A stretch of DNA of 64,000 nt from Cyclobacteriaceae bacterium (GTDB lineage: Bacteria; Bacteroidota; Bacteroidia; Cytophagales; Cyclobacteriaceae). Position numbers and translations under genes: made by a program. Where the stretch lies: contig JAPZUF010000012.1 in the NCBI GenBank assembly GCA_027533395.1, positions 1 through 64,000 of the forward strand, written 5' to 3'. Position 1 is the first letter of the stretch, and every line of letters begins with the position of its first letter. The notes beneath the pieces were generated by a model. It searched no databases and was not told where the DNA came from. It worked only from the letters and a program-made list of their open reading frames with translations. Positions 1-64,000 of this stretch are shown piece after piece.

Positions 1-137
1 CTATCATGTCATTAAAGAGAAATACCTGCAACACTATCTTGATGAGTTCTGTTTTAAACTCAACAGACGTTATAACTCAAATCTATTTGATAATCTTATC
101 CTTAGCTTAATTTAGTGGTAAGCATGCGGACTAGCAT
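1..137 (+). mobile_element. Right end of an IS1595-type insertion sequence
   Basis: The window opens inside an insertion sequence: the transposase C-terminus ends at 115 and is followed by about 20 bp that probably hold the terminal inverted repeat (around 117-137, containing GCATGC). Directly beyond it the minus-strand permease gene is cut off. The left end, target duplication and exact boundary lie outside the window or cannot be fixed, so the end coordinate is an estimate. Confidence 0.6.
2..115 (+). CDS. IS1595-family (ISXO2-like) transposase, C-terminal fragment
   Basis: An open frame enters from the left edge and ends with TAG at 113-115, giving the last 37 residues of a protein. The motif KYLQHYLDEFCFKLNRRYN, followed by a hydrophobic tail, matches the conserved end of ISXO2-like / IS1595 DDE transposases, where YLxEFxFRxNRR is typical. 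The catalytic DDE core is outside the window, so activity cannot be judged. The element sits against the broken ABC permease and is the likely cause of that break. Confidence 0.7.
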   Translation, partial: YHVIKEKYLQHYLDEFCFKLNRRYNSNLFDNLILSLI

Positions 138-1294
138 ATAATAAAAATAACAAATGCAAAATTCGTTGAAATATTAAAGGCAAGTGTTAAATCTAAAAAA
201 GGGTTGAGGAAGGTTAAAGCAATTTGCGCCAAACCCAATGCTAATACAGTTGCAAAAACTGTTATGAAAGTAGATTCACCCAAGAATTGAAAAACCAACT
301 GACTTTTAGAACTTCCTAAAGTTTTTCGAATACCAACTTCTTTCGATCTTTTTACGGCTTCAGCAGTTGTCAAATTAATAAAGTTGATGCTGGCAGTTAA
401 AATTAAAAAAAGAGCAACAATGCCTAAAGCTATTAAACTTTCTTTACCGACAGTATTGTAATTGTAGTTGCCAAAGCGATCGTCAAAATGAAGAGTTGCT
501 AAAGGTTGTGTGATGAAAGCCTGTTTATTATAATTTTCTTCTGAGTTATGTTTTTTATAGAAAGCAGGTAAGTTATCATCAATCGTTTTAATGCTTTCGT
601 TTTCTTTTAGTAAAAAGTAGCATTGTTCATCGCTCCAAATTCCGCCCCAACCATTTTCTTCAGTCTGTTTGCGAATGGTTTCAAAAGATAGAAAAAGTGT
701 AAAGGGTAAATCTGTATTGTTAGGTGGATTAGCTACAACAGCTGCAATCTTAAATTCCTTTTCATTAAAAATGATACTCTCGCCAATTACATCCTCTTTA
801 TCAAAATATTTTTTAGCGAGGTCTACACTGATCACAGCTTCGTTAGGCTCATCCAAACCTTTTGCCGCATCACCCATGATAACTTCTCTTGGGAAAATGG
901 TAAAAATGCTAGGTTCGGTATAAACTACACCTCTTTCTTCTTCAAATTTTTTAAACTCATCACTTTTTTGTGGAATTAGAATCAGAGCGCCAGATTGATA
1001 TTGCGTAAAGGCGACTGCTTCAGCTTGTGGAAAGTCAACTTTAAACGCAGCTGCCAACGGAGATGGAACGCCTGGTGTAGTAAAAGTACCATTTGTGCCC
1101 TCTGAAGTTGTTACAATTCTGTAAACACGTTTGTAGTTTGGATTGAAAGTATCAAAACTCAAATGATGTTGAATAATCAAAAACAAAAGGATACTGGCTG
1201 CAATCCCAAGTGTGAGACCTAGTAAATTAATGATGGATGTATTTTTTTGTCTTAGAAGTGTTCTGAGGGCAGTTAAAAAATAATTCTTGAGCAT
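131..1294 (-). pseudogene. ABC transporter permease (MacB/FtsX type), truncated by IS
   Basis: The remaining 387 residues show the N-terminal half of a MacB-like permease: first membrane segment (about residues 14-37, with LLGLTLGIAASILLFLII), the periplasmic MacB core domain (about 40-270) and the first FtsX membrane segment with the conserved EVGIRKTLGSSKSQL loop. Family members in Bacteroidota have about 780-800 residues with a second FtsX unit, so half the protein is missing. The frame ends in a stop at 131-133 that lies in insertion-sequence DNA. ATG at 1294 is chosen over an upstream TTG at 1315. These permeases work with an ATPase, often in antimicrobial peptide or lipoprotein export; this copy is almost certainly inactive. 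Confidence 0.85.
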
Positions 1295-1475
1295 ATTCAA
1301 TATTTTGCTGCACAATCACCAAATAACAGACCAACTTAAAATTGCCCAAAATTCTAACTTTTTACTTTATAAGGTGTGCATTAATAAACGCATTTGTTCG
1401 CATTCGGACGGTGATTTATCAGATTAGGAACTAAAAGAATTTGTATCTTGTTTAGCCTAAAGTGATATTTACGAC

Positions 1476-1646
1476 ATGATTCAGGAGGTACTAGTAATAA
1501 TTATTTTTGCAGTTGCTGTTTTCTATTTAGGTAGAATAGTTTGGAAACAATTTACTGCCAAACAAGCCTGCGCTACTGGTTGCGCAAAATGCAGCGCTGT
1601 CGATTTTGCAAAGATTGAATCAGAGTTAAAGAAGAAAGGAATTTAG
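1476..1646 (+). CDS. FeoB-associated Cys-rich membrane peptide
   Basis: This 56-residue protein has one N-terminal membrane helix (about residues 3-22, IIIFAVAVFYLGRIVW) followed by a short cytoplasmic part with CATGCAKC and a Lys/Glu-rich end. The layout matches the small FeoB-associated Cys-rich membrane proteins that sit next to the ferrous iron transporter feoB in many Bacteroidota. No feoAB is seen here, so the association is by family only. Its stop overlaps the stop of the convergent methyltransferase gene by a few bases. The role in iron uptake is not established. Confidence 0.75.
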   Translation: MIQEVLVIIIFAVAVFYLGRIVWKQFTAKQACATGCAKCSAVDFAKIESELKKKGI

Positions 1647-2326
1647 TTTTCTTTCCTCTCACACCTTATTAAGCACAATAAGCCGAAAACTTTTTCTTGT
1701 ACCGTGCATTCAAAGCCGGCTAATTCAAGCTGTTTAATTATTTTATCAAACTTACTTTTATCTACTAAAATTGATTTTAATTTTTTTATTGAAGGCTTAA
1801 TGTTTGATTGTAAAAGTGAGCAAACGAAAATTAGTAGTTCTAAATAAACCTTCAATAGAGATTTTAGCATTCTGTTTTCTGGTAAACAAAATTCAACAAA
1901 GCTTATCGTACAATTTTGATTGGCTTGATTAATAATTGTTTGTAAAAAATTCTTTTCAAAAGAATGAATTGCAATTTTTAACCCATAAGAACAAGTGATG
2001 ATATCCGATTTTGGATTGTGTAAAAATGGAAGCTTTAAATTATGCCTGATAAATCGAACACTGTTCTTGCAATTTTTACTTGAATAAAAATAATTGCATG
2101 AAATTAAATCAATTCCCAAGTATTCAAATCCACAGCTCTCCTTTATTTTCATTAAACTAAGAAGCTGCTGATTACCACACATCAAATCCAGAATTTTCTT
2201 ATTTGTTAATTCCAGATTGCTTAACATTTCCCTTCTTCCATATTGAAGGATACCAAATGAAACAATATTGATAAAGAGTTGATGCTTTAATAAGGGGTAA
2301 TAATCAAAATCATCTAATTTTTCCAA
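1643..2326 (-). CDS. SAM-dependent methyltransferase, UbiE-like
   Basis: The 227-residue protein shows a degenerate class I methyltransferase fold: motif I KILDLMCGNQQLL (about residues 44-56), motif II YLGIDLI (about 69-75) and a post-motif region ending in a LxxAGF element (about 206-211), as in UbiE/COQ5 proteins. Motif I usually reads GxGxG, so the SAM loop is divergent. No ATG is available before motif I; a TTG at 2326 is taken as start because it keeps the roughly 40-residue lead-in usual for the family. It overlaps the preceding gene by 17 bp, so translation is probably coupled. Substrate unknown. Confidence 0.65.
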   Translation of the reverse strand: MEKLDDFDYYPLLKHQLFINIVSFGILQYGRREMLSNLELTNKKILDLMCGNQQLLSLMKIKESCGFEYLGIDLISCNYFYSSKNCKNSVRFIRHNLKLPFLHNPKSDIITCSYGLKIAIHSFEKNFLQTIINQANQNCTISFVEFCLPENRMLKSLLKVYLELLIFVCSLLQSNIKPSIKKLKSILVDKSKFDKIIKQLELAGFECTVQEKVFGLLCLIRCERKEN

Positions 2327-3275
2327 ACGATTCAGCTTTTAACTTAATATCATTTAATACATGTTCATGCATTTCTTGCACTATATAATCTGTCCACCAA
2401 TGCCAATAAAATGCTGGTGTTATTTGATATTCGTATTTGGTTGTTGCTGTTAATAGGGTTTTATCATCTTCTAATCTCTTTAGTTTAAATTCTCCATAAA
2501 TAACTTTGAAATATCCTTTTTGATGTTTTGCCTCTACTTTATGAAAAGGGTTTGTTTCCTCCATAACTATGATGTCATCTAGAGTTGTAAAGCGCATAAC
2601 AGAATCATTTAACATTAAAATAGGTAAATCAACTTCTTCCTTATTTAAAGAACACACTAAACACCATTGGTTATTTTTATTTTGCAAATGCATGGCATTA
2701 GGATAGCTTATTCCATTTTTAAAGAAGATATTAGGATGTTCACTAAACACAAATTTCTCTTGAAGAATATTTTTTACTACAGGTAATGGTTGATTAATGG
2801 TAATGCTCAACAATGCTTCATCTTCAAATCCTTCATTGTTATAAACATCATAAAATATAAAACCTGAATTAAGAAAAACCACTAAGAGGAAAAATTGAAT
2901 TAAATAAATTTTCCTAATCAAATAACCAATTAGAAGGCCTACAAATGCAGGAAGAACAATTAGTCCGAGAGCCATTAATACACAAATTGCACCTTCTAAT
3001 CCGATTGCTATAAGTGCTGCAGAAATTGCAGATACTATGAACAAAACTTTAAAACATAACTTGAGCCAAGATACGCTTTTAGCAATGCGTGTGTAGAAGC
3101 CAACTGTTATGCCTATTGAAAAAGGGATAACCATAAAAAGAGACCAACCATACTCGCCACTTTTTAAAAGTAAAACAATCACTAGAAATAAGAGTATAAG
3201 TTGGATAGAGATAAAAACCTTAAGACCTTTTTTATCTACTTTTTCAATTTTATTATTTCCTTTTTCTTCTATCAT
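2310..3275 (-). CDS. Membrane protein with C-terminal SRPBCC-like domain
   Basis: The 321-residue protein starts with a short charged stretch and about five hydrophobic segments (roughly residues 18-150), followed by a soluble domain (about 155-321). The soluble half, with its long beta-rich stretch and a C-terminal helix containing EMHEHVLNDIKLKAES, looks like an SRPBCC/polyketide-cyclase fold, but this is a shape-based call. It is the middle gene of a three-gene minus-strand operon, 3 bp after the radical SAM gene and overlapping the methyltransferase gene. A role in modifying or binding a hydrophobic small molecule at the membrane would fit the neighbours, but is inference. Confidence 0.55.
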   Translation of the reverse strand: MIEEKGNNKIEKVDKKGLKVFISIQLILLFLVIVLLLKSGEYGWSLFMVIPFSIGITVGFYTRIAKSVSWLKLCFKVLFIVSAISAALIAIGLEGAICVLMALGLIVLPAFVGLLIGYLIRKIYLIQFFLLVVFLNSGFIFYDVYNNEGFEDEALLSITINQPLPVVKNILQEKFVFSEHPNIFFKNGISYPNAMHLQNKNNQWCLVCSLNKEEVDLPILMLNDSVMRFTTLDDIIVMEETNPFHKVEAKHQKGYFKVIYGEFKLKRLEDDKTLLTATTKYEYQITPAFYWHWWTDYIVQEMHEHVLNDIKLKAESFGKIR

Positions 3276-3278
3276 AGT

Positions 3279-4301
3279 TTACACCCAAACCTTAGTTCCT
3301 TCAGTACAATTTTTGCAAATTTCTATTTCTTTCCTATTGGTAAATAGCGTTTTTCTGAATGCTTGGTATTTTTCTCCGTACCAAATTTCTTCGAACGATT
3401 GTTCTTGCAGGTTGCCCATGCTGTATTGTGCATCTTTATCGAAACAACAAGGCAAAACTTTTCCATCCCAAGTGATTACACAGCTATGCCACATCTTCCA
3501 GCAATTATTATCAAATTGATTTTTGATTTGGTAGCGCCCATCTTTTCCTAATCGGTAACGAGCATATTTTTCTTGTTCCGGAATGAGTGGAGAGCCATTT
3601 TCAAAATCATAAATTTGTGCCGATTTTAATTTTACCTCATCTACACCTAATTCCTTCGCTAACTTATACACCTCCGGTATTTGATGTTCGTTAGGTTTAA
3701 CCACTAAAAATTGAAATACGATATATGGAGTTTTGCTTTTTAATTCTCGCTTTGCCTTTACTATTGCTTTTGTCCCTTCAATCACTTTTTCTAAACTACC
3801 TCCTATTCTGTAAGATTGATAAGTATCCTGTGTTGTGCCATCTATAGATATAATCAATTTACTTAAACCAGATTGAACTGTTGCTTCAGCACTTTTCTCT
3901 TTTAAATAATGGGCATTGGTAGAGGTAGCTGTATAAATATTTTTAGTTGATGCATAACTAACCATCTCTAAAAACTGATGATGTAAGTAAGGCTCACCTT
4001 GAAAATAAAAGGTGAGATACTGTAGATGATGCGCCATGGTATCTATCGTTTTTTTAAACAATTCAACCGCTAGCATACCTGTTGGTCTAGTGAAAGAGCG
4101 CAAACCGCTGGGGCATTCAGGACATCTTAAATTACAACTTGTTGTGGGTTCGAAAGAAATACTGATGGGAAGTCCCTCAATAAGTGGTGGTTTACCACTT
4201 TTGGCCTTCCGAAAACTATTCCAGATGTGAAAAGCATTCGCGGCACGCGTTGTGTCCAGCGTTTTTAGGAGTGCTAAACTGTTCAACAATCGTGTATACA
4301 T
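3279..4301 (-). CDS. Radical SAM/SPASM protein
   Basis: The 340-residue protein has the radical SAM cluster motif CNLRCPEC at Cys56, Cys60 and Cys63, with YFQGEPYLH downstream as the GEP motif that contacts SAM. The C-terminal region holds a SPASM-type set of cysteines (CWKMWHSC, then GKVLPCCFD, then EICKNC near residues 330-333) that would bind one or two extra iron-sulfur clusters. SPASM enzymes modify peptides or proteins or act in cofactor synthesis, but no small precursor peptide was found beside it. It leads an operon with the membrane SRPBCC-like protein and methyltransferase. Substrate unknown. Confidence 0.85.
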   Translation of the reverse strand: MYTRLLNSLALLKTLDTTRAANAFHIWNSFRKAKSGKPPLIEGLPISISFEPTTSCNLRCPECPSGLRSFTRPTGMLAVELFKKTIDTMAHHLQYLTFYFQGEPYLHHQFLEMVSYASTKNIYTATSTNAHYLKEKSAEATVQSGLSKLIISIDGTTQDTYQSYRIGGSLEKVIEGTKAIVKAKRELKSKTPYIVFQFLVVKPNEHQIPEVYKLAKELGVDEVKLKSAQIYDFENGSPLIPEQEKYARYRLGKDGRYQIKNQFDNNCWKMWHSCVITWDGKVLPCCFDKDAQYSMGNLQEQSFEEIWYGEKYQAFRKTLFTNRKEIEICKNCTEGTKVWV

Positions 4302-4345
4302 GCCTAATATTTTCTGATGGATTGTTATCTTTAAGCAATATTACT

Positions 4346-5506
4346 ATGAAAAAACTGATAATAACATTTTTGTTGCTGATTCCTTTTTTAGCTTCAGCAC
4401 AACCTGATTCTTTATCTGCGGAAGCAAAAATTTCTGTGCTTACTTTTGGCCCTTACCAAGGCGAATTGTATTCAGCATTTGGTCATAGTGCCATCCGCGT
4501 GTATGATCCAGTTCTTGGAATAGATGATGCCTACAACTGGGGTGTTTTTGATTTTGATCAGCCTAACTTTTACCTCAATTTCGCAAAGGGGTTTTTATAT
4601 TATAAACTAGGCGTGTTTTCATATGAACGCATGCGCGATTATTATGTATATTTTAATCGTTATGTGCATGAGCAAGTATTGAATCTGAGTGAAGAAGAAA
4701 AACAAAAACTATATCAATATTTATTGTGGAATGCAAAACCAGAAAACCAAAACTATCGCTACGATTATTTTTATAACAACTGTGCAACTAAAGTACGAGA
4801 TGTACTGATAACTGTTTTTGACAAGCAAGTTAACTTCGATGGTTCTTATATTAATACTGATTACACCATCAGGCAGTTAACTGATTTGTATTTACAACAA
4901 CAACCTTGGGGAGATGTTGGCATCGACATTTGTTTGGGTTTACCCATGGATAAGCAAGCTACACCGTTCGAATATATGTTTTTGCCTGATTATATCGAGT
5001 CAGGTTTTAACCATGCCAGTTTAAATGGTAAAGCACTTGTAGCCGAAACAAAATTAGTTTACGAATCTGTAGCCGAAGTAGAAGAGCGATCATGGTTTAC
5101 ACCTACGTGGTTATTCTCTGCATTGGCAGCTTTTGTATTTGTAATCAGTTGGGTAGATTATAAAAGAAGGAAGACAAACAAGTTGGTCGATTTTACTCTC
5201 TTTTTTGTGTTAGGAATAATCGGTTGTCTTTTGTTTTTCCTATGGTTTTTCACTGACCATAAAGCAGCAGCAGTAAACTTCAATTTATTATGGGCATTTC
5301 CACTTCATTTACTTTTTGCTTTTAGTCAGTTTGGTAAAAACAGTTTAAGCAAAATGTATACGACTTTCGCTTTGATACTAACAACAGTTACCTTAGTGGG
5401 CTGGAGTTTTTGGCCACAGCAATTGAATACGATGTTGATTCCATTGGTTATCTTAATTTGGATTCGATTGGCAGTTAATTATAAGGTAAGAAACCAAACG
5501 GTTTAA
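4346..5506 (+). CDS. DUF4105 (Lnb N-terminal periplasmic) membrane protein
   Basis: The start chosen is the ATG at 4346, which gives a clean signal peptide (MKKLIITFLLLIPFLASAQP). Residues about 25-215 form a DUF4105 domain with the conserved FGHSAIRV (His) and NNCATKVRD (Cys) motifs, a His/Cys pair reminiscent of NlpC/P60-like hydrolases. The C-terminal third has four or five membrane segments. The protein is 386 residues, usual for Bacteroidota copies. It is transcribed divergently from the radical SAM operon with 44 bp between starts. A periplasmic amidase or protease-like role is likely from family, not proven. Confidence 0.8.
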   Translation: MKKLIITFLLLIPFLASAQPDSLSAEAKISVLTFGPYQGELYSAFGHSAIRVYDPVLGIDDAYNWGVFDFDQPNFYLNFAKGFLYYKLGVFSYERMRDYYVYFNRYVHEQVLNLSEEEKQKLYQYLLWNAKPENQNYRYDYFYNNCATKVRDVLITVFDKQVNFDGSYINTDYTIRQLTDLYLQQQPWGDVGIDICLGLPMDKQATPFEYMFLPDYIESGFNHASLNGKALVAETKLVYESVAEVEERSWFTPTWLFSALAAFVFVISWVDYKRRKTNKLVDFTLFFVLGIIGCLLFFLWFFTDHKAAAVNFNLLWAFPLHLLFAFSQFGKNSLSKMYTTFALILTTVTLVGWSFWPQQLNTMLIPLVILIWIRLAVNYKVRNQTV

Positions 5507-5513
5507 GAAAAGA

Positions 5514-6767
5514 TTAAATATCAAATGTTATGCGAAAGGTAGTTCCTTTTTTTACTTCCGATTCAATCGTGATTTGACCGTGCATCTTCTCAACCATTTC
5601 TTTTACAATATATAAACCTAATCCCGAACCTTGCGATTGTTCCGTGGCACGATAAAACATAGTGAATATTTTCGACTGATGTTCTTCTCCAATTCCAATG
5701 CCATTATCTTTTATGGTAATGATAACTTTGTGAGGCAACGTTTGGCACGTAATGGAAACATAGGATTCATCTTTTTCCCAGTCGCTGTATTTAATTGCAT
5801 TTGAGATTAAATTATTAAGAACAATTTTCAACCTACTTTTATCAAGAAAGATTTCTTTATCTATTTTATAATTTGTCTTAAATGTAATTTTATTTGCGTT
5901 CTCCAGGTATTTTAGATTATCGATTACTTCCTGTACGATTTCCGGCAATTCTATTTTTTCTAATGCGATGGAAGTGCTTGCATTTCTACTGTAGTCAATA
6001 ATCTCACGGATAAAATCATCTAATTTATTTACCCTTTGCTCAATGTGTTTTAAATATTCTTGTGTTGCTTTTGGATCTTGCTCCAGGTTAGCCACCATTA
6101 CCAAGCCTTTGATAGAAGCAAGTGGAGCACGCAAATCATGTGATACGCTATACACAAAACGATCTAATTCCTGATTGGCTTTCTTTAATTCTTCTTGCTG
6201 TTTAAGCAAAGCTATTTCAGCTTCATTGTTGATTTTAGAAAGTGTAAAAATGGTAAATGCCAAAGTTAAGAATGATGAAATAACATTGATGGCTGTTGAT
6301 ATTGGATCTCTTTTTGGTGTTCCAATGGCATTAATCCATTTAATCTGATAACTATGATATTCTAAGTAAACAGTCATCGATAATAAAATAAATAACATGC
6401 CATATAAAACGAATTTGTTTTTATTTCCCATTACCAAAATCATGATGGCAGTAAAAGGAAAAAAGGTTAGCGCAACACTATTACGCGAATAAGTAGCTGC
6501 TGAAAAATAAAAAATGATCGAACTGATTAAACTGAAGTAGATGATTTTAGAAAGCAAATGAAAATTCCTAACATTCAAAAAATAGGAAATTCCAAAAACG
6601 ATAATTACAATTAAATCGAGCAGGATAACAATCCAATCGTCTTGTAAATCTTCAATCAGATTTAGCATCATTAAAATAGTAGAGAAAAGAATGACTCTCG
6701 AGAATAATGTGTTACATCTTTCTTCGTAATCAACAGGTAATGCTAGCTGGGAGGAATTTTTCTGCAT
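5514..6767 (-). CDS. Membrane-bound sensor histidine kinase
   Basis: The 417-residue protein has about six membrane helices in the first 180 residues, a short coiled coil, then a HisKA domain with the H-box FVYSVSHDLRAPLASIKG and a HATPase_c domain with N-box (NNLISNAIKYSDW), G1 (DNGIGIG), F-box (FTMFYRATEQSQGSGLGLYIVK) and a complete C-terminus. The sensor half is unrecognised. ATG at 6767 is preferred to an in-frame TTG at 6800, which lies on the lpdA terminator. No response regulator gene is adjacent, so it is an orphan kinase in this window. Confidence 0.88.
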   Translation of the reverse strand: MQKNSSQLALPVDYEERCNTLFSRVILFSTILMMLNLIEDLQDDWIVILLDLIVIIVFGISYFLNVRNFHLLSKIIYFSLISSIIFYFSAATYSRNSVALTFFPFTAIMILVMGNKNKFVLYGMLFILLSMTVYLEYHSYQIKWINAIGTPKRDPISTAINVISSFLTLAFTIFTLSKINNEAEIALLKQQEELKKANQELDRFVYSVSHDLRAPLASIKGLVMVANLEQDPKATQEYLKHIEQRVNKLDDFIREIIDYSRNASTSIALEKIELPEIVQEVIDNLKYLENANKITFKTNYKIDKEIFLDKSRLKIVLNNLISNAIKYSDWEKDESYVSITCQTLPHKVIITIKDNGIGIGEEHQSKIFTMFYRATEQSQGSGLGLYIVKEMVEKMHGQITIESEVKKGTTFRITFDI

Positions 6768-6798
6768 CGTCAATGAAAGTACAGAAATAATCAGAAAC

Positions 6799-6820
6799 AA
6801 AAAAGGGGCTTTCGCCCCTC
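6799..6820 (-). terminator. Rho-independent terminator of sucA-sucB-lpdA
   Basis: A GGGGC stem (6805-6809), four-base loop and GCCCC (6814-6818) are followed on the minus strand by six T residues. It lies 18 bp after the lpdA stop and ends the 2-oxoglutarate dehydrogenase operon. Confidence 0.9.
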
Positions 6821-6837
6821 AATTGATTTTCTAATGT

Positions 6838-8235
6838 TTACATGTGGATTGGTCGGGCAGCGGTTGCGGCTAAGCAGGCTTCTTTAACTGCTTCCATATA
6901 AGTTGGATGTGCGTGACTCATTCTTGCCACATCTTCTGCTGATGCGCGATATTCCATGGCAACAACTCCGGCTGCAATCATATCCGCAGCTCTTGCTCCA
7001 ATGATATGAACACCTAAAATTTCATCTGTATTTTTATCAGCTAAAATTTTTACTAGTCCATCTAAATCCATACTGGCACGTGCACGGCCTAAAGCTTTAT
7101 AAGGGAATGAACCAGTTTTATAGGCACGACTCTGTTCTTTCAATTGTTCTTCTGTGTAACCCACACTCGCCACTTCAGGCCAAGTGTAAACAACACCAGG
7201 AATTAGATTGTAATTAATATGAGGTTTTTGCCCTGCCAGGTATTCGGCAACCATCACACCTTCTTCCTCTGCCTTGTGTGCCAGCATGGCACCACGTACT
7301 ACATCTCCTATAGCGTAAACGTTATCAACAGTTGTTTGCAAGTGGTCGTTAACCGGAATTTTTCCTTTATCTAATGCAATGCCGATTTTCTCCAATCCAA
7401 GTCCGTCCGTGTAAGCCCTTCTTCCAATGCTCACTAAACAATAATCGCCTTTCAATTCAATAGCAGCACCACCATTTTTAGGTTCAGCTTTTACAATTAC
7501 TTCCTTGCCTTTGTTTTCAACAGCAGTTACTTTATGGCCGAGGAAAAATTCCATGCCTAGTTTCTTGGTTGCCTTTTGTAATTCTTTACCCATGGTTAAA
7601 TCCATCGTTGGGATTAAGCTATCTAAAAATTCAACCACTGTAACTTTTGCACCGATGCGTGCATACACAGAACCTAACTCCATTCCAATAACACCACCTC
7701 CAATGACTATCATGTGTTTAGGTACTTCTTGTAACTCCAAGGCTTCGGTACTCGAAATAATTCTTTTCTTGTCGAATGCTGCGAAGGGCAAAGGAGTAGG
7801 TTTAGAACCTGTTGCAATAATTACTTTTTCTGTTGTAATGTTCTTCGTTCCTTCAGCAGAAGTTATCGCAATGGTATTTTTATCAATAATAGAACCTACC
7901 CCTGTATGAACATCTATTTTGTTTTTCTTCATCAGAAAGGCAATACCATCTACATTAGCTTTTACAACTTCGCGCTTTCTTTTGATCATTTGTGGCAGAT
8001 TAACTACCGGTGTTGGTATATCAATACCATGTTCCTTAAAAGTATGTCCGGCATTATAAAAATGTTCGGATGAATCTAATAAAGCTTTAGAGGGTATACA
8101 CCCAACGTTGAGACAGGTGCCACCTAAGGTTGGGTATTTTTCGATGAGCGCAACCTTCATTCCTAATTGAGCACAACGAATGGCTGCGACATAGCCACCG
8201 GGACCAGAACCAATAACAGTTACTTGATATTGCAT
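6838..8235 (-). CDS. lpdA: Dihydrolipoyl dehydrogenase (E3)
   Basis: This 465-residue flavoprotein reoxidises the dihydrolipoyl group of 2-oxoacid dehydrogenase complexes, passing electrons to NAD. It shows the FAD-binding GSGPGGYVAA at residue 9 onward, the redox disulfide GGTCLNVGCIPSKALL, the NAD-binding GGGVIGMELGSVYARIG, the second FAD motif VYAIGDV, and the C-terminal HAHPTYMEAV with the catalytic His-Glu pair supplied to the partner subunit. It is the last gene of the sucA-sucB-lpdA operon, 20 bp after sucB, and probably also serves pyruvate dehydrogenase, though that complex is not in the window. Confidence 0.97.
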   Translation of the reverse strand: MQYQVTVIGSGPGGYVAAIRCAQLGMKVALIEKYPTLGGTCLNVGCIPSKALLDSSEHFYNAGHTFKEHGIDIPTPVVNLPQMIKRKREVVKANVDGIAFLMKKNKIDVHTGVGSIIDKNTIAITSAEGTKNITTEKVIIATGSKPTPLPFAAFDKKRIISSTEALELQEVPKHMIVIGGGVIGMELGSVYARIGAKVTVVEFLDSLIPTMDLTMGKELQKATKKLGMEFFLGHKVTAVENKGKEVIVKAEPKNGGAAIELKGDYCLVSIGRRAYTDGLGLEKIGIALDKGKIPVNDHLQTTVDNVYAIGDVVRGAMLAHKAEEEGVMVAEYLAGQKPHINYNLIPGVVYTWPEVASVGYTEEQLKEQSRAYKTGSFPYKALGRARASMDLDGLVKILADKNTDEILGVHIIGARAADMIAAGVVAMEYRASAEDVARMSHAHPTYMEAVKEACLAATAARPIHM

Positions 8236-8255
8236 GACAGAATATTTTTATTTTA

Positions 8256-9773
8256 TTAAACGCCTAAAATCAATCTTCCTGGATCTTCCAGCAATTCTTT
8301 TACACGCACGAGGAAGCTTACTGATTCACGACCATCTACAATTCTATGATCATAAGATAAAGCCAAGTACATGATAGGACGAATCACGATTTCACCATTT
8401 TTAACTACCGGTCTTTCCACTATGTTGTGCATACCTAAGATAGCAGATTGTGGAGGATTTAAAATCGGAGTAGAAAGCATTGAACCAAATACACCACCGT
8501 TGGTGATGGAGAAAGTTCCGCCTTGCATTTCTTCAATCGAAAGTTTTCCATCTCTGCCTTTCGTAGCCAAACGGATAACTTCATTTTCAATTTGATCGAA
8601 CGATAAAGACTCTGCGTTGCGAATAACAGGAACGACTAAACCACGCGGTGTAGAAACAGCGATAGAAACATCGCAATAATCATGATACAAAATTTCATCT
8701 CCGTTGATTTGTGCATTTACCGCTGGCCATTCTTTTAACGCGATGCAAACTGCTTTGGTGAAGAATGACATAAAGCCTAAACCAACACCATATTTTTCTT
8801 TAAATTTATCTTTATACTTGCCACGAAGGTCCATGATGGGTTTCATGTCAACTTCATTGAAGGTAGTCAACATAGCAGTTTCATTCTTTACAGAAACCAA
8901 ACGCTTGCTGATGGTTTTTCGAAGAGAAGTCATTTTCTCTGCGCGTTTATTTCTTGCTCCTGTTGCCATGGGAGTTTGTTGTGCTATAGGTTGAGTAGTT
9001 GCTTGAGGTTTCGCAGGTTGTTGAGCTTTAACAGCATCTTCTTTTGTAATTCTACCGCCAACACCTGTTCCACTTACTGAAGAAGCACTGATTCCTTTTT
9101 CATCTAAAATTTTAGCCGCAGCCGGTGAAGCATGACCTGCCGCATATTGACTGCCACTACTTGCTTGTGTTGTACTGGTTGCTGCAGGAACCACATTGGT
9201 TGTTGCGGGTACTCCACCTTCCATCACCTCAATCTTACAAATGAGCCCACCAATAGGTAGTGTTTCTTTTTCTTTGGCTACAATTCTTAGAATTCCATTG
9301 GCTTCTGCAGGTAGCTCAAACGTTGCTTTATCAGATTCAACCTCAGCAATAATATCGTCTAGCTTTACGAAGTCGCCATCTTTTTTTAACCAGGTAGAAA
9401 TGGTTACTTCTGTAATCGATTCGCCTACTGCTGGCACTTTCATTTCTTTTATTGCTCCTGTTGCTTTTGGTGCAGAGACCGTAGCAGTTTGAACCGGAGC
9501 AGCTGTTGGTTGTGCAACTGCAGCGGAGGTTACTCCTGCGCTTTCTTCTATTTCACATATCAAACCTCCTATGGGAATGGTTTCACCTTGTTGTTTTACA
9601 ATTTTTAATTTGCCGGCTTGAGGAGCTGTTAATTCGAAAGTTGCTTTATCGGATTCAAGTTCAGCGATTACTTCATCCATCTTTACGATGTCGCCATCTT
9701 TTTTCAACCAATTGGCGATGGTTACTTCGGTAATCGATTCGCCTACAGTTGGTACTTTTACTTGTATTGCCAT
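8256..9773 (-). CDS. sucB: 2-oxoglutarate dehydrogenase E2 (dihydrolipoyl succinyltransferase)
   Basis: The 505-residue protein transfers the succinyl group to CoA in the TCA cycle. It carries two lipoyl domains (about residues 2-76 and 110-182), each with ESDKATFEL and lipoylated Lys43 or Lys149, Ala/Pro/Thr-rich linkers, a peripheral subunit-binding domain (about 212-250, [14 protein letters not shown]) and the catalytic domain with [12 protein letters not shown] near the end (active His). Two lipoyl domains are more than the single one of the E. coli enzyme, but are common in Bacteroidota. It lies 26 bp after sucA and 20 bp before lpdA. Confidence 0.97.
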
Positions 9774-9799
9774 TGGAATATGTTTAAATATTGTATTGA

Positions 9800-12523
9800 T
9801 TAAATTTCAAATGCCTGATTTACAATTTTCTCTTGTTCAATTTTATGAACTTTAGAGTAACCTGTTGCAGGTGATGCGCTAGATTTGCGCGCCACAACCT
9901 CTAATCCTGCTTTAGGCATAAAGCGAAGGATGTAACTCCAGTAGCCCATGTTTGCAGGTTCTTCTTGTGCCCAAACTAATTTTGCATTTTTATATTGTGC
10001 TAAGATTTTTGCCAGTTGTTTTTCAGGGAATGGATGCAATTGCTCCAGGCGAACAATGGCAGTGTCTTTTATTTTTTTCTTTTGTCTGGCTTCGTGTAAG
10101 TCGTAATAAATTTTACCTGAACATAATACAACACGTTTCACCTCTTTAGCTGAAACGTTGCTATCATCAATTACTTCTTCAAATTTTCCATTGGTAAAAT
10201 CTTTAATCGGAGAAATTACCTCCGGGTGACGCAGGAGTGATTTTGGCGACATCACCACGCAAGGTTTGCGGAAATCCCAGGCAACTTGTCTGCGCAGCAA
10301 ATGGAAGATATTAGCTGGCGTGGTAACATTTGCAACAACCATATTGAGTTCAGCTGCTAATTGTAAAAATCTCTCTGGTCTTGCGTTTGAGTGTTCTGGT
10401 CCCTGGCCTTCGTAACCGTGAGGCAACAACATTACCAGTCCATTTTGTCTTTGCCATTTCGATTCTGCGCTCGAAATAAATTGATCAATCATCACTTGCG
10501 CTCCATTTGCAAAATCTCCAAACTGAGCCTCCCAAATTACCAAAGCATTGGGTGTTGACATGGCATAACCATATTCAAAACCTAGCACACCAAATTCTGA
10601 TAACAAAGAATTATAAATATGAAATTTGGCCTGTCCTTTTTCAATGTTATCTAACCCACAGTAAGGCGTGTTGGTATTGGCATCGAAGAAGTATGCATGG
10701 CGGTGCGAGAAAGTTCCGCGTTTCACATCTTGGCCAGACATGCGAACAGGTGTTTTCTCTAACATTAATGATCCGTAAGCAAGCAATTCAGCTTCTGCCC
10801 AACCTAATACTTTATCTTCGAAGAAAGCGGTTTTTCTATCCTTCAGTAATTTTTCAATTTGTTTTAAAGGTTTAAATCCTTCTGGAATAGTAGTTAATGC
10901 CTTTCCTACCTTTTCGATAACTTCTGCTTTGATGCTTGTATTAGGAGATTTTTCAAAATCTTCTGTTGTAGCCCAACGCATGCCATTCCATTCTTCTTCT
11001 ACTTTTTGTGGTTTGTAGGGTAATGGTTTCTGCTTTACTTCATTAAGTCTGTCTTGCAGTTGATTGCGGAAATTAGCATCTAATTCATCTGCCAGTTTTG
11101 CATCTACATCTCCACGCTCCACTAAACGTTTTACATAGATTTCACGCGGGTTAGGATGTTTAGCAATGATGTTATATAATTTTGGTTGGGTAAACTTAGG
11201 CTCATCGCTTTCGTTGTGGCCATGTCTTCTGTAACACAATAGATCGATGAAGATATCTTTGCCAAATTTTTGTCTGTATTCAACAGCTAAGGTCGATGCA
11301 AAATGCACAGCTTCGGCATCATCGCCATTGACGTGCAACACAGGAGCATCCACAATTTTTGCAATATCGGTACAGTATATGCTTGTGCGGGCATCATCGT
11401 AATCAGTAGTAAAGCCAACTTGATTATTAATTACGAAGTGAACGGTTCCACCTGTTGTATAGCCAGGCAAGCCAGACATCTGCACAGTTTCGTAAACAAT
11501 GCCCTGACCTGCTACAGCAGCATCACCATGAATGAGAATGGCCATACCTTTCGATAAGTCGCTTCCGTATTCATCATCGATTTGTCCGCGCGTATAGCCT
11601 AACACTAAAGGATCAACAGCTTCAAGGTGAGATGGGTTAGGCGTAAGCTTCACATAAATTTTATTACCGGATGGCGTGTTGATGTGGCTGGCATAACCTA
11701 AATGGTATTTTACATCACCATCGCCCATGGTTAAGTCAGGATTGACATTGCCTTCGAACTCGGTGAAAATCTGTTCGTAAGTTTTCCCTAAAATATTTGA
11801 TAAAACATTTAAGCGACCGCGGTGTGCCATACCAATCACAACTTCTTTCACCCCTAACTCTGCAGATTTATTGATGATTTGTTGAAGTGCAGGAATGGTA
11901 TTTTCTCCACCTTCTAATGAAAATCTTTTTTGTCCAAGAAATTTAGTGTGTAAAAAGTTTTCAAAAACAACAGCTTCGTTAAGTTTGGAGAGAATTCGTT
12001 TTTTCTCATCCGAAGAAGGTGCGTAATTGAAATAACCTTTCTCAACTTTTTCGATGAACCATTTTCTTACATCATCATTGCGGATGAAATTATATTCAAA
12101 ACCGATAGGTCCGACATAAATAGTTTGCAGTTTTTCAATAATCTTTTTTAGAGACGATTTAGGCATACCGATTTCGGCTGCCACTTCAAACTCTGCATCA
12201 AGGTCGGCATCGGTTAATCCAAAGAATTGATGATCGAGTTGAACATTGTGATTACGTCTGTCGCGTACCGGATTTGTTTTGGATTTTAAATGACCAAAAG
12301 AACGGTAGGCAAAAATCAGGTTCCGTACTTTTGTTTCTTTTGGATTGAGCGCATCATCAGTTGTTGCAGGGCCGTTTTCACCAAATCGATGTTGAGAGAA
12401 TTCGTAGCCTTCAAAAAACTTTTGCCAGGTTACATCTACACTGTTCGGATCTGCTTTATAGTTTTGGAATAATTGGTCGAGGTAACCAACTTCAGCGTTC
12501 GAGATATAAGAAAATTTGTCCAT
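9800..12523 (-). CDS. sucA: 2-oxoglutarate dehydrogenase E1
   Basis: The 907-residue thiamine diphosphate enzyme decarboxylates 2-oxoglutarate and hands succinyl to SucB. It shows the N-terminal SucA helix ([19 protein letters not shown]), the E1 core with [11 protein letters not shown], the ThDP motif [14 protein letters not shown]...[20 protein letters not shown], and the C-terminal transketolase region with [18 protein letters not shown] and [20 protein letters not shown]. Length is usual. ATG at 12523 gives the canonical N-terminus; a TTG 12 bases upstream is not needed. A minus-strand -7-like element lies at 12543-12550. Confidence 0.97.
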
Positions 12524-12542
12524 AATTAATTTCAAGAGTAAA

Positions 12543-12550
12543 CAAATGTA
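12543..12550 (-). promoter_or_regulatory. Probable -7 element for sucA
   Basis: On the minus strand this reads TACATTTG, matching the Bacteroidota -7 consensus TAnnTTTG, 20 bp upstream of the sucA ATG. No clear -33 TTG is seen at the usual spacing, so the call is moderate. Confidence 0.45.
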
Positions 12551-12638
12551 TATAAGGCACTTAGTTTTAAAAAATTGTATAATCGTTTAAGCAATTATTT
12601 TATTTTTTTGAACCTCATGGGATATTTCAATTTCGAGG

Positions 12639-12668
12639 TTGTGGGTGGTTTAAAAATGTCTATCTTTG
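12639..12668 (+). promoter_or_regulatory. Bacteroidota-type promoter of rpsP
   Basis: TTG at 12639-12641, a 19-bp spacer, and TATCTTTG at 12661-12668 form a full TTG-N19-TAnnTTTG promoter. It is 47 bp upstream of the rpsP start. Confidence 0.75.
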
Positions 12669-12715
12669 CAACCTTTAAAACTAAAAAGGACGAGATCCTG
12701 TAAAATTCAAACAAA

Positions 12716-13231
12716 ATGGCTGTAAAAATCCGTTTGGCCCGCAGAGGCCGCACAAAATTGGCAAGATACGATGTAGTCGTAGCAGATGCCAGATCGCCAC
12801 GTGATGGTAAGTTTATCGAGAAATTGGGAACCTACAACCCATTAACAGTGCCTGCTTCAATCGAATTAAACGATGAGCGCGCATTTTATTGGTTGATGAA
12901 TGGTGCTCAACCTTCAGACACAGTGAAAGCCATGCTTTCTTACAGAGGCGTAATGTTGCGCAAGCACTTACAAATCGGTGTTGTGAAAGGTGCCATTACT
13001 CAAGAACAAGCTGATTCAAAATTAGCTGCTTGGTTAGAGGAAAAGAATTCGAAAATTCAGGCAAAACGCGATCGCGTAGCCAAGTCTAAGCAAGACGATG
13101 CTAAAGCAAGAAAAGAAGCTGAAGCAAAAGTGAAGGAAGCAAGAGCAGAAGCTATCCGCAAAAAGGCAGAGGTTGCCGCTCAAGCACCCGCAGAGGCTAC
13201 TGAAGCTCCTGCAGAAAACACAGAAGCTTAA
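12716..13231 (+). CDS. rpsP: 30S ribosomal protein S16
   Basis: Residues 1-80 form the S16 core ([21 protein letters not shown], then [10 protein letters not shown] and the [16 protein letters not shown] helix). From about residue 95 a Lys/Ala/Glu-rich tail of about 75 residues follows, likely helical. The total of 171 residues is twice the E. coli length, but such extensions are common in Bacteroidota. It is followed by rimM, as in many bacteria, with a terminator-like hairpin between the two genes. Confidence 0.96.
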
Positions 13232-13250
13232 TCAATATCATAGATGTTGA

Positions 13251-13282
13251 ATGCCGGTGATAACCTCATCGGCATTTTTTTT
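13251..13282 (+). terminator. Terminator or attenuator between rpsP and rimM
   Basis: ATGCCGGTGA (13251-13260) pairs with TCATCGGCAT (13266-13275) across a five-base loop, with one G-T pair, and is followed by seven or eight T residues. It sits 20 bp after rpsP and 20 bp before the rimM start, so it should lower rimM expression relative to rpsP. Confidence 0.85.
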
Positions 13283-13301
13283 ATCCAAAATTTTGAAAAA
13301 C

Positions 13302-13811
13302 ATGACCGATCATTTCAAAGCTGGTTATATCGCCAAAGCGCATGGTATAAAGGGTGCTGTTAGTATTGTGACCGAGCCTGGATGTATAGATTTTTTTTCG
13401 GTAGACCAACCTGTTTTTTTGCAAGTTAAAGAACAGTTGGTTCCATATTTTATCGAAGACATACAAACTCAAGAAGATAAAGCCACTATTAAATTTGAAG
13501 ATGTTGATACGCAAGAAGCTGCACAAGCTTTAAAAGGTACACTTCTTTTCTTACCAAAATCATTAAGACCTGCCAGTGGAAGAGGTGAATTTTATTTTGA
13601 TGAAATCATCGGATATAGCGTACAAGAAAATGAAGTTATGCTAGGTAAAGTTGAAAGGGTCGTGCATGAGCAAGTTAATCCTTTATTGATTGTAGTGAAG
13701 GATGAGAAAGAATTTGCCATACCGATTAATTCTCCATTTATTTTATCAGTCAATAAATCTAAAAAACTGTTTACTGTTTCTTTACCCGAAGGTTTAATTG
13801 ATTTGGATTGA
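13302..13811 (+). CDS. rimM: Ribosome maturation factor RimM
   Basis: The 169-residue protein assists assembly of the 30S head by binding S19. It has the N-terminal RimM beta-barrel (AGYIAKAHGIKGAVSIV, residues about 6-22) and the C-terminal PRC-barrel domain (FDEIIGYSV...LGKVERVVHEQVNPLLIV, then FAIPINSPFI). ATG at 13302 is chosen: an in-frame ATG at 13251 would place 17 unrelated residues inside the terminator hairpin, and MTDHFKAGYIAKAHG is the usual N-terminus. The gene follows rpsP. Confidence 0.93.
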   Translation: MTDHFKAGYIAKAHGIKGAVSIVTEPGCIDFFSVDQPVFLQVKEQLVPYFIEDIQTQEDKATIKFEDVDTQEAAQALKGTLLFLPKSLRPASGRGEFYFDEIIGYSVQENEVMLGKVERVVHEQVNPLLIVVKDEKEFAIPINSPFILSVNKSKKLFTVSLPEGLIDLD

Positions 13812-13828
13812 ATCTCTTCAAAAGCTTT

Positions 13829-15607
13829 TTAATTGTATCGAATAAATTCCGGAGGGCGTACAAACTGGCCCGAATATTTTAGCCGAACGTTAGTTGATAA
13901 GCGAACACTAAATACATCAACACCCGGAACAGTTTTAGGATAAACAAAGGCGCGCAATTCTATTGTTCCGAATATTACATTTTCATTTCTGATGCGAAGG
14001 CCTCCATTTAAACCAAAGTAAAAATCTTGCCACAGATTCTTCTTCACATCTTGTTGTACTAAAGCAGTTTCTACATTAGCAAAACAAGCAACTCTAAATC
14101 CTCCTAATTTCCATTTAGTAAAAAGTGTGTTTTCATTGTTCAACACTAATCTCCTGTATAGAAACAAACTATCTGCAGTAAAGTCATTTAATTGATTGTT
14201 GAGGGTTAACAAAGGACTAAAACGATTTTGCATGGCTTGGGCATAATTTATTTCAATTAAACCACGGGATTTCAAACCTTTTAAATTGTATAGCTTACTG
14301 AAGTAACTTACTGAAAGTGTTAAAAATCCATCTTCATTTTTTCCTCCATTACGAAAGGAGCCAATCGAAGCAGTTCCGGAGAATATATTTCCAATAGGTG
14401 TAATAAAATCTTTGCTAACACTCGCTCCGTTATACATTCTATCTACTCCAAATTCACTTGCCCAACCGGTTGTAAAGGTTAGTTTGTAGCCATAAGGAAC
14501 ATCCTCGGTTCTTCCAAATCCGTAAATGAAATTTGTTTCGTAAAAATTCTGTTCATAAAATGTTAAGGAGGTAAGAAAGTATCGTTGACTGTTGTAAAGT
14601 GGATTTTCCTGTTCGGCCAATTGATTGGGCCTTGTACTGAAGGTTTGATTAAAATAACGGGCAGCAAGAAAATGTCTTTTTCTATTGTTGGTTGTATTGC
14701 GAATACCCATGTTATAACCTACCCAAAAATCTTCCAACACATAATTATATTTTCTAAAATCAGCCGCAACAATTTGATAATCATTTACAGCATAGTTTTT
14801 ACTTAGCTCAAAACCACCTGCTAATCTTGAATAAGGAGATACTAAAGGTCTGTCGAGTCTTAGGTAAAGCGCATGTTCATTTTCTTCTCCATAACTTCTC
14901 CCATTATTGATTTGCGTATAGCCTACCGTTGCATTGATAATTGACCCGGCTACGCTATTTTTTCTATAGTAGAATTCATAACCTGTTCGGGGTTCCCTTC
15001 GGGCATCCCACAAAGTATTTACTTGTAAACGTTGTCCATAGCCAAATAAGTTGGCATCGTAGGCATTAAATTCATACACATTAAACTTACTTGGGTCTAT
15101 TCTAAAGCCAATACTGAATACATCTCGTGTATAGATTTCGATATCCACTGAGTCTTCAGTTCCATCTACATCACAAATTTCAATTTTTGAATCAAGAATA
15201 AAATCGAGGTCGCGCAAGTAACGTTCGTTGTCCGCTAAACGATAAGGATTGAGCGGTTTATTTTTTTTGATGAATAAGTTATGCCTGATGATTTCTTCGC
15301 GTGTATTGGTGTGTAAAGCATTGGCTACTTTTGTAGCCAGGTTTTTAAAATACTTGCTGCTGTCATAAATCGATTTTTCAAAACCGATGCGATTGATGTA
15401 GATATTTCGTACAATCTTTCCTTCGAATGGCATGTAGGCATCTTCGCTTCGAGCAATGTTTTGACCTTCTACTGGTGGCTTGCGGATAATCTCATTGATA
15501 GCTTTCTCTTTGATAACATTAGGTAATTTTTTCCTAGTCGTATCGCTTTGTGCCAACAATACTTGTTCACAGCTAAAAAGAAAGAATAGGAAGTAAAAGT
15601 GTTTCAT
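13829..15607 (-). CDS. BamA/TamA-like outer-membrane protein
   Basis: The 592-residue protein has a signal peptide (MKHFYFLFFLFSCEQVLLA), a POTRA-like region (about residues 60-150: NIYINRIGF...NEIIRHNLFIKKNKPLNPYRLADNE split here by variable parts, with LRDLDFILDSKI) and a long beta-rich C-terminal half with alternating aromatic residues typical of a 16-strand barrel (for example AARYFNQTFSTRPNQ and ELRAFVYPKTVPGVD). It resembles the surface-antigen/BamA superfamily, but ends in RYN rather than Phe, so it is not bamA itself. An ATG at 15631 is also in frame; 15607 gives the clean signal peptide. It may help insert or export outer-membrane components. Confidence 0.7.
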   Translation of the reverse strand: MKHFYFLFFLFSCEQVLLAQSDTTRKKLPNVIKEKAINEIIRKPPVEGQNIARSEDAYMPFEGKIVRNIYINRIGFEKSIYDSSKYFKNLATKVANALHTNTREEIIRHNLFIKKNKPLNPYRLADNERYLRDLDFILDSKIEICDVDGTEDSVDIEIYTRDVFSIGFRIDPSKFNVYEFNAYDANLFGYGQRLQVNTLWDARREPRTGYEFYYRKNSVAGSIINATVGYTQINNGRSYGEENEHALYLRLDRPLVSPYSRLAGGFELSKNYAVNDYQIVAADFRKYNYVLEDFWVGYNMGIRNTTNNRKRHFLAARYFNQTFSTRPNQLAEQENPLYNSQRYFLTSLTFYEQNFYETNFIYGFGRTEDVPYGYKLTFTTGWASEFGVDRMYNGASVSKDFITPIGNIFSGTASIGSFRNGGKNEDGFLTLSVSYFSKLYNLKGLKSRGLIEINYAQAMQNRFSPLLTLNNQLNDFTADSLFLYRRLVLNNENTLFTKWKLGGFRVACFANVETALVQQDVKKNLWQDFYFGLNGGLRIRNENVIFGTIELRAFVYPKTVPGVDVFSVRLSTNVRLKYSGQFVRPPEFIRYN

Positions 15608-15671
15608 TTTAACAATCCGAAAAATGAACATAAGTAACGAATAGAAAAAATGAATTGTTGCATAAAAGAAA

Positions 15672-15709
15672 ACCGGTCGATGAAATCTTTCAAATTTCAG
15701 CCGACCGGT
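15672..15709 (-). terminator. Terminator after the M14 peptidase gene
   Basis: ACCGGTCG (15672-15679) pairs with CGACCGGT (15702-15709) and the pairing continues inward (TGAAAT with ATTTCA). On the minus strand a T-rich stretch follows. It lies 18 bp downstream of the peptidase stop. Confidence 0.75.
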
Positions 15710-15727
15710 CTTTATATAGATTAAAAA

Positions 15728-18289
15728 TTAACGAGAGGAAGCGCTGCTTAGTCCATTTCCAAAGAAAATAGCATTCGCTAAAATTTTATTTGAGCCAAAC
15801 CAAAAAGCTCTGAAGCATAAGTTATCCGTAAATCCTATTATTCTTCCTTGACCGAGTGTTCCTATTCCAATAACAGAGGCTTCTTTAATTTTAGCATAAT
15901 TTTGTTTGCTGATATAGCCACTCATCAGAGGATTAGCAGTAAACACTAAAGGATTACCATACGCATTTTTCGATTTTTCCATATAGAGATTATTACCCTT
16001 AAAGACCGGAATCTTATTGTTACCATAACCATATAGCAAAGGGTTGGTTAGGTCTGCATTAGCTTCAAAGATGGCACCACTAGTTTCTTGCGCACCACTA
16101 TTTTCCTCGATGTCTGCATAAGGTTTTGGTTTAGGTGCATCTTTTTTCTCTTCATCTTTCTTCATCTCAAATTTAGCAAGCCCGGCATTGTTCAACCAGG
16201 TTAAAGCATTTTCAAAGGCGATAATGGTTCCACCTGCTTGTGTCCACGATTTTATTTTTTCTCGTGTATTTTCCGAGATAGATAAATTGCCATAAGATGC
16301 GGGCATAATTAGTGTATTGTATTTGCTGATGTTAGCGCGGTTCAATACATCCATGGGTAGTAATGTTACCGGTATTTGGTAACGTGTATCTAATAAATGC
16401 CAGATTTCACCTACATCAGTAGGAGAAATTCCGTCCCCAACCAGCAGTGCAATTTCTGGTTTGCGAATGGGAGTGAAAGATGAACTACCAAGGCTCACAC
16501 CCTTATAATCTAATCCTGTGTTGCAAGCGTAAACATCAATACCGTCTTTGCTTGTGATTTCATCTAACAAAAATTCGATAAAATCTGGATTTTTATCTTG
16601 CCCGCTTACTTGTAATAAAATACTTCCGCGTTCAAATTTTTTGTTTTCATTATTGTAGAATGGCTCATTTGAAACTTTAATTCTGATACCATTACTTAAT
16701 AATCTATACATAGCACGAGGTAAAAAATAACCATTGGGTTCCATTACGTATGCATATGTACTTTTACCACCTACGCGCTTCCCTTTTTCAATAATAGCTT
16801 GAGTTACTTTTGCACCTAAAGTTGGCATTGTTTTCAATTCTTCGTAATCAAGATTAAAAGCTAATGGTAAAGTCCAGCTTGAAATATCATAGAACAAACT
16901 GTCTTTAAATTGTGTACGCTTTTCAAAAGCACCTTTAATTAATTTATATTGAGTTTGATTCATCGGCACGATGTAAGCACTCTCAACATCATATAGTTTA
17001 CCATTGATTGTTTGGTTAGCGGCAAGTTTGTAAACTTGAATTTGGTGTCTTAATAAGATTTCGGTCAACAAGGTTGCTTTTGCTTTATCTTTTGGTGCCC
17101 CGAATAGAATAGCTTTGTTAACATCCTTAGCTGCTTCGCTGATGGCATCTTTGTAAAATTGCCTCTGGTAGTTGAGCAATTCTTCTCTCATTTCATTAAC
17201 AGCTTTTAAAGAACTTAAGCTTGTCACAAATTGATTGCGAATAGTAAATGGGAAGCGAAGCGGTCCGTTGATGCTTTCTTGTGCATGCCCACGAGAACTG
17301 GCTTGCTCAAACAAAATACCGATGGCTCCTTGTACATCTGGAAAGGTTGATCCTTTTCCATAATAGAAATCATCAAAACCTTCTTGCGTGTAATAATAAC
17401 TACCGATGTTATCTAGAGCTTTTGCATGGAAGGTTCCAATTTTTCTGGTGAGTTCGAGGTTTTTTTCAGGCGTCAATGGATGCATGCGAGATGGAACCCC
17501 AGGTTGAAAGAAGAAAGATGCGTTGGTTCCCATTTCGTGGTGGTCTGTTAACACGTTAGGTTTCCAACTGTGAAATGAAACAGCACGTGCTTGAGACTCA
17601 GGATGCTGAGCCACTAGCCAATCACGGTTAAGGTCAAACCAATAATGATTGAATCTACCTCCAGGCCAAGCCTCGTTGTGTTCGGTATCATTAGGATCAA
17701 TAGAAATTAGTTGACTCTTTCTTGAGTTCACCCATGAACTGAAGCGTTGAACACCATCTGGGTTATAGCAGGGGTCAAATAAGACAACCGTATTTTGAAG
17801 ATAAGTTTCTATTTCTTTTCCTTCAGCCGCTGCATAATAGTAGGCCATCAATAAGGCAGCATTTACACCACTAGCTTCATTACCATGAATACTATAGCCT
17901 TGATAAAAGACAGCAGGCATTTTTTTAGTATCTAAAGATGTTGAAGCATTGGGGTCGCTTAATTGGATATGCTGTTGCCTGATGCTTTCCAGATTTCTAT
18001 GATTTTCTGGTGAGGTAATGGTTAATAATAACAAAGGTCTTGCTTCATGTGAATAACCAGTTACTTGTAAAGAAATTCTATCGCTGGCGGCATCAAGTGC
18101 TTTCATGTAATTAACCAACCTATCATGGGTGATGTGCCATTCACCTACTTGATGCCCAATAATACTTTGAGGTGTAGGAATGGATGGGTTATAACTTATG
18201 CCTTCTGGCAAGTAATAACTTAAGTCGGGTTGTGACCTAACACTTGTTAGAACAAAGCACAACAAAAATGAAATGTAGATTAATCTCAT
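15728..18289 (-). CDS. M14 family zinc carboxypeptidase-like protein
   Basis: The 853-residue secreted protein has a signal peptide (residues 1-19) and an M14 catalytic domain (about 45-360). Zinc ligands are His135 and Glu138 in SIHGNEASG and a later His in the LTDHHEMG region; FDLNRDWL contains the Asn-Arg substrate-binding pair. The C-terminal half (about 600-853) is a class I glutamine amidotransferase-like fold (PASYGNLSISENTREKIKSW...GGTIIAFENALTWL), as in other large Bacteroidota M14 proteins. It is monocistronic, with its own terminator. Probably a periplasmic or outer-membrane-linked peptidase acting on peptides or peptidoglycan. Confidence 0.88.
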   Translation of the reverse strand: MRLIYISFLLCFVLTSVRSQPDLSYYLPEGISYNPSIPTPQSIIGHQVGEWHITHDRLVNYMKALDAASDRISLQVTGYSHEARPLLLLTITSPENHRNLESIRQQHIQLSDPNASTSLDTKKMPAVFYQGYSIHGNEASGVNAALLMAYYYAAAEGKEIETYLQNTVVLFDPCYNPDGVQRFSSWVNSRKSQLISIDPNDTEHNEAWPGGRFNHYWFDLNRDWLVAQHPESQARAVSFHSWKPNVLTDHHEMGTNASFFFQPGVPSRMHPLTPEKNLELTRKIGTFHAKALDNIGSYYYTQEGFDDFYYGKGSTFPDVQGAIGILFEQASSRGHAQESINGPLRFPFTIRNQFVTSLSSLKAVNEMREELLNYQRQFYKDAISEAAKDVNKAILFGAPKDKAKATLLTEILLRHQIQVYKLAANQTINGKLYDVESAYIVPMNQTQYKLIKGAFEKRTQFKDSLFYDISSWTLPLAFNLDYEELKTMPTLGAKVTQAIIEKGKRVGGKSTYAYVMEPNGYFLPRAMYRLLSNGIRIKVSNEPFYNNENKKFERGSILLQVSGQDKNPDFIEFLLDEITSKDGIDVYACNTGLDYKGVSLGSSSFTPIRKPEIALLVGDGISPTDVGEIWHLLDTRYQIPVTLLPMDVLNRANISKYNTLIMPASYGNLSISENTREKIKSWTQAGGTIIAFENALTWLNNAGLAKFEMKKDEEKKDAPKPKPYADIEENSGAQETSGAIFEANADLTNPLLYGYGNNKIPVFKGNNLYMEKSKNAYGNPLVFTANPLMSGYISKQNYAKIKEASVIGIGTLGQGRIIGFTDNLCFRAFWFGSNKILANAIFFGNGLSSASSR

Positions 18290-18504
18290 AGGGTTAATAG
18301 TGTGTTTTTTAGGTAAAAGAAAGGTAGTGATTAAAGTTTTAAGATGTCAAAATGAATAGGATGAATGGTCAAAATAGTCTTGATTAACTAATTGTGAATT
18401 TTTTTAAACATTCTTAAAGCAAAGGCAAACTATTCTTTGTTAGAGAACCATTACTTTTGCCACGCCTTTACTTGTGTAAAGAGCATAAACCATAAAAAAC
18501 TGCT

Positions 18505-21500
18505 ATGAGAAGAATTTTACTTCTAACAGCCTTTGTCTTGAGCGCGGCTGGCGCTTGGGCACAAGGGGTAACAACCGCTAGTATGAGCGGTGTAGTGAAA
18601 GACATCAAAGGTGATGTCATTCCCGGAGCCAACGTTATAGCAACCCACGTTCCTTCTGGTACCACATATGGTACAGCTAGTAGGGCCGATGGGTTTTTTA
18701 ATTTTCCGGCTGTTCGTGTTGGCGGTCCTTACACCATTAAAGTATCTTTTGTTGGATACAAAGAACAGGTGTTAGAGAACCAATACACTCAATTAGGCCA
18801 AAACCTAGTTGTAGATTTTAAATTGGTAGATGAGAGCACCCAATTGCAAGAAATTGTAGTAACTGGCTTTCAAGATCCAACCCTTAATTCCGATAAGATT
18901 GGCGCTACATCGAACTTTGGTGTAAAGCAAATTACCAATCTTCCTTCGATCGGTCGCGACTTCCGCGATATTTCAAGACTAACACCTCAAGCTGGCGGTT
19001 CTGCCTTTTCATTTGGTGGTCGCTCTAACTTGTATAACAACCTTACCATTGACGGTGCAACTGTAAATAACGTTTTCGGCTTGAACCCACTTCCTGCCGG
19101 CCAGTCTGGTGCAACTCCTTTCAGTTTAGATGCGATTCAAGAAATTACAGTTTCATTATCGCCTTATGACGTGCGCCAAGGTAACTTTACAGGTGCAGGC
19201 GTAAGTGCTGTAACACGCTCGGGTACTAACGAAACTCAAGGTTCAGCATACTATTTTTTCAGAAATGAAAGTTTTGCCGGTAAGAAAGTAGATGGTCAGA
19301 CAATTGAAGTTCCAAGCTTTGATTTCCGCAACTTTGGTTTCAGAATTGGTGGGGCCATCATTAAAGACAAACTATTCTATTTTGCTAACGCAGAATTTGA
19401 AACAAGAACAGATCCTTTCTACACGAACCTAGTAAGAGCAAATCGTGCTGAATCATTAACAGGTAAAACACAAGCTACTAACGATAGCGATGTTGAAACA
19501 GGTTTAGTTGGTTTAAGAAATTATCTCTTATCTGAATTAAACTATGATCCAGGAGTGTTCCAAAACTTTGATCGCGCTACTGAAAGCCAACGCTATGTTT
19601 TGCGTTTCGACTACAACATCAATCAAAACCATAAATTAACACTACGTGGTAATATCACCAATGCTTTCCAAGATGTACCTCCTAGTGGTTCAGGTGGTTT
19701 TACTGGTGGTCCTGCTGGCGGTCGTGGTAACAATAACAACGTGTTATCTTTCTCATCCTCTTATTATAGAATTAATAACAACCAATATTCTGTTACTGCA
19801 GAATTAAACTCATCGTTAGGCGGTGGCCGTTTTTCTAACTCATTGGTAGCAGGATTTAGTGCATTCCGCGATTTCCGCGAAAATGCAGGTGGCCTAGCTA
19901 TACCTAATATTCCTTTAATTGACATCCAAGGACCTAATGGGCAGAACATGACAACTTTCGGTCCTGATCCTTTCACGCCCAATAACAAATTGAATCAAGA
20001 TGTTATTCAGTTGAACAATAACTTCTCGATGTATTTGAAAAACCATACTATTACAATTGGTACAGCTAATGAGTATTACAGATTCAATAACGTGTTTACT
20101 CAAATCATCAATGGTAACTACCGCTATAACAGCATTGCAGATTTTATTGCCGATTCAAATCCTCTAACAACTGCTTCCGCAAGACCTGCCGGTTATAACA
20201 TTCAGTTTGTAGCCGTACAAGGTGGCCCTGAAGCAACAGCTGCTAAGTGGGAAGCCCTTCAGCTTGGTTTTTTTGCACAAGATGAATACACAGGCATTAA
20301 GAATGTGAAAATAACAGGCGGAGTTCGTGTAGATGTTCCACTTTACTTAACTGACCTCCCTGAAAACAATTATGTTAATGCTATTGATTTCAACGGAGAA
20401 AAATTACGCGTTGGTGCATGGCCGGAAGTTCGTCCGTTGATATCACCACGTATTGGTGTTAACTGGGATGTGAAAGGTGACCGTACTACACAAATCCGAG
20501 GTGGTACAGGCGTTTTAACAGGTAGAATTCCTTTCGTTTGGTTATCAAACACAGTAAGTAACAATGGTTTATACTTTGGTCAATTTAACTCAACCAACGT
20601 ACCCTTTACGAACACCGGTGATGGATTCCCATATGATTTCAGTTTAACCCCTTATGTGTTGCCTACGGATGCTCCTGCAAGTGCATTCTCTGATTTACAA
20701 AGAGGTTTACCTCCGCTTATTACCAATCCTTTAGATCCTAACTTTGGTCGTTCAGCAATCGTTCCAGCTATCAACACAGTGGCTAAAGACTTCAAGTTCC
20801 CACAAGTTTGGAGAAGTAACTTGGCTGTTGATCAGCAATTACCTGGTGGTATTGTAGGTACATTAGAATTTATCTACACCAAAGATTTAAACGCTATGTT
20901 CTTACGCGATGCTAACCTTCGTCCAGCAGTTGCCACCCTTGCCGGAGATGGAAGACCTCTATATGGCGCAGCTGGTGGAGCAAGACAAATTTTATCTAAT
21001 GATAGAAGATTATCTGGCGATGTGTTCCAGGCTTTGGTTTTAGATAACACAGATGAAGGCTACCAGTGGAGCATTACTGCACAATTAAGAAAAACTTTCA
21101 GTGCGAACTTTGATTTAAGCTTAGCTTATACCTATACAGACGCACGCGAATTGAATCCTCAGAATGGTTCTACAGCTGGTGGTATTTACAATTCACAAGC
21201 TAACGTATTAGGTGCTAACTCTCCTGAAATGTCTTACGCAGGTGCATTAACACCACACAGAATCATTGCTTTTGGTACGTATCGTTTAGAGTATGCTAAA
21301 AACTTTGCTACAACTTTCGGTTTTACTTATGAAGGAAGATCTGGAAATAACTTCTCTTATACCTATAACGGTGATGTAAACAGTGATGGTAACAACGTTA
21401 CTGACTTAATTTACATTCCACGTAACCAAAGCGAAATTGTATTGGTACCTTCTAATGCTAGTGATACCAGAACAATCGATCAAATCTGGACTGAATTAGA

Positions 21501-21963
21501 TAACTACATTAAGCAAGATGATTATTTAAGCAAGCGCAGAGGTCAATATGCAGAACGCAATGGTGCTTTAAGCCCGTGGGTTCATAGATTAAACCTTTCA
21601 GTTTTACAAGATTATAACTTCGATGTAAACGGAAGAAGAAGAACTTTGCAATTCTCTCTAAACTTAGAAAATGCACTGAACCTACTTGATTCTAAGTTAG
21701 GATTATTCCAAAACCCAGCGCGTTCTAATGTGCTTCGTTTTGTTGGTTACGAACAACCACATACAGCAGGGACACCAGCAGCTCCTGTTGCCACGTCAGG
21801 TCCTGGTGATACTTTAGGTAAACCTTGGGCTGCAACTACAGGTCGTCCTGTGTTTGCTTTCGATACTAACTCAGATGGTACTCCTTTAACAGGGTCATTC
21901 ATTCCTGATCAAACAGTTGGTGGCCGTTGGCAGATTCAATTAGGTGTTCGCTTAACATTCTAA
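18505..21963 (+). CDS. TonB-dependent receptor, Oar-like
   Basis: The 1152-residue protein has a signal peptide (MRRILLLTAFVLSAAGAWAQ), a carboxypeptidase-regulatory-like beta-sandwich (about 24-108, GVVKDIKGDVIPGANVIATH), a plug domain (about 115-240, LQEIVVTGFQ and the SLDAIQEITVSLSPYDVRQG segment) and a large barrel ending in Phe (IQLGVRLTF). VRQGNFTGAGVSAVTRSGTNE is typical of the Oar subgroup, which includes a Myxococcus adhesion protein. Substrate unknown. A TACTTTTG -7-like element is at 18452-18459. It leads a cluster with a DUF4397 and a fasciclin lipoprotein. Confidence 0.92.
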   Translation: MRRILLLTAFVLSAAGAWAQGVTTASMSGVVKDIKGDVIPGANVIATHVPSGTTYGTASRADGFFNFPAVRVGGPYTIKVSFVGYKEQVLENQYTQLGQNLVVDFKLVDESTQLQEIVVTGFQDPTLNSDKIGATSNFGVKQITNLPSIGRDFRDISRLTPQAGGSAFSFGGRSNLYNNLTIDGATVNNVFGLNPLPAGQSGATPFSLDAIQEITVSLSPYDVRQGNFTGAGVSAVTRSGTNETQGSAYYFFRNESFAGKKVDGQTIEVPSFDFRNFGFRIGGAIIKDKLFYFANAEFETRTDPFYTNLVRANRAESLTGKTQATNDSDVETGLVGLRNYLLSELNYDPGVFQNFDRATESQRYVLRFDYNINQNHKLTLRGNITNAFQDVPPSGSGGFTGGPAGGRGNNNNVLSFSSSYYRINNNQYSVTAELNSSLGGGRFSNSLVAGFSAFRDFRENAGGLAIPNIPLIDIQGPNGQNMTTFGPDPFTPNNKLNQDVIQLNNNFSMYLKNHTITIGTANEYYRFNNVFTQIINGNYRYNSIADFIADSNPLTTASARPAGYNIQFVAVQGGPEATAAKWEALQLGFFAQDEYTGIKNVKITGGVRVDVPLYLTDLPENNYVNAIDFNGEKLRVGAWPEVRPLISPRIGVNWDVKGDRTTQIRGGTGVLTGRIPFVWLSNTVSNNGLYFGQFNSTNVPFTNTGDGFPYDFSLTPYVLPTDAPASAFSDLQRGLPPLITNPLDPNFGRSAIVPAINTVAKDFKFPQVWRSNLAVDQQLPGGIVGTLEFIYTKDLNAMFLRDANLRPAVATLAGDGRPLYGAAGGARQILSNDRRLSGDVFQALVLDNTDEGYQWSITAQLRKTFSANFDLSLAYTYTDARELNPQNGSTAGGIYNSQANVLGANSPEMSYAGALTPHRIIAFGTYRLEYAKNFATTFGFTYEGRSGNNFSYTYNGDVNSDGNNVTDLIYIPRNQSEIVLVPSNASDTRTIDQIWTELDNYIKQDDYLSKRRGQYAERNGALSPWVHRLNLSVLQDYNFDVNGRRRTLQFSLNLENALNLLDSKLGLFQNPARSNVLRFVGYEQPHTAGTPAAPVATSGPGDTLGKPWAATTGRPVFAFDTNSDGTPLTGSFIPDQTVGGRWQIQLGVRLTF

Positions 21964-21981
21964 ACCATCAGATTTAATACT

Positions 21982-23106
21982 ATGAAAAATATATTCAAAT
22001 ATTTTAGCACAGCAGCAACAATCCTGGCAATAGGGTCTCTTGCTGTTACAAGCTGCGAAGAGCCGGATTACGTATCGCCTGATACAAGATTTACGCCTTT
22101 CAATTTTTCTGCTCAATTCAAGTTTGTGAATGCATCGCCAGATGCGCCTACCATGGACTTCTTTGTTCAAGGCATTGAAGCAGGAAATGACTTAGAATTT
22201 GGAGATGAACAAACTGGTTACACCAGAATTCCACTTGCTTCTAACTTAACTTCTTTTGGACAAGTATCTTTAAGAGGGACAGCAAGCAGTGGCAACATTG
22301 GTGGTACCTTAGGTTCTGCAGCTGCTATTTTTAGAGCAGGCAGTACGAACAATAATGCTTTTGCTCCTATCAATAGAGGCAGATACACTGTATTCGCTGT
22401 AGATACGATCAACAGACCGAGACCTGAAAGAACCTTAAACCAGAGAATTGTTGCTGGAGAAACAGTGATTTATTCAGATGTAACCTACTACAGTTCAAGA
22501 ACATCTTTTACTGCTGCGAAACTTGCACCTCCAGCTGGTGATACTACTATCACACTAACAGGAAATAACTCACTTGATGTTTTCAATCTTGTTCGCAAAT
22601 ACAATGGAAATGTTAATCCATCCTTCATGACATCCATTGGCGCAGTACCACTTGGAAGCACAGATGTTGGCGGAACACGTTTTTATGTTTGGCAAGATTC
22701 CTTAAGAACATTTGCTGTAGGAAATGTTACTCAGTCAGCTATTCGTTTTGCTCACTTAGTTCCTAATGCACCAGCAGTTTGGGCAAGATTAAGACCAAGT
22801 GCAGGCGGAACAAACCTGGCGATTGCATCAAATGTTCAATATGCATTAAGTGTAGGAGGAGGATTTAGCCCAAGTGTTGGCTCTAGGGTTGCAACAACAA
22901 CCTCAGTTAACTTCCCTGCATTCACGACAGTTGCCACAGGAACACCAATCGATTATATATTAGAGATTGCAACCGATGTTAACTTTAACAATATCGTAAT
23001 CACGGTTAACAATTTAACATTCTTGGCTAATAAGAATTATACGATATATGCTTCTGGTGTTGTTGGTAAACCTTCATTAACAGCCAAAGTAATTCAACAC
23101 GATTAA
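21982..23106 (+). CDS. DUF4397 lipoprotein
   Basis: The 374-residue protein begins with a lipoprotein signal (MKNIFKYFSTAATILAIGSL followed by AVTSC, Cys near residue 25) and a DUF4397 domain (FKFVNASPDAPTMDFFVQG, about 49-67). A second related unit starts near residue 250 (IRFAHLVPNAPAVWARLRP). DUF4397 repeats are beta-sandwich modules found on cell-surface proteins. It lies 18 bp after the TonB receptor and 10 bp before the fasciclin gene, so the three are probably cotranscribed and act together at the surface; this is inference from context. Confidence 0.85.
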   Translation: MKNIFKYFSTAATILAIGSLAVTSCEEPDYVSPDTRFTPFNFSAQFKFVNASPDAPTMDFFVQGIEAGNDLEFGDEQTGYTRIPLASNLTSFGQVSLRGTASSGNIGGTLGSAAAIFRAGSTNNNAFAPINRGRYTVFAVDTINRPRPERTLNQRIVAGETVIYSDVTYYSSRTSFTAAKLAPPAGDTTITLTGNNSLDVFNLVRKYNGNVNPSFMTSIGAVPLGSTDVGGTRFYVWQDSLRTFAVGNVTQSAIRFAHLVPNAPAVWARLRPSAGGTNLAIASNVQYALSVGGGFSPSVGSRVATTTSVNFPAFTTVATGTPIDYILEIATDVNFNNIVITVNNLTFLANKNYTIYASGVVGKPSLTAKVIQHD

Positions 23107-23116
23107 TTTATCGAAC

Positions 23117-24262
23117 ATGAAGAAATTAACTCAAAATATAATGACGAAAACTGCCAAAGCAGGTTTGCTTGCCTTAGGTTTGTTTTCTTTCGTAGCCTGT
23201 GAAGATGATTTTCAATCACCGGCCAATCCAGAAGGTGTAACCATTACTGATATTATTGCTGGTAGTGAAGACCACGATGTGTTAGAAGCTGCTTTGGTAA
23301 TGACAGATTTAGTTAAAGTTTACAGCAACATTAATTCTGGTACTTACACTGTATTTGCACCAAATGATGCCGCTATGTTGGCATTTGTACAAACTACATT
23401 TAGTTTAGCAGCATTGCCAACAGAGCAAGATGCGATTTTTAGAATTAACCAGTTAACTGCTACATCTGCACCTTTAAGTTTGCCACAATTAGCTGCACGC
23501 TTAAACTACCATGTATTTACATCGGAGTTAAAAGCTGCTGATATAGTAGGCGCACAAACTTTTGCAACAGTAAACACAGCTCGCTTATCTTTATCTAAAG
23601 TTGGCAGTTCTGTTTTGATTAATACTGGAATGGGCAATTCTGGAGGAACTGTTTTAGCGGCTGATCTAGATGCAACCAACGGTGTGGTACATTCAATTGA
23701 TAAAGTACTTGCGGTTCCTTCAACATCTACAACTACTTTGGAGGTTTTTAGTGGCATGTCGGTAAACTATACATTGGCAGATCCAATTGTAGGCGGTACA
23801 GCTGCTAATGCAGACGCAAATGGAGCAGACTTTGATTTATTAGCATACACGCTTAGATTAACAGGCTTGGCAACTACTTTAGTGCCTAACGCAACCATTC
23901 GTCCTGACTTCACAGTATTTGCTCCAACAGATGCAGCCTTCCTAGCCTATTTAGGAGTTGCAACTGAAGCTGAAGGCATGACAGCTTTAGCGGCTGTAAA
24001 TGTTCAAACACTTACTAATTTGATTAAGTATCATGTTTTAGCTGGTCGCTATCTTTCAACGGATTTGTCTAATAACTTAAGCTTAACTACAGCATTCACA
24101 GGAAATAATTTAACTGTTTCAATTGACACAACGCCAGATCCGGATGTTGTTTCATTAGTGGATGGTAACAATGGCCAACCCAATGCAACAGTTACTGGTG
24201 TAAATAACATCCGTGCAAATGGTGTTGTGCATACCATCAATGCAGTTTTAAGACCTAATTAA
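23117..24262 (+). CDS. Fasciclin-domain lipoprotein
   Basis: The 381-residue protein has a lipoprotein signal (AKAGLLALGLFSFVAC, Cys near residue 32) and two FAS1 domains (about 42-200 and 210-380). Both show the FAS1 H1 pattern (YTVFAPNDAAMLAF and FTVFAPTDAAFLAYL) and the H2 pattern (NGVVHSIDKVLAVP and NGVVHTINAVLRP). FAS1 modules mediate adhesion. It is the third gene of the TonB receptor cluster and is closed by a strong terminator. Confidence 0.92.
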   Translation: MKKLTQNIMTKTAKAGLLALGLFSFVACEDDFQSPANPEGVTITDIIAGSEDHDVLEAALVMTDLVKVYSNINSGTYTVFAPNDAAMLAFVQTTFSLAALPTEQDAIFRINQLTATSAPLSLPQLAARLNYHVFTSELKAADIVGAQTFATVNTARLSLSKVGSSVLINTGMGNSGGTVLAADLDATNGVVHSIDKVLAVPSTSTTTLEVFSGMSVNYTLADPIVGGTAANADANGADFDLLAYTLRLTGLATTLVPNATIRPDFTVFAPTDAAFLAYLGVATEAEGMTALAAVNVQTLTNLIKYHVLAGRYLSTDLSNNLSLTTAFTGNNLTVSIDTTPDPDVVSLVDGNNGQPNATVTGVNNIRANGVVHTINAVLRPN

Positions 24263-24280
24263 TTTTCGAATTTGATTATG

Positions 24281-24313
24281 AAAAGCCCCGCCAAAACGGG
24301 GCTTTTTCTTTTT
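24281..24313 (+). terminator. Terminator of the TonB receptor/DUF4397/FAS1 cluster
   Basis: AAAGCCCCG (24282-24290), a CCAAAA loop and CGGGGCTTT (24297-24305) are followed by a T-rich stretch. It lies 19 bp after the fasciclin stop. Confidence 0.92.
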
Positions 24314-24345
24314 AAAGGCTTTTTGTAAATTTCATAATGGTGTTG

Positions 24346-25743
24346 ATGAAAAATTATGTCTTAGCCTTCCTTTGCTTCAGCACATTGTTGTCTTGTTCCG
24401 AGAAAAAAGATGAAGATTGGCTATTAAAGAATCCAGCCATAAAACGTGATTTTGATTCCATACAATATACTGGAACGTTAACAGCATTAATTGATAACAA
24501 TTCTATAAGTTACTTTTTATATCGAGGCCAAGGCAAAGGCTTTGATTACGAATTGCTTCAACGTTTTGCCAAAGCAAATAACCTTCAACTCAAACTTAAA
24601 TTGATATCCGGAGTTGAGAATGGTATAAGAATGCTAAATGCAGGTGAGGGTGATATTTTAGCTTTTCCACTTACAATAACACCAGAACGTAAAGATTGGG
24701 TGAGTTTTACTGAACCATTATTCGAGTCGCATCAAGTTTTAGTACAAAGAAGCAATGATCTGGACTCAGTTTCCAACATTGTCAGTCAATTGAAAGATTT
24801 GAATTTAAAATCTGTTCATGTATTAAAGCGCTCGAGTTTTGTAACAAGGCTTGAGCAAATTGAGAAAAAGCTTAATATCGATATCCAGATTATCCAAGAC
24901 AGTGCTAATGCTGCCACCGAGTCCTTGATACAACAAGTTGCAGAAGGTAAAATTGACTACACCATCACAGATGAAATCATAGGACGTGTAAACAAAGTGT
25001 ATTACCCTGAATTAGATGTAAGTGTGCCCATCAGCGATGCAGAGCAAATTGCATGGGCCGTACGCAAAAATTCACCTATGCTTTTAAAAGAATTAAATAG
25101 CTGGATGAATAAGACTAAAAAGGAATCAACCTTTATGGTTATTTACAACCGTTATTTTAATAGTCCACGCACAGCTTACAAAAGAGGAACGAGTCAATAC
25201 GCAACCATCAATGGAAATAGACTATCGTTATACGATGAAATCATTAAAAATGCTGCGAACAAAATTGGTTGGGATTGGCGTTTGTTGGCGGCTATTGTTT
25301 TTGAAGAATCAAAATTTATCAATAAACAAGAAAGTTGGGCAGGTGCCAGAGGCTTGATGCAATTGATGCCCGCTACTGCCCAGCGTTTTGGTGCCAGCAA
25401 TCCGGATGATCCGGCACAAAATATTATGGCTGGAGCAAGATTTTTAAAAAGTTTGGAAAAACAATGGGAGAAATCAGTAGCAGATTCAACAACAAGAATG
25501 AAGTTGGTATTTGCTTCTTATAATGTTGGCTTATCTCATTTAATCGATGCGCGTAAATTAGCTATACACTTTAAAGAAAATCCTAACGATTGGAAAATAA
25601 TAGAAAAGTATCTTTTACTTAAGTCAGAACCTAAGTATTACAAGAATCCTGTTGTGTTAGCCGGGTATTGTAAATGTGAAGAACCCATTCGGTATGCTCA
25701 GCGTGTACTCGACCGTTATGAAGAGTACAAAGCTCATTTATAA
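24346..25743 (+). CDS. mltF: Membrane-bound lytic murein transglycosylase F-like
   Basis: The 465-residue lipoprotein (MKNYVLAFLCFSTLLSC, Cys17) joins a solute-binding protein family 3 domain (about 40-275, GFDYELLQRFAKANNL...GEGDILAFPLTITPERK) to an SLT lysozyme-like domain (about 295-450). The catalytic Glu is in FEESKFI (about residue 320-321), followed by GARGLMQLMPATA and VFASYNVGLSHL. The pair of domains is diagnostic for MltF, which cleaves peptidoglycan glycan strands, with the N-terminal module as regulator. An ATG three codons upstream (24337) is also possible. It has no obvious operon partners. Confidence 0.93.
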   Translation: MKNYVLAFLCFSTLLSCSEKKDEDWLLKNPAIKRDFDSIQYTGTLTALIDNNSISYFLYRGQGKGFDYELLQRFAKANNLQLKLKLISGVENGIRMLNAGEGDILAFPLTITPERKDWVSFTEPLFESHQVLVQRSNDLDSVSNIVSQLKDLNLKSVHVLKRSSFVTRLEQIEKKLNIDIQIIQDSANAATESLIQQVAEGKIDYTITDEIIGRVNKVYYPELDVSVPISDAEQIAWAVRKNSPMLLKELNSWMNKTKKESTFMVIYNRYFNSPRTAYKRGTSQYATINGNRLSLYDEIIKNAANKIGWDWRLLAAIVFEESKFINKQESWAGARGLMQLMPATAQRFGASNPDDPAQNIMAGARFLKSLEKQWEKSVADSTTRMKLVFASYNVGLSHLIDARKLAIHFKENPNDWKIIEKYLLLKSEPKYYKNPVVLAGYCKCEEPIRYAQRVLDRYEEYKAHL

Positions 25744-25831
25744 AGATTTTTATTAACTAAGCAGTATGCATAAACATTAATTAAACGATTATCCTTCGTT
25801 ATAAGAAGTAGCCTTTTTAGAGTATATACAT

Positions 25832-26434
25832 TCAGTTATTTAATTGATCTATCAACTGCAATCTTTTTACAATTGTGTTTTTAGGTAGAATTGTGCCAGG
25901 ATTTAGCACTGCATTTGCTCCTATTTTTGAGTTATCGCCTATAAGCGAACCAAATTTTGTAATACCCGTTTTGGTTTGAACCCCATTAATCGAAACAATA
26001 ATCTCTTTGTTGTCTAATTCATTATTGTGATTGGCCAATATGGCTCCAGCTTCGATATTAACAAAACTTCCAATAATTGAGTCGCCTATGAAATTAAAAT
26101 GCGCAATTGCACTTTCATTGCAAATAACACTTGATTTAATTTCGCAGCCCGGACCTATTTTAACCTTGCTATTTAAAAATACTCCATTTCTTAAATAAGC
26201 ATTAGCTCCTATAAAACATCCTTGATTAATGATGATCGGAGCTTTCAACACAACTCCATTTTCAATTTTTGCTGTTCTATGTATGGCAATTCCATTTCGA
26301 ATTTCAAATTCATCGTTGCACCTGTTTACTAAGTGTGAAATGATATTTTCGATTTCTGGGATTATTTGCCAAGGAAAGTGTTCTTGATAGTGTTTTAAAG
26401 GGAAGTTCTCTACATAATCGCGAATGGAAATCAT
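25832..26434 (-). CDS. Left-handed beta-helix (hexapeptide repeat) protein
   Basis: The 200-residue protein starts with a helical part (to about 55) followed by hexapeptide-repeat rungs (about 60-190, for example IENGVVLKAPIIINQGCFIG, then SVICNESAIAHFNFIGDSIIG and IGANAVLNPGTILP), as in GlmU and LpxA acyltransferases. A separate nucleotidyltransferase domain is absent, so it is not full GlmU; it may be a sugar-nucleotide acyltransferase or a nucleotidyltransferase-associated LbH. ATG at 26434 is chosen over an upstream TTG. It lies 12 bp downstream of nhaD on the same strand. Confidence 0.75.
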   Translation of the reverse strand: MISIRDYVENFPLKHYQEHFPWQIIPEIENIISHLVNRCNDEFEIRNGIAIHRTAKIENGVVLKAPIIINQGCFIGANAYLRNGVFLNSKVKIGPGCEIKSSVICNESAIAHFNFIGDSIIGSFVNIEAGAILANHNNELDNKEIIVSINGVQTKTGITKFGSLIGDNSKIGANAVLNPGTILPKNTIVKRLQLIDQLNN

Positions 26435-26446
26435 TTTTAAGCTCAA

Positions 26447-27841
26447 TTAATACGGAGGATGAACCGCCAAATAAGGTTGTATGATGAGGTAAACAATTGC
26501 TCCGGCAAAATATCCTAACAAAGCCCAAAGCGATACCTTTTTCAAATACCAGATGAAATCTATTTTCTCCATGCCCATCGCGGCAACACCAGCCGCAGAA
26601 CCTATCACTAAAATACTTCCTCCTGTGCCGGCACAATAGGCAAGAAACTCCCACACCATGTGATCAGTATAATATACATCCATGCTATACATGCCCATGC
26701 TGGCTGCCACTAGAGGTACGTTATCTACAACAGACGAAAGTAAACCAATTAAAGTAACAATTACACGCTGGTCGCCAATGGTTTTGTCTAACCAAACGGC
26801 AGCGTGGTGTAACACTTGCATCGACTCTAAGGCGCCAACAGCTAACAAAATACCCAGGAAGAACAATACGCTGGGTACATCTATTCTGGATAATGCGCCT
26901 GCTGCTGTATAATTTTTCTTTACAGCTTCATCTAACTCCGGATTTATCAGTTCGCTCACAACCCACAACACACCTAAACCAAGCAACATTCCAACATATG
27001 GTGGCAAGTGTGTAAAAGTTTTAAAGAAGGGAACAAAGATCAATGCACTAACCCCTAATACTAACATCAACTTTCCACTGCGAACTTCGGCATCATGATT
27101 TTTTGTTTGATGTTCGTGCTGATCACCTAGAGTTCCTTTTAAAGTAAAGTTTAAAACTATCAGAGGTACTAACATACACACCACACTAGGCAAAAATAAC
27201 GTTACCATTATATTGCCAGTGGTAATTTGTCCGCCAATCCATAACATGGTTGTGGTAACATCGCCTATGGGTGTCCACGCACCACCTGCATTAGCAGCAA
27301 TCACAATCATGCCCGCAAAGAACAATCTCATTTCTTTATTGCCAATTAGCTTCCGAATAAGCGAAACCATTACAATGGTCGTAGTAAGATTATCCAGTAC
27401 TGCTGATAAAAAGAAAGTTACCCAACAAACAATCCATAAAAGTTTCTTCGGACTTTTAGTTCGAATTCTATCAGTAATAAATTTAAAGCCATGGTGGGCA
27501 TCAACTAATTCTACAATAGTCATTGCACCCATTAAAAAGAATAGAATTTGCGCGATAGCATCTAAATGACTTCCGAGTTGCGTTAAGATATATTCCTTAA
27601 AAAGTGTAAGCTCTGATAAGGCTGCAACTTTATCTTCTCCTTTTTCAATTTTTAAGTGATGGATAAATTCTTGATAATGTTGACTATCGGTTACAGATGC
27701 TGATGGCTCTGATAAAATAAAGAATGTCCAACATAAAACTCCGGTTAAAATGGCCGAAGCTGTTTTATTCACTTTGAGCGGATGCTCGAAAGCAATGCAT
27801 AAATAGCCAAGAATAAAAACAATGATAACGGTAGTTCCCAT
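26447..27841 (-). CDS. nhaD: Sodium/proton antiporter NhaD
   Basis: The 464-residue membrane protein has about a dozen hydrophobic segments and the NhaD signature regions SAVLDNLTTTIVMVSLI, AANAGGAWTPIGDVTTTMLWIGG and SSVVDNVPLVAASMGMY, with the Asp-Asn pairs of the ion-transporter (IT) superfamily. It exports sodium or lithium for protons. ATG at 27841 is chosen over a TTG at 27898. A loop of about 60 residues after the second helix is polar (HHLKIEKGEDK). It is upstream of the beta-helix gene, probably cotranscribed. Confidence 0.92.
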   Translation of the reverse strand: MGTTVIIVFILGYLCIAFEHPLKVNKTASAILTGVLCWTFFILSEPSASVTDSQHYQEFIHHLKIEKGEDKVAALSELTLFKEYILTQLGSHLDAIAQILFFLMGAMTIVELVDAHHGFKFITDRIRTKSPKKLLWIVCWVTFFLSAVLDNLTTTIVMVSLIRKLIGNKEMRLFFAGMIVIAANAGGAWTPIGDVTTTMLWIGGQITTGNIMVTLFLPSVVCMLVPLIVLNFTLKGTLGDQHEHQTKNHDAEVRSGKLMLVLGVSALIFVPFFKTFTHLPPYVGMLLGLGVLWVVSELINPELDEAVKKNYTAAGALSRIDVPSVLFFLGILLAVGALESMQVLHHAAVWLDKTIGDQRVIVTLIGLLSSVVDNVPLVAASMGMYSMDVYYTDHMVWEFLAYCAGTGGSILVIGSAAGVAAMGMEKIDFIWYLKKVSLWALLGYFAGAIVYLIIQPYLAVHPPY

Positions 27842-27892
27842 GATGAGGAAGGTTTGGTATATCGAAATATGGCTATTTTTTAAAAGTAAGAA

Positions 27893-27928
27893 AAGCAACC
27901 AATATTAATTATTTATTATCGGTTGCTT
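27893..27928 (-). terminator. Terminator after lysC
   Basis: GCAACC and GGTTGC enclose an AT-rich stretch, and on the minus strand TTTTCTT follows. It lies between lysC and nhaD, 32 bp past the lysC stop. A second short hairpin (TGGCTA/TAGCCA) precedes it near 27942. Confidence 0.6.
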
Positions 27929-27959
27929 CCGTTGTACTGTTGGCTATTTTTTAGCCAGT

Positions 27960-29279
27960 TTATAGATTGAATAAGCCTTTGTTCAACAATTGTAAGGCTT
28001 CTTTTTTGTATTGCGAATCTACCAAAACAGAGATATTGTTGGCGCTACCGCCACACGAAACCATCCTAACTGGTGTATTTCCTAATGCATCGAATACTGC
28101 TTTTAAGGATCCTTTTTGTTCGGCAATTTGATGCCCTACAATACAAATAATAGTAAGATTCTTTTCAATTGAAATGGTTCCAAACTTCTTCAACTCTTGC
28201 TCGATGGCCGGCAATTGTGCATCTTGATCAATTGTAAGCGAAACAGCAACTTCCGAAGTGGTAATCATATCAATCGGAGTTTTATAGGTTTCAAAAATCT
28301 CGAATACTTTTCTCAAAAAACCATACGCCATTAACATGCGAGTTGATTTAATGTTGATAGCTGTAATACTGTCTTTCGCTGCCACTGCTTTAAAACTTCC
28401 GGCACTCGCTTTTTCTGTAATGATGGTTCCAAAAGCTTGCTCATCCATCGTGTTCTTTAATCGAACTGGCACATTGTATTTCTGTGCCGGAACAATGGTG
28501 GCAGGGTGTAAAATTTTTGCACCGAAGTAAGCGAGCTCTGATGCTTCATCAAAAGTTAATTCTGAAATGGGTTTTGTTTTATCAACAATGCGTGGGTCAT
28601 TATTATGCATACCATCGATATCGGTCCAAATCTGAATTTCTTCAGCTCGGATTGCAGCGCCAATCAAGGAGGCTGTATAATCGCTTCCTCCTCTTTTTAG
28701 ATTATCGATTTCGTTTTTGTGGTTGCGACAGATATACCCTTGTGTTATAATTAAATCTATCGATTGTAAAGATTCTACTAGGGGTTTTAATCGATTCGAA
28801 ATTTTTTCTAGTTCGGGTTCTTCGTTTTCATCAATGCTCATGAAATACAAAGCCGGTAACAAACGCGCAGCAATTTTACGTTCTTGTAAATGTTGGTAAA
28901 ACATTTCAGTTGACATTAACTCACCTTGCGCTAATAACTCACGGTAACTTTTGTCATCGAAAGTTCCTGCCGCCAACATGCGAATGAAAATAAAAAAGCG
29001 ACTTACAATTTCTTGTCCGATGGCTTTATAAGCATCAGTGGTGTAAAGTTCATCTACAAATTGGAGGTAGTGATTTTCAAGTCCTGCTATTTCTTGTTCG
29101 GCTTTAGGTAAGTCTTTCTTCAGTAACGCATCGCCAATGGCAATCAAGGTATTGGTTGTTCCGCTTAATGCACTAAGTACAACAATTTTTTTACCGGGCA
29201 TGCCTGTTACCAGGTTGGCAATTTTTTTCATGCGCTCGGGTTTCCCTACTGAGGTTCCTCCAAATTTTACGACCAACAT
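27960..29279 (-). CDS. lysC: Aspartate kinase
   Basis: The 439-residue enzyme phosphorylates aspartate, the first step toward lysine, threonine and methionine. It shows the N-terminal KFGGTSVGKPERM, the GGSDYTASLIGAA phosphate loop, IWTDIDGMHNNDPR and ELAYFGAKILHPATI. Residues about 300-439 hold two ACT regulatory domains (TSEVAVSLTID, VRMVSCGGSANNISVLV). No homoserine dehydrogenase domain is fused. It is a single gene with a short leader, read from the promoter at 29299-29328. Confidence 0.96.
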   Translation of the reverse strand: MLVVKFGGTSVGKPERMKKIANLVTGMPGKKIVVLSALSGTTNTLIAIGDALLKKDLPKAEQEIAGLENHYLQFVDELYTTDAYKAIGQEIVSRFFIFIRMLAAGTFDDKSYRELLAQGELMSTEMFYQHLQERKIAARLLPALYFMSIDENEEPELEKISNRLKPLVESLQSIDLIITQGYICRNHKNEIDNLKRGGSDYTASLIGAAIRAEEIQIWTDIDGMHNNDPRIVDKTKPISELTFDEASELAYFGAKILHPATIVPAQKYNVPVRLKNTMDEQAFGTIITEKASAGSFKAVAAKDSITAINIKSTRMLMAYGFLRKVFEIFETYKTPIDMITTSEVAVSLTIDQDAQLPAIEQELKKFGTISIEKNLTIICIVGHQIAEQKGSLKAVFDALGNTPVRMVSCGGSANNISVLVDSQYKKEALQLLNKGLFNL

Positions 29280-29298
29280 ATGCTTTATTTAAGGCGGG

Positions 29299-29328
29299 CA
29301 AATTTAGGAACTGTGGCGTGCCTTACAA
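29299..29328 (-). promoter_or_regulatory. Bacteroidota-type promoter of lysC
   Basis: On the minus strand TTG (29326-29328), a 19-bp spacer and TAAATTTG (29299-29306) match the TTG-N19-TAnnTTTG consensus. It would start transcription only about a dozen bases before the lysC ATG. Confidence 0.75.
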
Positions 29329-29346
29329 GTAAATTATGACGAAATA

Positions 29347-31407
29347 TTACTGTTCATTTATACTTTGTTCTGCGGCTTCGATTGCATAGCGGATGTCAGT
29401 GTTATTAGTTTCTTGGTATATCTTTTTTAACAAAGGTAAAGCCTGCTTGGCTGCCGAACCGTTCTGGCCAATTAATACAATTAATTGATAACGCAGTCCG
29501 CCATCGTGAATGGTTGTTTGTTTTAGTCTCTCAATAAGATGTGGCAACGCAGCTTTACCAATTTGTTGTAACGATTTTTTTGCAGCATACGATTGGTTGG
29601 TTTCTGTTGCCATTAAAGTGCCTATCAAAGCTTTGATGGCTTGTGGTTGCTCACATTGTATGTTGCCAAGAATAACCATAACATCTGTTTGCAAGTCGAT
29701 GAGTTTTTCTTTCTGGTCGATGCTTTTCTTATTTAAAAATTGAATTAATTCGTTTTCAATGGCTTTAGGTCGTGTTTCCATCCACAATAAAAGTTTGATG
29801 ACTCTTTCTTGCTCGGCCAAGTCGTTTCCTTTTAAAATAGTTTTGGCTTCATCGAGCGTAGGTATTACACCTGTAATTGGAATTTGATAGCGTACACAAA
29901 AAATAATTCTGTCTTGCCTCTGGCTCGGATAAGGACTTTGGGTGGCATAACGCGCAAATAAATCGGAACACGTACGAATCATTTTTTGTAAATCCTCCAA
30001 TAAAAATTTCTCTGCCTTCTCTTTATTTTTTTCTGCTACTGTTTTCTCATTCCATTCTTGTGGAACTTCCGGTGCAAAACGAAAAGCAACATCATACAAT
30101 TGATCGCCTGTTTTCTCATATTCATAGTTTTTGAAGTAATCAATTATCCAATCCATCACTTTACTTTTTATAGTCTTATCTGTATTTTTTTCATAGAGCT
30201 TGTTTAAGGTAAGCATGTGCTGACTAACCGATGTTGGAGATTCTTTCGTAATGCCATCGCGATAATTATCATAGGCATACATGGATAAAGAAAGGGTTGT
30301 GTTATCCAAACCTTGCATCAAACCGAAAAAGCTTTGGTTATAAGTAAGCGCAGTAGGTTTGCCTAGCAAACCTTGTTTTAGTAATTCAAAAAATTCATCG
30401 ATTCTTTTGAATAATTTCTTTTGTTGACTTTCATCTTTGGAATCGTTTTTAAAAGCAAGTGAGATGTAGCGATAGTGATAATATTCAACTTTGGTAATTA
30501 CTTGAAGCCATGCTTTCCATTCTATATCGTCAATTCCATTGAATAAGGCGAGGTATTCTAAAATGTATAATGCGCGATCGTCTTGAGATGGATGCGGAAT
30601 TTGCACCCAGGTCTTTAACAAGAAATCTTTGTATTCTGGATTATCAATTTTGTAGCGTAAAAACTTGGAAAGAATATCGTAATGGATTTTGCCACAAGGT
30701 AAATCGAATGGAACTTTTACAGCTTCTTCTACCAAAGCATTTATTTTTTCAACTTCAGATAAGTCTGATAATTTGTTTTGAATATTGTCGTGAATAGAAC
30801 AATCTTTTTTCTCAACGGTTGGGGTTTGATTAGTATTGTTTTGTGCGTTATGATTAACATTAACATTTATCTGAGCGTTGTTTTCTATTTTTTCAGGTTG
30901 AAGCAACACTTTAATATTTTTATCAATCTTAACTTTGCCGGAAAAGGTAGTAAGTATTTCTCCGGTGCCAACATCAAACAAACGGCCATTGACTTCAATA
31001 TATGATTTTAAAGCTGTATAGGTACCAGAAAATAGTGCGTCAATAGGTAATAGTTGGCCAATCTTTATGGCTTCGGCCGGATTCATTAACCCCGACAACA
31101 TCAATTTATTTTCGTTGAGGATTGCATCTAAACGATTTCTTTCAAACAATTGAAAAGTATTATTATGCTGGCCAAGTTTACCGATTAATGTTTCAGTTAT
31201 ATAATTTCCATATTGTAGCTTTTCGGCAGTGTTTGAGTTTGCAAAAGGTACCACCGCTATCCTTAATGTTTTTTTACCGGCTGGAATGGCCTTAAGTAAA
31301 TTTTCAACCATATTATCAACTACAACAGTGTGCTGTTTTGCTTTCTGTGCTACAGCAAGGTGGCAGATAAGAAGTTGCGCTAGAAGGATCTTATAGAATA
31401 CTTTCAT
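29347..31407 (-). CDS. FlgO/CsgG-like protein with C-terminal helical repeats
   Basis: The 686-residue secreted protein has a signal peptide (MKVFYKILLAQLLICHLAVA), a FlgO/CsgG N-terminal-like domain (about 45-170: LRIAVVPFANSNTAEKLQYG, TETLIGKLGQ, FQLFERNRLDAILNENKL, DALFSGTYTALKSYIEVNGRLFDV), a polar Asn-rich linker and a long helical region. The last part (about 560-686) looks like HEAT-type repeats (LLLWMETRPKAIENELIQFL, ALPHLIERLK, AKQALPLLKKIYQET). CsgG-like domains form or interact with outer-membrane secretion parts. It is alone, with no csg or flagellar genes nearby, so its role is unknown. Confidence 0.7.
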   Translation of the reverse strand: MKVFYKILLAQLLICHLAVAQKAKQHTVVVDNMVENLLKAIPAGKKTLRIAVVPFANSNTAEKLQYGNYITETLIGKLGQHNNTFQLFERNRLDAILNENKLMLSGLMNPAEAIKIGQLLPIDALFSGTYTALKSYIEVNGRLFDVGTGEILTTFSGKVKIDKNIKVLLQPEKIENNAQINVNVNHNAQNNTNQTPTVEKKDCSIHDNIQNKLSDLSEVEKINALVEEAVKVPFDLPCGKIHYDILSKFLRYKIDNPEYKDFLLKTWVQIPHPSQDDRALYILEYLALFNGIDDIEWKAWLQVITKVEYYHYRYISLAFKNDSKDESQQKKLFKRIDEFFELLKQGLLGKPTALTYNQSFFGLMQGLDNTTLSLSMYAYDNYRDGITKESPTSVSQHMLTLNKLYEKNTDKTIKSKVMDWIIDYFKNYEYEKTGDQLYDVAFRFAPEVPQEWNEKTVAEKNKEKAEKFLLEDLQKMIRTCSDLFARYATQSPYPSQRQDRIIFCVRYQIPITGVIPTLDEAKTILKGNDLAEQERVIKLLLWMETRPKAIENELIQFLNKKSIDQKEKLIDLQTDVMVILGNIQCEQPQAIKALIGTLMATETNQSYAAKKSLQQIGKAALPHLIERLKQTTIHDGGLRYQLIVLIGQNGSAAKQALPLLKKIYQETNNTDIRYAIEAAEQSINEQ

Positions 31408-31435
31408 AATTAATGTACTTGGCAGTAATTTACGA

Positions 31436-31466
31436 AATAAAAAAATCCTCCTGAAAGGGGAGGACT
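31436..31466 (-). terminator. Terminator after the first DUF4382 gene
   Basis: TCCTCC (31446-31451) and GGAGGA (31459-31464) form a hairpin followed on the minus strand by seven T residues, 24 bp downstream of the stop at 31490. Confidence 0.9.
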
Positions 31467-31489
31467 TGCAGCCTATTTTCAGAGCTTTA

Positions 31490-32398
31490 TTAATTGATTG
31501 GAACTAAATCGGCCGTAAACACCGATTGAATTTGGTTGGTTTGCAAAGCCTTTACACTGATGTTTTCTAGTTTACCTAATACTTCATTTACCTCACCGTT
31601 GCTGAGCAAATCAACAAAGATTAAATCATAATTTCCTTCGGGTAGAAAAGCAGTAAAAAATTTTCCGGTTACATCTGTTCTGATTCTATCACTGGTTTCT
31701 GCATTAAAGAAAGGAATATCGGAAGTAATTTCTGAGGCATTGAATGTTCCTGCTTTGTAAGCAAAAACAGTTACTCTTGGTTTATTGGCAAAATCTCTAA
31801 AATAACCTTCAATGGCTCCACAACTTCGTGTTTGTAGCAAACGAATAAAGGGTTTGAGCCTGTAACCTTGCGGTGTTTCAATCAATGATTTTCTTAAATC
31901 GAAATCAATCGTTAAAAATGTAATTTGTCCGGCATCAACTTGAAAATCCGCATCTATCTGCGCGTAATTATTTTGACCTTCAATAAAAAGGGTTTCAATA
32001 TTTCCGTTTGTAAACTCAATTGTATTTTCTGGGAAAACGGTTAAGCCATTATCTTCTAAGGCCACATTAAGTTCAATACGAATTGATTTGTATTCGCTTG
32101 AACTGAGGTATTGTTCTGTTAAATCAAAAACTTCTCCTTGTGTATACTCTAATAAGTTGATTACACGTGGTTCTTCAAAAGATTTTAGGACTGTCCAGTT
32201 TTGAGAGTTAGCAGGTAAAATATCGATTTGACGGATGGCTATGTTTACTTTTTCGATGTTGGTGTTGTCAACCGGAGCATCTGTGATGTTTAAGGTAATT
32301 CTGCCGCGTAAAGCTTCGTTATCGATGCAAGAAGTTGTAAGCAATGAAAGAAATAAGAAAAACAATAATAGCGCTTGATGCAGCTGGTGCTTATTCAT
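31490..32398 (-). CDS. DUF4382 lipoprotein (copy 1)
   Basis: The 302-residue protein starts with a lipoprotein signal (LLLFFLFLSLLTTSC) and a DUF4382 domain (about 32-185): GRITLNITDAPVDNTNIEKV, IRIELNVALEDNGLTV and VDAGQITFLTIDFDLRKSL. A second beta-rich module follows (IEGYFRDFANKPRVTVFAYKAG), like a carboxypeptidase-regulatory domain. It is similar to the gene directly upstream (about 90 bp apart), so the two look like a tandem duplication. ATG at 32398 is chosen over a GTG at 32440. The function is unknown; surface or periplasmic anchoring is likely. Confidence 0.85.
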   Translation of the reverse strand: MNKHQLHQALLLFFLFLSLLTTSCIDNEALRGRITLNITDAPVDNTNIEKVNIAIRQIDILPANSQNWTVLKSFEEPRVINLLEYTQGEVFDLTEQYLSSSEYKSIRIELNVALEDNGLTVFPENTIEFTNGNIETLFIEGQNNYAQIDADFQVDAGQITFLTIDFDLRKSLIETPQGYRLKPFIRLLQTRSCGAIEGYFRDFANKPRVTVFAYKAGTFNASEITSDIPFFNAETSDRIRTDVTGKFFTAFLPEGNYDLIFVDLLSNGEVNEVLGKLENISVKALQTNQIQSVFTADLVPIN

Positions 32399-32487
32399 TT
32401 TGCCACTCGTTAAGAAGTTAAAGGAAGGGTTGTTTTTCACAACCCTAAAAGTACTAAAACAATTTGAATATCGTGTATTGCCTAGGT

Positions 32488-33363
32488 TTAAAGCAAGTCG
32501 GACTCGTTTAATGAAATGTTTAAAATGTTATTGCTTTGCAAAGCCAAACTGTAAATGCCTATGATGCTTTCGAAAGATCCTTGTTCATTCACAGTTGTAA
32601 AAATTAAATCATATTCTCCCGCTTCTAAGAAAGCGAGTGTGAAACTACCATCTTCATTGATGCATGTGCTGTTAACTGCATTTGTAAAACGTAAACCATC
32701 TGCATTGGCATTGCTTTCAGTGGAGCGATATTCACCTTTTCTGTAAGTGTAAATAACAATTTTATTGCTAATCGTTCCTTTATCAAATGTGCCGTTAATG
32801 GAAGATGCATTTTGATTAGCCACAATGCGAACCACTGGTTTTAAGATAAGCTTATTGGACGCTCCAGCCTGGACGATTGATTTGCGTACATCAAAATCTA
32901 AGGTTACACCTACAACACCACCTGCATTCAATTCAAATTCACCTTTGGCTTTGTAACCACTGCTGGTGCCGCTCGGCACATCTAACAAATCAGTTCTTCC
33001 ATCATTGTATAAGATATAACTTAAATCCGATAGGCCTTGCAAGTTGCTGCTGCCATCCGATAAAATCATTCTTGCTTCAGTATATTTTCCAGTAGGGATT
33101 TCTTGTTCTGTAACAAAATAGGTTTGTCCGTTTTGGTAAGAAAGAATATCCAGTTGAATTGGTAAATCAAAGTTGGCTGCTGTAACCCAATTGCCATCTT
33201 TTTTTAATTGAATTTCTTTTATGCTGATAAAAACTGATTCAATATTTTCAGCATCAACGGGTGCATCAGTTAAATATAATTTGATGGTGCCTTTACTTGT
33301 TTCTTTTTCTGAACAAGCCAATCCAAATAAGGCTAGCGCAATCCATACCATTAGCTTTTTCAT
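32488..33363 (-). CDS. DUF4382 lipoprotein (copy 2)
   Basis: The 291-residue protein begins MKKLMVWIALALFGLACSEK, a lipoprotein signal with Cys17. The DUF4382 domain (about 25-185) shows GTIKLYLTDAPVDAENIESV and LNAGGVVGVTLDFDVRKSIV, matching copy 1 in order and spacing. The C-terminal module (INGTFDKGTISNKIVIYTYR) also parallels copy 1. The pair is on the same strand; copy 2 is first in the direction of transcription. Paralogy from duplication is inferred from the shared motifs. Confidence 0.87.
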   Translation of the reverse strand: MKKLMVWIALALFGLACSEKETSKGTIKLYLTDAPVDAENIESVFISIKEIQLKKDGNWVTAANFDLPIQLDILSYQNGQTYFVTEQEIPTGKYTEARMILSDGSSNLQGLSDLSYILYNDGRTDLLDVPSGTSSGYKAKGEFELNAGGVVGVTLDFDVRKSIVQAGASNKLILKPVVRIVANQNASSINGTFDKGTISNKIVIYTYRKGEYRSTESNANADGLRFTNAVNSTCINEDGSFTLAFLEAGEYDLIFTTVNEQGSFESIIGIYSLALQSNNILNISLNESDLL

Positions 33364-33551
33364 ATTCTTTTGATTTTGGTAATGGATTGATAGAAGCAGC
33401 TCTTGGTAACAATACGTAAGCGGGTATTGTCTGTAAATAGCATGAATGGCCTATAAAAAAACAAAGTATGCCGGTTAAAAGAAGTCCCCCAATTTCAATT
33501 GCTTAAAGACCTCACCCCAATTTCAATCGCTCAACTAGCTCATTCAATCCA

Positions 33552-33578
33552 AACCCCTCTCCGAAGGAGAGGGGGGTT
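33552..33578. repeat. Palindromic repeat, hairpin 1 of 3
   Basis: AACCCCTCTCC and GGAGAGGGG close a three-base loop. It belongs to a widespread type of Bacteroidota intergenic palindrome. It lies in a 410-bp gene-free stretch between the DUF4382 pair and dnaK, preceded by CCTCACCCCAA. Confidence 0.7.
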
Positions 33579-33662
33579 GTTCAATTGTTATTGTCATTTT
33601 ATGAAAATATTTTTTTTGCTGCTCAAAAAAAAACTATCAATAAAAAAGAAACAAATAAAAAG

Positions 33663-33685
33663 TCCCTTCTCCTTTGGAGAAGGGA
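33663..33685. repeat. Palindromic repeat, hairpin 2 of 3
   Basis: TCCCTTCTCC and GGAGAAGGGA enclose TTT. On the minus strand it is followed by a T-rich run, so it can act as a terminator. It is preceded by the same AAAAAAGAAACAAATAAAAA that precedes hairpin 3, showing a local duplication. Confidence 0.7.
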
Positions 33686-33729
33686 TTTAGAGATGAGGCT
33701 TTTCTCCTTCAAAAAAGAAACAAATAAAA

Positions 33730-33754
33730 AACCCCTCTCCATTGGAGAGGGGTT
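33730..33754 (-). terminator. Hairpin 3 of 3, terminator of dnaK
   Basis: AACCCCTCTCC and GGAGAGGGGTT enclose ATT; on the minus strand six T residues follow. It lies 20 bp beyond the dnaK stop, so it probably ends dnaK transcription. It is the third copy of the repeat. Confidence 0.75.
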
Positions 33755-33773
33755 GGGGTGAGGCTTCCATTAT

Positions 33774-35684
33774 TTACTTCACCTCTTCATACTGTACATC
33801 CGAAACATCGGGGTTTCCATTTGCGCCAGCGTTGTTCGCATTGGCATCAGCGCCTGCTTGCGGGCCACCTGCTTGCGCACCACCTTGGTACATTTCCGAA
33901 GCCGATGCTTGCCATGCATTGTTTAACGCAGCAAGAGCAGCATCAATACCGGCTATGTCTTGTGCTTTGTGTGCTTCGCGTAATTTTTCTAATGCACTGT
34001 TAATCGCAGTTTTGTTTCCATCAGAAAGCTTATCGCCATATTCTTTCAATTGCTTTTCTGTTTGGAAAATCATTGAGTCGGCTTGGTTAATCTTCTCCAC
34101 CTTTTCCTTCTCGCGCTTATCGTTATCGGCATTGGCTTGTGCTTCTTGCTTCATCTTCTGAATTTCAGCATCAGTTAATCCGCTAGAAGCTTCAATTCTA
34201 ATCTTCTGCTCTTTGCCTGTGCCTTGATCTTTAGCTGAAACATGTAGAATACCGTTAGCATCTACATCAAACGTAACTTCGATTTTAGGCATACCACGCG
34301 GTGCTGGAGGAATACCATCTAAGTGGAATCTTCCGATCGTGCGGTTGTATTGTGCCATTTCACGTTCGCCTTGCAACACGTGTATTTCTACCGATGGTTG
34401 GTTATCGGCTGCGGTTGAAAACACTTCTGATTTCTTGGTTGGAATGGTTGTGTTCGATGCAATCAGTTTTGTAAACACACCCCCCATGGTTTCGATACCT
34501 AAGGATAGTGGAGTAACATCTAACAACAATACATCTTTCACTTCTCCTGTTAGCACGCCACCTTGTATAGCAGCACCAATGGCTACCACTTCATCAGGGT
34601 TTACACCTTTGCTTGGTTTTTTGCCAAAGAATTTTTCTACTTCTTCTTGTATTTTAGGAATGCGTGTAGAACCACCTACTAAAATCACTTCATCTATTTC
34701 GCTGATGCTGTATCCGCTGTCTTCTACAGCTTTGCGGCAAGGCTCTAACGTACGCTTTACTAAATCATCGGCTAGTTGTTCAAACTTAGCGCGTGTTAAT
34801 TTCTTCACTAAGTGTTCAGGCACGCCATCAAGAGAAGTAATGTAAGGCAAGTTGATTTCTGTTTCTTGCGAAGAAGAAAGTTCAATCTTTGCTTTCTCTG
34901 CTGCTTCTTTTAAGCGCTGCAATGCCATGGGGTCTTTGCGCAAGTCTACGTTCTTCTCAGCCTTAAACTCATCGGCCAGCCAATTTAAAATGCGCATGTC
35001 GAAATCATCGCCACCTAAGTGTACATCACCGTTGGTAGATTTTACTTCGAACACGCCATCGCCTAATTCCAACACAGATATATCGAATGTACCACCACCT
35101 AAGTCGTACACTGCTATCTTCATGTCTTTGTTTTTCTTATCTAATCCGTAAGCAAGAGCAGCAGCGGTTGGTTCGTTAATGATACGCTTTACATCCAAAC
35201 CTGCAATTTGTCCTGCTTCTTTGGTGGCTTGTCTTTCTGCATCATTAAAGTAAGCGGGTACCGTTACAACCGCTTCAGTTACGGTTGTGCCTAGGTAATC
35301 TTCTGCGGTGCTTTTCATCTTCTGCAGAATCATTGCTGAAATTTCCTGAGGGGTATAAAGCCTGTCGCCAATGCGCACGCGCACGGTATCGTTGTTACCA
35401 CTTTCTACCTGATAGCTCACCATTTTCTTTTCGCCATCTACATCGGCAAATTTCTTACCCATGAAACGCTTGATAGACTGAATGGTATTCTTCGGGTTGG
35501 TGATGGCTTGGCGCTTGGCAGGATCTCCTACTTTGCGTTCGCCTTTTCCGTTATCTAAAAAGCCTACAATCGAAGGTGTAGTTCTGCGGCCTTCGCTGTT
35601 GGCTATTACCACAGGTTCGTTACCTTCCATTACGGCCACGCACGAGTTGGTAGTTCCTAAATCTATGCCTATTATTTTTCCCAT
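33774..35684 (-). CDS. dnaK: Chaperone DnaK (Hsp70)
   Basis: The 636-residue chaperone has the ATPase domain (about 1-385; [52 protein letters not shown]), the linker [19 protein letters not shown], the substrate-binding beta domain and a helical lid. The C-terminal tail is rich in Gly, Ala and Asn and ends [12 protein letters not shown], the DnaJ-contact type of tail. Length is usual. No grpE or dnaJ is adjacent. A CIRCE element was not seen. Confidence 0.98.
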
Positions 35685-36050
35685 ACTGTTTTATTACTTG
35701 GTTCGATTCCCCTCGCTTATGTCAATCGCTATGCCATACAGTTTTTGCATGTGAATACTGACAAATTAATGACAGGTTGACAGCCGAGGATTATAGAATG
35801 AAACAACAAACGATAGGTTTGTCATTGCCGAAGGAATAATTGAATTTGGGCGGCAGCCGGGCACCGTTTTGTAGTTGGTTGATGGTTGTTTGTTATTCGC
35901 GATTCATTTATTGCGTTTGCTGGAGTTGTTTGCAAAAGTTCAGCGAAGATTTATTAAATCCTTGACTGAATTGGTGAATAGGAGGCAGCTGGGTTTAAAC
36001 ATTGAGCAATAAACAATCTCTTTCGCCTTATAAGTGCTGAATATTTTGGT
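35685..36050. other. Gene-free stretch upstream of dnaK
   Basis: No supported gene, tRNA or strong hairpin. It holds the dnaK upstream region; a clear TAnnTTTG element in the minus direction was not found. It runs directly into the minisatellite. Confidence 0.6.
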
Positions 36051-36344
36051 GTTAGTTTCGTGATGGCGGATGCTAACTTCGCGATAGCGGAAGCTAACTT
36101 CGTGGTGGCGGGTGCTAACTTCGTGGTGGCGGATGCTAACTTCGTGGTGGCGGAAGCTAACTTCGCGGAGGCGGGTGCTAACTTCGTGGTGGCGGATGCT
36201 AACTTCGTAGTGGCGGATGCTAACTTCGTGGTGGCGGAAACTAACTTCGTAGTGGCGGAAGCTAACTTCGTTATGGCGGGTACTAACTTCGTGGTGGCGG
36301 GTGCTAACTTCGTGATGGCGGAAGCTAACTTCGTGGTAGCGGGT
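36051..36344. repeat. Minisatellite of 14 units of 21 bp
   Basis: Fourteen tandem copies of GCTAACTTCGTGGTGGCGG plus two variable bases (AT, AA or GT), all exactly 21 bp. The first unit (GTTAGTTTCG...) and the tail after 36344 are degenerate. Variation clusters at unit positions 11-15 and 20-21. Both strands are open through the array: the plus strand would give ANFVVAD heptads and the minus strand KLASATT heptads, but neither has a convincing start or upstream coding context. A coding role is not supported here. Confidence 0.85.
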
Positions 36345-36479
36345 GCTGGTTTTATAAAGTAGGTAACTTGGTTTGCTATTTTGCCAGCTTTACTTTTTCT
36401 GTCGTTTGCTTGTATTTATCTTTTACTGTGGCTTATGGCTGGTATGCTTTTTCATTTTGCTGCCGTGTTTGTTTTTCCT

Positions 36480-37226
36480 TTAGTTTTTCTTAGGCTTTTT
36501 AAATCGTAGTGTGCTTACTTGTTTGTATTGGGGGCTGGTTGTGCCGTAGAGGGACATGATATATTGCTTTACATCTTGTGCAATCACGAGAATGCCGCTT
36601 GTTTCATTGTAGAGGAGTTGGTCTCTGGTAATGCGGGCATTACTTAGAGCTGTGCTGGTGGTTGATACTGTTGTGTTTTTGGCCTTGAGCTCGGTGAGCA
36701 AGGTGTTGAGTGTTATTACTTTTAGTTCGTTTTCGTTGGGTGTGTAGGCAGGTTCGGCTGCGAGTGTGGTGATGAGTTGTGCGAAGTGGTCGGTGAGTTT
36801 GTCGTAACTCTGTTGTGAGGTGGAGATGGTTTTGCTTGGTTGTGCCTCTGTGTTAGGGTTGTAGGTTGTGGCTTTTTCTTTTGTCTTTGTTCTGTTGCCT
36901 TGTATTTTATTGTTGCTTGTTTTGGCATCGGCTAGGCTTTGTTTGGTAGCTCCACTTGCTGCTAATGCATTGATGATTTTTGTGGAGAGTAGTTTTAATG
37001 TTTTGAAGGCTATTTCGCGGGCGTTTGTTGCGTTGTTGTAATTGGTTTTGGCCACCATTACTGCTTGCATGGCTGCATTTGCATTATTGCATAGTGTGTT
37101 GAGTGCCGACAGTTGCAGGGCTTGTTTGCTTGGGTTGTAGATTGGTCCGTAGCTTGTGCAAATGGTGATGAGGTCTTGGAAGGTGGCTACATTTTTTGCG
37201 TGGCCGGTTTCTGTTGTGCTCGCCAT
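36480..37226 (-). CDS. Hypothetical protein with duplicated helical domain
   Basis: This 248-residue protein has no signal peptide and is rich in Thr, Ala and Asn. It contains two related halves: LITICTSYGPIYNPSKQALQ with SALNTLCNNANAAMQAV (about 18-60) and LITTLAAEPAYTPNENELKV with ITLNTLLTELKAKNTTV (about 137-175), each followed by a long helical stretch. The fold is probably all-helical. I do not recognise the family. It lies between the minisatellite and the hairpin-rich island and stands alone on the minus strand. Codon use looks less AT-rich than in nearby island genes. Confidence 0.6.
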   Translation of the reverse strand: MASTTETGHAKNVATFQDLITICTSYGPIYNPSKQALQLSALNTLCNNANAAMQAVMVAKTNYNNATNAREIAFKTLKLLSTKIINALAASGATKQSLADAKTSNNKIQGNRTKTKEKATTYNPNTEAQPSKTISTSQQSYDKLTDHFAQLITTLAAEPAYTPNENELKVITLNTLLTELKAKNTTVSTTSTALSNARITRDQLLYNETSGILVIAQDVKQYIMSLYGTTSPQYKQVSTLRFKKPKKN

Positions 37227-37546
37227 TGCTTTTTTAAATTTAAAGGTTGAACATTTAAGAATACTGGATGTCGTTTCTTAAAGAAGGGAGCACTTATTGA
37301 CTAACATCTTATACGAAGAACGTTAGTTTGTGGTAATTTTTGTAATGGAGTTGGTTATTTTTTTAAGCGAGTGATTTAAATGTTAGGAGGAGTTCGGGTT
37401 TTCTCATTAGTTGTTCGTGAGAGACGTAAGATGTAAGTATGAAGATGTAAGACCAAATAAGTAAGCATTAATAAGTAAGCTATAAGACTTGCGCAAGGTT
37501 AGGTGTTATTACCTAAAAGCAATTTGCTTGTTATTAATTTTGTATT
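37227..37546. other. Gene-free stretch at the island left edge
   Basis: No gene supported. It includes a degenerate GACGTAAGATGTAAG-type repeat at about 37410-37453 that resembles a stretch at 44148-44192 on the other side of the island. Confidence 0.5.
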
Positions 37547-37569
37547 GGCACGCGTTGCAAACGCGCGCC
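37547..37569. repeat. Palindrome (GGCACGCGTT / AACGCGCGCC)
   Basis: Ten-base arms (one mismatch) around a GCA loop. It is one of four different short palindromes in a gene-free 370-bp block before the first island gene. Confidence 0.6.
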
Positions 37570-37597
37570 AGCTATGAATGAAATATGTATAACAAAA

Positions 37598-37621
37598 ATG
37601 GTCGGTAACAATACCGACCAT
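37598..37621. repeat. ATGGTCGG hairpin, copy 1
   Basis: ATGGTCGGTA pairs with ATACCGACCAT. Copies with the same arms occur at 42712-42735 and 43367-43390, always with TAACAATA- or CAATAA-type loops and AAAA before the left arm. Confidence 0.75.
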
Positions 37622-37653
37622 AAGCAAATGAGTTTGATGTAATGAAAGTTTCA

Positions 37654-37716
37654 GCCCCGGAGGGGCGAAATCATAATAGAAATTATTATAAGATAAACAT
37701 TAAGCCCCATAGGGGC
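37654..37716. repeat. Two GCCCC-GGGGC palindromes, 50 bp apart
   Basis: GCCCCGGAGGGGC at 37654-37666 and GCCCCATAGGGGC at 37704-37716, both followed by GA(A/C)A. This is a repeat type common in Bacteroidota intergenic DNA, here as a close pair. Confidence 0.7.
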
Positions 37717-37850
37717 GACATTATAGATTGCGCCCTATCAGCTTTTATCACCTGACAGCAATCCATTAATAAATAGGATTGGTATAAAATAAAACTCTCT
37801 GTGTGAAGTATATGTAAAGGAGAGAGCATTACAAATGCTGATTACATACG

Positions 37851-37869
37851 TCCTCGTTACAAACGAGGA
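37851..37869. repeat. Perfect palindrome TCCTCGTT-ACA-AACGAGGA
   Basis: Eight-base arms with a three-base loop. It is followed by GAGTGAGGGTTGG and ACTCAGGACAGCTGGGG, short words that recur at 40790-40803 and 40921-40936 inside the island. Confidence 0.7.
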
Positions 37870-37918
37870 TGAGTGAGGGTTGGAAACTCAGGACAGCTGG
37901 GGTTATTTTCTTAGCATC

Positions 37919-38308
37919 CTATATTAAATATGAACCAATAATAATCGGAAGAACATACAAACTAATCAGAAAAACAGTCGTCCATAAATGTATTACTGCA
38001 TCTTCTTCTAACTTATTTTTTTTCTTAAGCTTCCTGTAGCGTGATTTAACAATAAGGTCACTAATGACAAAAAAAACTATCACAACCGGAAGAGAATAAT
38101 ACTTGCCCTGACCCTGTTTAACTCCTAAATGTTCAATAAGGAAATTAAATTTTAAAAAATAATTAGCGAGTACAATGATAAAAATCAAGTGTATCATAAC
38201 TAATCCTGACACATAAGGTATTGAGGAAACAATTGGATCGCCTTCATCTTTTCTCTTAAAAATTTGATAAAAGTAAATCATTACAAAATCGTAAACTTTC
38301 ATATTCAT
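37919..38308 (-). CDS. Hypothetical membrane protein
   Basis: The 129-residue protein has three or four hydrophobic segments (about 33-53, 68-85, 105-128) and a basic loop (SRYRKLKKKNKLEE) between the second and third. There is no recognised domain. ATG at 38308 and a second ATG at 38302 are both possible. It is the last (most 3') gene of the minus-strand island and is followed by a row of palindromes. The function is unknown. Confidence 0.6.
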   Translation of the reverse strand: MNMKVYDFVMIYFYQIFKRKDEGDPIVSSIPYVSGLVMIHLIFIIVLANYFLKFNFLIEHLGVKQGQGKYYSLPVVIVFFVISDLIVKSRYRKLKKKNKLEEDAVIHLWTTVFLISLYVLPIIIGSYLI

Positions 38309-38360
38309 CGCATATCTAAATAGTAAGAAGTAATTCCTTCCTTATGCTGTGTCCAAAATT

Positions 38361-38496
38361 CCCCATCTGGCGCGGAAGTTACTTCCGTGCCGCAGATGTT
38401 GAACTATATAATTCGCTTCTCTCATAAAAACACATTTAGTTATAGGCACGGATGAACTACACACATGCCAACACACAACATCCGCGCCAGTTAGGT
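38361..38496. repeat. attC-like hairpin site, alpha
   Basis: Outer arms TGGCGCGGA (38368-38376) and TCCGCGCCA (38481-38489) pair, with GTTAGGT (38490-38496, matching the integron R-box GTTRRRY) outside the right arm. Nested inside are CCGTGCC/GGCACGG and a CGGAAGT-ACTTCCG hairpin. The left R box is not conserved (CCCCATC). It lies directly beyond the stop of the 38506-39153 gene. Confidence 0.5.
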
Positions 38497-38505
38497 GTTT
38501 TTTCC

Positions 38506-39153
38506 TCAATTGTTATTTGCTTTTTTTGTAACTTTTCCCTTTTGCATTGTCTTGTAAATTTCATTTTGCAAAGAGTCAATTAGATTTTTATTACTTGTTA
38601 TTTCCTGTTGAGCTTGCTTTAGCAAAACACTGTCTGACGAGGATTTCTTAACTCTTTCAGATAATTTCAATATTTCCTTTTCTAATTCATCCTTTTGCTT
38701 TTCAAATTGAAACACTTCTCTGTCCTTCTCTAGTTTCCCGAAATAGTTTCCTATTCCAAGAATTATTATAGTTGCACCAACTATACCACCAATAATTTCT
38801 CTATTGTTTAAATCGCCTAGAAAATTTCTTCTGAACTCGTTCTTGTAGATTCCATTAGCCTCAACATACTTAATAGCATTTTGGATTAAGTCACGGAAAT
38901 TATCTTTTTTACTATTATCAAAAATATGTTTTGTCAAAGTCCCTAAGTCACGACTGTGGTAGTTATCTTCTCGTCTTGTGAAATATAGTCCATCAAGTCG
39001 TTTTGAAATGGATGATTCTGCACCGATATATAAATTCAATGTATCTTTAAGCGATGCCTTCCAGTTATTCCCATCTCTTACATTTGAAATCATTGATAAG
39101 TCAGCCAGATGTTTTTCAAATGCTTCTATAGCTTTTTTGCGTTTATTAAACAT
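38506..39153 (-). CDS. Hypothetical protein with one membrane segment and coiled coil
   Basis: The 215-residue protein has a soluble N-terminal part (to about 115), a membrane segment near 118-137 (IIGGIVGATIIILGIGNYFG) and a C-terminal coiled coil (FEKQKDELEKEILKLSERVK, about 148-200) ending in a basic tail. I do not recognise the N-terminal domain. It is the second gene from the left in the island and is bounded by attC-like sites alpha and beta. The architecture would suit a membrane-attached sensor or effector, but nothing proves it. Confidence 0.6.
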   Translation of the reverse strand: MFNKRKKAIEAFEKHLADLSMISNVRDGNNWKASLKDTLNLYIGAESSISKRLDGLYFTRREDNYHSRDLGTLTKHIFDNSKKDNFRDLIQNAIKYVEANGIYKNEFRRNFLGDLNNREIIGGIVGATIIILGIGNYFGKLEKDREVFQFEKQKDELEKEILKLSERVKKSSSDSVLLKQAQQEITSNKNLIDSLQNEIYKTMQKGKVTKKANNN

Positions 39154-39199
39154 TATCTTTTTCAGATTGTAAATTTTCTTGATTGTCGTCTTAAAATAG

Positions 39200-39284
39200 C
39201 CGCTAGCGCTAGGCTATGAAGTGTTACTTTTATTCTTAAAAAAATAATTAATCAAAAGTAATGCTTTATAGCCGATGTTAGTTG
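39200..39284. repeat. attC-like hairpin site, beta
   Basis: The left arm GCTAGCGCTAGGCTATGAAG (39202-39221) pairs with CTTTATAGCCGATGTTAGTT (39264-39283), with one extra base on the left arm. Pairing continues inward (AAGTGTTACTTTT with AAAAGTAATGCTT). It aligns along its length with site gamma. Confidence 0.65.
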
Positions 39285-39293
39285 CTATACCTA

Positions 39294-39983
39294 TTATTCT
39301 TCAAGTATTCTAATCAGGTTAACTAAATTGATACAAGACGAACTACATAGCTTTGCTAATTTAAGCGTTGCTGTCCTTTTATGAGTAAGCTCATTTGACA
39401 ATGCGTTTGTTGCTTTTGCATATCTTCTAAGATTTTCATTGTCACTTCCAGGAAGTTTCACAGAGATATACGCATCTAGCATTCGTTTGGAATCTGTCTC
39501 AGAAGGCTCTACTCCGTCCAATGATGGATGCAAAGAACTATCATAAACTTCTTGTGCTAGTGAAATTATTGTCTCTCGACAAAGCAGTCCGACTACTTGA
39601 TATTGTTCTTCAGAATTTGCTTCAGCAAGTCTAACCTTTATTTCGCTAATCGATCTTTCTATTCTTTCCCATCCATATAGCTCGATATTTAATTCAGTTG
39701 AGTTAGGATGATTATCTAGCGTTTGAAACAGCTCTTTGAATAATTCTATGACGTATGCTCTTCTGTCTCTATACTGTGGCAAGTCTTTACTCCATTTCGC
39801 GTACCATTCCCAGAGGTCAGTATATGGATTAGGATTCTTTACACCTAATTGTTTTAATTCAAGATTTACCTCTCTGAATACTTTAATGTATTCTTCATTA
39901 ACATTCTCTATTCTTTGGCCGCCAGTGGAGACAGCTGTCATGGTATTCTTTATCCAATTTAGTTTTTCTAATAGTTTATCCAC
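39294..39983 (-). CDS. Hypothetical helical protein
   Basis: The 229-residue protein is mostly helical and soluble. It starts with MDKLLEKLNWIKNTMTAVSTGG and has a VGLLCRETIISLAQEVYD segment (about 127-144) and a C-terminal helix with NALSNELTHKRTATLKLAKL. The last part is reminiscent of Abi_C or HEPN-like C-terminal domains, but no RxxxxH motif is clear and the resemblance is weak. The start is GTG at 39983; the next ATG would lose 14 residues. It lies between attC-like sites beta and gamma. The function is unknown. Confidence 0.6.
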   Translation of the reverse strand: MDKLLEKLNWIKNTMTAVSTGGQRIENVNEEYIKVFREVNLELKQLGVKNPNPYTDLWEWYAKWSKDLPQYRDRRAYVIELFKELFQTLDNHPNSTELNIELYGWERIERSISEIKVRLAEANSEEQYQVVGLLCRETIISLAQEVYDSSLHPSLDGVEPSETDSKRMLDAYISVKLPGSDNENLRRYAKATNALSNELTHKRTATLKLAKLCSSSCINLVNLIRILEE

Positions 39984-40006
39984 TTTTCGTCAATAATTGG
40001 TATTGC

Positions 40007-40088
40007 AGCTAACGCTTGGCTATGCAGCGTTGCTTTTATCCTTTAAAAATAATTAAATAAATGCAATGATGCATAGCTGTTGTTGGGC
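40007..40088. repeat. attC-like hairpin site, gamma
   Basis: AGCTAAC (40007-40013) and GTTGGGC (40082-40088, fitting GTTRRRY) flank arms GGCTATGCA and TGCATAGC, with inner GCGTTGC/GCAATGA. After the outer AAC there are 13 bases to the end of the matching box on the left arm and 12 on the right, a one-base asymmetry. It is the closest of the set to a canonical attC layout. Confidence 0.65.
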
Positions 40089-40104
40089 GCAGTAATAAGC
40101 GTCT

Positions 40105-40692
40105 TTACATTTTAACTCCTAAATCTTCAAGCACTATAAAATGCCATGGTAAACTTGTTATTCCAGATTGGCCAGCGTCTCCAAGGGTTGCGTACAGCTG
40201 ATTACCTGAATTATGGGATTCTTTTATATTCTCAACTATGTCTCTTGTTGGAACTATTAATGTTACTACACTTGGGTCAAGTGATAGTTCGTCTGCTTTG
40301 TATCTCCATTCTCTTTCCCATGTCCAATCAATTCCGTTATTTGGATCAAATATTACATGTCGGTATTGATTATCATTATTCAATTGCACGAATTCATTGT
40401 TAGGTTGATATATCACAGGCCGTGCACCAAGGCTAAACATGTATTTTTTGTCAATCATCACACCGAACGGAGAGTACTTTGTCCTGATTGAATTTTCTCG
40501 CGAAAGCAAAAGTCCGAGTTTTGATATTGGAGCTTCGCTGAAACAGATACATTTAAATCCACCTCTTATTGTTTTAGAACTTCCTATTAATTTTCCAGAA
40601 TCAAGTATCTCATAGAAGATTTCTTCTCCGCTTTGAGCTTCCTTGTCACTTGTCAAGTGTATTAATTTATTTGATAGGTCGTCTCTGTACAT
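40105..40692 (-). CDS. Hypothetical protein, possibly AbiGi/DUF2971-like
   Basis: The 195-residue protein shows GGFKCICFSEAPISKLGLLL (about 43-62), YSPFGVMIDKKYMFSLGARP (about 73-92) and DWTWEREWRYK (about 122-132). A CFSE/FSLSE-type motif followed by W-x-x-E-x-EWR is a pattern I associate with DUF2971 and abortive-infection AbiGi-type proteins, from memory and with low certainty. There is no signal peptide. It is bounded by attC-like site gamma on the 3' side and a GCCCAAC box on the 5' side. A role in phage defence is possible, not shown. Confidence 0.5.
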   Translation of the reverse strand: MYRDDLSNKLIHLTSDKEAQSGEEIFYEILDSGKLIGSSKTIRGGFKCICFSEAPISKLGLLLSRENSIRTKYSPFGVMIDKKYMFSLGARPVIYQPNNEFVQLNNDNQYRHVIFDPNNGIDWTWEREWRYKADELSLDPSVVTLIVPTRDIVENIKESHNSGNQLYATLGDAGQSGITSLPWHFIVLEDLGVKM

Positions 40693-40700
40693 TTTTTATT

Positions 40701-40804
40701 GCGCCCAACATATCTGTAACAGCAACTAATTACTGCTATTTCCTGTAGGAGCCTTTATAAAAGTAACACACACCTCTCACTTCTACAAGTAGTTGAGGGT
40801 TGGC
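40701..40804. repeat. Dispersed repeat B, copy 1
   Basis: It begins GCGCCCAACAT (with a RYYYAAC box at 40703-40709), contains TAGGAGCCT, AAAAGTAACACACACC and CACTTCTACAAG, and ends GTTGAGGGTTGG. It aligns with 42592-42695 over its full length. On the other side of the same gap are GTTAGGG (40952-40958) and GTTAGCG (40960-40966), so the 285-bp gap may hold a hybrid of two sites. Confidence 0.75.
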
Positions 40805-40977
40805 TTGGTAATTTTCAAATTTCAAATTCCAGATTACAAATTTTGAATTTCGAATAAATCCTACTAGTTAATTGAAATGAAACTGTTCTTGTAAATGAAT
40901 TGAATTGACCTGAGTTGCAGACTCAGGAAAGCTGGGGTGACGCTTGCGCCAGTTAGGGTGTTAGCGGTTTGTGGCGC

Positions 40978-41334
40978 TTAGTAAGATTGTATTAAAACAT
41001 CAGTTGGAATATTCAATTTCTTATGGATTTGTCTAATCATATCTAATGATAGCTTTCTCTTTTTGTTCAATATTTCACTTGCTCTACTTTTCAAGCCAAC
41101 AACTTTTGCTAAGTCCGTTTGGTTATACCCAAGTTGTTCCATTCTAAATTTTATTGCTTCAATCGGATCAGGTAAGTCAATTGGAAAATGCTCATTTTCA
41201 TACTGGTCAATCAATATCCCTAATATCTCAAGTTCGTCTCCTTCTTTAGTCCCTTTCTTGGCATCAAAAATTACCTCAAGTCTGTCTAACGCTTGTTGAT
41301 AGTCTTTTTTGGTCTTTATTGGTTTTAAGTTCAT
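40978..41334 (-). CDS. higA: HigA-type antitoxin
   Basis: The 118-residue protein has a HigA N-terminal region and an XRE helix-turn-helix (about 66-110, NQTDLAKVVGLKSRASEILNKKRKL). It would bind HigB and repress the operon. It starts 5 bp after the higB stop, the toxin-first order typical of higBA. The pair sits between repeat B copy 1 and site delta, as one unit. Confidence 0.88.
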   Translation of the reverse strand: MNLKPIKTKKDYQQALDRLEVIFDAKKGTKEGDELEILGILIDQYENEHFPIDLPDPIEAIKFRMEQLGYNQTDLAKVVGLKSRASEILNKKRKLSLDMIRQIHKKLNIPTDVLIQSY

Positions 41335-41339
41335 AATAT

Positions 41340-41633
41340 CTAAATTTTGTTTGCGTCAATTTTATCGTATTCTTTATGTGTGCCAATAAACCGTATCCAA
41401 ATCATCTGATAAGGGAAATTGATTTTAACAATTAATCGGTAGTTATTCCCTTTAATATTGAAAACGACTCGATTATCTCCAAGAATGCTAGCAGAAGGAT
41501 ACTCTTTCTTAATTTGATTGGTGTTTTTCCATTCACTCTTTTCAGCTTCACGATACCAAGATTTAAGTTGTTGTTCACAGTTCGAATGTTTATTCCAAAA
41601 CTCTCGAAGTATTTTCCTAGCAATTACTCTCAA
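41340..41633 (-). CDS. higB: HigB-type toxin (mRNA interferase)
   Basis: The 97-residue basic protein matches the RelE/HigB fold: MRVIARKILREFWNKHSNCE, NRVVFNIKGNNYRLIVKINF and WIRFIGTHKEYDKID. HigB toxins cut mRNA at the ribosome and are held in check by HigA. The start is TTG at 41633; the nearby ATG at 41637 is out of frame. Length is usual (about 95-105). Paired with higA. Toxin-antitoxin pairs are frequent cargo in integron cassettes and similar mobile regions. Confidence 0.88.
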   Translation of the reverse strand: MRVIARKILREFWNKHSNCEQQLKSWYREAEKSEWKNTNQIKKEYPSASILGDNRVVFNIKGNNYRLIVKINFPYQMIWIRFIGTHKEYDKIDANKI

Positions 41634-41717
41634 GCATTAAAGTTTTGGCAAAGATAATAACAAGTTCCCGTATTGGGATTTTTGTTTCAACTATTTTTGG
41701 TAGAATGGCGGTATAAT

Positions 41718-41847
41718 TACTAACGTTTGTGTTTTAGCAGTGGCAGTGTTCGTAGCGCTTCACTGTACCACGACACCAAACGTATTTTGAAAAACTACAC
41801 TACAAATTTACGCTGAACCCCGCCATTGCTTATAGCTCTTGTTGCCG
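41718..41847. repeat. attC-like hairpin site, delta
   Basis: The left arm ACTAACGTTTGTGTTTTAGC (with AGTGGC next) pairs with GCCATTGCTTATAGC followed by TCTTGTTGCC on the right. From the outer AAC to the shared TGGC box there are 20 and 19 bases, again a one-base difference. The total of about 130 bp is within the attC size range. A GAATGGCGG just outside pairs with CCGCCATT on the right. Confidence 0.55.
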
Positions 41848-41852
41848 TCAGT

Positions 41853-42569
41853 TCACTTCAGTGTCCACTTAATTATAACATAGTCACTAAAGGATAACTC
41901 TTTCACTTCAAAACCCACAAACGTCTGTGCCTCCTGCATAGTTATCGGTACTATCTCATTGAGTCCACCGAACCCAAAAAGGTTATGGTTTTCAAAAGTC
42001 CCGTACTTGATGTCAACCATTTTGTCGATTTGTCTGCCTGTCGTCTCTGTCATTAGCTTAACTAACGTATAAGCATCGTTTATCGCCAATTTCACTAAGT
42101 CGTTTCTCAGTTCTGTCCTCCTTTTGTCGGATATACCAAAAGAAAAATTAAACTGTGCGTCTGCTGCGCCATCAATAAAAGAGTTAATTATCTGCGAAAT
42201 TTTGTCCTTCGTGTTCTCAAATTCAGCTACGATTATCTGTGTTCCGACATATCCGCTGTCATATGACTTTTGTCGATCGTAAACTCTATTGGGTTGAACT
42301 CTAAAGTTGTCAGTTTTGATACTCTCTTTTTTGAATCCTACTTTTTCAAGTTGTTTGTAAATCTTGTCTGTCTTTGTGTTAAGTTCACTTATTGTCTTAT
42401 TAAACAGTAAATGGGTGGTCGTTACCTCGATATTCAAGAATCCTAAGTCGGGTAATGTTGTCACTTTACCAAATCCCTTGATTTCTATTGTTGTCTTGTC
42501 AGTCGTTTGCGCATAAGTCAAACTAGTTACTGTTGTTATGATTAAGATTGTCCAGATGTACTTTTTCAT
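41853..42569 (-). CDS. SIMPL-domain (DUF541) protein
   Basis: The 238-residue secreted protein has a signal peptide (MKKYIWTILIITTVTSLTYA) and a SIMPL/DUF541 domain (about 27-215, TIEIKGFGKVTTLPDLGFLN, VEVTTTHL, ETTGRQIDKMVDIKYG). SIMPL proteins are periplasmic or surface proteins linked to stress and signalling in several bacteria, with no fixed enzymatic role. Length is usual. It sits between site delta and repeat B copy 2 in the island. Confidence 0.85.
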   Translation of the reverse strand: MKKYIWTILIITTVTSLTYAQTTDKTTIEIKGFGKVTTLPDLGFLNIEVTTTHLLFNKTISELNTKTDKIYKQLEKVGFKKESIKTDNFRVQPNRVYDRQKSYDSGYVGTQIIVAEFENTKDKISQIINSFIDGAADAQFNFSFGISDKRRTELRNDLVKLAINDAYTLVKLMTETTGRQIDKMVDIKYGTFENHNLFGFGGLNEIVPITMQEAQTFVGFEVKELSFSDYVIIKWTLK

Positions 42570-42591
42570 TTACTCGAATTTTTTCGTGAAT

Positions 42592-42695
42592 TGCCTGCAA
42601 CATAAGTGTAACAACAACTAATTGCAGATATTTTCTTTAGGAGCCTGTATAAAAGTAACACACACCACTCACTTCTACAAGCAGTTGAGGGTTGG
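42592..42695. repeat. Dispersed repeat B, copy 2
   Basis: It aligns with 40701-40804 (TGCCTGCAACATAAGTGTAAC against GCGCCCAACATATCTGTAAC, then shared AAAAGTAACACACACC and AGTTGAGGGTTGG). The AAC box is kept. It is followed by the ATGGTCGG hairpin, which copy 1 lacks. A third, weaker copy is at 43288-43350. Confidence 0.75.
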
Positions 42696-42711
42696 TTTGT
42701 ATTAAATAAAA

Positions 42712-42735
42712 ATGGTCGGCAATAATACCGACCAT
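42712..42735 (-). repeat. ATGGTCGG hairpin, copy 2 (terminator-like)
   Basis: ATGGTCGG and CCGACCAT pair. On the minus strand it lies 22 bp after the stop of the gene at 42757-43170, with TTTTTATTTAA following, so it may act as a terminator. Confidence 0.75.
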
Positions 42736-42756
42736 CAATAGAATATTTGTTGATAC

Positions 42757-43170
42757 TTATTTAACTATTATACCAGATTCATTTAATACTGCTTTGTTGT
42801 TGATTGAAAAAGTGAATTTGAGTTGATCCCATCCTGTTCCTTTTTTACTAACAAGGTGGTATTCATTGTTAATTTTTTCAATAGAGAATTCGAAGTCTGG
42901 TAAACTTTTATCAATTCCATCTTCACTGATTGCTTTCATAACCATTCCGTGTTCGTCTATTTTTTGTTTATACTTATCGCGTAAGGTAAAAGTGAGTTCT
43001 TTAAATGCTGTTCCTTTTATGCCAATCAGTTTAAGACCGGTTTCAGTCTTTTCTAACTCAATCACAAATTTTCCGTTGTCGAGTTGGATTAAGTTTAATG
43101 AAGATGCAGATGTAAAAACTAATAAAAGAACGGATAAAAAAGCTATCCTAAATTTTGTTTGAATTTTCAT
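42757..43170 (-). CDS. Secreted protein with two internal repeats
   Basis: The 137-residue protein has a signal peptide (MKIQTKFRIAFLSVLLLVFT, then SASS). The mature part is two related units: GLKLIGIKGTAFKELTFTL with DEHGMVMK (about 46-84) and EYHLVSKKGTGWDQLKFTF with NESGIIVK (about 102-137). Each is probably a small beta unit. I do not recognise the family. It is the rightmost intact gene of the island, and its stop is followed by an ATGGTCGG hairpin. Confidence 0.6.
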   Translation of the reverse strand: MKIQTKFRIAFLSVLLLVFTSASSLNLIQLDNGKFVIELEKTETGLKLIGIKGTAFKELTFTLRDKYKQKIDEHGMVMKAISEDGIDKSLPDFEFSIEKINNEYHLVSKKGTGWDQLKFTFSINNKAVLNESGIIVK

Positions 43171-43287
43171 ATTTAAATTAAGTTTAAGTTTTGTTTTTAT
43201 TTAGTTCTTTGTTAAGCGTTATTATTAGCGGTAATGCTTGGCTGCTAACAAAAAAGTATTTGACATTTCTTCTTTTTTTAAAATTTT

Positions 43288-43350
43288 GGAGCCCAATTCT
43301 GAACTAAAAATAATACAGTCTTTTTACTTTTACAAATAGCTGAGGGTTGG
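43288..43350. repeat. Dispersed repeat B, partial copy 3
   Basis: GGAGCCCAATTC, ACTTTTACAAATAG and CTGAGGGTTGG match the second half of copies 1 and 2. It is followed by an ATGGTCGG hairpin, as in copy 2. Confidence 0.55.
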
Positions 43351-43366
43351 TTTTTATTTAATAAAA

Positions 43367-43390
43367 ATGGTCGGCAATAACACCGACCAT
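43367..43390 (-). repeat. ATGGTCGG hairpin, copy 3 (terminator-like)
   Basis: ATGGTCGG pairs with CCGACCAT across a CAATAACA loop. On the minus strand it lies just after the radC stop at 43415 and is followed by TTTTTATTAAATAAAAA. Confidence 0.75.
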
Positions 43391-43414
43391 AAGAGCAAAA
43401 TTACATTTTGTAGT

Positions 43415-44062
43415 TTACTTCTTCAGCTTTTGTATGGCTTCTTTTGTAAGCCTTATTATCAAAATTATCTTGTCTATAGTCTCACCGTTGTTGAGTAGTT
43501 TTTGCGCTATCTCAAGTTTTTCTTCCTCTCTTCCATCTTTCTTCGCTAATTGTACTGCTTCTTTTCTTATCTTTTTTTCTCCGGCTCTGATGCGTTGTAC
43601 AATTTTAAATTGAGGTACCCATTTAATGCTTTCTTCTAATTCTGCCAATAAGCCTGTATCGGCAAAGCTGTAAAAAGATTCGGTAGAGATAATCAAGTGG
43701 TCTATCACAAACACATGGCGTATTCTGCCTACTTGTATTAACCTATCGGTTAAGTGTTTGTCGTCTTCGGATGGGTTTAGTTCTCCGCTAGGATGGTTGT
43801 GCACTAAGATCACTTTTTCAGATCCTTTCATTACCGCTACGCGAAACACATTCATAGGTTCTACCAACGTTGCATTTACACTGCCTAGGCTTACCAACTC
43901 AATAAATTGTATCGTTTTGTTGGAGGCCATACCGATTATCCAAAAGTGTTCTTTCTCTCGGTCTATTTTTTATTCGCGCAGCAATACTTCTTGCATCACG
44001 CTGTATACTTCACCGGAGTTTAGGATTTTTATTTTTTGTTCTTCGGTGAGTTGGACTGTCAT
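43415..44062 (-). pseudogene. radC: radC homologue interrupted by an in-frame stop
   Basis: Reading from ATG at 44062 gives MTVQLTEEQKIKILNSGEVY, then an in-frame TAA at 43970-43972 (codon 31), after which the same frame continues KIDREKEHFWIIGMAS and on through the RadC/JAB domain with HNHPSGELNPSEDD (zinc His pair and Asp) to the stop at 43415. A 171-residue piece could restart at the ATG at 43930. The C-terminal part (about 170-215 of the full frame) is a helical tail of unknown role. RadC-like proteins are often carried on mobile regions; their DNA repair role is disputed. The stop suggests decay. Confidence 0.85.
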
Positions 44063-44390
44063 ATTGTGAGATTGAATTTAGGCAAATGTATCGATTATAT
44101 TTTCACACTGAAAGCCTTTTGGAATAATGAAGACCGTCTTGTTGGTGGTTGTTTGTGATATACGTAGGATGTAATTATCTAGATGTAAGATGTTTGTCTT
44201 GAGACTGGTCAGGTGTAGTCACACATTACCTCAGTATCCTATGCGAGTGAATCTACGGAGGTAAACAACTTAAGTGTATTGCACTTACTTAAAATATTAT
44301 TCTTTCCTTTTGATATACTTATTGGACTTAATTGTTTAATTTGAGATACTTATTCCTCGTTAAAAGACCTAGTCAACCTATGCTTTCATT
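44063..44390. other. Gene-free stretch between radC and the TPR kinase
   Basis: No gene is supported. A degenerate GACGTAAGATGTAAG-like tract lies at 44148-44192 and resembles one at 37410-37453. The upstream region of the TPR kinase has no obvious TAnnTTTG promoter. Confidence 0.5.
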
Positions 44391-46220
44391 ATGAAACTTC
44401 TATGTTTTGCATTTGCATTACTTGCCCCTGTTATTGGTTTGGGTAAAGATACCTATTTGTGCCCGCATGATAATGCTGAAAGTGTACAGACTGATGCACC
44501 GTACAGCGTAGAGGTTAATCAGTTAATTAATAAAGCAAAAAATCTAATTGACAGTGATTTTAATTTAGCTTTAGCAACAGCGAAAGAAGCTTTAAGGATA
44601 GCCACCAAAAGTAATGACCATAATTTAATAGCCATTAGTTTTCAATGTTTAGGTGAAATAGAAACCTTTAGTGAAGAGCATGAAGCATCAGGCATTCAAC
44701 ATCTTCATCAAGCTTTAGAAATTTTTAAAGAATTAAAAGATAATATAAATGTAAGTCTTACGCTTGCCACATTAGGGGAAATGTATTCATACACTGATTC
44801 AACTTATAATGATGGGATTAATTATTTATATGAGTCTATAAGAATAGCAGAGGAAACTAACGACAAGGTTGCAATGGCACGAGTTTATAACAATTTAGGT
44901 GTTGCATTTGCCAATAAAGAAAATTGGAGTAAAGCTATTGAGTATTTTAATAAGAGCTACCAAATTAATGTTTTGAATAAAACCATAGATGGTGAGAAAA
45001 AGCAAGTTATCGATATAGGAAATATAGGAGTAGGATTAGTAGCATTAAATATGTTGGATAGTGCTTATCGCACTTTTGAATTAACCTTATCGCTTGCTAA
45101 CAAATTAAAGAACGAAAGACTGAAAGCGCTTTCGTTAGTGAATATTGCTAGCGTTCATGAAAAAAGAGAAGAGTACATTGATGCTATCAGAGTTGCTCAT
45201 AGTGCTATTCCTATTGTTGAAAAAATAGACCACATGACAATGCTTAATCTTCTGTATATATACCTTGGACGATCATACCTTGCTCTTGATAATAAAGAAA
45301 GAGGAAATGAATATTTAAACAAGGCACTGAACATGGCCTTGCAAATTGGAGATAAGTCTACCCAACGAGATGTTTATGAAGCTAAATATAAATTTTATTC
45401 AAGTACAAAGAATTTCAAGAAAGCATTAGAAGCATTGGAGTTGTTTAAACAAATAAATGACAGTTTAAAATCTGTAAGAGAAGCAGAACTAATTACTAGG
45501 ATAGAGTCTGAATATCAGGCTGAGATAAAAGACAATTTTATTGAAAAGCTTTCAGCCGAGAACGAGGTTAAAGAAATACAAAAAAACAATGTTCTGATTA
45601 TTTCAATTTCTATTTTGATTATAGCTTTGTCGGCTATTTTTGTTTATGTTAAAAGACAAAAGTATAAGAATAAACTTAGCAAATTAAGTCAAGAGCTCGA
45701 ACTTAAAACTCAAAGAGATAAAATTGCACGTAATCTACATGATGGATTAGGTGGTCAATTAAGTTCTATCATAATCTGCGTAAACAAGGAATTAAACAAA
45801 ACCAATTCTAGCAATTTACTAGAAATAGAGTCTATGGCGAATAGGGCTATATCGGAATTGCGTGATGCTTTATGGGAGATGAACAATACCAATTTTACAT
45901 TGGAAGATCTAGAACAAAGAATCAATAACTTGATTTGGCAGTATAGAAAAATTGATCTTCCATTTAATTTTCTTTTCAATTTTTCAAACGACCAACCAAG
46001 TCAGTCTTTTAATGCTTTAATTATTGGTAATCTGTATAAAATTACACAAGAAGCTCTGCACAATTCTTTAAAGCATAGTGGAGGGGATACAATAAAAGTT
46101 TTGCTTAGTAAAACTAAGAATATGATACTCTTGAGCATTTTAGATAATGGAAAAGGTTTTACCGTTAATAGTAATGGTAATAATTACGCACAATATGGGT
46201 TACAAAATATGAAGTGGTGA
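44391..46220 (+). CDS. TPR sensor histidine kinase, interrupted near its end by TGA
   Basis: The 609-residue reading frame has a signal peptide, TPR repeats (about 45-360, for example RVYNNLGVAFANKENWSKAI and LSLVNIASVHEKREEYIDAI), a membrane segment (about 402-423), the HisKA_3 motif ARNLHDGLGGQLSSI and a HATPase region with QEALHNSLKHSGG, LDNGKGF and YGLQNMKW. It stops at TGA (46218-46220) right after YGLQNMKW. The same frame continues AEQLGGEYLLSTSQEIGTEV and reaches TAA at 46302-46304, which restores the usual C-terminus (28 further residues). The kinase faces its response regulator gene, 11 bp from the restored stop. Confidence 0.85.
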   Translation: MKLLCFAFALLAPVIGLGKDTYLCPHDNAESVQTDAPYSVEVNQLINKAKNLIDSDFNLALATAKEALRIATKSNDHNLIAISFQCLGEIETFSEEHEASGIQHLHQALEIFKELKDNINVSLTLATLGEMYSYTDSTYNDGINYLYESIRIAEETNDKVAMARVYNNLGVAFANKENWSKAIEYFNKSYQINVLNKTIDGEKKQVIDIGNIGVGLVALNMLDSAYRTFELTLSLANKLKNERLKALSLVNIASVHEKREEYIDAIRVAHSAIPIVEKIDHMTMLNLLYIYLGRSYLALDNKERGNEYLNKALNMALQIGDKSTQRDVYEAKYKFYSSTKNFKKALEALELFKQINDSLKSVREAELITRIESEYQAEIKDNFIEKLSAENEVKEIQKNNVLIISISILIIALSAIFVYVKRQKYKNKLSKLSQELELKTQRDKIARNLHDGLGGQLSSIIICVNKELNKTNSSNLLEIESMANRAISELRDALWEMNNTNFTLEDLEQRINNLIWQYRKIDLPFNFLFNFSNDQPSQSFNALIIGNLYKITQEALHNSLKHSGGDTIKVLLSKTKNMILLSILDNGKGFTVNSNGNNYAQYGLQNMKW

Positions 46221-46315
46221 GCTGAGCAATTAGGAGGTGAGTACTTACTTTCAACTTCCCAAGAAATAGGTACTGAAGTAAAAGTGTTAGTTACATTAAA
46301 CTAACATTAGTTATT

Positions 46316-46966
46316 TTAAAGAAAATCTTTTGTTTTATTAATTGCACTGATTTTATTGTTTACCTGAAGTTTTTCAAAAATATTACTGATATGTTTTTTG
46401 ACAGTTTGCAAACTAATAAACAATTTATCAGCAATCTCTTGATATTTAAATCCTTTGCTAATTAATTTAAGTATCTCTAATTCTCTTTCGGTTAATTGCT
46501 TAATTTCTTTATTACTGGTACTTTTTGAAGTATCTTGATTAAAATATGAAATTGTTTTAAATGCAATACCAGGTGATAATAAAGATCCACCGTTCATAAC
46601 TTCAACAATAGCTTTAAAAATAAACTGGGTACTTTCGTTTTTTAACAAATATCCAATTGCGCCAGCTTTAAAAGCTTCAAAAATTCTTTCGTCATCGTCA
46701 TAGACAGAGAGAATAATTACTTTAATCTTTGGAAATTTCTCTTTCAACAATTTTGAAGTTCTTATTCCTTCATCGGGTAATCTCATAGATATATCCATGA
46801 GAATACAATCAGGAACAACTGAAGTTTTTCCATGATTTAATTCCTCAAAATATGTTAACCCACTGTTAGCAACCTTTACCAAATTTAATTCAGAATAAGC
46901 TACCAGATTGTCTTTTATCTGATTGGCAAATCGTAAATCATCATCAACAATAGCGTAATTAATCAT
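46316..46966 (-). CDS. Response regulator, NarL/LuxR type
   Basis: The 216-residue protein has a REC domain (about 1-120, with acidic pocket VDDD and phosphoacceptor Asp58 in CILMDISM, LSVYDDDE and the GYLLKNES Lys) and a LuxR helix-turn-helix (about 150-212, LTERELEILKLISKGFKYQE and ISLQTVKKHISNIFEKL). It is convergent with the TPR histidine kinase gene, whose HisKA_3 domain is the usual partner class, so the two form a likely two-component pair. Target genes unknown; the small lipoprotein at 47190 is the nearest downstream candidate. Confidence 0.92.
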   Translation of the reverse strand: MINYAIVDDDLRFANQIKDNLVAYSELNLVKVANSGLTYFEELNHGKTSVVPDCILMDISMRLPDEGIRTSKLLKEKFPKIKVIILSVYDDDERIFEAFKAGAIGYLLKNESTQFIFKAIVEVMNGGSLLSPGIAFKTISYFNQDTSKSTSNKEIKQLTERELEILKLISKGFKYQEIADKLFISLQTVKKHISNIFEKLQVNNKISAINKTKDFL

Positions 46967-47189
46967 TCATTAAAAGTAGATGTAAAAAATGTTAAATCAA
47001 TACTACTTTTTCGGTATTCCATTATAAATATAAAATACATGATTATTAGAGAAATTTTAGCTCGTTAGAGCACATCTAAATATTGATAGAAATATAATCC
47101 CCAGCGAATTGACTTTTATAAAATACAACTTTCTCGTTATTGATTGACTATCCATAAAAATTGACATTTGATTATAAAACCAAAAAAAA

Positions 47190-47486
47190 ATGAAAAACCT
47201 CAAAACAATTTTCACCCTATTAATTGGGTTATCAGTGCTTGCTTTAAATGCTTGTAGCGATGATGATAAAAAAGTTGATCCTTGCCAAACAGCTGAAGAA
47301 AAATTTGAAATTTATGTTGATGCCTTTAATGCGCTTGTTGATGATCCATCTGAAGAAACATGTCTTGATTTTGAAGATGCTGTTAATGAGTTTTTGGATG
47401 CAGCTTATGAATGCGATGACTTTGATGCCGATTTGATTGAAACAGCAGAAGATGAGTTAAATGAAGTTGATTGTTCAGCTATCTAA
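47190..47486 (+). CDS. Small acidic Cys-containing lipoprotein
   Basis: The 98-residue protein has a lipoprotein signal (MKNLKTIFTLLIGLSVLALN then AC, Cys22) and a mature part very rich in Asp and Glu with four cysteines (PCQTAEEKFE, ETCLDFEDA, YECDDFDAD, EVDCSAI), likely two disulfides on a helical fold. I do not recognise the family. It lies upstream of the CsgG operon on the same strand, 126 bp away, and follows the response regulator gene. Confidence 0.7.
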   Translation: MKNLKTIFTLLIGLSVLALNACSDDDKKVDPCQTAEEKFEIYVDAFNALVDDPSEETCLDFEDAVNEFLDAAYECDDFDADLIETAEDELNEVDCSAI

Positions 47487-47612
47487 GTTCTTCGTAAAGC
47501 GCCAATATTACTACATCTCGAATTTTAGATTGTAAATTATTGTATATGGAAATAGAACTTAAATCATTTATTGGCTTGAGTAGTAATTTGTAACAATAAA
47601 ATTGTAAGGAAA

Positions 47613-48533
47613 ATGAGTATGACATATAACCAATTAAAAACCAATTATGCCATTTGGTTAACTTTCTCCTTTTGCTTTTTTCTTTCGACTGCATTTGTGA
47701 ATGCACAAACTTCTGGCAAGTTCTTGAAAAGGAAAGTAGCAATTGCCAGGTTCACAAACGAAACAACCTACGCAAAAGGACTTTTTTATAATAAGGAAAC
47801 GAACAATCCAATTGAAAAGCAAGCGGCAGATATTCTTGCAACAAAATTAGTTGCTACTGAAAAGTTTATCCTTATTGAACGCGCAGAACTAGAGGAGCTT
47901 GTTAAAGAAACAAAAGTAAGCGATGTTTCTTTTCAAAAGGTAGGCGCTGATTTTCTTATCATTGGCTCCGTTACTGAATTTGGAAGATCGACTACAGGTG
48001 ATGAGAAAGTTTTTAGCAGAACCAAAACACAGAAGGTAAATGCAGCTGTAAGTTTAAGATTGGTTGATGTTTCTACTGGGCAAATTATTTATTCTGAGGA
48101 GGCAAAAGGCGAAGCTGAAGCTTCTGCAAAACAAGTTTTGGGCTATGGCAAAACTGCTGATTACGATGCATCATTAGATGATAAAGCTATTTCTGCTGCT
48201 ATATCTAAGTTAGTGGAGAATGTTATGAATAAGTGCATGGACAAACCGTGGCGTTCGTACTTTCTATCGGCTGAAGATGGAGACTTTATTATTTCAGGAG
48301 GTAAAAGTCAGGGATTAGAGATTGGTCAAACTTTTACAGTAATGTCTAAAGGAAAAACAACTAAGAACCCTCAAACAGGAATTTCAATTGAACTACCAGG
48401 AAAAGATATCGGCCGAGTAAAAGTTACTACCCTAGGTGGTGAAACTGTTGATGCAGAATATGCAATTGTTTCTTTTATAGAAGGAAAAATAGATACGAAT
48501 GCTCTAGGAAATTATTATTTAACTGAAAGATAA
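47613..48533 (+). CDS. CsgG-like lipoprotein-type outer-membrane protein
   Basis: The 306-residue protein has an N-terminal signal region (residues 1-32, FCFFLSTAFVNA) and a CsgG domain (about 40-240): RKVAIARFTNETTYAKGLFY, LATKLVATEKFILIERAELE, ADFLIIGSVTEFGRSTTGDE and VSLRLVDVSTGQIIYSEEAK. A C-terminal module (about 245-306) follows, with SGGKSQGLEIGQTFTV. No lipobox Cys is clear at the N-terminus, unlike CsgG itself. It starts a four-gene operon with two DUF proteins that recur with CsgG-like genes (see next entries). Probably part of an outer-membrane export or assembly complex. Confidence 0.85.
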   Translation: MSMTYNQLKTNYAIWLTFSFCFFLSTAFVNAQTSGKFLKRKVAIARFTNETTYAKGLFYNKETNNPIEKQAADILATKLVATEKFILIERAELEELVKETKVSDVSFQKVGADFLIIGSVTEFGRSTTGDEKVFSRTKTQKVNAAVSLRLVDVSTGQIIYSEEAKGEAEASAKQVLGYGKTADYDASLDDKAISAAISKLVENVMNKCMDKPWRSYFLSAEDGDFIISGGKSQGLEIGQTFTVMSKGKTTKNPQTGISIELPGKDIGRVKVTTLGGETVDAEYAIVSFIEGKIDTNALGNYYLTER

Positions 48534-48540
48534 AATTATT

Positions 48541-48870
48541 ATGAAAAATTACATTTTGTACGCACTAATCTTTTTTCTTTCATCATGCGCAGGTGCTTAT
48601 AAGAAGACTTCGACTGGCCTTGCAGACATTGGATTTATATCGATAGTTGGCGATGGGAAAAAATATAATAATGGAGTTTTAGTTTATGTTGATGAACTGA
48701 AACCAGTTATAACTGAGGTGTTACCTGCAGGCAAAATTGTAAAAAGACAAACACAAGTTACAGTGCCAGCTGGCAAGCATTTAGTTAAAGTAACCTACGA
48801 GGGAAGAGTAATCTACCAGCAATCAATGATTTTCTTCGCCCAAGAAACAAAAGAAATAGTTCTACCATGA
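48541..48870 (+). CDS. Small lipoprotein of the CsgG operon
   Basis: The 109-residue protein has a lipoprotein signal (MKNYILYALIFFLSSCAGAY, Cys16) and a compact beta-rich mature part ending VTYEGRVIYQQSMIFFAQET. I do not recognise a family. It is 7 bp after the CsgG-like gene and overlaps the next gene by 4 bp (ATGA). Position suggests an additional subunit of the CsgG/DUF4810/DUF799 system. Confidence 0.8.
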   Translation: MKNYILYALIFFLSSCAGAYKKTSTGLADIGFISIVGDGKKYNNGVLVYVDELKPVITEVLPAGKIVKRQTQVTVPAGKHLVKVTYEGRVIYQQSMIFFAQETKEIVLP

Positions 48871-49217
48871 AAAGGCTCATACAACTATCGCTTTGGGCAC
48901 TACTCTTCTCTTCTTGCATGCAAGGAGCTAAACCTCTCTACTATTGGGGTAACTACGAGAAAAATTCTTACAAAATGGTAAAAGGAAGGGAAGAGGAAGA
49001 TTTAAACAAGTTAATGGAAACTTATAAAGATATTGTTGAGAATGCCTCTACAAAAAGTCAGCGAGGAATTCCGCCTGGTGTATGTGCAGATTATGGTTTC
49101 TTTTTGCTTAGCCAAGGGAAAAATGAAGAAGGAAGAAGATGGCTAGATCAGGAAAAAATTTTATTTCCGGAATCAGCTGTGTTTATCGACAGAATATTAA
49201 AAACCATGAAGCAATGA
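48867..49217 (+). CDS. DUF4810 lipoprotein
   Basis: The 116-residue protein has a lipoprotein signal (LSLWALLFSSC, Cys17) and the DUF4810 pattern PLYYWGNYEKNSYKMVK and GIPPGVCADYGFFLLSQGKNEEG, near a TPR-like helical repeat. It overlaps genes on both sides by 4 bp (ATGA), so translation is coupled. DUF4810 is a regular partner of CsgG-like and DUF799 genes in Proteobacteria, where the set is annotated as a lipoprotein operon. Confidence 0.88.
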   Translation: MKRLIQLSLWALLFSSCMQGAKPLYYWGNYEKNSYKMVKGREEEDLNKLMETYKDIVENASTKSQRGIPPGVCADYGFFLLSQGKNEEGRRWLDQEKILFPESAVFIDRILKTMKQ

Positions 49218-49909
49218 AAAGAAAACTAGTTTATCTATTCGCTATTATTTTTATGGCTTCTTCTTGTGCACCCTCATTAGTAGCACCAGAAATTACGAAG
49301 AATGATGTTTATGGCGAAATGTATAAGGAATCGCCACAAACTATTTTGGTATTATTGCCAATTAATAAAACAGGTAATGTTGAAGCGAAAGAATTTTTTT
49401 ATGCAACTCTAACAACTACATTATCCGATAGAGGTTATTACATTATGCCTCCTTTCATCAGTCAAGAAATATTAAGACGAGAAAGTGCAAACGACTCAGA
49501 ACAGTTTGTTGATAGCTCACTAAAACTTTTTGGAGATGTGTTTGGTGCTGATGCGATTTTTTTTACCATAATTCACGATTGGAAAAAGGATGGAGTAACA
49601 TCAAAAGTTGAAGTAACAGTTGAATATATTTTAAAATCAGCTAAAACAAATCAAGTTTTATTTCATAGAAAGGGGAATCTGATTTATGATACTACAATCA
49701 AAGCTGGCAAAAATGCAAGTCTAACTACCATGATTCTGGCTTCAATTGCTTCTAAGGTTAACACAGTTGCAACAAGTTATGTTTCAGTTGCACGTATGTG
49801 TAATGATGCTTCGCTACTAGATATGCCTGCTGGTAAATACAATGCAAATCATAAAATTGATTCGGCATTTGCTGCTGGTAAGAAAGAATTCTCAACAACA
49901 ATCAAATAG
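49214..49909 (+). CDS. DUF799 (GNA1162-type) lipoprotein
   Basis: The 231-residue protein starts MKRKLVYLFAIIFMASSCAP (Cys18) and shows DUF799 features (PQTILVLLPINKTGNVEAKE, YATLTTTLSDRGYYIMPPF, FGADAIFFTIIHDWKK). GNA1162 of Neisseria is a known member, with a fold like TolB/CsgG-type N-terminal domains. ATG at 49214, inside the preceding gene, gives the lipoprotein signal and a 4-bp overlap. It closes the CsgG operon. Confidence 0.9.
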   Translation: MKRKLVYLFAIIFMASSCAPSLVAPEITKNDVYGEMYKESPQTILVLLPINKTGNVEAKEFFYATLTTTLSDRGYYIMPPFISQEILRRESANDSEQFVDSSLKLFGDVFGADAIFFTIIHDWKKDGVTSKVEVTVEYILKSAKTNQVLFHRKGNLIYDTTIKAGKNASLTTMILASIASKVNTVATSYVSVARMCNDASLLDMPAGKYNANHKIDSAFAAGKKEFSTTIK

Positions 49910-50028
49910 TCGTTTTTAAAATTTGTGCATAGATTAATCGGGTTGGCAATTAAAAGCTAATCCAATTTTTTGTTCAATTGATGAAAGTTTACCCAAATTA
50001 ATCGTTTAGGCCAAATAAATACTTTATC

Positions 50029-50036
50029 TAACTTTG
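50029..50036 (+). promoter_or_regulatory. Probable -7 element for prfC
   Basis: TAACTTTG matches TAnnTTTG, 17 bp before the prfC ATG. The -33 region lacks a clear TTG. Confidence 0.5.
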
Positions 50037-50052
50037 TGCCCATTTTAGAATT

Positions 50053-51630
50053 ATGGGCTTACAACAAGAAATAGAAAGACGCAGAACGTTTGGTATCATC
50101 TCTCACCCCGATGCCGGTAAAACAACACTTACAGAAAAGCTGCTGCTTTTTGGTGGTGCCATACAAAAGGCTGGTGCTGTAAAATCATCTAAAATTAAAG
50201 ACCATGCCCGCTCAGACTGGATGGAAATAGAAAAGCAGCGGGGTATTTCGGTGGCTACTTCAGTAATGGGTTTTAATTATAAAGATGTAAAAATCAACTT
50301 ACTCGATACGCCCGGTCACCAGGATTTTGCTGAAGATACGTACCGAACCCTTACCGCTGTTGATAGCGTAATCATGGTTATCGACTGCGTAAAAGGTGTG
50401 GAGATACAAACAGAAAAACTGATGGAGGTTTGCCGCATGCGCAATACTCCGGTGATTTGTTTCATTAATAAACTCGACCGCGAAGGCCGCGACCCGTTCG
50501 AATTGCTGGATGAAGTTGAAGAAAAACTTTCTATCAAAGTTCGTCCGCTTTCGTGGCCCATTAACATGGGAAAAAACTTTAAAGGTGTTTACAGCTTGTA
50601 CGAAAAAAGCTTACACTTATTTACGGCAAGCAAACAAACAGTAGAAGAAGGCATTGAAATAAAAGACATCAACGACCAAGAGTTAGAAAGACTAGTGGGA
50701 GAAAACAACGCGAAACAATTGCGTGCGGATATTGAATTGATAGAAGGGGTTTATCCCGACTTTGATGTAAATGAATATTTAGAAGGTAAAGTAGCGCCTG
50801 TATTTTTTGGCAGTGCCGTGAATAACTTTGGTGTAAAAGAATTGCTCGATTCCTTTATTCGCTTAGCGCCACCACCGAAGCCACGCGAAACAACAGTGCG
50901 AGTGGTAAAACCAGACGAACAAAAGTTTACGGGATTCATCTTTAAAATACACGCTAACATGGACCCGAAGCATAGAAATAGAATTGCATTCTTGCGCGTA
51001 TGTTCGGGTAAGTTTGAGCGTGCGACTAACTATACACACGTGCGACAAGAGAAAAGCATTCGCTTTTCGAATGCTACTGCTTTTATGGCACAAGATAGAG
51101 AAACCATTGAAGAGGCTTTTCCGGGTGATATTGTTGGTTTGTTTGATACCGGCAATTTAAAAATTGGCGATACCTTAACCGATGGAGAAAAGTTAATGTA
51201 CACGGGCATTCCTAGTTTCTCGCCAGAAATTTTTAAAGAAGTTATTAACCTGGATGCCATGAAAACCAAGCAACTCGAAAAGGGTTTGCAGCAGTTGATG
51301 GAAGAAGGCGTGGCACAGTTGTTTACTTATGAGATTGGTAAACGAAAAGCAATTGGTACAGTGGGTGCGCTTCAATTTGAGGTGATTCAATTTAGATTGA
51401 AAAATGAATATGGTGCTACTGTGCAATTTCAGCCGCAGAATATTTATAAAGCTTGTTGGATCAGCAGTAAAGATCCTAAGAAATTAAATGAGTTTGTTGA
51501 TTCTAAGCAAAGACACATTGCCAGAGACAAAGATGGTAAGTTAGTTTTTATGGCGGAGTCGCGCGCGTGGTTACAAATGGTGCAAGATAACTTTCCAGAG
51601 ATTGAGTTTCACTTTACGAGTGAATTCTAA
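50053..51630 (+). CDS. prfC: Peptide chain release factor 3
   Basis: The 525-residue GTPase releases RF1/RF2 from the ribosome after termination. G1 is [16 protein letters not shown], then [17 protein letters not shown] (switch), [16 protein letters not shown] (G3) and [15 protein letters not shown] (G4). The C-terminal domains include [17 protein letters not shown], typical of RF3 over EF-G. Length is usual. Its stop directly abuts the convergent Uma2 gene stop at 51631. Confidence 0.97.
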
Positions 51631-52179
51631 TTATTCAAAGATAGAAGATAAGATAAAGGATAAGTTGGGTAAAGTTTCTGCCATAACTACTTCATCTTCT
51701 TTATATACTTTGATGGCTTGCGCAGTTTGAGGCAAATAGATTTCTAAACGTTTGCTCTGCGGATCGACCAACCATAATTCGGGTATACCATGCGTGGTAT
51801 AGATTTCTTTTTTAGTTACGCGATCGATATAACTGTTAGAAGGTGAGATTACTTCCACAATTAAATCAGGAATGCCTTCGATACCTCTGTTGGTAATGAT
51901 TTCCTTTTTCTTGTTGCTGATAAAAACCAAATCGGGTTGCAACACAATCGATTCACTTAATATTAAATCGATGGGTGAATAAAATACTTCACCAAAGTTT
52001 ACTGTGTGTTGAATAAGGATTTGAAATAAGTTACGGGAGATTCGTTGATGTTGGGGGCTTGGCGCAGGGCTCATGATAAGTTTACCATGTATCAATTGAA
52101 CAGGCTCGTTGCTGATGCCGATTCCCATGTAATCGGAAACAGTCCAAATTTTATCCGGTTCAAATGAATAGGTTTTCAC
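51631..52179 (-). CDS. Uma2 family (DUF820) endonuclease-like protein
   Basis: The 182-residue protein shows the PD-(D/E)XK pattern of Uma2: QLIHGKLIMSPAPSPQHQR (Glu replaced by His in the EG-K-like site), QPDLVFIS, PDLIVEVISPS and YTTHGIPELWLVDP. Uma2 proteins are small putative nucleases common in cyanobacteria and Bacteroidota; their role is unclear. The start is GTG at 52179. It converges on prfC with no spacer. Confidence 0.88.
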   Translation of the reverse strand: MKTYSFEPDKIWTVSDYMGIGISNEPVQLIHGKLIMSPAPSPQHQRISRNLFQILIQHTVNFGEVFYSPIDLILSESIVLQPDLVFISNKKKEIITNRGIEGIPDLIVEVISPSNSYIDRVTKKEIYTTHGIPELWLVDPQSKRLEIYLPQTAQAIKVYKEDEVVMAETLPNLSFILSSIFE

Positions 52180-52214
52180 AGAACGAATATACTAAAAATA
52201 AAAAGTAAGGACGT

Positions 52215-53042
52215 TTAAAAAATCTCTAAGTAGGCTACAATGAATGGTGATGCAATTAACAGTCCATCGAATCTATCTAAGAAACCACCATGCCCTGGCA
52301 AAGCGGAACCTGAATCTTTTATTTCGATGCTTCGCTTTAAAAGCGATTCGATTAAATCGCCAAACGTTCCTCCAACAATGATTAAAATAGCAATTACATA
52401 CCATTGGTGATTTTCTAAAGTATGGAAGTATTGCGTATAGATAAACGTTATTAAGAAAGCCAGCGCGGCTCCACCAAAAAAGCCTTCCCACGATTTTTTA
52501 GGTGAGATGCGTTCGAACAATTTTCTTCTTCCAAAGTAAGTTCCGGCAAAGTAAGCACCGGTATCGCTTGCCCACAAAATCAATAATAAACCTAGAATAA
52601 CTTCGAAATTATAGAAACCATTTTCATACACGGCTATGTTCAATAATGAAAATGGCATAGCGATATAGAACACGCCTAAAAAAGTAAAAGCAATATTAGT
52701 GAAAGGTTTACGCTCGAACTTTTTGTAGAGCTTGATCATAAATACAAAATAGGCAAGCGGGAAAACTAAAAAGAAATATTTCGGGTCTGCTGTTTCTTGT
52801 TCAATAAAAAATGTAAGAGAGAAAATAGATAATCCGATGATGATACCTAAAAACTTTTGCGGCACCATGCCATCTAAGCCAACTAATTTATAAAACTCGA
52901 AAAGCGATAAACCTACTAAGGCAAAGAAGATGGCGAAGTAAGTCCATTCGCTAAAGCAAATTCCAAAAATCAAAGCAGCTGCGCCAATGATTCCGGTAAT
53001 GATGCGTTGAGTAAGATTATTGTATTTCTGAAGCGCTGCCAA
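52215..53042 (-). CDS. cdsA: Phosphatidate cytidylyltransferase
   Basis: The 275-residue membrane enzyme makes CDP-diacylglycerol for phospholipid synthesis. It has about eight membrane segments, the signature WASDTGAYFAGTYFGRRKL...SPKKSWEGFFGG and the C-terminal GGTFGDLIESLLKRSIEIKD with PGHGGFLDRFDGL. No in-frame ATG precedes the first conserved helix; a TTG at 53042, 26 bp inside the upstream gene, is taken as start. It is probably cotranscribed with the CPBP protease gene. Confidence 0.95.
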   Translation of the reverse strand: MAALQKYNNLTQRIITGIIGAAALIFGICFSEWTYFAIFFALVGLSLFEFYKLVGLDGMVPQKFLGIIIGLSIFSLTFFIEQETADPKYFFLVFPLAYFVFMIKLYKKFERKPFTNIAFTFLGVFYIAMPFSLLNIAVYENGFYNFEVILGLLLILWASDTGAYFAGTYFGRRKLFERISPKKSWEGFFGGAALAFLITFIYTQYFHTLENHQWYVIAILIIVGGTFGDLIESLLKRSIEIKDSGSALPGHGGFLDRFDGLLIASPFIVAYLEIF

Positions 53043-53964
53043 AATTTTTCTGTTTATGAAAATGATAAAACTGATTTAATAAAAATACCACGATTATGCT
53101 ACCAAACAAAACGATAAACCAAGGTGCGCTTTCGTTGCTATTATTTACGTTATCATCAATCCACTTCAATTTTGCAAAATAAATGCTCGAGAGTGCAATT
53201 GCATTGTTACAAAAATGAGCAAAGATGGCGAGCCATAAACTGCCTGTCCAATAAAAAATATATCCAAACAAAACACCTAAAAGCATTCTTGGGAAAAAGC
53301 CAAAAAATTGCATGTGAAAAGCGCTGAACAAAATGGCACTTACCCAAATACCGACATGTGCGTTTTGGGTTAAAGCAACAAAGTGTTTTTGTATAACTCC
53401 TCTAAAAACAAACTCCTCAGCGAATGCAGGGAGAATGGCTATTACCACTAAACCAGCCAGATACTGCCAGCCCGAATCAAAGTCTGTTAGAAAATAAGTT
53501 ACTTCTTCTAATTTTTTTTCCAGGTTTTTCAGATAAACACCAGCTTCTCCCAAAATAGGTTCTAAATCTAAGTTGGCATTCCACACGCTAATGGGTGAAA
53601 TAATGAGTATAAAGGTAAATGTCATTAAGATTAACATGGCGTAGAACGTATAATGGTTCTCTTTTTTGTTCCATTGAAAGAGTGAGTTTGCCTCGTTGTT
53701 AAAAGCGCGGTAAGTGAGCCATGGTAAAACCAATAAACCTACAGTTGTTGTACATGATTGAATGACATAATAAGCAGTTTTAACTTGAGGATATGCCACG
53801 GGGTTAGCGATAGCATCCACAAGAGATAACATGGAACCATCAAAAAATGGAATGGCAAATAAAAAGCCAACGAGAGGTCCAATTAGGGTGAAGCCAATTA
53901 AGGCAGCCACTAAAGTGTAGATAATAATTTTGCCATGCTTTTGTTGGCTTGCAGGTATTTCCAT
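53017..53964 (-). CDS. CPBP family intramembrane protease
   Basis: The 315-residue membrane protein carries the Abi/CPBP motifs: PAFAEEFVFRGVIQKHF (EExxxR), ILFSAFHMQFFGFFPR (FxxxH) and LAIFAHFCNNAI (HxxxN/B). About eight membrane segments. CPBP proteins are glutamic intramembrane proteases of the Rce1 class, with bacterial roles in bacteriocin self-protection or regulation; the target here is unknown. ATG at 53964 is preferred to the TTG one codon upstream. It overlaps cdsA by 26 bp and is divergent from dusB. Confidence 0.92.
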   Translation of the reverse strand: MEIPASQQKHGKIIIYTLVAALIGFTLIGPLVGFLFAIPFFDGSMLSLVDAIANPVAYPQVKTAYYVIQSCTTTVGLLVLPWLTYRAFNNEANSLFQWNKKENHYTFYAMLILMTFTFILIISPISVWNANLDLEPILGEAGVYLKNLEKKLEEVTYFLTDFDSGWQYLAGLVVIAILPAFAEEFVFRGVIQKHFVALTQNAHVGIWVSAILFSAFHMQFFGFFPRMLLGVLFGYIFYWTGSLWLAIFAHFCNNAIALSSIYFAKLKWIDDNVNNSNESAPWFIVLFGSIIVVFLLNQFYHFHKQKNFGSASEIQ

Positions 53965-53976
53965 CAATACGTTTTG

Positions 53977-53984
53977 TAAATTTG
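53977..53984 (+). promoter_or_regulatory. Probable -7 element for dusB
   Basis: TAAATTTG matches TAnnTTTG, 42 bp before the dusB ATG. An AGGAGA Shine-Dalgarno sequence, rare in this window, lies at 54014-54019 before the ATG at 54027. Confidence 0.5.
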
Positions 53985-54026
53985 TGCGCTAATATAAAGA
54001 ATCGAAGGATTGCAGGAGAAGATAAT

Positions 54027-55022
54027 ATGGTAAAGATTGGCTCAATTGCATTAGGAGAATTTCCGCTTTTACTCGCACCGATGGAAGATGTGAGTGACCC
54101 ACCTTTTCGTGCTGTTTGCAAAGAAAATGGTGCCGATCTGATGTACACTGAGTTTATTTCTTCTGAAGGTTTGATTCGCCATGCTGCCAAAAGCACACAA
54201 AAGCTCGACATCTTCGAATACGAAAGACCTATTGGCATTCAATTGTTTGGTGGCAATGTAGACAGCATGAAAGAAGCTGCGGAAATTGCTACTGCTGCCA
54301 AGCCCGATTTAATTGACATTAATTATGGTTGTCCGGTAAAAGCGGTGGCATGCAAAGGTGCGGGCGCAGCGTTGTTACAAGACATTCCGAAAATGGTACG
54401 CATGACTGAGGAAGTAGTGAAGAGCACGCATCTTCCGGTTACCGTTAAAACACGTTTAGGTTGGGATGAAAGCACTAAGAATATTGTTGAAGTTGCAGAG
54501 CGTTTGCAAGACATAGGCATTCAAGCTTTATCCATTCATGGTCGTACGCGCGTGCAGATGTATAAAGGCTCAGCTGATTGGACACTCATCGCCAAGGTGA
54601 AAGAAAATCCGCGTATGCATATTCCTATTTTTGGTAATGGCGATATTGATTCGCCACAAAAAGCATTAGCCTATAAAAATACATATGGTGTAGATGGCGT
54701 GATGATTGGCCGCGCTTCTATTGGTTATCCGTGGGTATTTAATGAGATAAAACATTTTGTAAAAACAGGTGAACTGCTTCCGCCTCCTACCTTGGCTGAA
54801 AGAATTGCAGTAACCAAAAAACACCTCGAGTTTTCTATCCGCTGGAAGGGACCTAAATTAGGCGTGTTTGAAATGCGCAGACACTACACGAATTACTTCA
54901 AAGGCATTGCTGATGTAAAAACATTTCGAGCCAAATTAGTAGAAGCACCTACCGGAGAAGAAGTCTTTGAGATTTTAGATGATATGTTGCATACGTTGCA
55001 TCCTGCGGAAAGTATAGCATAA
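54027..55022 (+). CDS. dusB: tRNA-dihydrouridine synthase
   Basis: The 331-residue FMN enzyme reduces uridines in tRNA. It shows LLLAPMEDVSDPPFRAVCKE, the catalytic-Cys motif DINYGCPVKAVACKGAGAAL (Cys in GCP), TVKTRLGWDES and MIGRASIGYPWVF. ATG at 54027 with an upstream AGGAGA is chosen; an upstream ATG at 53949 would lie inside the divergent protease gene. Length is usual for DusB. Confidence 0.94.
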   Translation: MVKIGSIALGEFPLLLAPMEDVSDPPFRAVCKENGADLMYTEFISSEGLIRHAAKSTQKLDIFEYERPIGIQLFGGNVDSMKEAAEIATAAKPDLIDINYGCPVKAVACKGAGAALLQDIPKMVRMTEEVVKSTHLPVTVKTRLGWDESTKNIVEVAERLQDIGIQALSIHGRTRVQMYKGSADWTLIAKVKENPRMHIPIFGNGDIDSPQKALAYKNTYGVDGVMIGRASIGYPWVFNEIKHFVKTGELLPPPTLAERIAVTKKHLEFSIRWKGPKLGVFEMRRHYTNYFKGIADVKTFRAKLVEAPTGEEVFEILDDMLHTLHPAESIA

Positions 55023-55090
55023 TTCCCAACAATCCGGTTTGATAAGCTCCTGCGCTTTACCCATCTTTACAATCTTGCTCATTACCAACC

Positions 55091-55969
55091 ATGAAAGACG
55101 AAAACAAAGCTTCGGCTATTTTGCTTTTAATCATCTTGTCTCTAATCTGGGGAACATCCTTCATCCTTATTAAACAAGGTTTAAAAGTTTTTGCTCCTGA
55201 TGAAGTAGGCGCATTGCGTGTAACAGCGGCAGCTTTGTTTTTATTGCCAGCTGCCTTAACACGTTTAAAAGAATTGCAAAAAGATCATTACGGAAAATTA
55301 CTGTTAGCCGGTTTGATGGGCACTTTCATTCCAGCCTTTTTATTCTCTGCTGCGCAAACCAACATGGATAGTTCGGTGGCAGGCATATTAAACACACTCA
55401 CGCCCATTTTTACCTTGATGATTGGTTCCTTCATCTTTAAACAAAAATTTAAACGCTTAGCAGTTATCGGAATCGTTTTGGGATTTATAGGTGCACTTAT
55501 TCTTATGTTTGCACGTGCCGGTGGCGAGTTAGGAAGTTTAAACATATATGCTCTGTTAATTGTAATCGCCTGTGGCTTTTATGGAGCTAATTTAAACTTC
55601 ATCAAATACAACATCACCGATTTGAAAGCACTTACAATTACAAGCGGTGCCATGTTAATGATTGGTCCTTTTGCAGCTGTTTATTTATTTGGCTTCAGTG
55701 ATTTCACTTACAAATTACAAACCGTACCTGATGCCTGGAAAGCCTGTGGCTTTGTGGTAATACTCGGCATTATGAGTACAGCAGTAGCTACTTTTTTATT
55801 CAACCGCTTGGTAAAAATCAGCACGCCAATTTTTGCAAGTTCCGTTACTTATATCATGCCGATTGTTGCCGTTGGTTGGGGCTTGGCCGATGGAGAAGGA
55901 TTAGGGGTAGGACATTTTTTGGGTATGCTTACCATTACGGCTGGAGTGTATTTAGCGAATAAGAAGTAA
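55091..55969 (+). CDS. EamA/DMT family transporter
   Basis: The 292-residue protein has ten hydrophobic segments and two EamA units, with LSLIWGTSFILIKQGLKVF near the start and an internal LGFIGALILMFA. DMT transporters export or import metabolites such as amino acids or nucleotide sugars; this one cannot be assigned a substrate. No close operon partner; it lies 40 bp before the Crp/Fnr gene. Confidence 0.88.
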   Translation: MKDENKASAILLLIILSLIWGTSFILIKQGLKVFAPDEVGALRVTAAALFLLPAALTRLKELQKDHYGKLLLAGLMGTFIPAFLFSAAQTNMDSSVAGILNTLTPIFTLMIGSFIFKQKFKRLAVIGIVLGFIGALILMFARAGGELGSLNIYALLIVIACGFYGANLNFIKYNITDLKALTITSGAMLMIGPFAAVYLFGFSDFTYKLQTVPDAWKACGFVVILGIMSTAVATFLFNRLVKISTPIFASSVTYIMPIVAVGWGLADGEGLGVGHFLGMLTITAGVYLANKK

Positions 55970-56009
55970 CAAAGCATTTATTACTTCATCTTGATCAATA
56001 ATAAATAAA

Positions 56010-56615
56010 ATGGAAGCACTTCAAATTAACACGCAATTGTTAGAACAACTCAAGCAACTAGGACAAATGCGTTCGTTGCCACCCGACACAGTGATGATGA
56101 ATGAAGATGATTACATCAACGCTATTCCTATTGTGTTAAAGGGTTCGATAAAAGTGATGCGAACAGATGAAGATGGTCGTGAGATTTTACTTTATTACAT
56201 TAAACCAGGTGAAAGTTGTGTGATGTCTTTTCTGGGTGCAACCTGCAACGAAAGAAGTAAAATAAAAGCAGTGGTAGAAGATACTGCCGAAGTGTTAATG
56301 ATACCCATCAGCAAAGCAACAGAATTAGTTCACACAGTGCCCGGTTGGGTCGACTTTATTTTTCAATTGTATAACCGAAGATTTGAAGAGTTATTGGAAG
56401 TTGTGAATGCGATTGCTTTTCAAAAAATGGACGATAGACTTTGGGATTTATTACAAACAAAAAGTAAACTGATTCAATCGAAAGAGATTACAACAACTCA
56501 TCAGCAATTAGCAGACGAATTAGGCACAGCGCGCGAAGTTATTTCGCGCTTACTCAAACAATTAGAGAAATCGAATAAGGTAGAGTTGGGTAGAAATAAG
56601 ATTACACTACTTTAA
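56010..56615 (+). CDS. Crp/Fnr family regulator
   Basis: The 201-residue protein has an effector domain (about 15-120) and a helix-turn-helix (about 160-200). Its recognition helix has TAREVISRLLKQL with Arg175, Glu176 and Arg180 in the order of the CRP residues that read TGTGA, unlike FNR (which has Val/Glu at the first place). There is no FNR-type N-terminal Cys cluster. Two cysteines (Cys70 and Cys79) in the effector domain could be redox or persulfide sensors, as inference. It lies just before a cluster with three TGTGA-N6-TCACA operators. Confidence 0.9.
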   Translation: MEALQINTQLLEQLKQLGQMRSLPPDTVMMNEDDYINAIPIVLKGSIKVMRTDEDGREILLYYIKPGESCVMSFLGATCNERSKIKAVVEDTAEVLMIPISKATELVHTVPGWVDFIFQLYNRRFEELLEVVNAIAFQKMDDRLWDLLQTKSKLIQSKEITTTHQQLADELGTAREVISRLLKQLEKSNKVELGRNKITLL

Positions 56616-56621
56616 TACAAC

Positions 56622-56650
56622 AAAAGGCTTCTACTACTAGAAGCCTTTTT
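56622..56650. terminator. Bidirectional terminator between crp-like gene and DUF2892 gene
   Basis: AAAAGGCTTCTA pairs with TAGAAGCCTTTT across CTAC, with T residues on one side and A residues on the other. It serves the regulator gene on the plus strand and the DUF2892 gene on the minus strand. Confidence 0.93.
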
Positions 56651-56675
56651 GTTTGTGAAATAAGTAAATCAGCAA

Positions 56676-56888
56676 CTATGCTGATTTCTTAACTGAACAC
56701 GTATTGATGCCGACTAAACTGTATAGCGGACAAATACTTACAAAACTAGTTAATACAAAAATAGCTGCAGCAGCTACTAACACGTAACCGAAAGTTCCGG
56801 TTACTGTTCCTGTAAAATAAAGAGCAAGCATTACCACAGCTAAAACCAATCTGATAGCTTTATCTGTGTTTCCCATATTCTTTTTCAT
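56676..56888 (-). CDS. DUF2892 (YgaP transmembrane-like) protein
   Basis: The 70-residue protein has an N-terminal MGNTDKAIRLVLAVVMLALYF followed by a second hydrophobic segment, and SICPLYSLVGINTCSV with two cysteines. DUF2892 is the membrane part of YgaP-type rhodaneses; here it is a stand-alone gene. It is divergent from the persulfide dioxygenase gene, and its promoter overlaps operator 56943-56958. Confidence 0.9.
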   Translation of the reverse strand: MKKNMGNTDKAIRLVLAVVMLALYFTGTVTGTFGYVLVAAAAIFVLTSFVSICPLYSLVGINTCSVKKSA

Positions 56889-56942
56889 AATGATTAATTT
56901 TCTGATGATAATTTAAAAATAGAAAATACATTGAATCATCTC

Positions 56943-56958
56943 AGTGACTTATGTCACA
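56943..56958 (-). promoter_or_regulatory. Crp-like operator 1 (AGTGA-N6-TCACA)
   Basis: AGTGACTTATGTCACA. Read toward the DUF2892 gene on the minus strand, its end is exactly 21 bp from TATTTTTA (56914-56921, seven of eight matches to TAnnTTTG). An activator at this distance would sit near -42. Confidence 0.7.
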
Positions 56959-57075
56959 GACGCAGTTCTATTCAATCCATTGAATCTTTTATGTCGGGTT
57001 ATTCTCGAATCATCAAGTATTTTTCATTTTCAGTTTAGGTAAATTATCTATAGTTGATAAAAATCATTTTTCTTC

Positions 57076-57091
57076 TGTAACTCTCATCACA
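57076..57091 (+). promoter_or_regulatory. Crp-like operator 2 (TGTAA-N6-TCACA)
   Basis: TGTAACTCTCATCACA, with its end exactly 21 bp from CAATTTTG at 57113-57120, a -7-like element. It lies upstream of the persulfide dioxygenase-rhodanese gene, whose start is at 57154. Confidence 0.7.
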
Positions 57092-57153
57092 GATTTAGGA
57101 TATTGAAATTCTCAATTTTGAATCATCATTTTTAAATTAAGATAAGCGAATTT

Positions 57154-58575
57154 ATGAAAGTAGAACAGATATACACCGGATGTTTGGCAGAAGCCGCCTA
57201 TTACATTGAAAGCCAAGGCGAAGCTGTGATCATTGACCCCTTACGAGAAACAGAACCTTACTTACAACGAGCACAAGCGGATGGAGCAAAAATTAAATAT
57301 GTTTTAGAAACGCACTTTCATGCCGACTTTGTTTCCGGTCATATCGATTTAGCCAAGAAATCTGGAGCCACTATCGTGTTTGGTCCAACAGCTAAACCAG
57401 GTTACGATGCCTATGTTGCTAAAGATCATGAAGTTTTTAAAGTTGGAAAAGTAAGCATCGAAGTGTTGCATACACCCGGTCATACCTTAGAAAGCACAAC
57501 TTATTTATTGCGCGATGAAAACAATCAACCTTATGCTATCTTCACTGGTGATACATTGTTTATGGGCGATGTAGGAAGACCTGATTTGGTGCAAAAAGTA
57601 AAAGCTGACATTACACCAGATTATTTAGCAGGTTTGTTGTTCGATTCTTTGCGTAATAAAATTATGCCTTTGCCTGATGATGTTATTGTTTATCCCGGTC
57701 ATGGTGCCGGCAGTGCATGTGGCAAGAAAATGGATAAAGAAACTTCTTCCTCATTAGGTAAGCAAAAACAATTTAACTACGCCTTGCGTGCTGATATGTC
57801 GAAAGCTGAATTTATCGAAGCAGTAACAGAAGGCTTAGTGGAGCCACCTCAATATTTTCCAGAGAATGTATTGATGAATGTATTAGGAAATGTGAAAGGC
57901 ATGGATGACATACTTGTAGTAGGCAATAAAGCTTTACCACCTGTTGAATTTGAAAAAGTATGGAAAGAAAAAAATGCCATCATCATTGATGCTCGCAAGA
58001 AAGAAAACTTTGCAGATGCCTTTATTCCCGGTTCTTATTTTATTGGATTAGATGATGCCTTTGCACCTTGGGTAGGCACTTTAGTGTTGGATATTAAACA
58101 ACCTATTCTGTTGATAACAGAAGAAGGAAAAGAAAAGGAAGCGATTATTAGATTAGCACGAGTTGGTTATGATCACACAATTGGTTTTCTAAAAGGTGGT
58201 GTTGAAGCTTGGAAAAAAGCTGGAAAGAAAACAGAAAACTTACAACAACTTTCAGCGCACGATTTCGCTGAGTTGTTTCAACAACAACCCAACTTACAGG
58301 TGATTGACGTAAGAAGAAAAAGTGAATATGATAGCGAACACTTGATAGATGTTCCTAATTTTCCTTTAGATTTTATTCATAAACATGTGAAAAATTTAAA
58401 TAAGGAAAATACTTACTACTTACATTGTGCCGGAGGGTATCGCTCTGTCATTGCATCCTCTATTTTGCGTTCGTATGGTTTTAAAAATCTGGTGAATATA
58501 CAGGGTGGATACAATGCCTTGAGTAAAACCAATCTAAGCCGAACAGATCGTAAAGAAATGTTAACAGAGCTGTAA
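57154..58575 (+). CDS. Persulfide dioxygenase-rhodanese fusion (CstB-like)
   Basis: The 473-residue protein has a metallo-beta-lactamase fold (about 1-245; ETHFHADFVSGH with His54, His56, Asp58, then HTPGHTLESTTYLL, IFTGDTLFMGDVGRPDL and YPGHGAGSACG), followed by a rhodanese-homology domain without catalytic Cys (about 270-355, LLITEEGKEKEAI) and a C-terminal rhodanese with YLHCAGGYRSVIASSIL (Cys active). This layout matches CstB of Staphylococcus, which oxidises persulfides and releases thiosulfate. A role in sulfide/persulfide detoxification is inferred from architecture. It leads the sulfur cluster and has operator 2 upstream. Confidence 0.92.
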   Translation: MKVEQIYTGCLAEAAYYIESQGEAVIIDPLRETEPYLQRAQADGAKIKYVLETHFHADFVSGHIDLAKKSGATIVFGPTAKPGYDAYVAKDHEVFKVGKVSIEVLHTPGHTLESTTYLLRDENNQPYAIFTGDTLFMGDVGRPDLVQKVKADITPDYLAGLLFDSLRNKIMPLPDDVIVYPGHGAGSACGKKMDKETSSSLGKQKQFNYALRADMSKAEFIEAVTEGLVEPPQYFPENVLMNVLGNVKGMDDILVVGNKALPPVEFEKVWKEKNAIIIDARKKENFADAFIPGSYFIGLDDAFAPWVGTLVLDIKQPILLITEEGKEKEAIIRLARVGYDHTIGFLKGGVEAWKKAGKKTENLQQLSAHDFAELFQQQPNLQVIDVRRKSEYDSEHLIDVPNFPLDFIHKHVKNLNKENTYYLHCAGGYRSVIASSILRSYGFKNLVNIQGGYNALSKTNLSRTDRKEMLTEL

Positions 58576-58612
58576 AACTTTTTTACTTTTTAAAAGGAAG
58601 TTATCTTGTAGG

Positions 58613-58993
58613 ATGAAACAAAAAGCTATTATTATTTTATTCTTGCTCACGACTTATGCTTGTAGCCAGGCTCAATCCTTAAAAGTTGTAGATGTAGCAA
58701 CTTTTGAAAAATTAACAAAGGATAAAAATGTTTTTTTGCTCGATGTTCGCACGCCAAACGAGTATAAAAACGGGCACTTAAAAGGTGCGACTTTAATTGA
58801 CTTTTACCAAAGTGACTTTAAACAAAAGTTAGCGAAGCTCGATAAACAAAAAACCATTTTGGTTTATTGTAAATCTGGAGGAAGAAGTAATAATACCGGA
58901 ACCATTCTTAAAGAAATGGGTTTTAAAGATGTATATGATTTACAAGGAGGAATAACTGCATGGGAAAAGGCAGGCAAACCAATAGAAAAGTAA
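58613..58993 (+). CDS. Secreted rhodanese 1
   Basis: The 126-residue protein has a lipoprotein-like signal (MKQKAIIILFLLTTYACSQA) and one rhodanese domain (about 28-126, VFLLDVRTPNEYKNGHLKGA and ILVYCKSGGRSNNT with active Cys). It would transfer sulfane sulfur in the periplasm. It begins 37 bp after the fusion gene and its end overlaps the next gene by 34 bp. Confidence 0.92.
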   Translation: MKQKAIIILFLLTTYACSQAQSLKVVDVATFEKLTKDKNVFLLDVRTPNEYKNGHLKGATLIDFYQSDFKQKLAKLDKQKTILVYCKSGGRSNNTGTILKEMGFKDVYDLQGGITAWEKAGKPIEK

Positions 58994-59490
58994 ATATTAG
59001 CTCAATTCTTTTTTGTATTGTGTTTTTGTTTAATCATGTCGGATTAGCACAAAAGGTTGAAAGTAGCGCTTATCAGTTCATGTTAAACAGTTTACTTTCA
59101 AAGAAAGTGCCAACTGTAAGTGTGGCTGATATTCAACCAACTGATGAAATAGTTTGGTTAGATGCCCGCGAAAAAAAGGAGTTCGAGGTAAGTCATCTAA
59201 AAGATGCCATTTGGGTTGGATACGAAACCTTTGATTTAAAAGGCATTCAACACTTACCAAAAAATGCGAATATCATTGTTTATTGTTCGGTTGGTTACAG
59301 AAGTGAAAAGATTACAGAAAAACTAACCAATGCAGGTTATGTCTATACTAAAAATTTGTTTGGTGGTATATTCGAATGGGTTAACCAAAACAAGCCTGTA
59401 TTTAAAGAGAATATAACAACGAATCAAGTTCATGCTTACAGCAAAACCTGGGGCATTTGGTTGCACAAAGGAGAAAAAGTATTTGATTGA
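58960..59490 (+). CDS. Secreted rhodanese 2
   Basis: The 176-residue protein has an N-terminal signal (ISSILFCIVFLFNHVGLA after a basic stretch) and a rhodanese domain (about 45-145, VWLDAREKKEFEVSHLKDAI and IIVYCSVGYRSEKITEKL with active Cys). A tail with AYSKTWGIWLHKG follows. The reading frame starts 34 bp inside rhodanese 1 in another frame; translation may be coupled. It is part of the sulfur cluster. Confidence 0.85.
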   Translation: MGKGRQTNRKVNISSILFCIVFLFNHVGLAQKVESSAYQFMLNSLLSKKVPTVSVADIQPTDEIVWLDAREKKEFEVSHLKDAIWVGYETFDLKGIQHLPKNANIIVYCSVGYRSEKITEKLTNAGYVYTKNLFGGIFEWVNQNKPVFKENITTNQVHAYSKTWGIWLHKGEKVFD

Positions 59491-59533
59491 ATAGTGAAGT
59501 GAAAATGTTTATCAAATAGCGATTAACAGAGAA

Positions 59534-60397
59534 ATGGAAGAGTATTTAAAAATAGTGAAAGATGCATACACCGGATATTGGCATTACTTGGTGAATGAAA
59601 TCGCTTATCCATCGTGGCATAATTATTTTTGGTGGTTAGTTGGCCTTTCCTTGTTTGTTTGGTTATTGGAGATTATCATTCCGTGGAGGAAAAATCAAAA
59701 AGTTTTCAGAAAAGACTTTTGGCTCGATGGATTTTACATGTTCTTTAATTTCTTCTTGTTCTCTCTCATTGCTTACAATGCCATATCTAACGTAGTAGTA
59801 TATGCTTTTAATGATGCATTAGGTTGGTTGGGAATTCAAAATTTAGTAGCCATAGAAGTTCAGCAATGGCCAGCTGTGTTTCAATTTCTATTGATGTTTG
59901 TTTTGGCTGATTTTATTCAATGGAATACACATCGCTTATTACACAAAGTCCCGGCCTTATGGGAATTCCACAAGGTACATCATTCTGTCGAAGAGATGGG
60001 ATTTGCCGCACACTTACGTTTTCATTGGATGGAGACCATCATCTACAAATCGATTCAATATATTCCATTAGCGATGATTGGTTTTGGCTTGCAGGATTTC
60101 TTCATCGTACACATCATCACTGTTGCTATCGGTCATTTGAATCATGCCAACGTAAACATCAACTATGGTCCACTGAAATACATTTTTAATAATCCGGCCA
60201 TGCACATTTGGCATCATGCAAAAAATATTCCCTATGCAACAGGCGTAAATTTTGGAATTAGTTTAAGCGTATGGGATTATCTCTTCGGCACAGCTTATCT
60301 ACCTAAAAGTGGTAAAGACGAAACATTAGGTTTTGACGGTGTTGAAAATTTCCCTAAGAGTTTTTGGCAACAAATTACTTATCCTTTTAAAAAATAA
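59534..60397 (+). CDS. Sterol desaturase/fatty acid hydroxylase family protein
   Basis: The 287-residue membrane protein carries the di-iron histidine boxes of the family: HRLLH, HKVHH, HLNHAN and HIWHHAKN, with about four membrane segments. Members hydroxylate or desaturate lipids or alkyl compounds. The substrate is unknown. Its place between rhodaneses and thioredoxin is unusual and may point to a lipid or thiol-linked function, but this is only context. Confidence 0.9.
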   Translation: MEEYLKIVKDAYTGYWHYLVNEIAYPSWHNYFWWLVGLSLFVWLLEIIIPWRKNQKVFRKDFWLDGFYMFFNFFLFSLIAYNAISNVVVYAFNDALGWLGIQNLVAIEVQQWPAVFQFLLMFVLADFIQWNTHRLLHKVPALWEFHKVHHSVEEMGFAAHLRFHWMETIIYKSIQYIPLAMIGFGLQDFFIVHIITVAIGHLNHANVNINYGPLKYIFNNPAMHIWHHAKNIPYATGVNFGISLSVWDYLFGTAYLPKSGKDETLGFDGVENFPKSFWQQITYPFKK

Positions 60398-60411
60398 TAG
60401 TTGATAATTAT

Positions 60412-60717
60412 ATGGCAGATGCATTATCTTTTTTCGATAGAATTCAGGGAGAAAAGCCAGTGCTCGTAGATTTCTTTGCTACCTGGTGCGGGCCTTGTCA
60501 AATGATGCAGCCTGTTTTAAAAGAGGTAGCCGGCCAAGTGGGAGAGCAAGCTGCCATATTAAAAGTAGATGTCGATAAGAATCCAGCACTGGCACAACAA
60601 TTTCAAATTCAAGGTGTGCCAACCCTAATACTTTTTAAAAAAGGTAAAATCGTTTGGCGACAATCAGGTGTTGTTCCTGCTCATCAATTAACAAGCGTTA
60701 TTAAACAGGCAATTTAA
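60412..60717 (+). CDS. trxA: Thioredoxin
   Basis: The 101-residue protein has the thioredoxin fold with FFATWCGPCQMMQPVLKEV (active CGPC) and the cis-Pro loop IQGVPTLILFKKG. Length is usual, with no signal peptide. It lies 14 bp after the hydroxylase gene. In this cluster it could recycle persulfidated or oxidised partners, as inference. Confidence 0.95.
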   Translation: MADALSFFDRIQGEKPVLVDFFATWCGPCQMMQPVLKEVAGQVGEQAAILKVDVDKNPALAQQFQIQGVPTLILFKKGKIVWRQSGVVPAHQLTSVIKQAI

Positions 60718-60721
60718 TTTA

Positions 60722-60737
60722 TGTGATGCTTGTCACA
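60722..60737 (+). promoter_or_regulatory. Crp-like operator 3 (TGTGA-N6-TCACA)
   Basis: TGTGATGCTTGTCACA, a full match to the CRP-type palindrome, 4 bp after the thioredoxin stop. Its end is exactly 21 bp from TAATTTTG (60759-60766), a match to TAnnTTTG. Centre near -42 from the expected start point, the class II activation position. Confidence 0.82.
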
Positions 60738-60758
60738 GACTTAGCCGTAAGCATATTT

Positions 60759-60766
60759 TAATTTTG
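60759..60766 (+). promoter_or_regulatory. -7 element of the rhodanese 3 promoter
   Basis: TAATTTTG matches TAnnTTTG, 12 bp before the ATG at 60779. Confidence 0.65.
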
Positions 60767-60778
60767 AAATAAAAAATT

Positions 60779-61105
60779 ATGTTTAATTTATTTTCATTTG
60801 GCACAAAAGCTTACGAAGATTTAAATGGTGTAGAATTTAAGAAGACATTCAAAGAAACTCCTCAAGCTGTATTGGTTGATGTACGCACTCCGACTGAGTT
60901 CAAATCAGGAACCATTCATGGCGCGAAAAACATCGATTATCTTTCAACTTCTTTTTCATCGCAATTTGAAAAATTGGATAAAGGGAAAACCTATTTTTTA
61001 TTTTGTCGTTCTGGTGCGCGCAGCGGACAAGCTTGTGCTTCATTGAGCAAACAAGGATTTAAAGTCTGTAATTTAAGAGGCGGAATTGGGGCATGGCCTG
61101 AATAA
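60779..61105 (+). CDS. Cytoplasmic rhodanese 3
   Basis: The 108-residue protein is a single rhodanese domain without signal peptide (VLVDVRTPTEFKSGTIHGAK and FLFCRSGARSGQACAS with active Cys). It has its own promoter with operator 3 and is followed 2 bp later by a small membrane gene. Confidence 0.93.
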   Translation: MFNLFSFGTKAYEDLNGVEFKKTFKETPQAVLVDVRTPTEFKSGTIHGAKNIDYLSTSFSSQFEKLDKGKTYFLFCRSGARSGQACASLSKQGFKVCNLRGGIGAWPE

Positions 61106-61107
61106 AC

Positions 61108-61332
61108 ATGAAGGCAATATTAAACGATTGGAAAATCTGGCTGATGGCATCACTGACCTTAGGTTTAGCTCCATTTGTACCAGAACCTCATATAGTGGGA
61201 AAGTTACGATGGATTGCAGGAGGCGCCAATGGTATGCAACTCATCGATTGGTTTGATTTTTTATTTCATGGTTTTCCATGGATTTTCTTTTTCAGAGCAA
61301 TGTTTATTAAAATAAAAAACTCCGGACGTTAA
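61108..61332 (+). CDS. Small membrane protein of the sulfur cluster
   Basis: The 74-residue protein has two hydrophobic segments around a conserved-looking PEPHIVGKLRWIAGGANGMQ and ends with basic residues. It recalls small conserved proteins found next to rhodaneses in Bacteroidota. The function is unknown. It is cotranscribed with rhodanese 3; its stop codon lies within the terminator loop. Confidence 0.75.
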   Translation: MKAILNDWKIWLMASLTLGLAPFVPEPHIVGKLRWIAGGANGMQLIDWFDFLFHGFPWIFFFRAMFIKIKNSGR

Positions 61333-61352
61333 TCCGGAGTTTTAATTTTTTT
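61317..61352 (+). terminator. Terminator of the sulfur cluster
   Basis: ACTCCGGA (61319-61326) and TCCGGAGT (61333-61340) enclose CGTTAA, followed by T-rich sequence. The stop codon of the preceding gene is in the loop. Confidence 0.92.
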
Positions 61353-61367
61353 GTCAAAGCTAAAGAT

Positions 61368-64000
61368 TTACATGTTTCTTCGATATTGTCCACCTACTTC
61401 AAACAAAGCTTTGGTGATTTCACCTAAGGAACAAACTTTACAAGCCTCCATTAACTCTGCGAAAATATTTTTATTTTGAATGGCAGCATCTTGTACTTTG
61501 ATTAACGCAGTTTGTGCCAAGGCATGATTACCTTGGTGTAAGTTGCGCAACATTTTAATTTGATATTCTTTCTCTTCCGTTGTAGCGCGAATTACTTCCT
61601 GTGGAATAATAGTTGGCGAACCTTTAGAACTCAGGAAAGTATTCACCCCAATAATTGGGTACTCGCCAGTGTGTTTCAAAGTTTCGTAGTACAAACTTTC
61701 TTCCTGAATCTTTCCTCGTTGATACATTGTTTCCATTGCACCTAAAACGCCACCACGCTCAGTTATACGATCAAACTCCATCAATACGGCTTCTTCAACT
61801 AAATCAGTAAGCGTTTCGATGATGAAAGAGCCTTGTAAGGGATTTTCATTTTTAGCTAAGCCCAATTCTTTGTTGATGATAAGCTGAATGGCCATTGCTC
61901 TGCGTACACTTTCTTCCGTTGGTGTGGTGATGGCCTCATCATATGCATTGGTATGTAAAGAATTACAGTTATCATAAATGGCGTACAAGGCTTGCAAAGT
62001 AGTACGAATATCATTGAAGTCAATCTCTTGTGCATGCAAGGATCTGCCTGATGTTTGAATATGATACTTCAACATTTGCGAGCGGGCATTAGCGCCATAT
62101 TTTTTCTTCAAGGCTTTTGCCCAGATGCGTCTGGCTACGCGACCAATCACAGCATATTCCGGATCGATACCATTACTGAAGAAGAACGAAAGGTTTGGCG
62201 CAAACTCATTGATGTCCATCCCTCTACTTAGGTAGTACTCAACATATGTAAAACCATTCGCCAGCGTAAAAGCAAGTTGTGTAATTGGGTTGGCTCCAGC
62301 TTCTGCAATGTGATACCCTGAGATAGATACAGAATAAAAATTTCTTACTTGGTTATCTATAAAGTATTGTTGTACATCGCCCATTAAGCGCAGCGCAAAC
62401 TCAGTAGAAAATATACACGTATTTTGCGCCTGATCTTCTTTTAAAATATCTGCTTGTACTGTTCCCCTTACTTGAGATAAAGTATATGCTTTTATGTTAG
62501 TATAGACATCCGTTGGTAATACCTGATCTCCTGTTACACCTAGTAACATCAACCCTAAACCATCGTTTCCTTTGGGTAAATTACCTTGGTATCGTGGTCT
62601 TTCAATTCCTTTTTGTTGGTAAATGCTTTCAATCTTTTCATTGACTTCTGCTTCTAAACCATTTTGTTTGATATAAATTTCACATTGCTGATCGATGGCC
62701 GCATTCATGAAATAACCCAACAACATCGGAGCAGGACCGTTAATCGTCATAGATACAGATGTTTTCGGATCGGCTAAATTAAATCCGCTGTATAATTTTT
62801 TTGCATCGTCTAAGCAACAAATGCTTACGCCGGAGTTACCAATCTTACCATAAATATCCGGTCGATAATCAGGGTCGTTACCATATAACGTTACCGAATC
62901 GAATGCGGTTGATAATCGTTTTGCCGGCATGGCCATGCTCACATAATGAAATCTTCTGTTCGTTCTTTCAGGTCCGCCTTCGCCAGCAAACATGCGTGTT
63001 GGGTCTTCACCTTCTCTTTTAAAAGGATAGATACCACTCGTATAAGGAAATTCACCGGGAACGTTTTCTTGCAACATCCATCTCAATAAATCACCCCAGT
63101 TCGTATAGCGGGGCGTTGCCACTTTCGGAATTTGCAGATGCGATAAGGATTCACTGTGTGTTTTAATCGATAATGTTTTATCACGCACTTGAAACTTAAA
63201 TTCAGGCTCATGGTATTTGTTAACTACTTGTGGCCATTCTTCAATCAGTTTCCAGTTTTTAGGGTCGAGGTTTAGTTTTAATTTATCAAACTCTGCTTGC
63301 AATACTTTAAGGATGCTGGCATCTTGTGCATGTAACGTTTCAATAGTTTTTTGAATGGCGTATAGTTTGTCTGCCGTTTTCGCCTGCTCTTCTACCCACG
63401 CATCATAGCCTCTGTTGTTTTCTGAAATTTCGCTTAAGTAGCGTGTGCGATGTGGCGGAATCACAAATATTTTTTCCGACATCTCTCTCGTAATTTCAAA
63501 AGTAGAACGCAACGCTGCTCCTGTCTTCTCTGAAATTTTTTCTATGATGTGTTTGTATAATTGATTGGTACCCGGATCATTAAATTGTGATGCAATCGTG
63601 CCAAACACTGGCATATCTTCAGGTTTCTTATCCCACAGTTGGTGATTGCGCTGGAATTGTTTTTTTACATCGCGCAGGGCATCTAATGCACCACGCTTAT
63701 CGAATTTATTAAGCGCGATTACATCAGCGAAGTCGAGCATGTCGATTTTTTCCAATTGTGTAGCTGCACCGTATTCGGGAGTCATTACATATAAAGCTAC
63801 ATCAGAATGATCTAAAATTTCAGTATCGCTTTGTCCGATACCTGAAGTTTCTAACACAATCAAGTCAAATCCTGCGGCTTTTAAAACTTGTATCGCTTGT
63901 TTTACATAAGCAGAAAGGGCGAGGTTACTTTGGCGAGTAGCCAGCGAACGCATGAACACTCTTTTGTTGTTGATGGCATTCATGCGGATGCGATCGCCTA
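61368..64000 (-). CDS. icmF: Fused isobutyryl-CoA mutase (IcmF-type), partial
   Basis: The frame is open to the right edge of the window (GDRIRMNAI precedes the first internal ATG at 63983), so the N-terminus is missing. What remains has the MeaI-like GTPase part ([13 protein letters not shown], and [10 protein letters not shown] as NKxD G4) and the acyl-CoA mutase TIM-barrel ([59 protein letters not shown]). The missing part should be the B12-binding domain and G1 motif. IcmF interconverts isobutyryl- and butyryl-CoA with adenosylcobalamin. The gene ends at 61368 on the minus strand. Confidence 0.9.

Follow-up and report, generated by a model that had tools for sequence, protein, structure and literature searches.

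Crp/Fnr proteins that use cysteines, such as CprK, FLP and FNR, do so with disulfide pairs or with an iron-sulfur cluster, which in FNR is held by an N-terminal cysteine cluster; HcpR senses NO through heme and has hcp as its target. Sensing of sulfide or persulfide is described, in the literature excerpts available, for CsoR-like, ArsR, MarR, OxyR and sigma-54 activator regulators. CstR (CsoR-like), SqrR/BigR (ArsR family) and FisR (a sigma-54 activator) control sulfur-detoxification genes, including persulfide dioxygenase, TauE and yeeE-yedE, and the available parts of the reports describe cysteine-based sensing for CstR and BigR (PMC9774590, PMC7315123). Among the matches listed from open-licence literature (titles and abstract openings), there was no Crp/Fnr sulfane-sulfur regulator of Bacteroidota and no named sulfide or persulfide sensor for this phylum.

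The closest studied protein to the regulator considered here is PgRsp of Porphyromonas gingivalis, which is likewise a Crp/Fnr protein of approximately 200 amino acids outside the known families and has been investigated as a redox regulator that binds heme and acts on hmu and bcp, according to the accessible sections of its report (PMC6955866). It was modelled on 3DV8 in that study, in whose main text, to the extent available, the word 'sulfur' is absent and no operator, spacing or sulfur regulon was seen (PMC6955866).

The window, the whole 64,000-nucleotide stretch of Cyclobacteriaceae DNA that was analysed, contains the gene for this regulator in the following arrangement:

56010..56615, plus strand: Crp/Fnr regulator, 201 amino acids (Pfam cNMP_binding and HTH_Crp_2)
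56676..56888, minus strand: DUF2892/YgaP-like transmembrane protein, 70 amino acids (PF11127, 77.6 bits); candidate target of site 1
57154..58575, plus strand: CstB-like persulfide dioxygenase with two rhodanese domains, 473 amino acids (Lactamase_B and two Rhodanese stretches)
58613..58993, plus strand: rhodanese A, 126 amino acids (PF00581)
58960..59490, plus strand: rhodanese B, 176 amino acids (NF045521 subfamily, 192.7 bits, cut-off 145)
59534..60397, plus strand: fatty acid hydroxylase family protein, 287 amino acids (PF04116), within the presumed operon
60412..60717, plus strand: thioredoxin, 101 amino acids (TIGR01068, 113.2 bits, cut-off 96.8)
60779..61105, plus strand: rhodanese C, 108 amino acids (PF00581); candidate target of site 3
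61108..61332, plus strand: small protein, 74 amino acids, without a Pfam match; its homologs adjoin sulfur genes in relatives

The dioxygenase has the domains of CstB-like enzymes (metallo-beta-lactamase, pseudo-rhodanese and a predicted active rhodanese). It matches 3tp9 and 3r2u end to end (residues 4-456 against 28-463 of 3r2u, which we take to be CstB) and carries HFHAD at position 54 and a single CAGGYR at 425.

The initial annotation had reported three palindromes in this locus, each followed after exactly 21 bp by a -7-like octamer, and on rechecking, its letters and distances were correct to the base:

56943..56958, minus strand: operator 1, TGTGACATAAGTCACT, facing the DUF2892 gene
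56914..56921, minus strand: -7-like element of site 1, TATTTTTA, 21 bp from operator 1 and one base off TAnnTTTG
57076..57091, plus strand: operator 2, TGTAACTCTCATCACA
57113..57120, plus strand: -7-like element of site 2, CAATTTTG, 21 bp from operator 2 and one base off TAnnTTTG
60722..60737, plus strand: operator 3, TGTGATGCTTGTCACA, 4 bp 3' of the thioredoxin stop, at a presumed internal promoter
60759..60766, plus strand: -7 element of site 3, TAATTTTG, 21 bp from operator 3 and 12 bp 5' of the rhodanese C start

These three are the only sites in the 64 kb window that match TGTGA-N6-TCACA with 0 or 1 mismatch. The palindrome by itself is not unusual, since 26 copies with up to two mismatches were found in the window against 32 expected, and the 16-mer at up to one mismatch is not enriched in the whole genome (73 versus 79 in the control). 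The composite motif, defined as the palindrome, 21 bp and TANNTTTG, occurs at up to two mismatches three times in the window (null mean 0.10; three copies in 0 of 400 simulated windows) and seven times in the 3.6 Mb genome, three of these inside the same 3.8 kb. At up to three mismatches, it shows no genome-wide enrichment (37 versus 63 in the reversed control). The signal is carried by spacing and location, not by the 16-mer alone, and the half-sites are refined to 6 bp, giving the predicted operator TGTGAC-N4-GTCACA. The placement of the operators near -42 derives from what is presumably the usual -7 position in Bacteroidota; examined as class II promoters (site centre near -41.5), the sites keep a constant 21-bp distance from the -7 element, a placement read from sequence alone.

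A search for the motif in related genomes, which the initial annotation had proposed, shows that the layout recurs. Across 295 genomes of the family, 56 of 83 matches to GTGAC-N4-GTCAC...TAnnTTTG have a gap of 22, which equals the window spacing, and behind 131 homologous regulator genes this gap is found in 84 of 88 loose matches (reversed control, 0). The presence of a GTGAC...GTCAC site was the reason for retrieving the loci of 25 of these 131 regulators; those 25 inflate the pairing, target and covariation counts and were removed in a recount. Behind the 106 regulator genes not chosen for their site, the gap is 22 in 64 of 66 loose matches. A composite-type site stands just behind the gene in 64 of these 106 homologs, with the regulator's stop codon inside the operator at 48 of the 64 sites; the remaining 42, the window's own regulator among them, have no composite site behind the gene. 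At other positions in 80 named loci, this gap is found at 43 of 47 sites (reversed control, 4); three of the 43 immediately follow regulator copies that had been removed as duplicates. In 79 later loci unused in motif derivation, 19 of 23 sites have the gap (reversed control, 1). In the loci of a phylum-wide search, the full composite stands behind only 2 of 21 new regulator genes having an ORF call, a count whose ORF filter included the cysteine discussed below; a looser test free of that filter finds two exactly matching half-sites close to the stop codon in 12 of 29 loci, two of the 29 being repeats of earlier loci, against a background of 0.4 per cent. The divergent DUF2892 arrangement is also found in three other genomes of the same genus, where an operator-like site faces each gene of the DUF2892/dioxygenase pair, the DUF2892-facing site being weak (2+2 mismatches) in one of them. 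Conservation of the spacing in so many genomes is consistent with the proposed class II-like geometry.

The regulator has Crp/Fnr-type domains, with PF00027 (40.9 bits), PF13545 (38 bits) and PF00325 (25.2 bits) all above cut-off. Unlike CstR, SqrR/BigR and FisR, it has a Crp/Fnr fold: Pfam at E 0.001 returns only Crp/Fnr-type families and no CsoR, ArsR or FisR fold, and the top PDB folds for its AlphaFold model (pLDDT 86.3, pTM 0.62) are CRP-type, with CprK (2h6c, 3e6d) among the matches. It shares with CRP of Escherichia coli the fold, the RExxxR motif and the operator TGTGA-N6-TCACA, but it scores 57.9 bits against a CRP cut-off of 266 in NCBIfam, its family mostly lacks Glu72 and Arg82, and Cys70 is found instead. 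Its best PDB sequence match (56.4 bits) is 3DV8, the same structure on which PgRsp was modelled, a Eubacterium rectale Crp/Fnr protein from outside Bacteroidota that the PDB names only as a putative regulator; a cysteine of 3DV8 aligns in the Cys70 segment, and the protein appears to be of a type with Cys70 and Cys76.

In the window regulator, Cys70 lies in the former cNMP cassette (GESCVMSF). The only other cysteine is Cys79, and with no N-terminal cluster present, identity with FNR was rejected. Fair measures of the constancy of Cys70 come from the homology-based sets, in which it is present in 54 of 54 complete family homologs (55 rows, less one cut ORF without the region) and in all 81 distinct homologs that a profile search across the phylum yielded, the window protein included; in the 80 named loci its constancy is partly circular because the scan used a peptide pattern containing the cysteine. 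Within the main clade, Cys70 is the sole cysteine in 72 of 104 proteins, in contrast to the disulfides or cluster of CprK, FLP and FNR, while Met replaces Glu72 of the cAMP pocket in 103 of 104 and only five of 104 retain Arg82, the window protein being one of those few. A homolog from P. circumdentaria (207 amino acids from one possible start) has Cys76, Met78 and His85, and PgRsp agrees with it in length (207 amino acids) and in the Cys76-Met78-His85 register, as given in the accessible sections of the report (PMC6955866). In the window regulator, these positions are Cys70, Met72 and Cys79, the last in place of the histidine, when compared by the described register. PgRsp is probably an ortholog of this regulator.

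The Arg-Glu-x-x-x-Arg contact residues attributed to the adjacent regulator can be read directly in its recognition helix, R175-E-V-I-S-R180 (R175-E176-x-x-x-R180). In CRP, Glu181 contacts the C of the corresponding base pair, according to the available part of one report (PMC11253593). Among homologs with Glu176, operator base 7 is G:C in at least one half at 62 of 63 sites, compared with 2 of 72 for Val176; once site-chosen loci are removed, the counts are 38 of 39 and 2 of 72. Since the left half-site overlaps the stop codon, the right half provides the cleaner covariation evidence, and its third base is C at 30 of 39 sites with Glu176 and 2 of 72 with Val176 (site-chosen loci removed). On the tree, changes between Glu and non-Glu number one in the first set, four in the larger and five in the largest, and the three independent supported pairs go in the same direction in 2.8-2.9 cases on average. 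With only three pairs, a sign test cannot reach significance; the covariation is thus consistent with base-7 recognition by residue 176, and its use as statistical proof was dropped. The case for the adjacent regulator as the binder, made in the initial annotation, is nonetheless strengthened by the sites behind its homologs and by this covariation, and DNA binding by the regulator is well supported from comparative evidence, as are the predicted regulator-site pairing, spacing and target set.

Sulfur genes had been named as the targets, and the first genes behind the sites are indeed mostly of TauE/SafE, YgaP-type DUF2892 and rhodanese families. Pfam assigns the 83 first genes behind regulator-adjacent sites to TauE (36), YgaP_TM (29), Rhodanese (7), DUF6132 (3), OEP (2), DUF302 (2), AhpC-TSA (1) and TPMT (1), in a set of which 20 come from loci chosen for the site and two are probably wrong-frame ORFs (L128, L177). 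Among the 43 sites found elsewhere in the named loci, 29 stand in front of a homolog of the window dioxygenase. Candidate targets in relatives also include TauE/SafE, Sulf_transp (YeeE-like), thioredoxin and other genes, and in the window's own genome a further composite site precedes a TolC-MFP-RND operon. More than three genes probably belong to the regulon.

We favor, with somewhat better than even confidence, a Crp/Fnr class II activator of a reactive-sulfur regulon that probably senses sulfane sulfur through Cys70. The regulator (56010-56615) would bind TGTGAC-N4-GTCACA as a dimer centred approximately 41.5 bp before the transcription start, a position from which it would activate in class II fashion alongside the Bacteroidota sigma factor on the -7 element. 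It would switch on the DUF2892 gene, the persulfide dioxygenase-rhodanese operon and rhodanese C, and probably also the TolC-MFP-RND exporter. Sulfane sulfur (persulfide or polysulfide) would most likely be sensed via Cys70, at the position of the cAMP cassette of CRP, and the induced enzymes would remove the sulfur, closing a feedback loop. Dimer binding, the direction of activation and the role of Cys70 are what we infer from this arrangement, and the choice of sulfane sulfur as the signal follows from the target genes and Cys70.

A broader reading, which we consider evenly balanced, is that in many Bacteroidota this protein serves as the principal switch for reactive sulfur, and that it is the first persulfide sensor of the Crp/Fnr type. 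Jointly with this, Cys70 (on its own in the clade of the window protein, paired with Cys76 in sister groups) would have taken over the cAMP cassette, the operator would have come to lie over the regulator's stop codon in many relatives while one residue retuned base 7 several times, and PgRsp would belong here, mis-assigned as to its signal. Of 198 genomes sampled from the phylum, 75 carry this family, whose precise operator, fixed spacing and constant cysteine make the question directly testable. The analysis also suggests that PgRsp may be read in terms of sulfur, and it supplies a case from nature in which a CRP-like recognition residue covaries with operator base 7.

It is possible, but considerably less likely, that the same regulator and sites respond to a general redox signal, heme, NO or peroxide, with the sulfur genes belonging to a broader response that protects thiols. 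In favour, PgRsp is a heme binder that also attaches to hmu, bcp and the promoter of its own gene, and the PgRsp mutant shows raised sensitivity to H2O2; against this, the migration of PgRsp-DNA complexes was unchanged by heme, and variants at Cys76, Met78 and His85 still bound heme, all according to the accessible sections of the report (PMC6955866). Peroxiredoxin-like genes (L130-L133, L164) and a Dps-like gene, all named by eye, follow such sites, whereas the first genes belong mostly to families tied to sulfur handling. A regulator that responds to no signal, so that its abundance sets the level of its genes, or one that acts as a repressor, is improbable: ligand-independent DNA binding is on record for the CRP-like proteins CrpPg (PMC12040651) and DdrI (PMC11253593), in the available parts of those reports, but the fixed position upstream of the -7 element would suit an activator and the constancy of Cys70 suggests a sensing role. 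Still more improbable is that another Crp/Fnr protein of the genome binds the three sites and the adjacent gene is a bystander. Besides the regulator gene, the genome contains at least two others of the Crp/Fnr type, and in one genome of the same genus (G104) the RND site is present but no such regulator turned up; yet two of the further Crp/Fnr proteins are only 19-20 per cent identical to the regulator, with recognition helices that differ by eye, base 7 tracks residue 176, and the site follows the gene in most of its homologs. That chance palindromes happen to lie near chance A+T-rich octamers was rejected as practically negligible, for although the 16-mer alone is no commoner than expected, none of the simulated windows reached the composite count and the layout recurs across the genus and the phylum.

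One composite site of the window's own genome (C26:232305) is FNR-like, with the half-site TTTGAT and the same 21-bp spacing; this spacing is therefore not unique to the regulator described here. It precedes Usp-like, CcoI-type ATPase and HemN-like genes (the ATPase assigned by Pfam, the names by eye) and was not counted in the regulon, since another Crp/Fnr protein probably uses it. A response-regulator/CRP fusion gene lies approximately 11 kb from this site.

Between 55.1 and 61.3 kb of the window, genes for an EamA transporter, a Crp/Fnr regulator (plus strand), and a DUF2892/YgaP-TM protein (minus strand) are followed by a plus-strand run encoding a CstB-like dioxygenase-rhodanese, rhodaneses A and B, a fatty acid hydroxylase family protein, thioredoxin, rhodanese C, and a 74-aa protein. 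Three palindromes reported in the initial annotation lie upstream of the DUF2892, dioxygenase, and rhodanese C genes, and in every case a spacer of exactly 21 bp separates the palindrome from a -7-like octamer; when re-read in the window sequence, their letters, coordinates, and distances were all correct. Two genes of the run are specified as follows:

59534-60397, plus strand, fatty acid hydroxylase family gene with an NCBIfam OlsE match below the cut-off
61108-61332, plus strand, 74-aa protein without a Pfam match

The hydroxylase gene lies within the presumed persulfide operon, and relatives keep 76–78 per cent identical copies (loci L094, L277, and L278). In relatives (L094, L143, and L278), homologs of the 74-aa protein are encoded beside a rhodanese, a dioxygenase, or a hydroxylase.

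By window and genome counts, the palindrome without its spacing context has an ordinary frequency, but together with the spacing it does not resemble chance. With up to two mismatches, the composite of palindrome, spacer, and octamer occurs three times in the window (null mean 0.10), a number reached by none of 400 simulated windows, and seven times in the 3.6-Mb genome, with three of the seven in the window cluster. At three mismatches the signal is lost genome-wide (37 matches versus 63 in the control).

The spacing recurs in related genomes, where the initial annotation had proposed to look for the motif. With the half-site refined to TGTGAC, we searched 295 genomes of the family for GTGAC-N4-GTCAC-N(8-38)-TANNTTTG, in which a gap of 22 equals the 21 bp counted originally. 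The 83 matches, spread over 71 genomes, had gaps of 22 in 56 cases, 21 in 6, 23 in 8, and other values in 13; the reversed control gave 35 matches with all spacings pooled. The 80 named and 102 family loci supplied 131 homologous regulators; behind these (-20 to +200 bp relative to the end of the stop codon), 84 of 88 loose matches had gap 22, with none in the reversed control. Removal of the 25 regulators in loci fetched because they hold a GTGAC...GTCAC site left 106 regulators and gap 22 in 64 of 66 matches (reversed control again 0). Only 64 of these 106 regulators have a composite site behind the gene, which counts against the regulon reading. Elsewhere in the 80 named loci, gap 22 was found in 43 of 47 matches (reversed control, 4 at all gaps), although three of the 43 sites are actually behind regulator copies earlier removed as duplicates. 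A profile search across the phylum supplied 79 further loci, for which a check revealed no sequence shared with the previous ones; there, gap 22 accounted for 19 of 23 matches (reversed control, 1). Under a stricter test, the whole composite stood behind the stop codon of only 2 of 21 phylum-search regulators. The half-site pair alone was exact in 12 of 29 and had one mismatch in 6 more, with background windows at 0.4 and 2.2 per cent, respectively.

In many loci, the regulator's coding sequence ends inside the half-site, its stop codon being the TGA of TG-TGA-C or the TAA of TG-TAA-C: 55 of 84 regulator-adjacent sites, 48 of 64 when loci chosen by site are excluded, and 14 of 30 phylum-set sites near the stop. 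No stop-overlapping site was found behind the regulator of the window genome. The layout is located as follows:

Loci L083-L097 and L188-L267, regulator stop codons lying within the operator

Residue 176 of the regulator also covaries with operator base 7. Sites were found for 140 of 210 regulators (126 around or behind the stop codon, 14 nearby). Where this recognition-helix residue (window protein numbering) is Glu, at least one half-site carries G:C at base 7 in 62 of 63 sites; where it is Val, this holds for 2 of 72, and five sites paired with Ala or Thr are mixed. Exclusion of loci chosen by site gives 38 of 39 for Glu and 2 of 72 for Val. In a tree from which the recognition-helix columns were left out, residue 176 changes five times. 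Of three pairs that are independent and supported, 2.8–2.9 on average agree in direction, three being too few for significance. CRP Glu181 variants were reportedly selected by Ebright for A:T at base 7. Glu181 of CRP is described as touching the cytosine of the base-7 pair (PMC11253593). Regulators with both Val176 and, judging by their sequence segments, Cys76 pair with symmetric GTAAC-N4-GTTAC (L310, L315, L319, L324, L345-L348, and L350), and in main-clade Val176 regulators the second half-site is degenerate (GTAGC, GTAAC, GTTGC, or GTGGC).

A first gene was found behind 83 of the 84 regulator-adjacent sites, 20 of them from loci chosen by site. By Pfam, these genes encode TauE/SafE (36), YgaP-TM (29), Rhodanese (7), DUF6132 (3), OEP (2), DUF302 (2), AhpC-TSA (1), and TPMT (1) proteins; one has a Lactamase_B domain, and the last two genes were probably called in the wrong frame. 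Of the 43 sites elsewhere, 29 stand before a gene homologous to that of the window dioxygenase and one before a rhodanese gene; the other 13 precede TauE-like, 187-aa, DUF6132-like, or Dps-like genes (named by eye), one site being without a gene call. The 187-aa type is Sulf_transp, as confirmed on one member. First genes in the family set, several named by eye, further include TolC-MFP-RND operons and peroxiredoxin-like, thioredoxin, CoA-disulfide-reductase-like, OsmC-like, and SulP-like proteins. The Dps-like gene (L267, minus strand, position 2268) lies behind an equally spaced site, a hint of some connection with iron or peroxide stress.

In three other genomes of the same genus, the DUF2892 and dioxygenase genes likewise diverge, each faced by a site of its own; in one genome the DUF2892 site is weak (2+2 mismatches). 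Sites also precede thioredoxin and a second dioxygenase in two of the three and a weakly DsrE-like gene in all three (the one member examined scored below the DsrE cut-off), and a TauE gene follows the regulator-adjacent site. Sulfur clusters of the genus also encode a protein of 601-602 aa that carries a Tat-like motif (L278:8253-10061, L277:5753-7561, and L279:3758-5563); the L278 copy belongs to the metallophosphatase/5'-nucleotidase family and might be SoxB-like. Two sites elsewhere in the window genome share the spacing:

C26:121897-121941 (= L078:9898-9942), RND site, CGTGACTCATGTCACA + 21 bp + TACTTTTG, before a TolC-MFP-RND operon
C26:232305-232349 (= L079:8306-8350), FNR-like site with half-site TTTGAT and 21-bp spacing

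Nearly the same 44 bp as the RND site recur in a genome of the same genus, G104 (L140 from 3022). In G104 we found no close regulator (best E 3.8e-5) and no such sulfur cluster in the stretch around the remaining dioxygenase pieces, which also counts against the regulon reading. The FNR-like site precedes Usp-like, CcoI-type ATPase, and HemN-like genes, and a response-regulator/CRP fusion gene lies ~11 kb away. Because its spacing is equal, this site suggests that 21 bp is a general Crp/Fnr geometry in this genome, a further point against the reading.

The window regulator falls in Crp/Fnr (Pfam) and is not a CRP equivalog. Its predicted structure (pLDDT 86.3, pTM 0.62; lowest at residues 71-80, 59) resembles CRP-type folds. 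Among 198 genomes of the phylum, each at least 90 per cent complete, 75 contain a match to it (E <= 1e-30). Cys70 is invariant in the family set (54 of 54 complete homologs), in a mixed set itself partly selected for Cys70 (131 of 131), and in the phylum profile set (81 of 81 distinct proteins, window protein counted). An additional Cys76 occurs in a sister set of 27 and in 46 of the 81, and Cys79 in 9 of 104 main-clade proteins.

Sequence comparison establishes the layout, the set of target genes, the association of regulator with operator, and the constancy of Cys70. The site centre would lie near -41.5, and the regulator may activate its target genes in response to sulfane sulfur, with Cys70 as the putative sensor residue. 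Cys70 could instead have a structural or redox role. The sensor reading is strengthened because the cAMP pocket is lost and single-cysteine proteins exist: Cys70 aligns beside Gly71-Glu72 of the CRP cAMP cassette (residue equivalence there read by eye), Met takes the place of Glu72 in 103 of 104 main-clade proteins, 5 of the 104 retain Arg82 and all retain Ser83, and Cys70 is the sole cysteine in 72.

PgRsp of Porphyromonas gingivalis is described as a novel heme-binding Crp/Fnr family member whose Cys76, Met78, and His85 variants retain heme binding and whose DNA targets are hmu, bcp, and its own promoter (PMC6955866); it is reported not to bind a fluorescent cAMP analogue (PMC12040651). The P. 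circumdentaria homolog can be read as a 207-aa protein in which Cys76, Met78, and His85 are present, and therefore PgRsp very probably belongs to the window regulator's family. CstR, SqrR, BigR, and FisR are covered by PMC9774590 and PMC7315123; in the former review, 'Fnr' was not found and 'Crp' appears in the reference list only, and the latter notes persulfidation of Acinetobacter Crp, a close relative of E. coli Crp.
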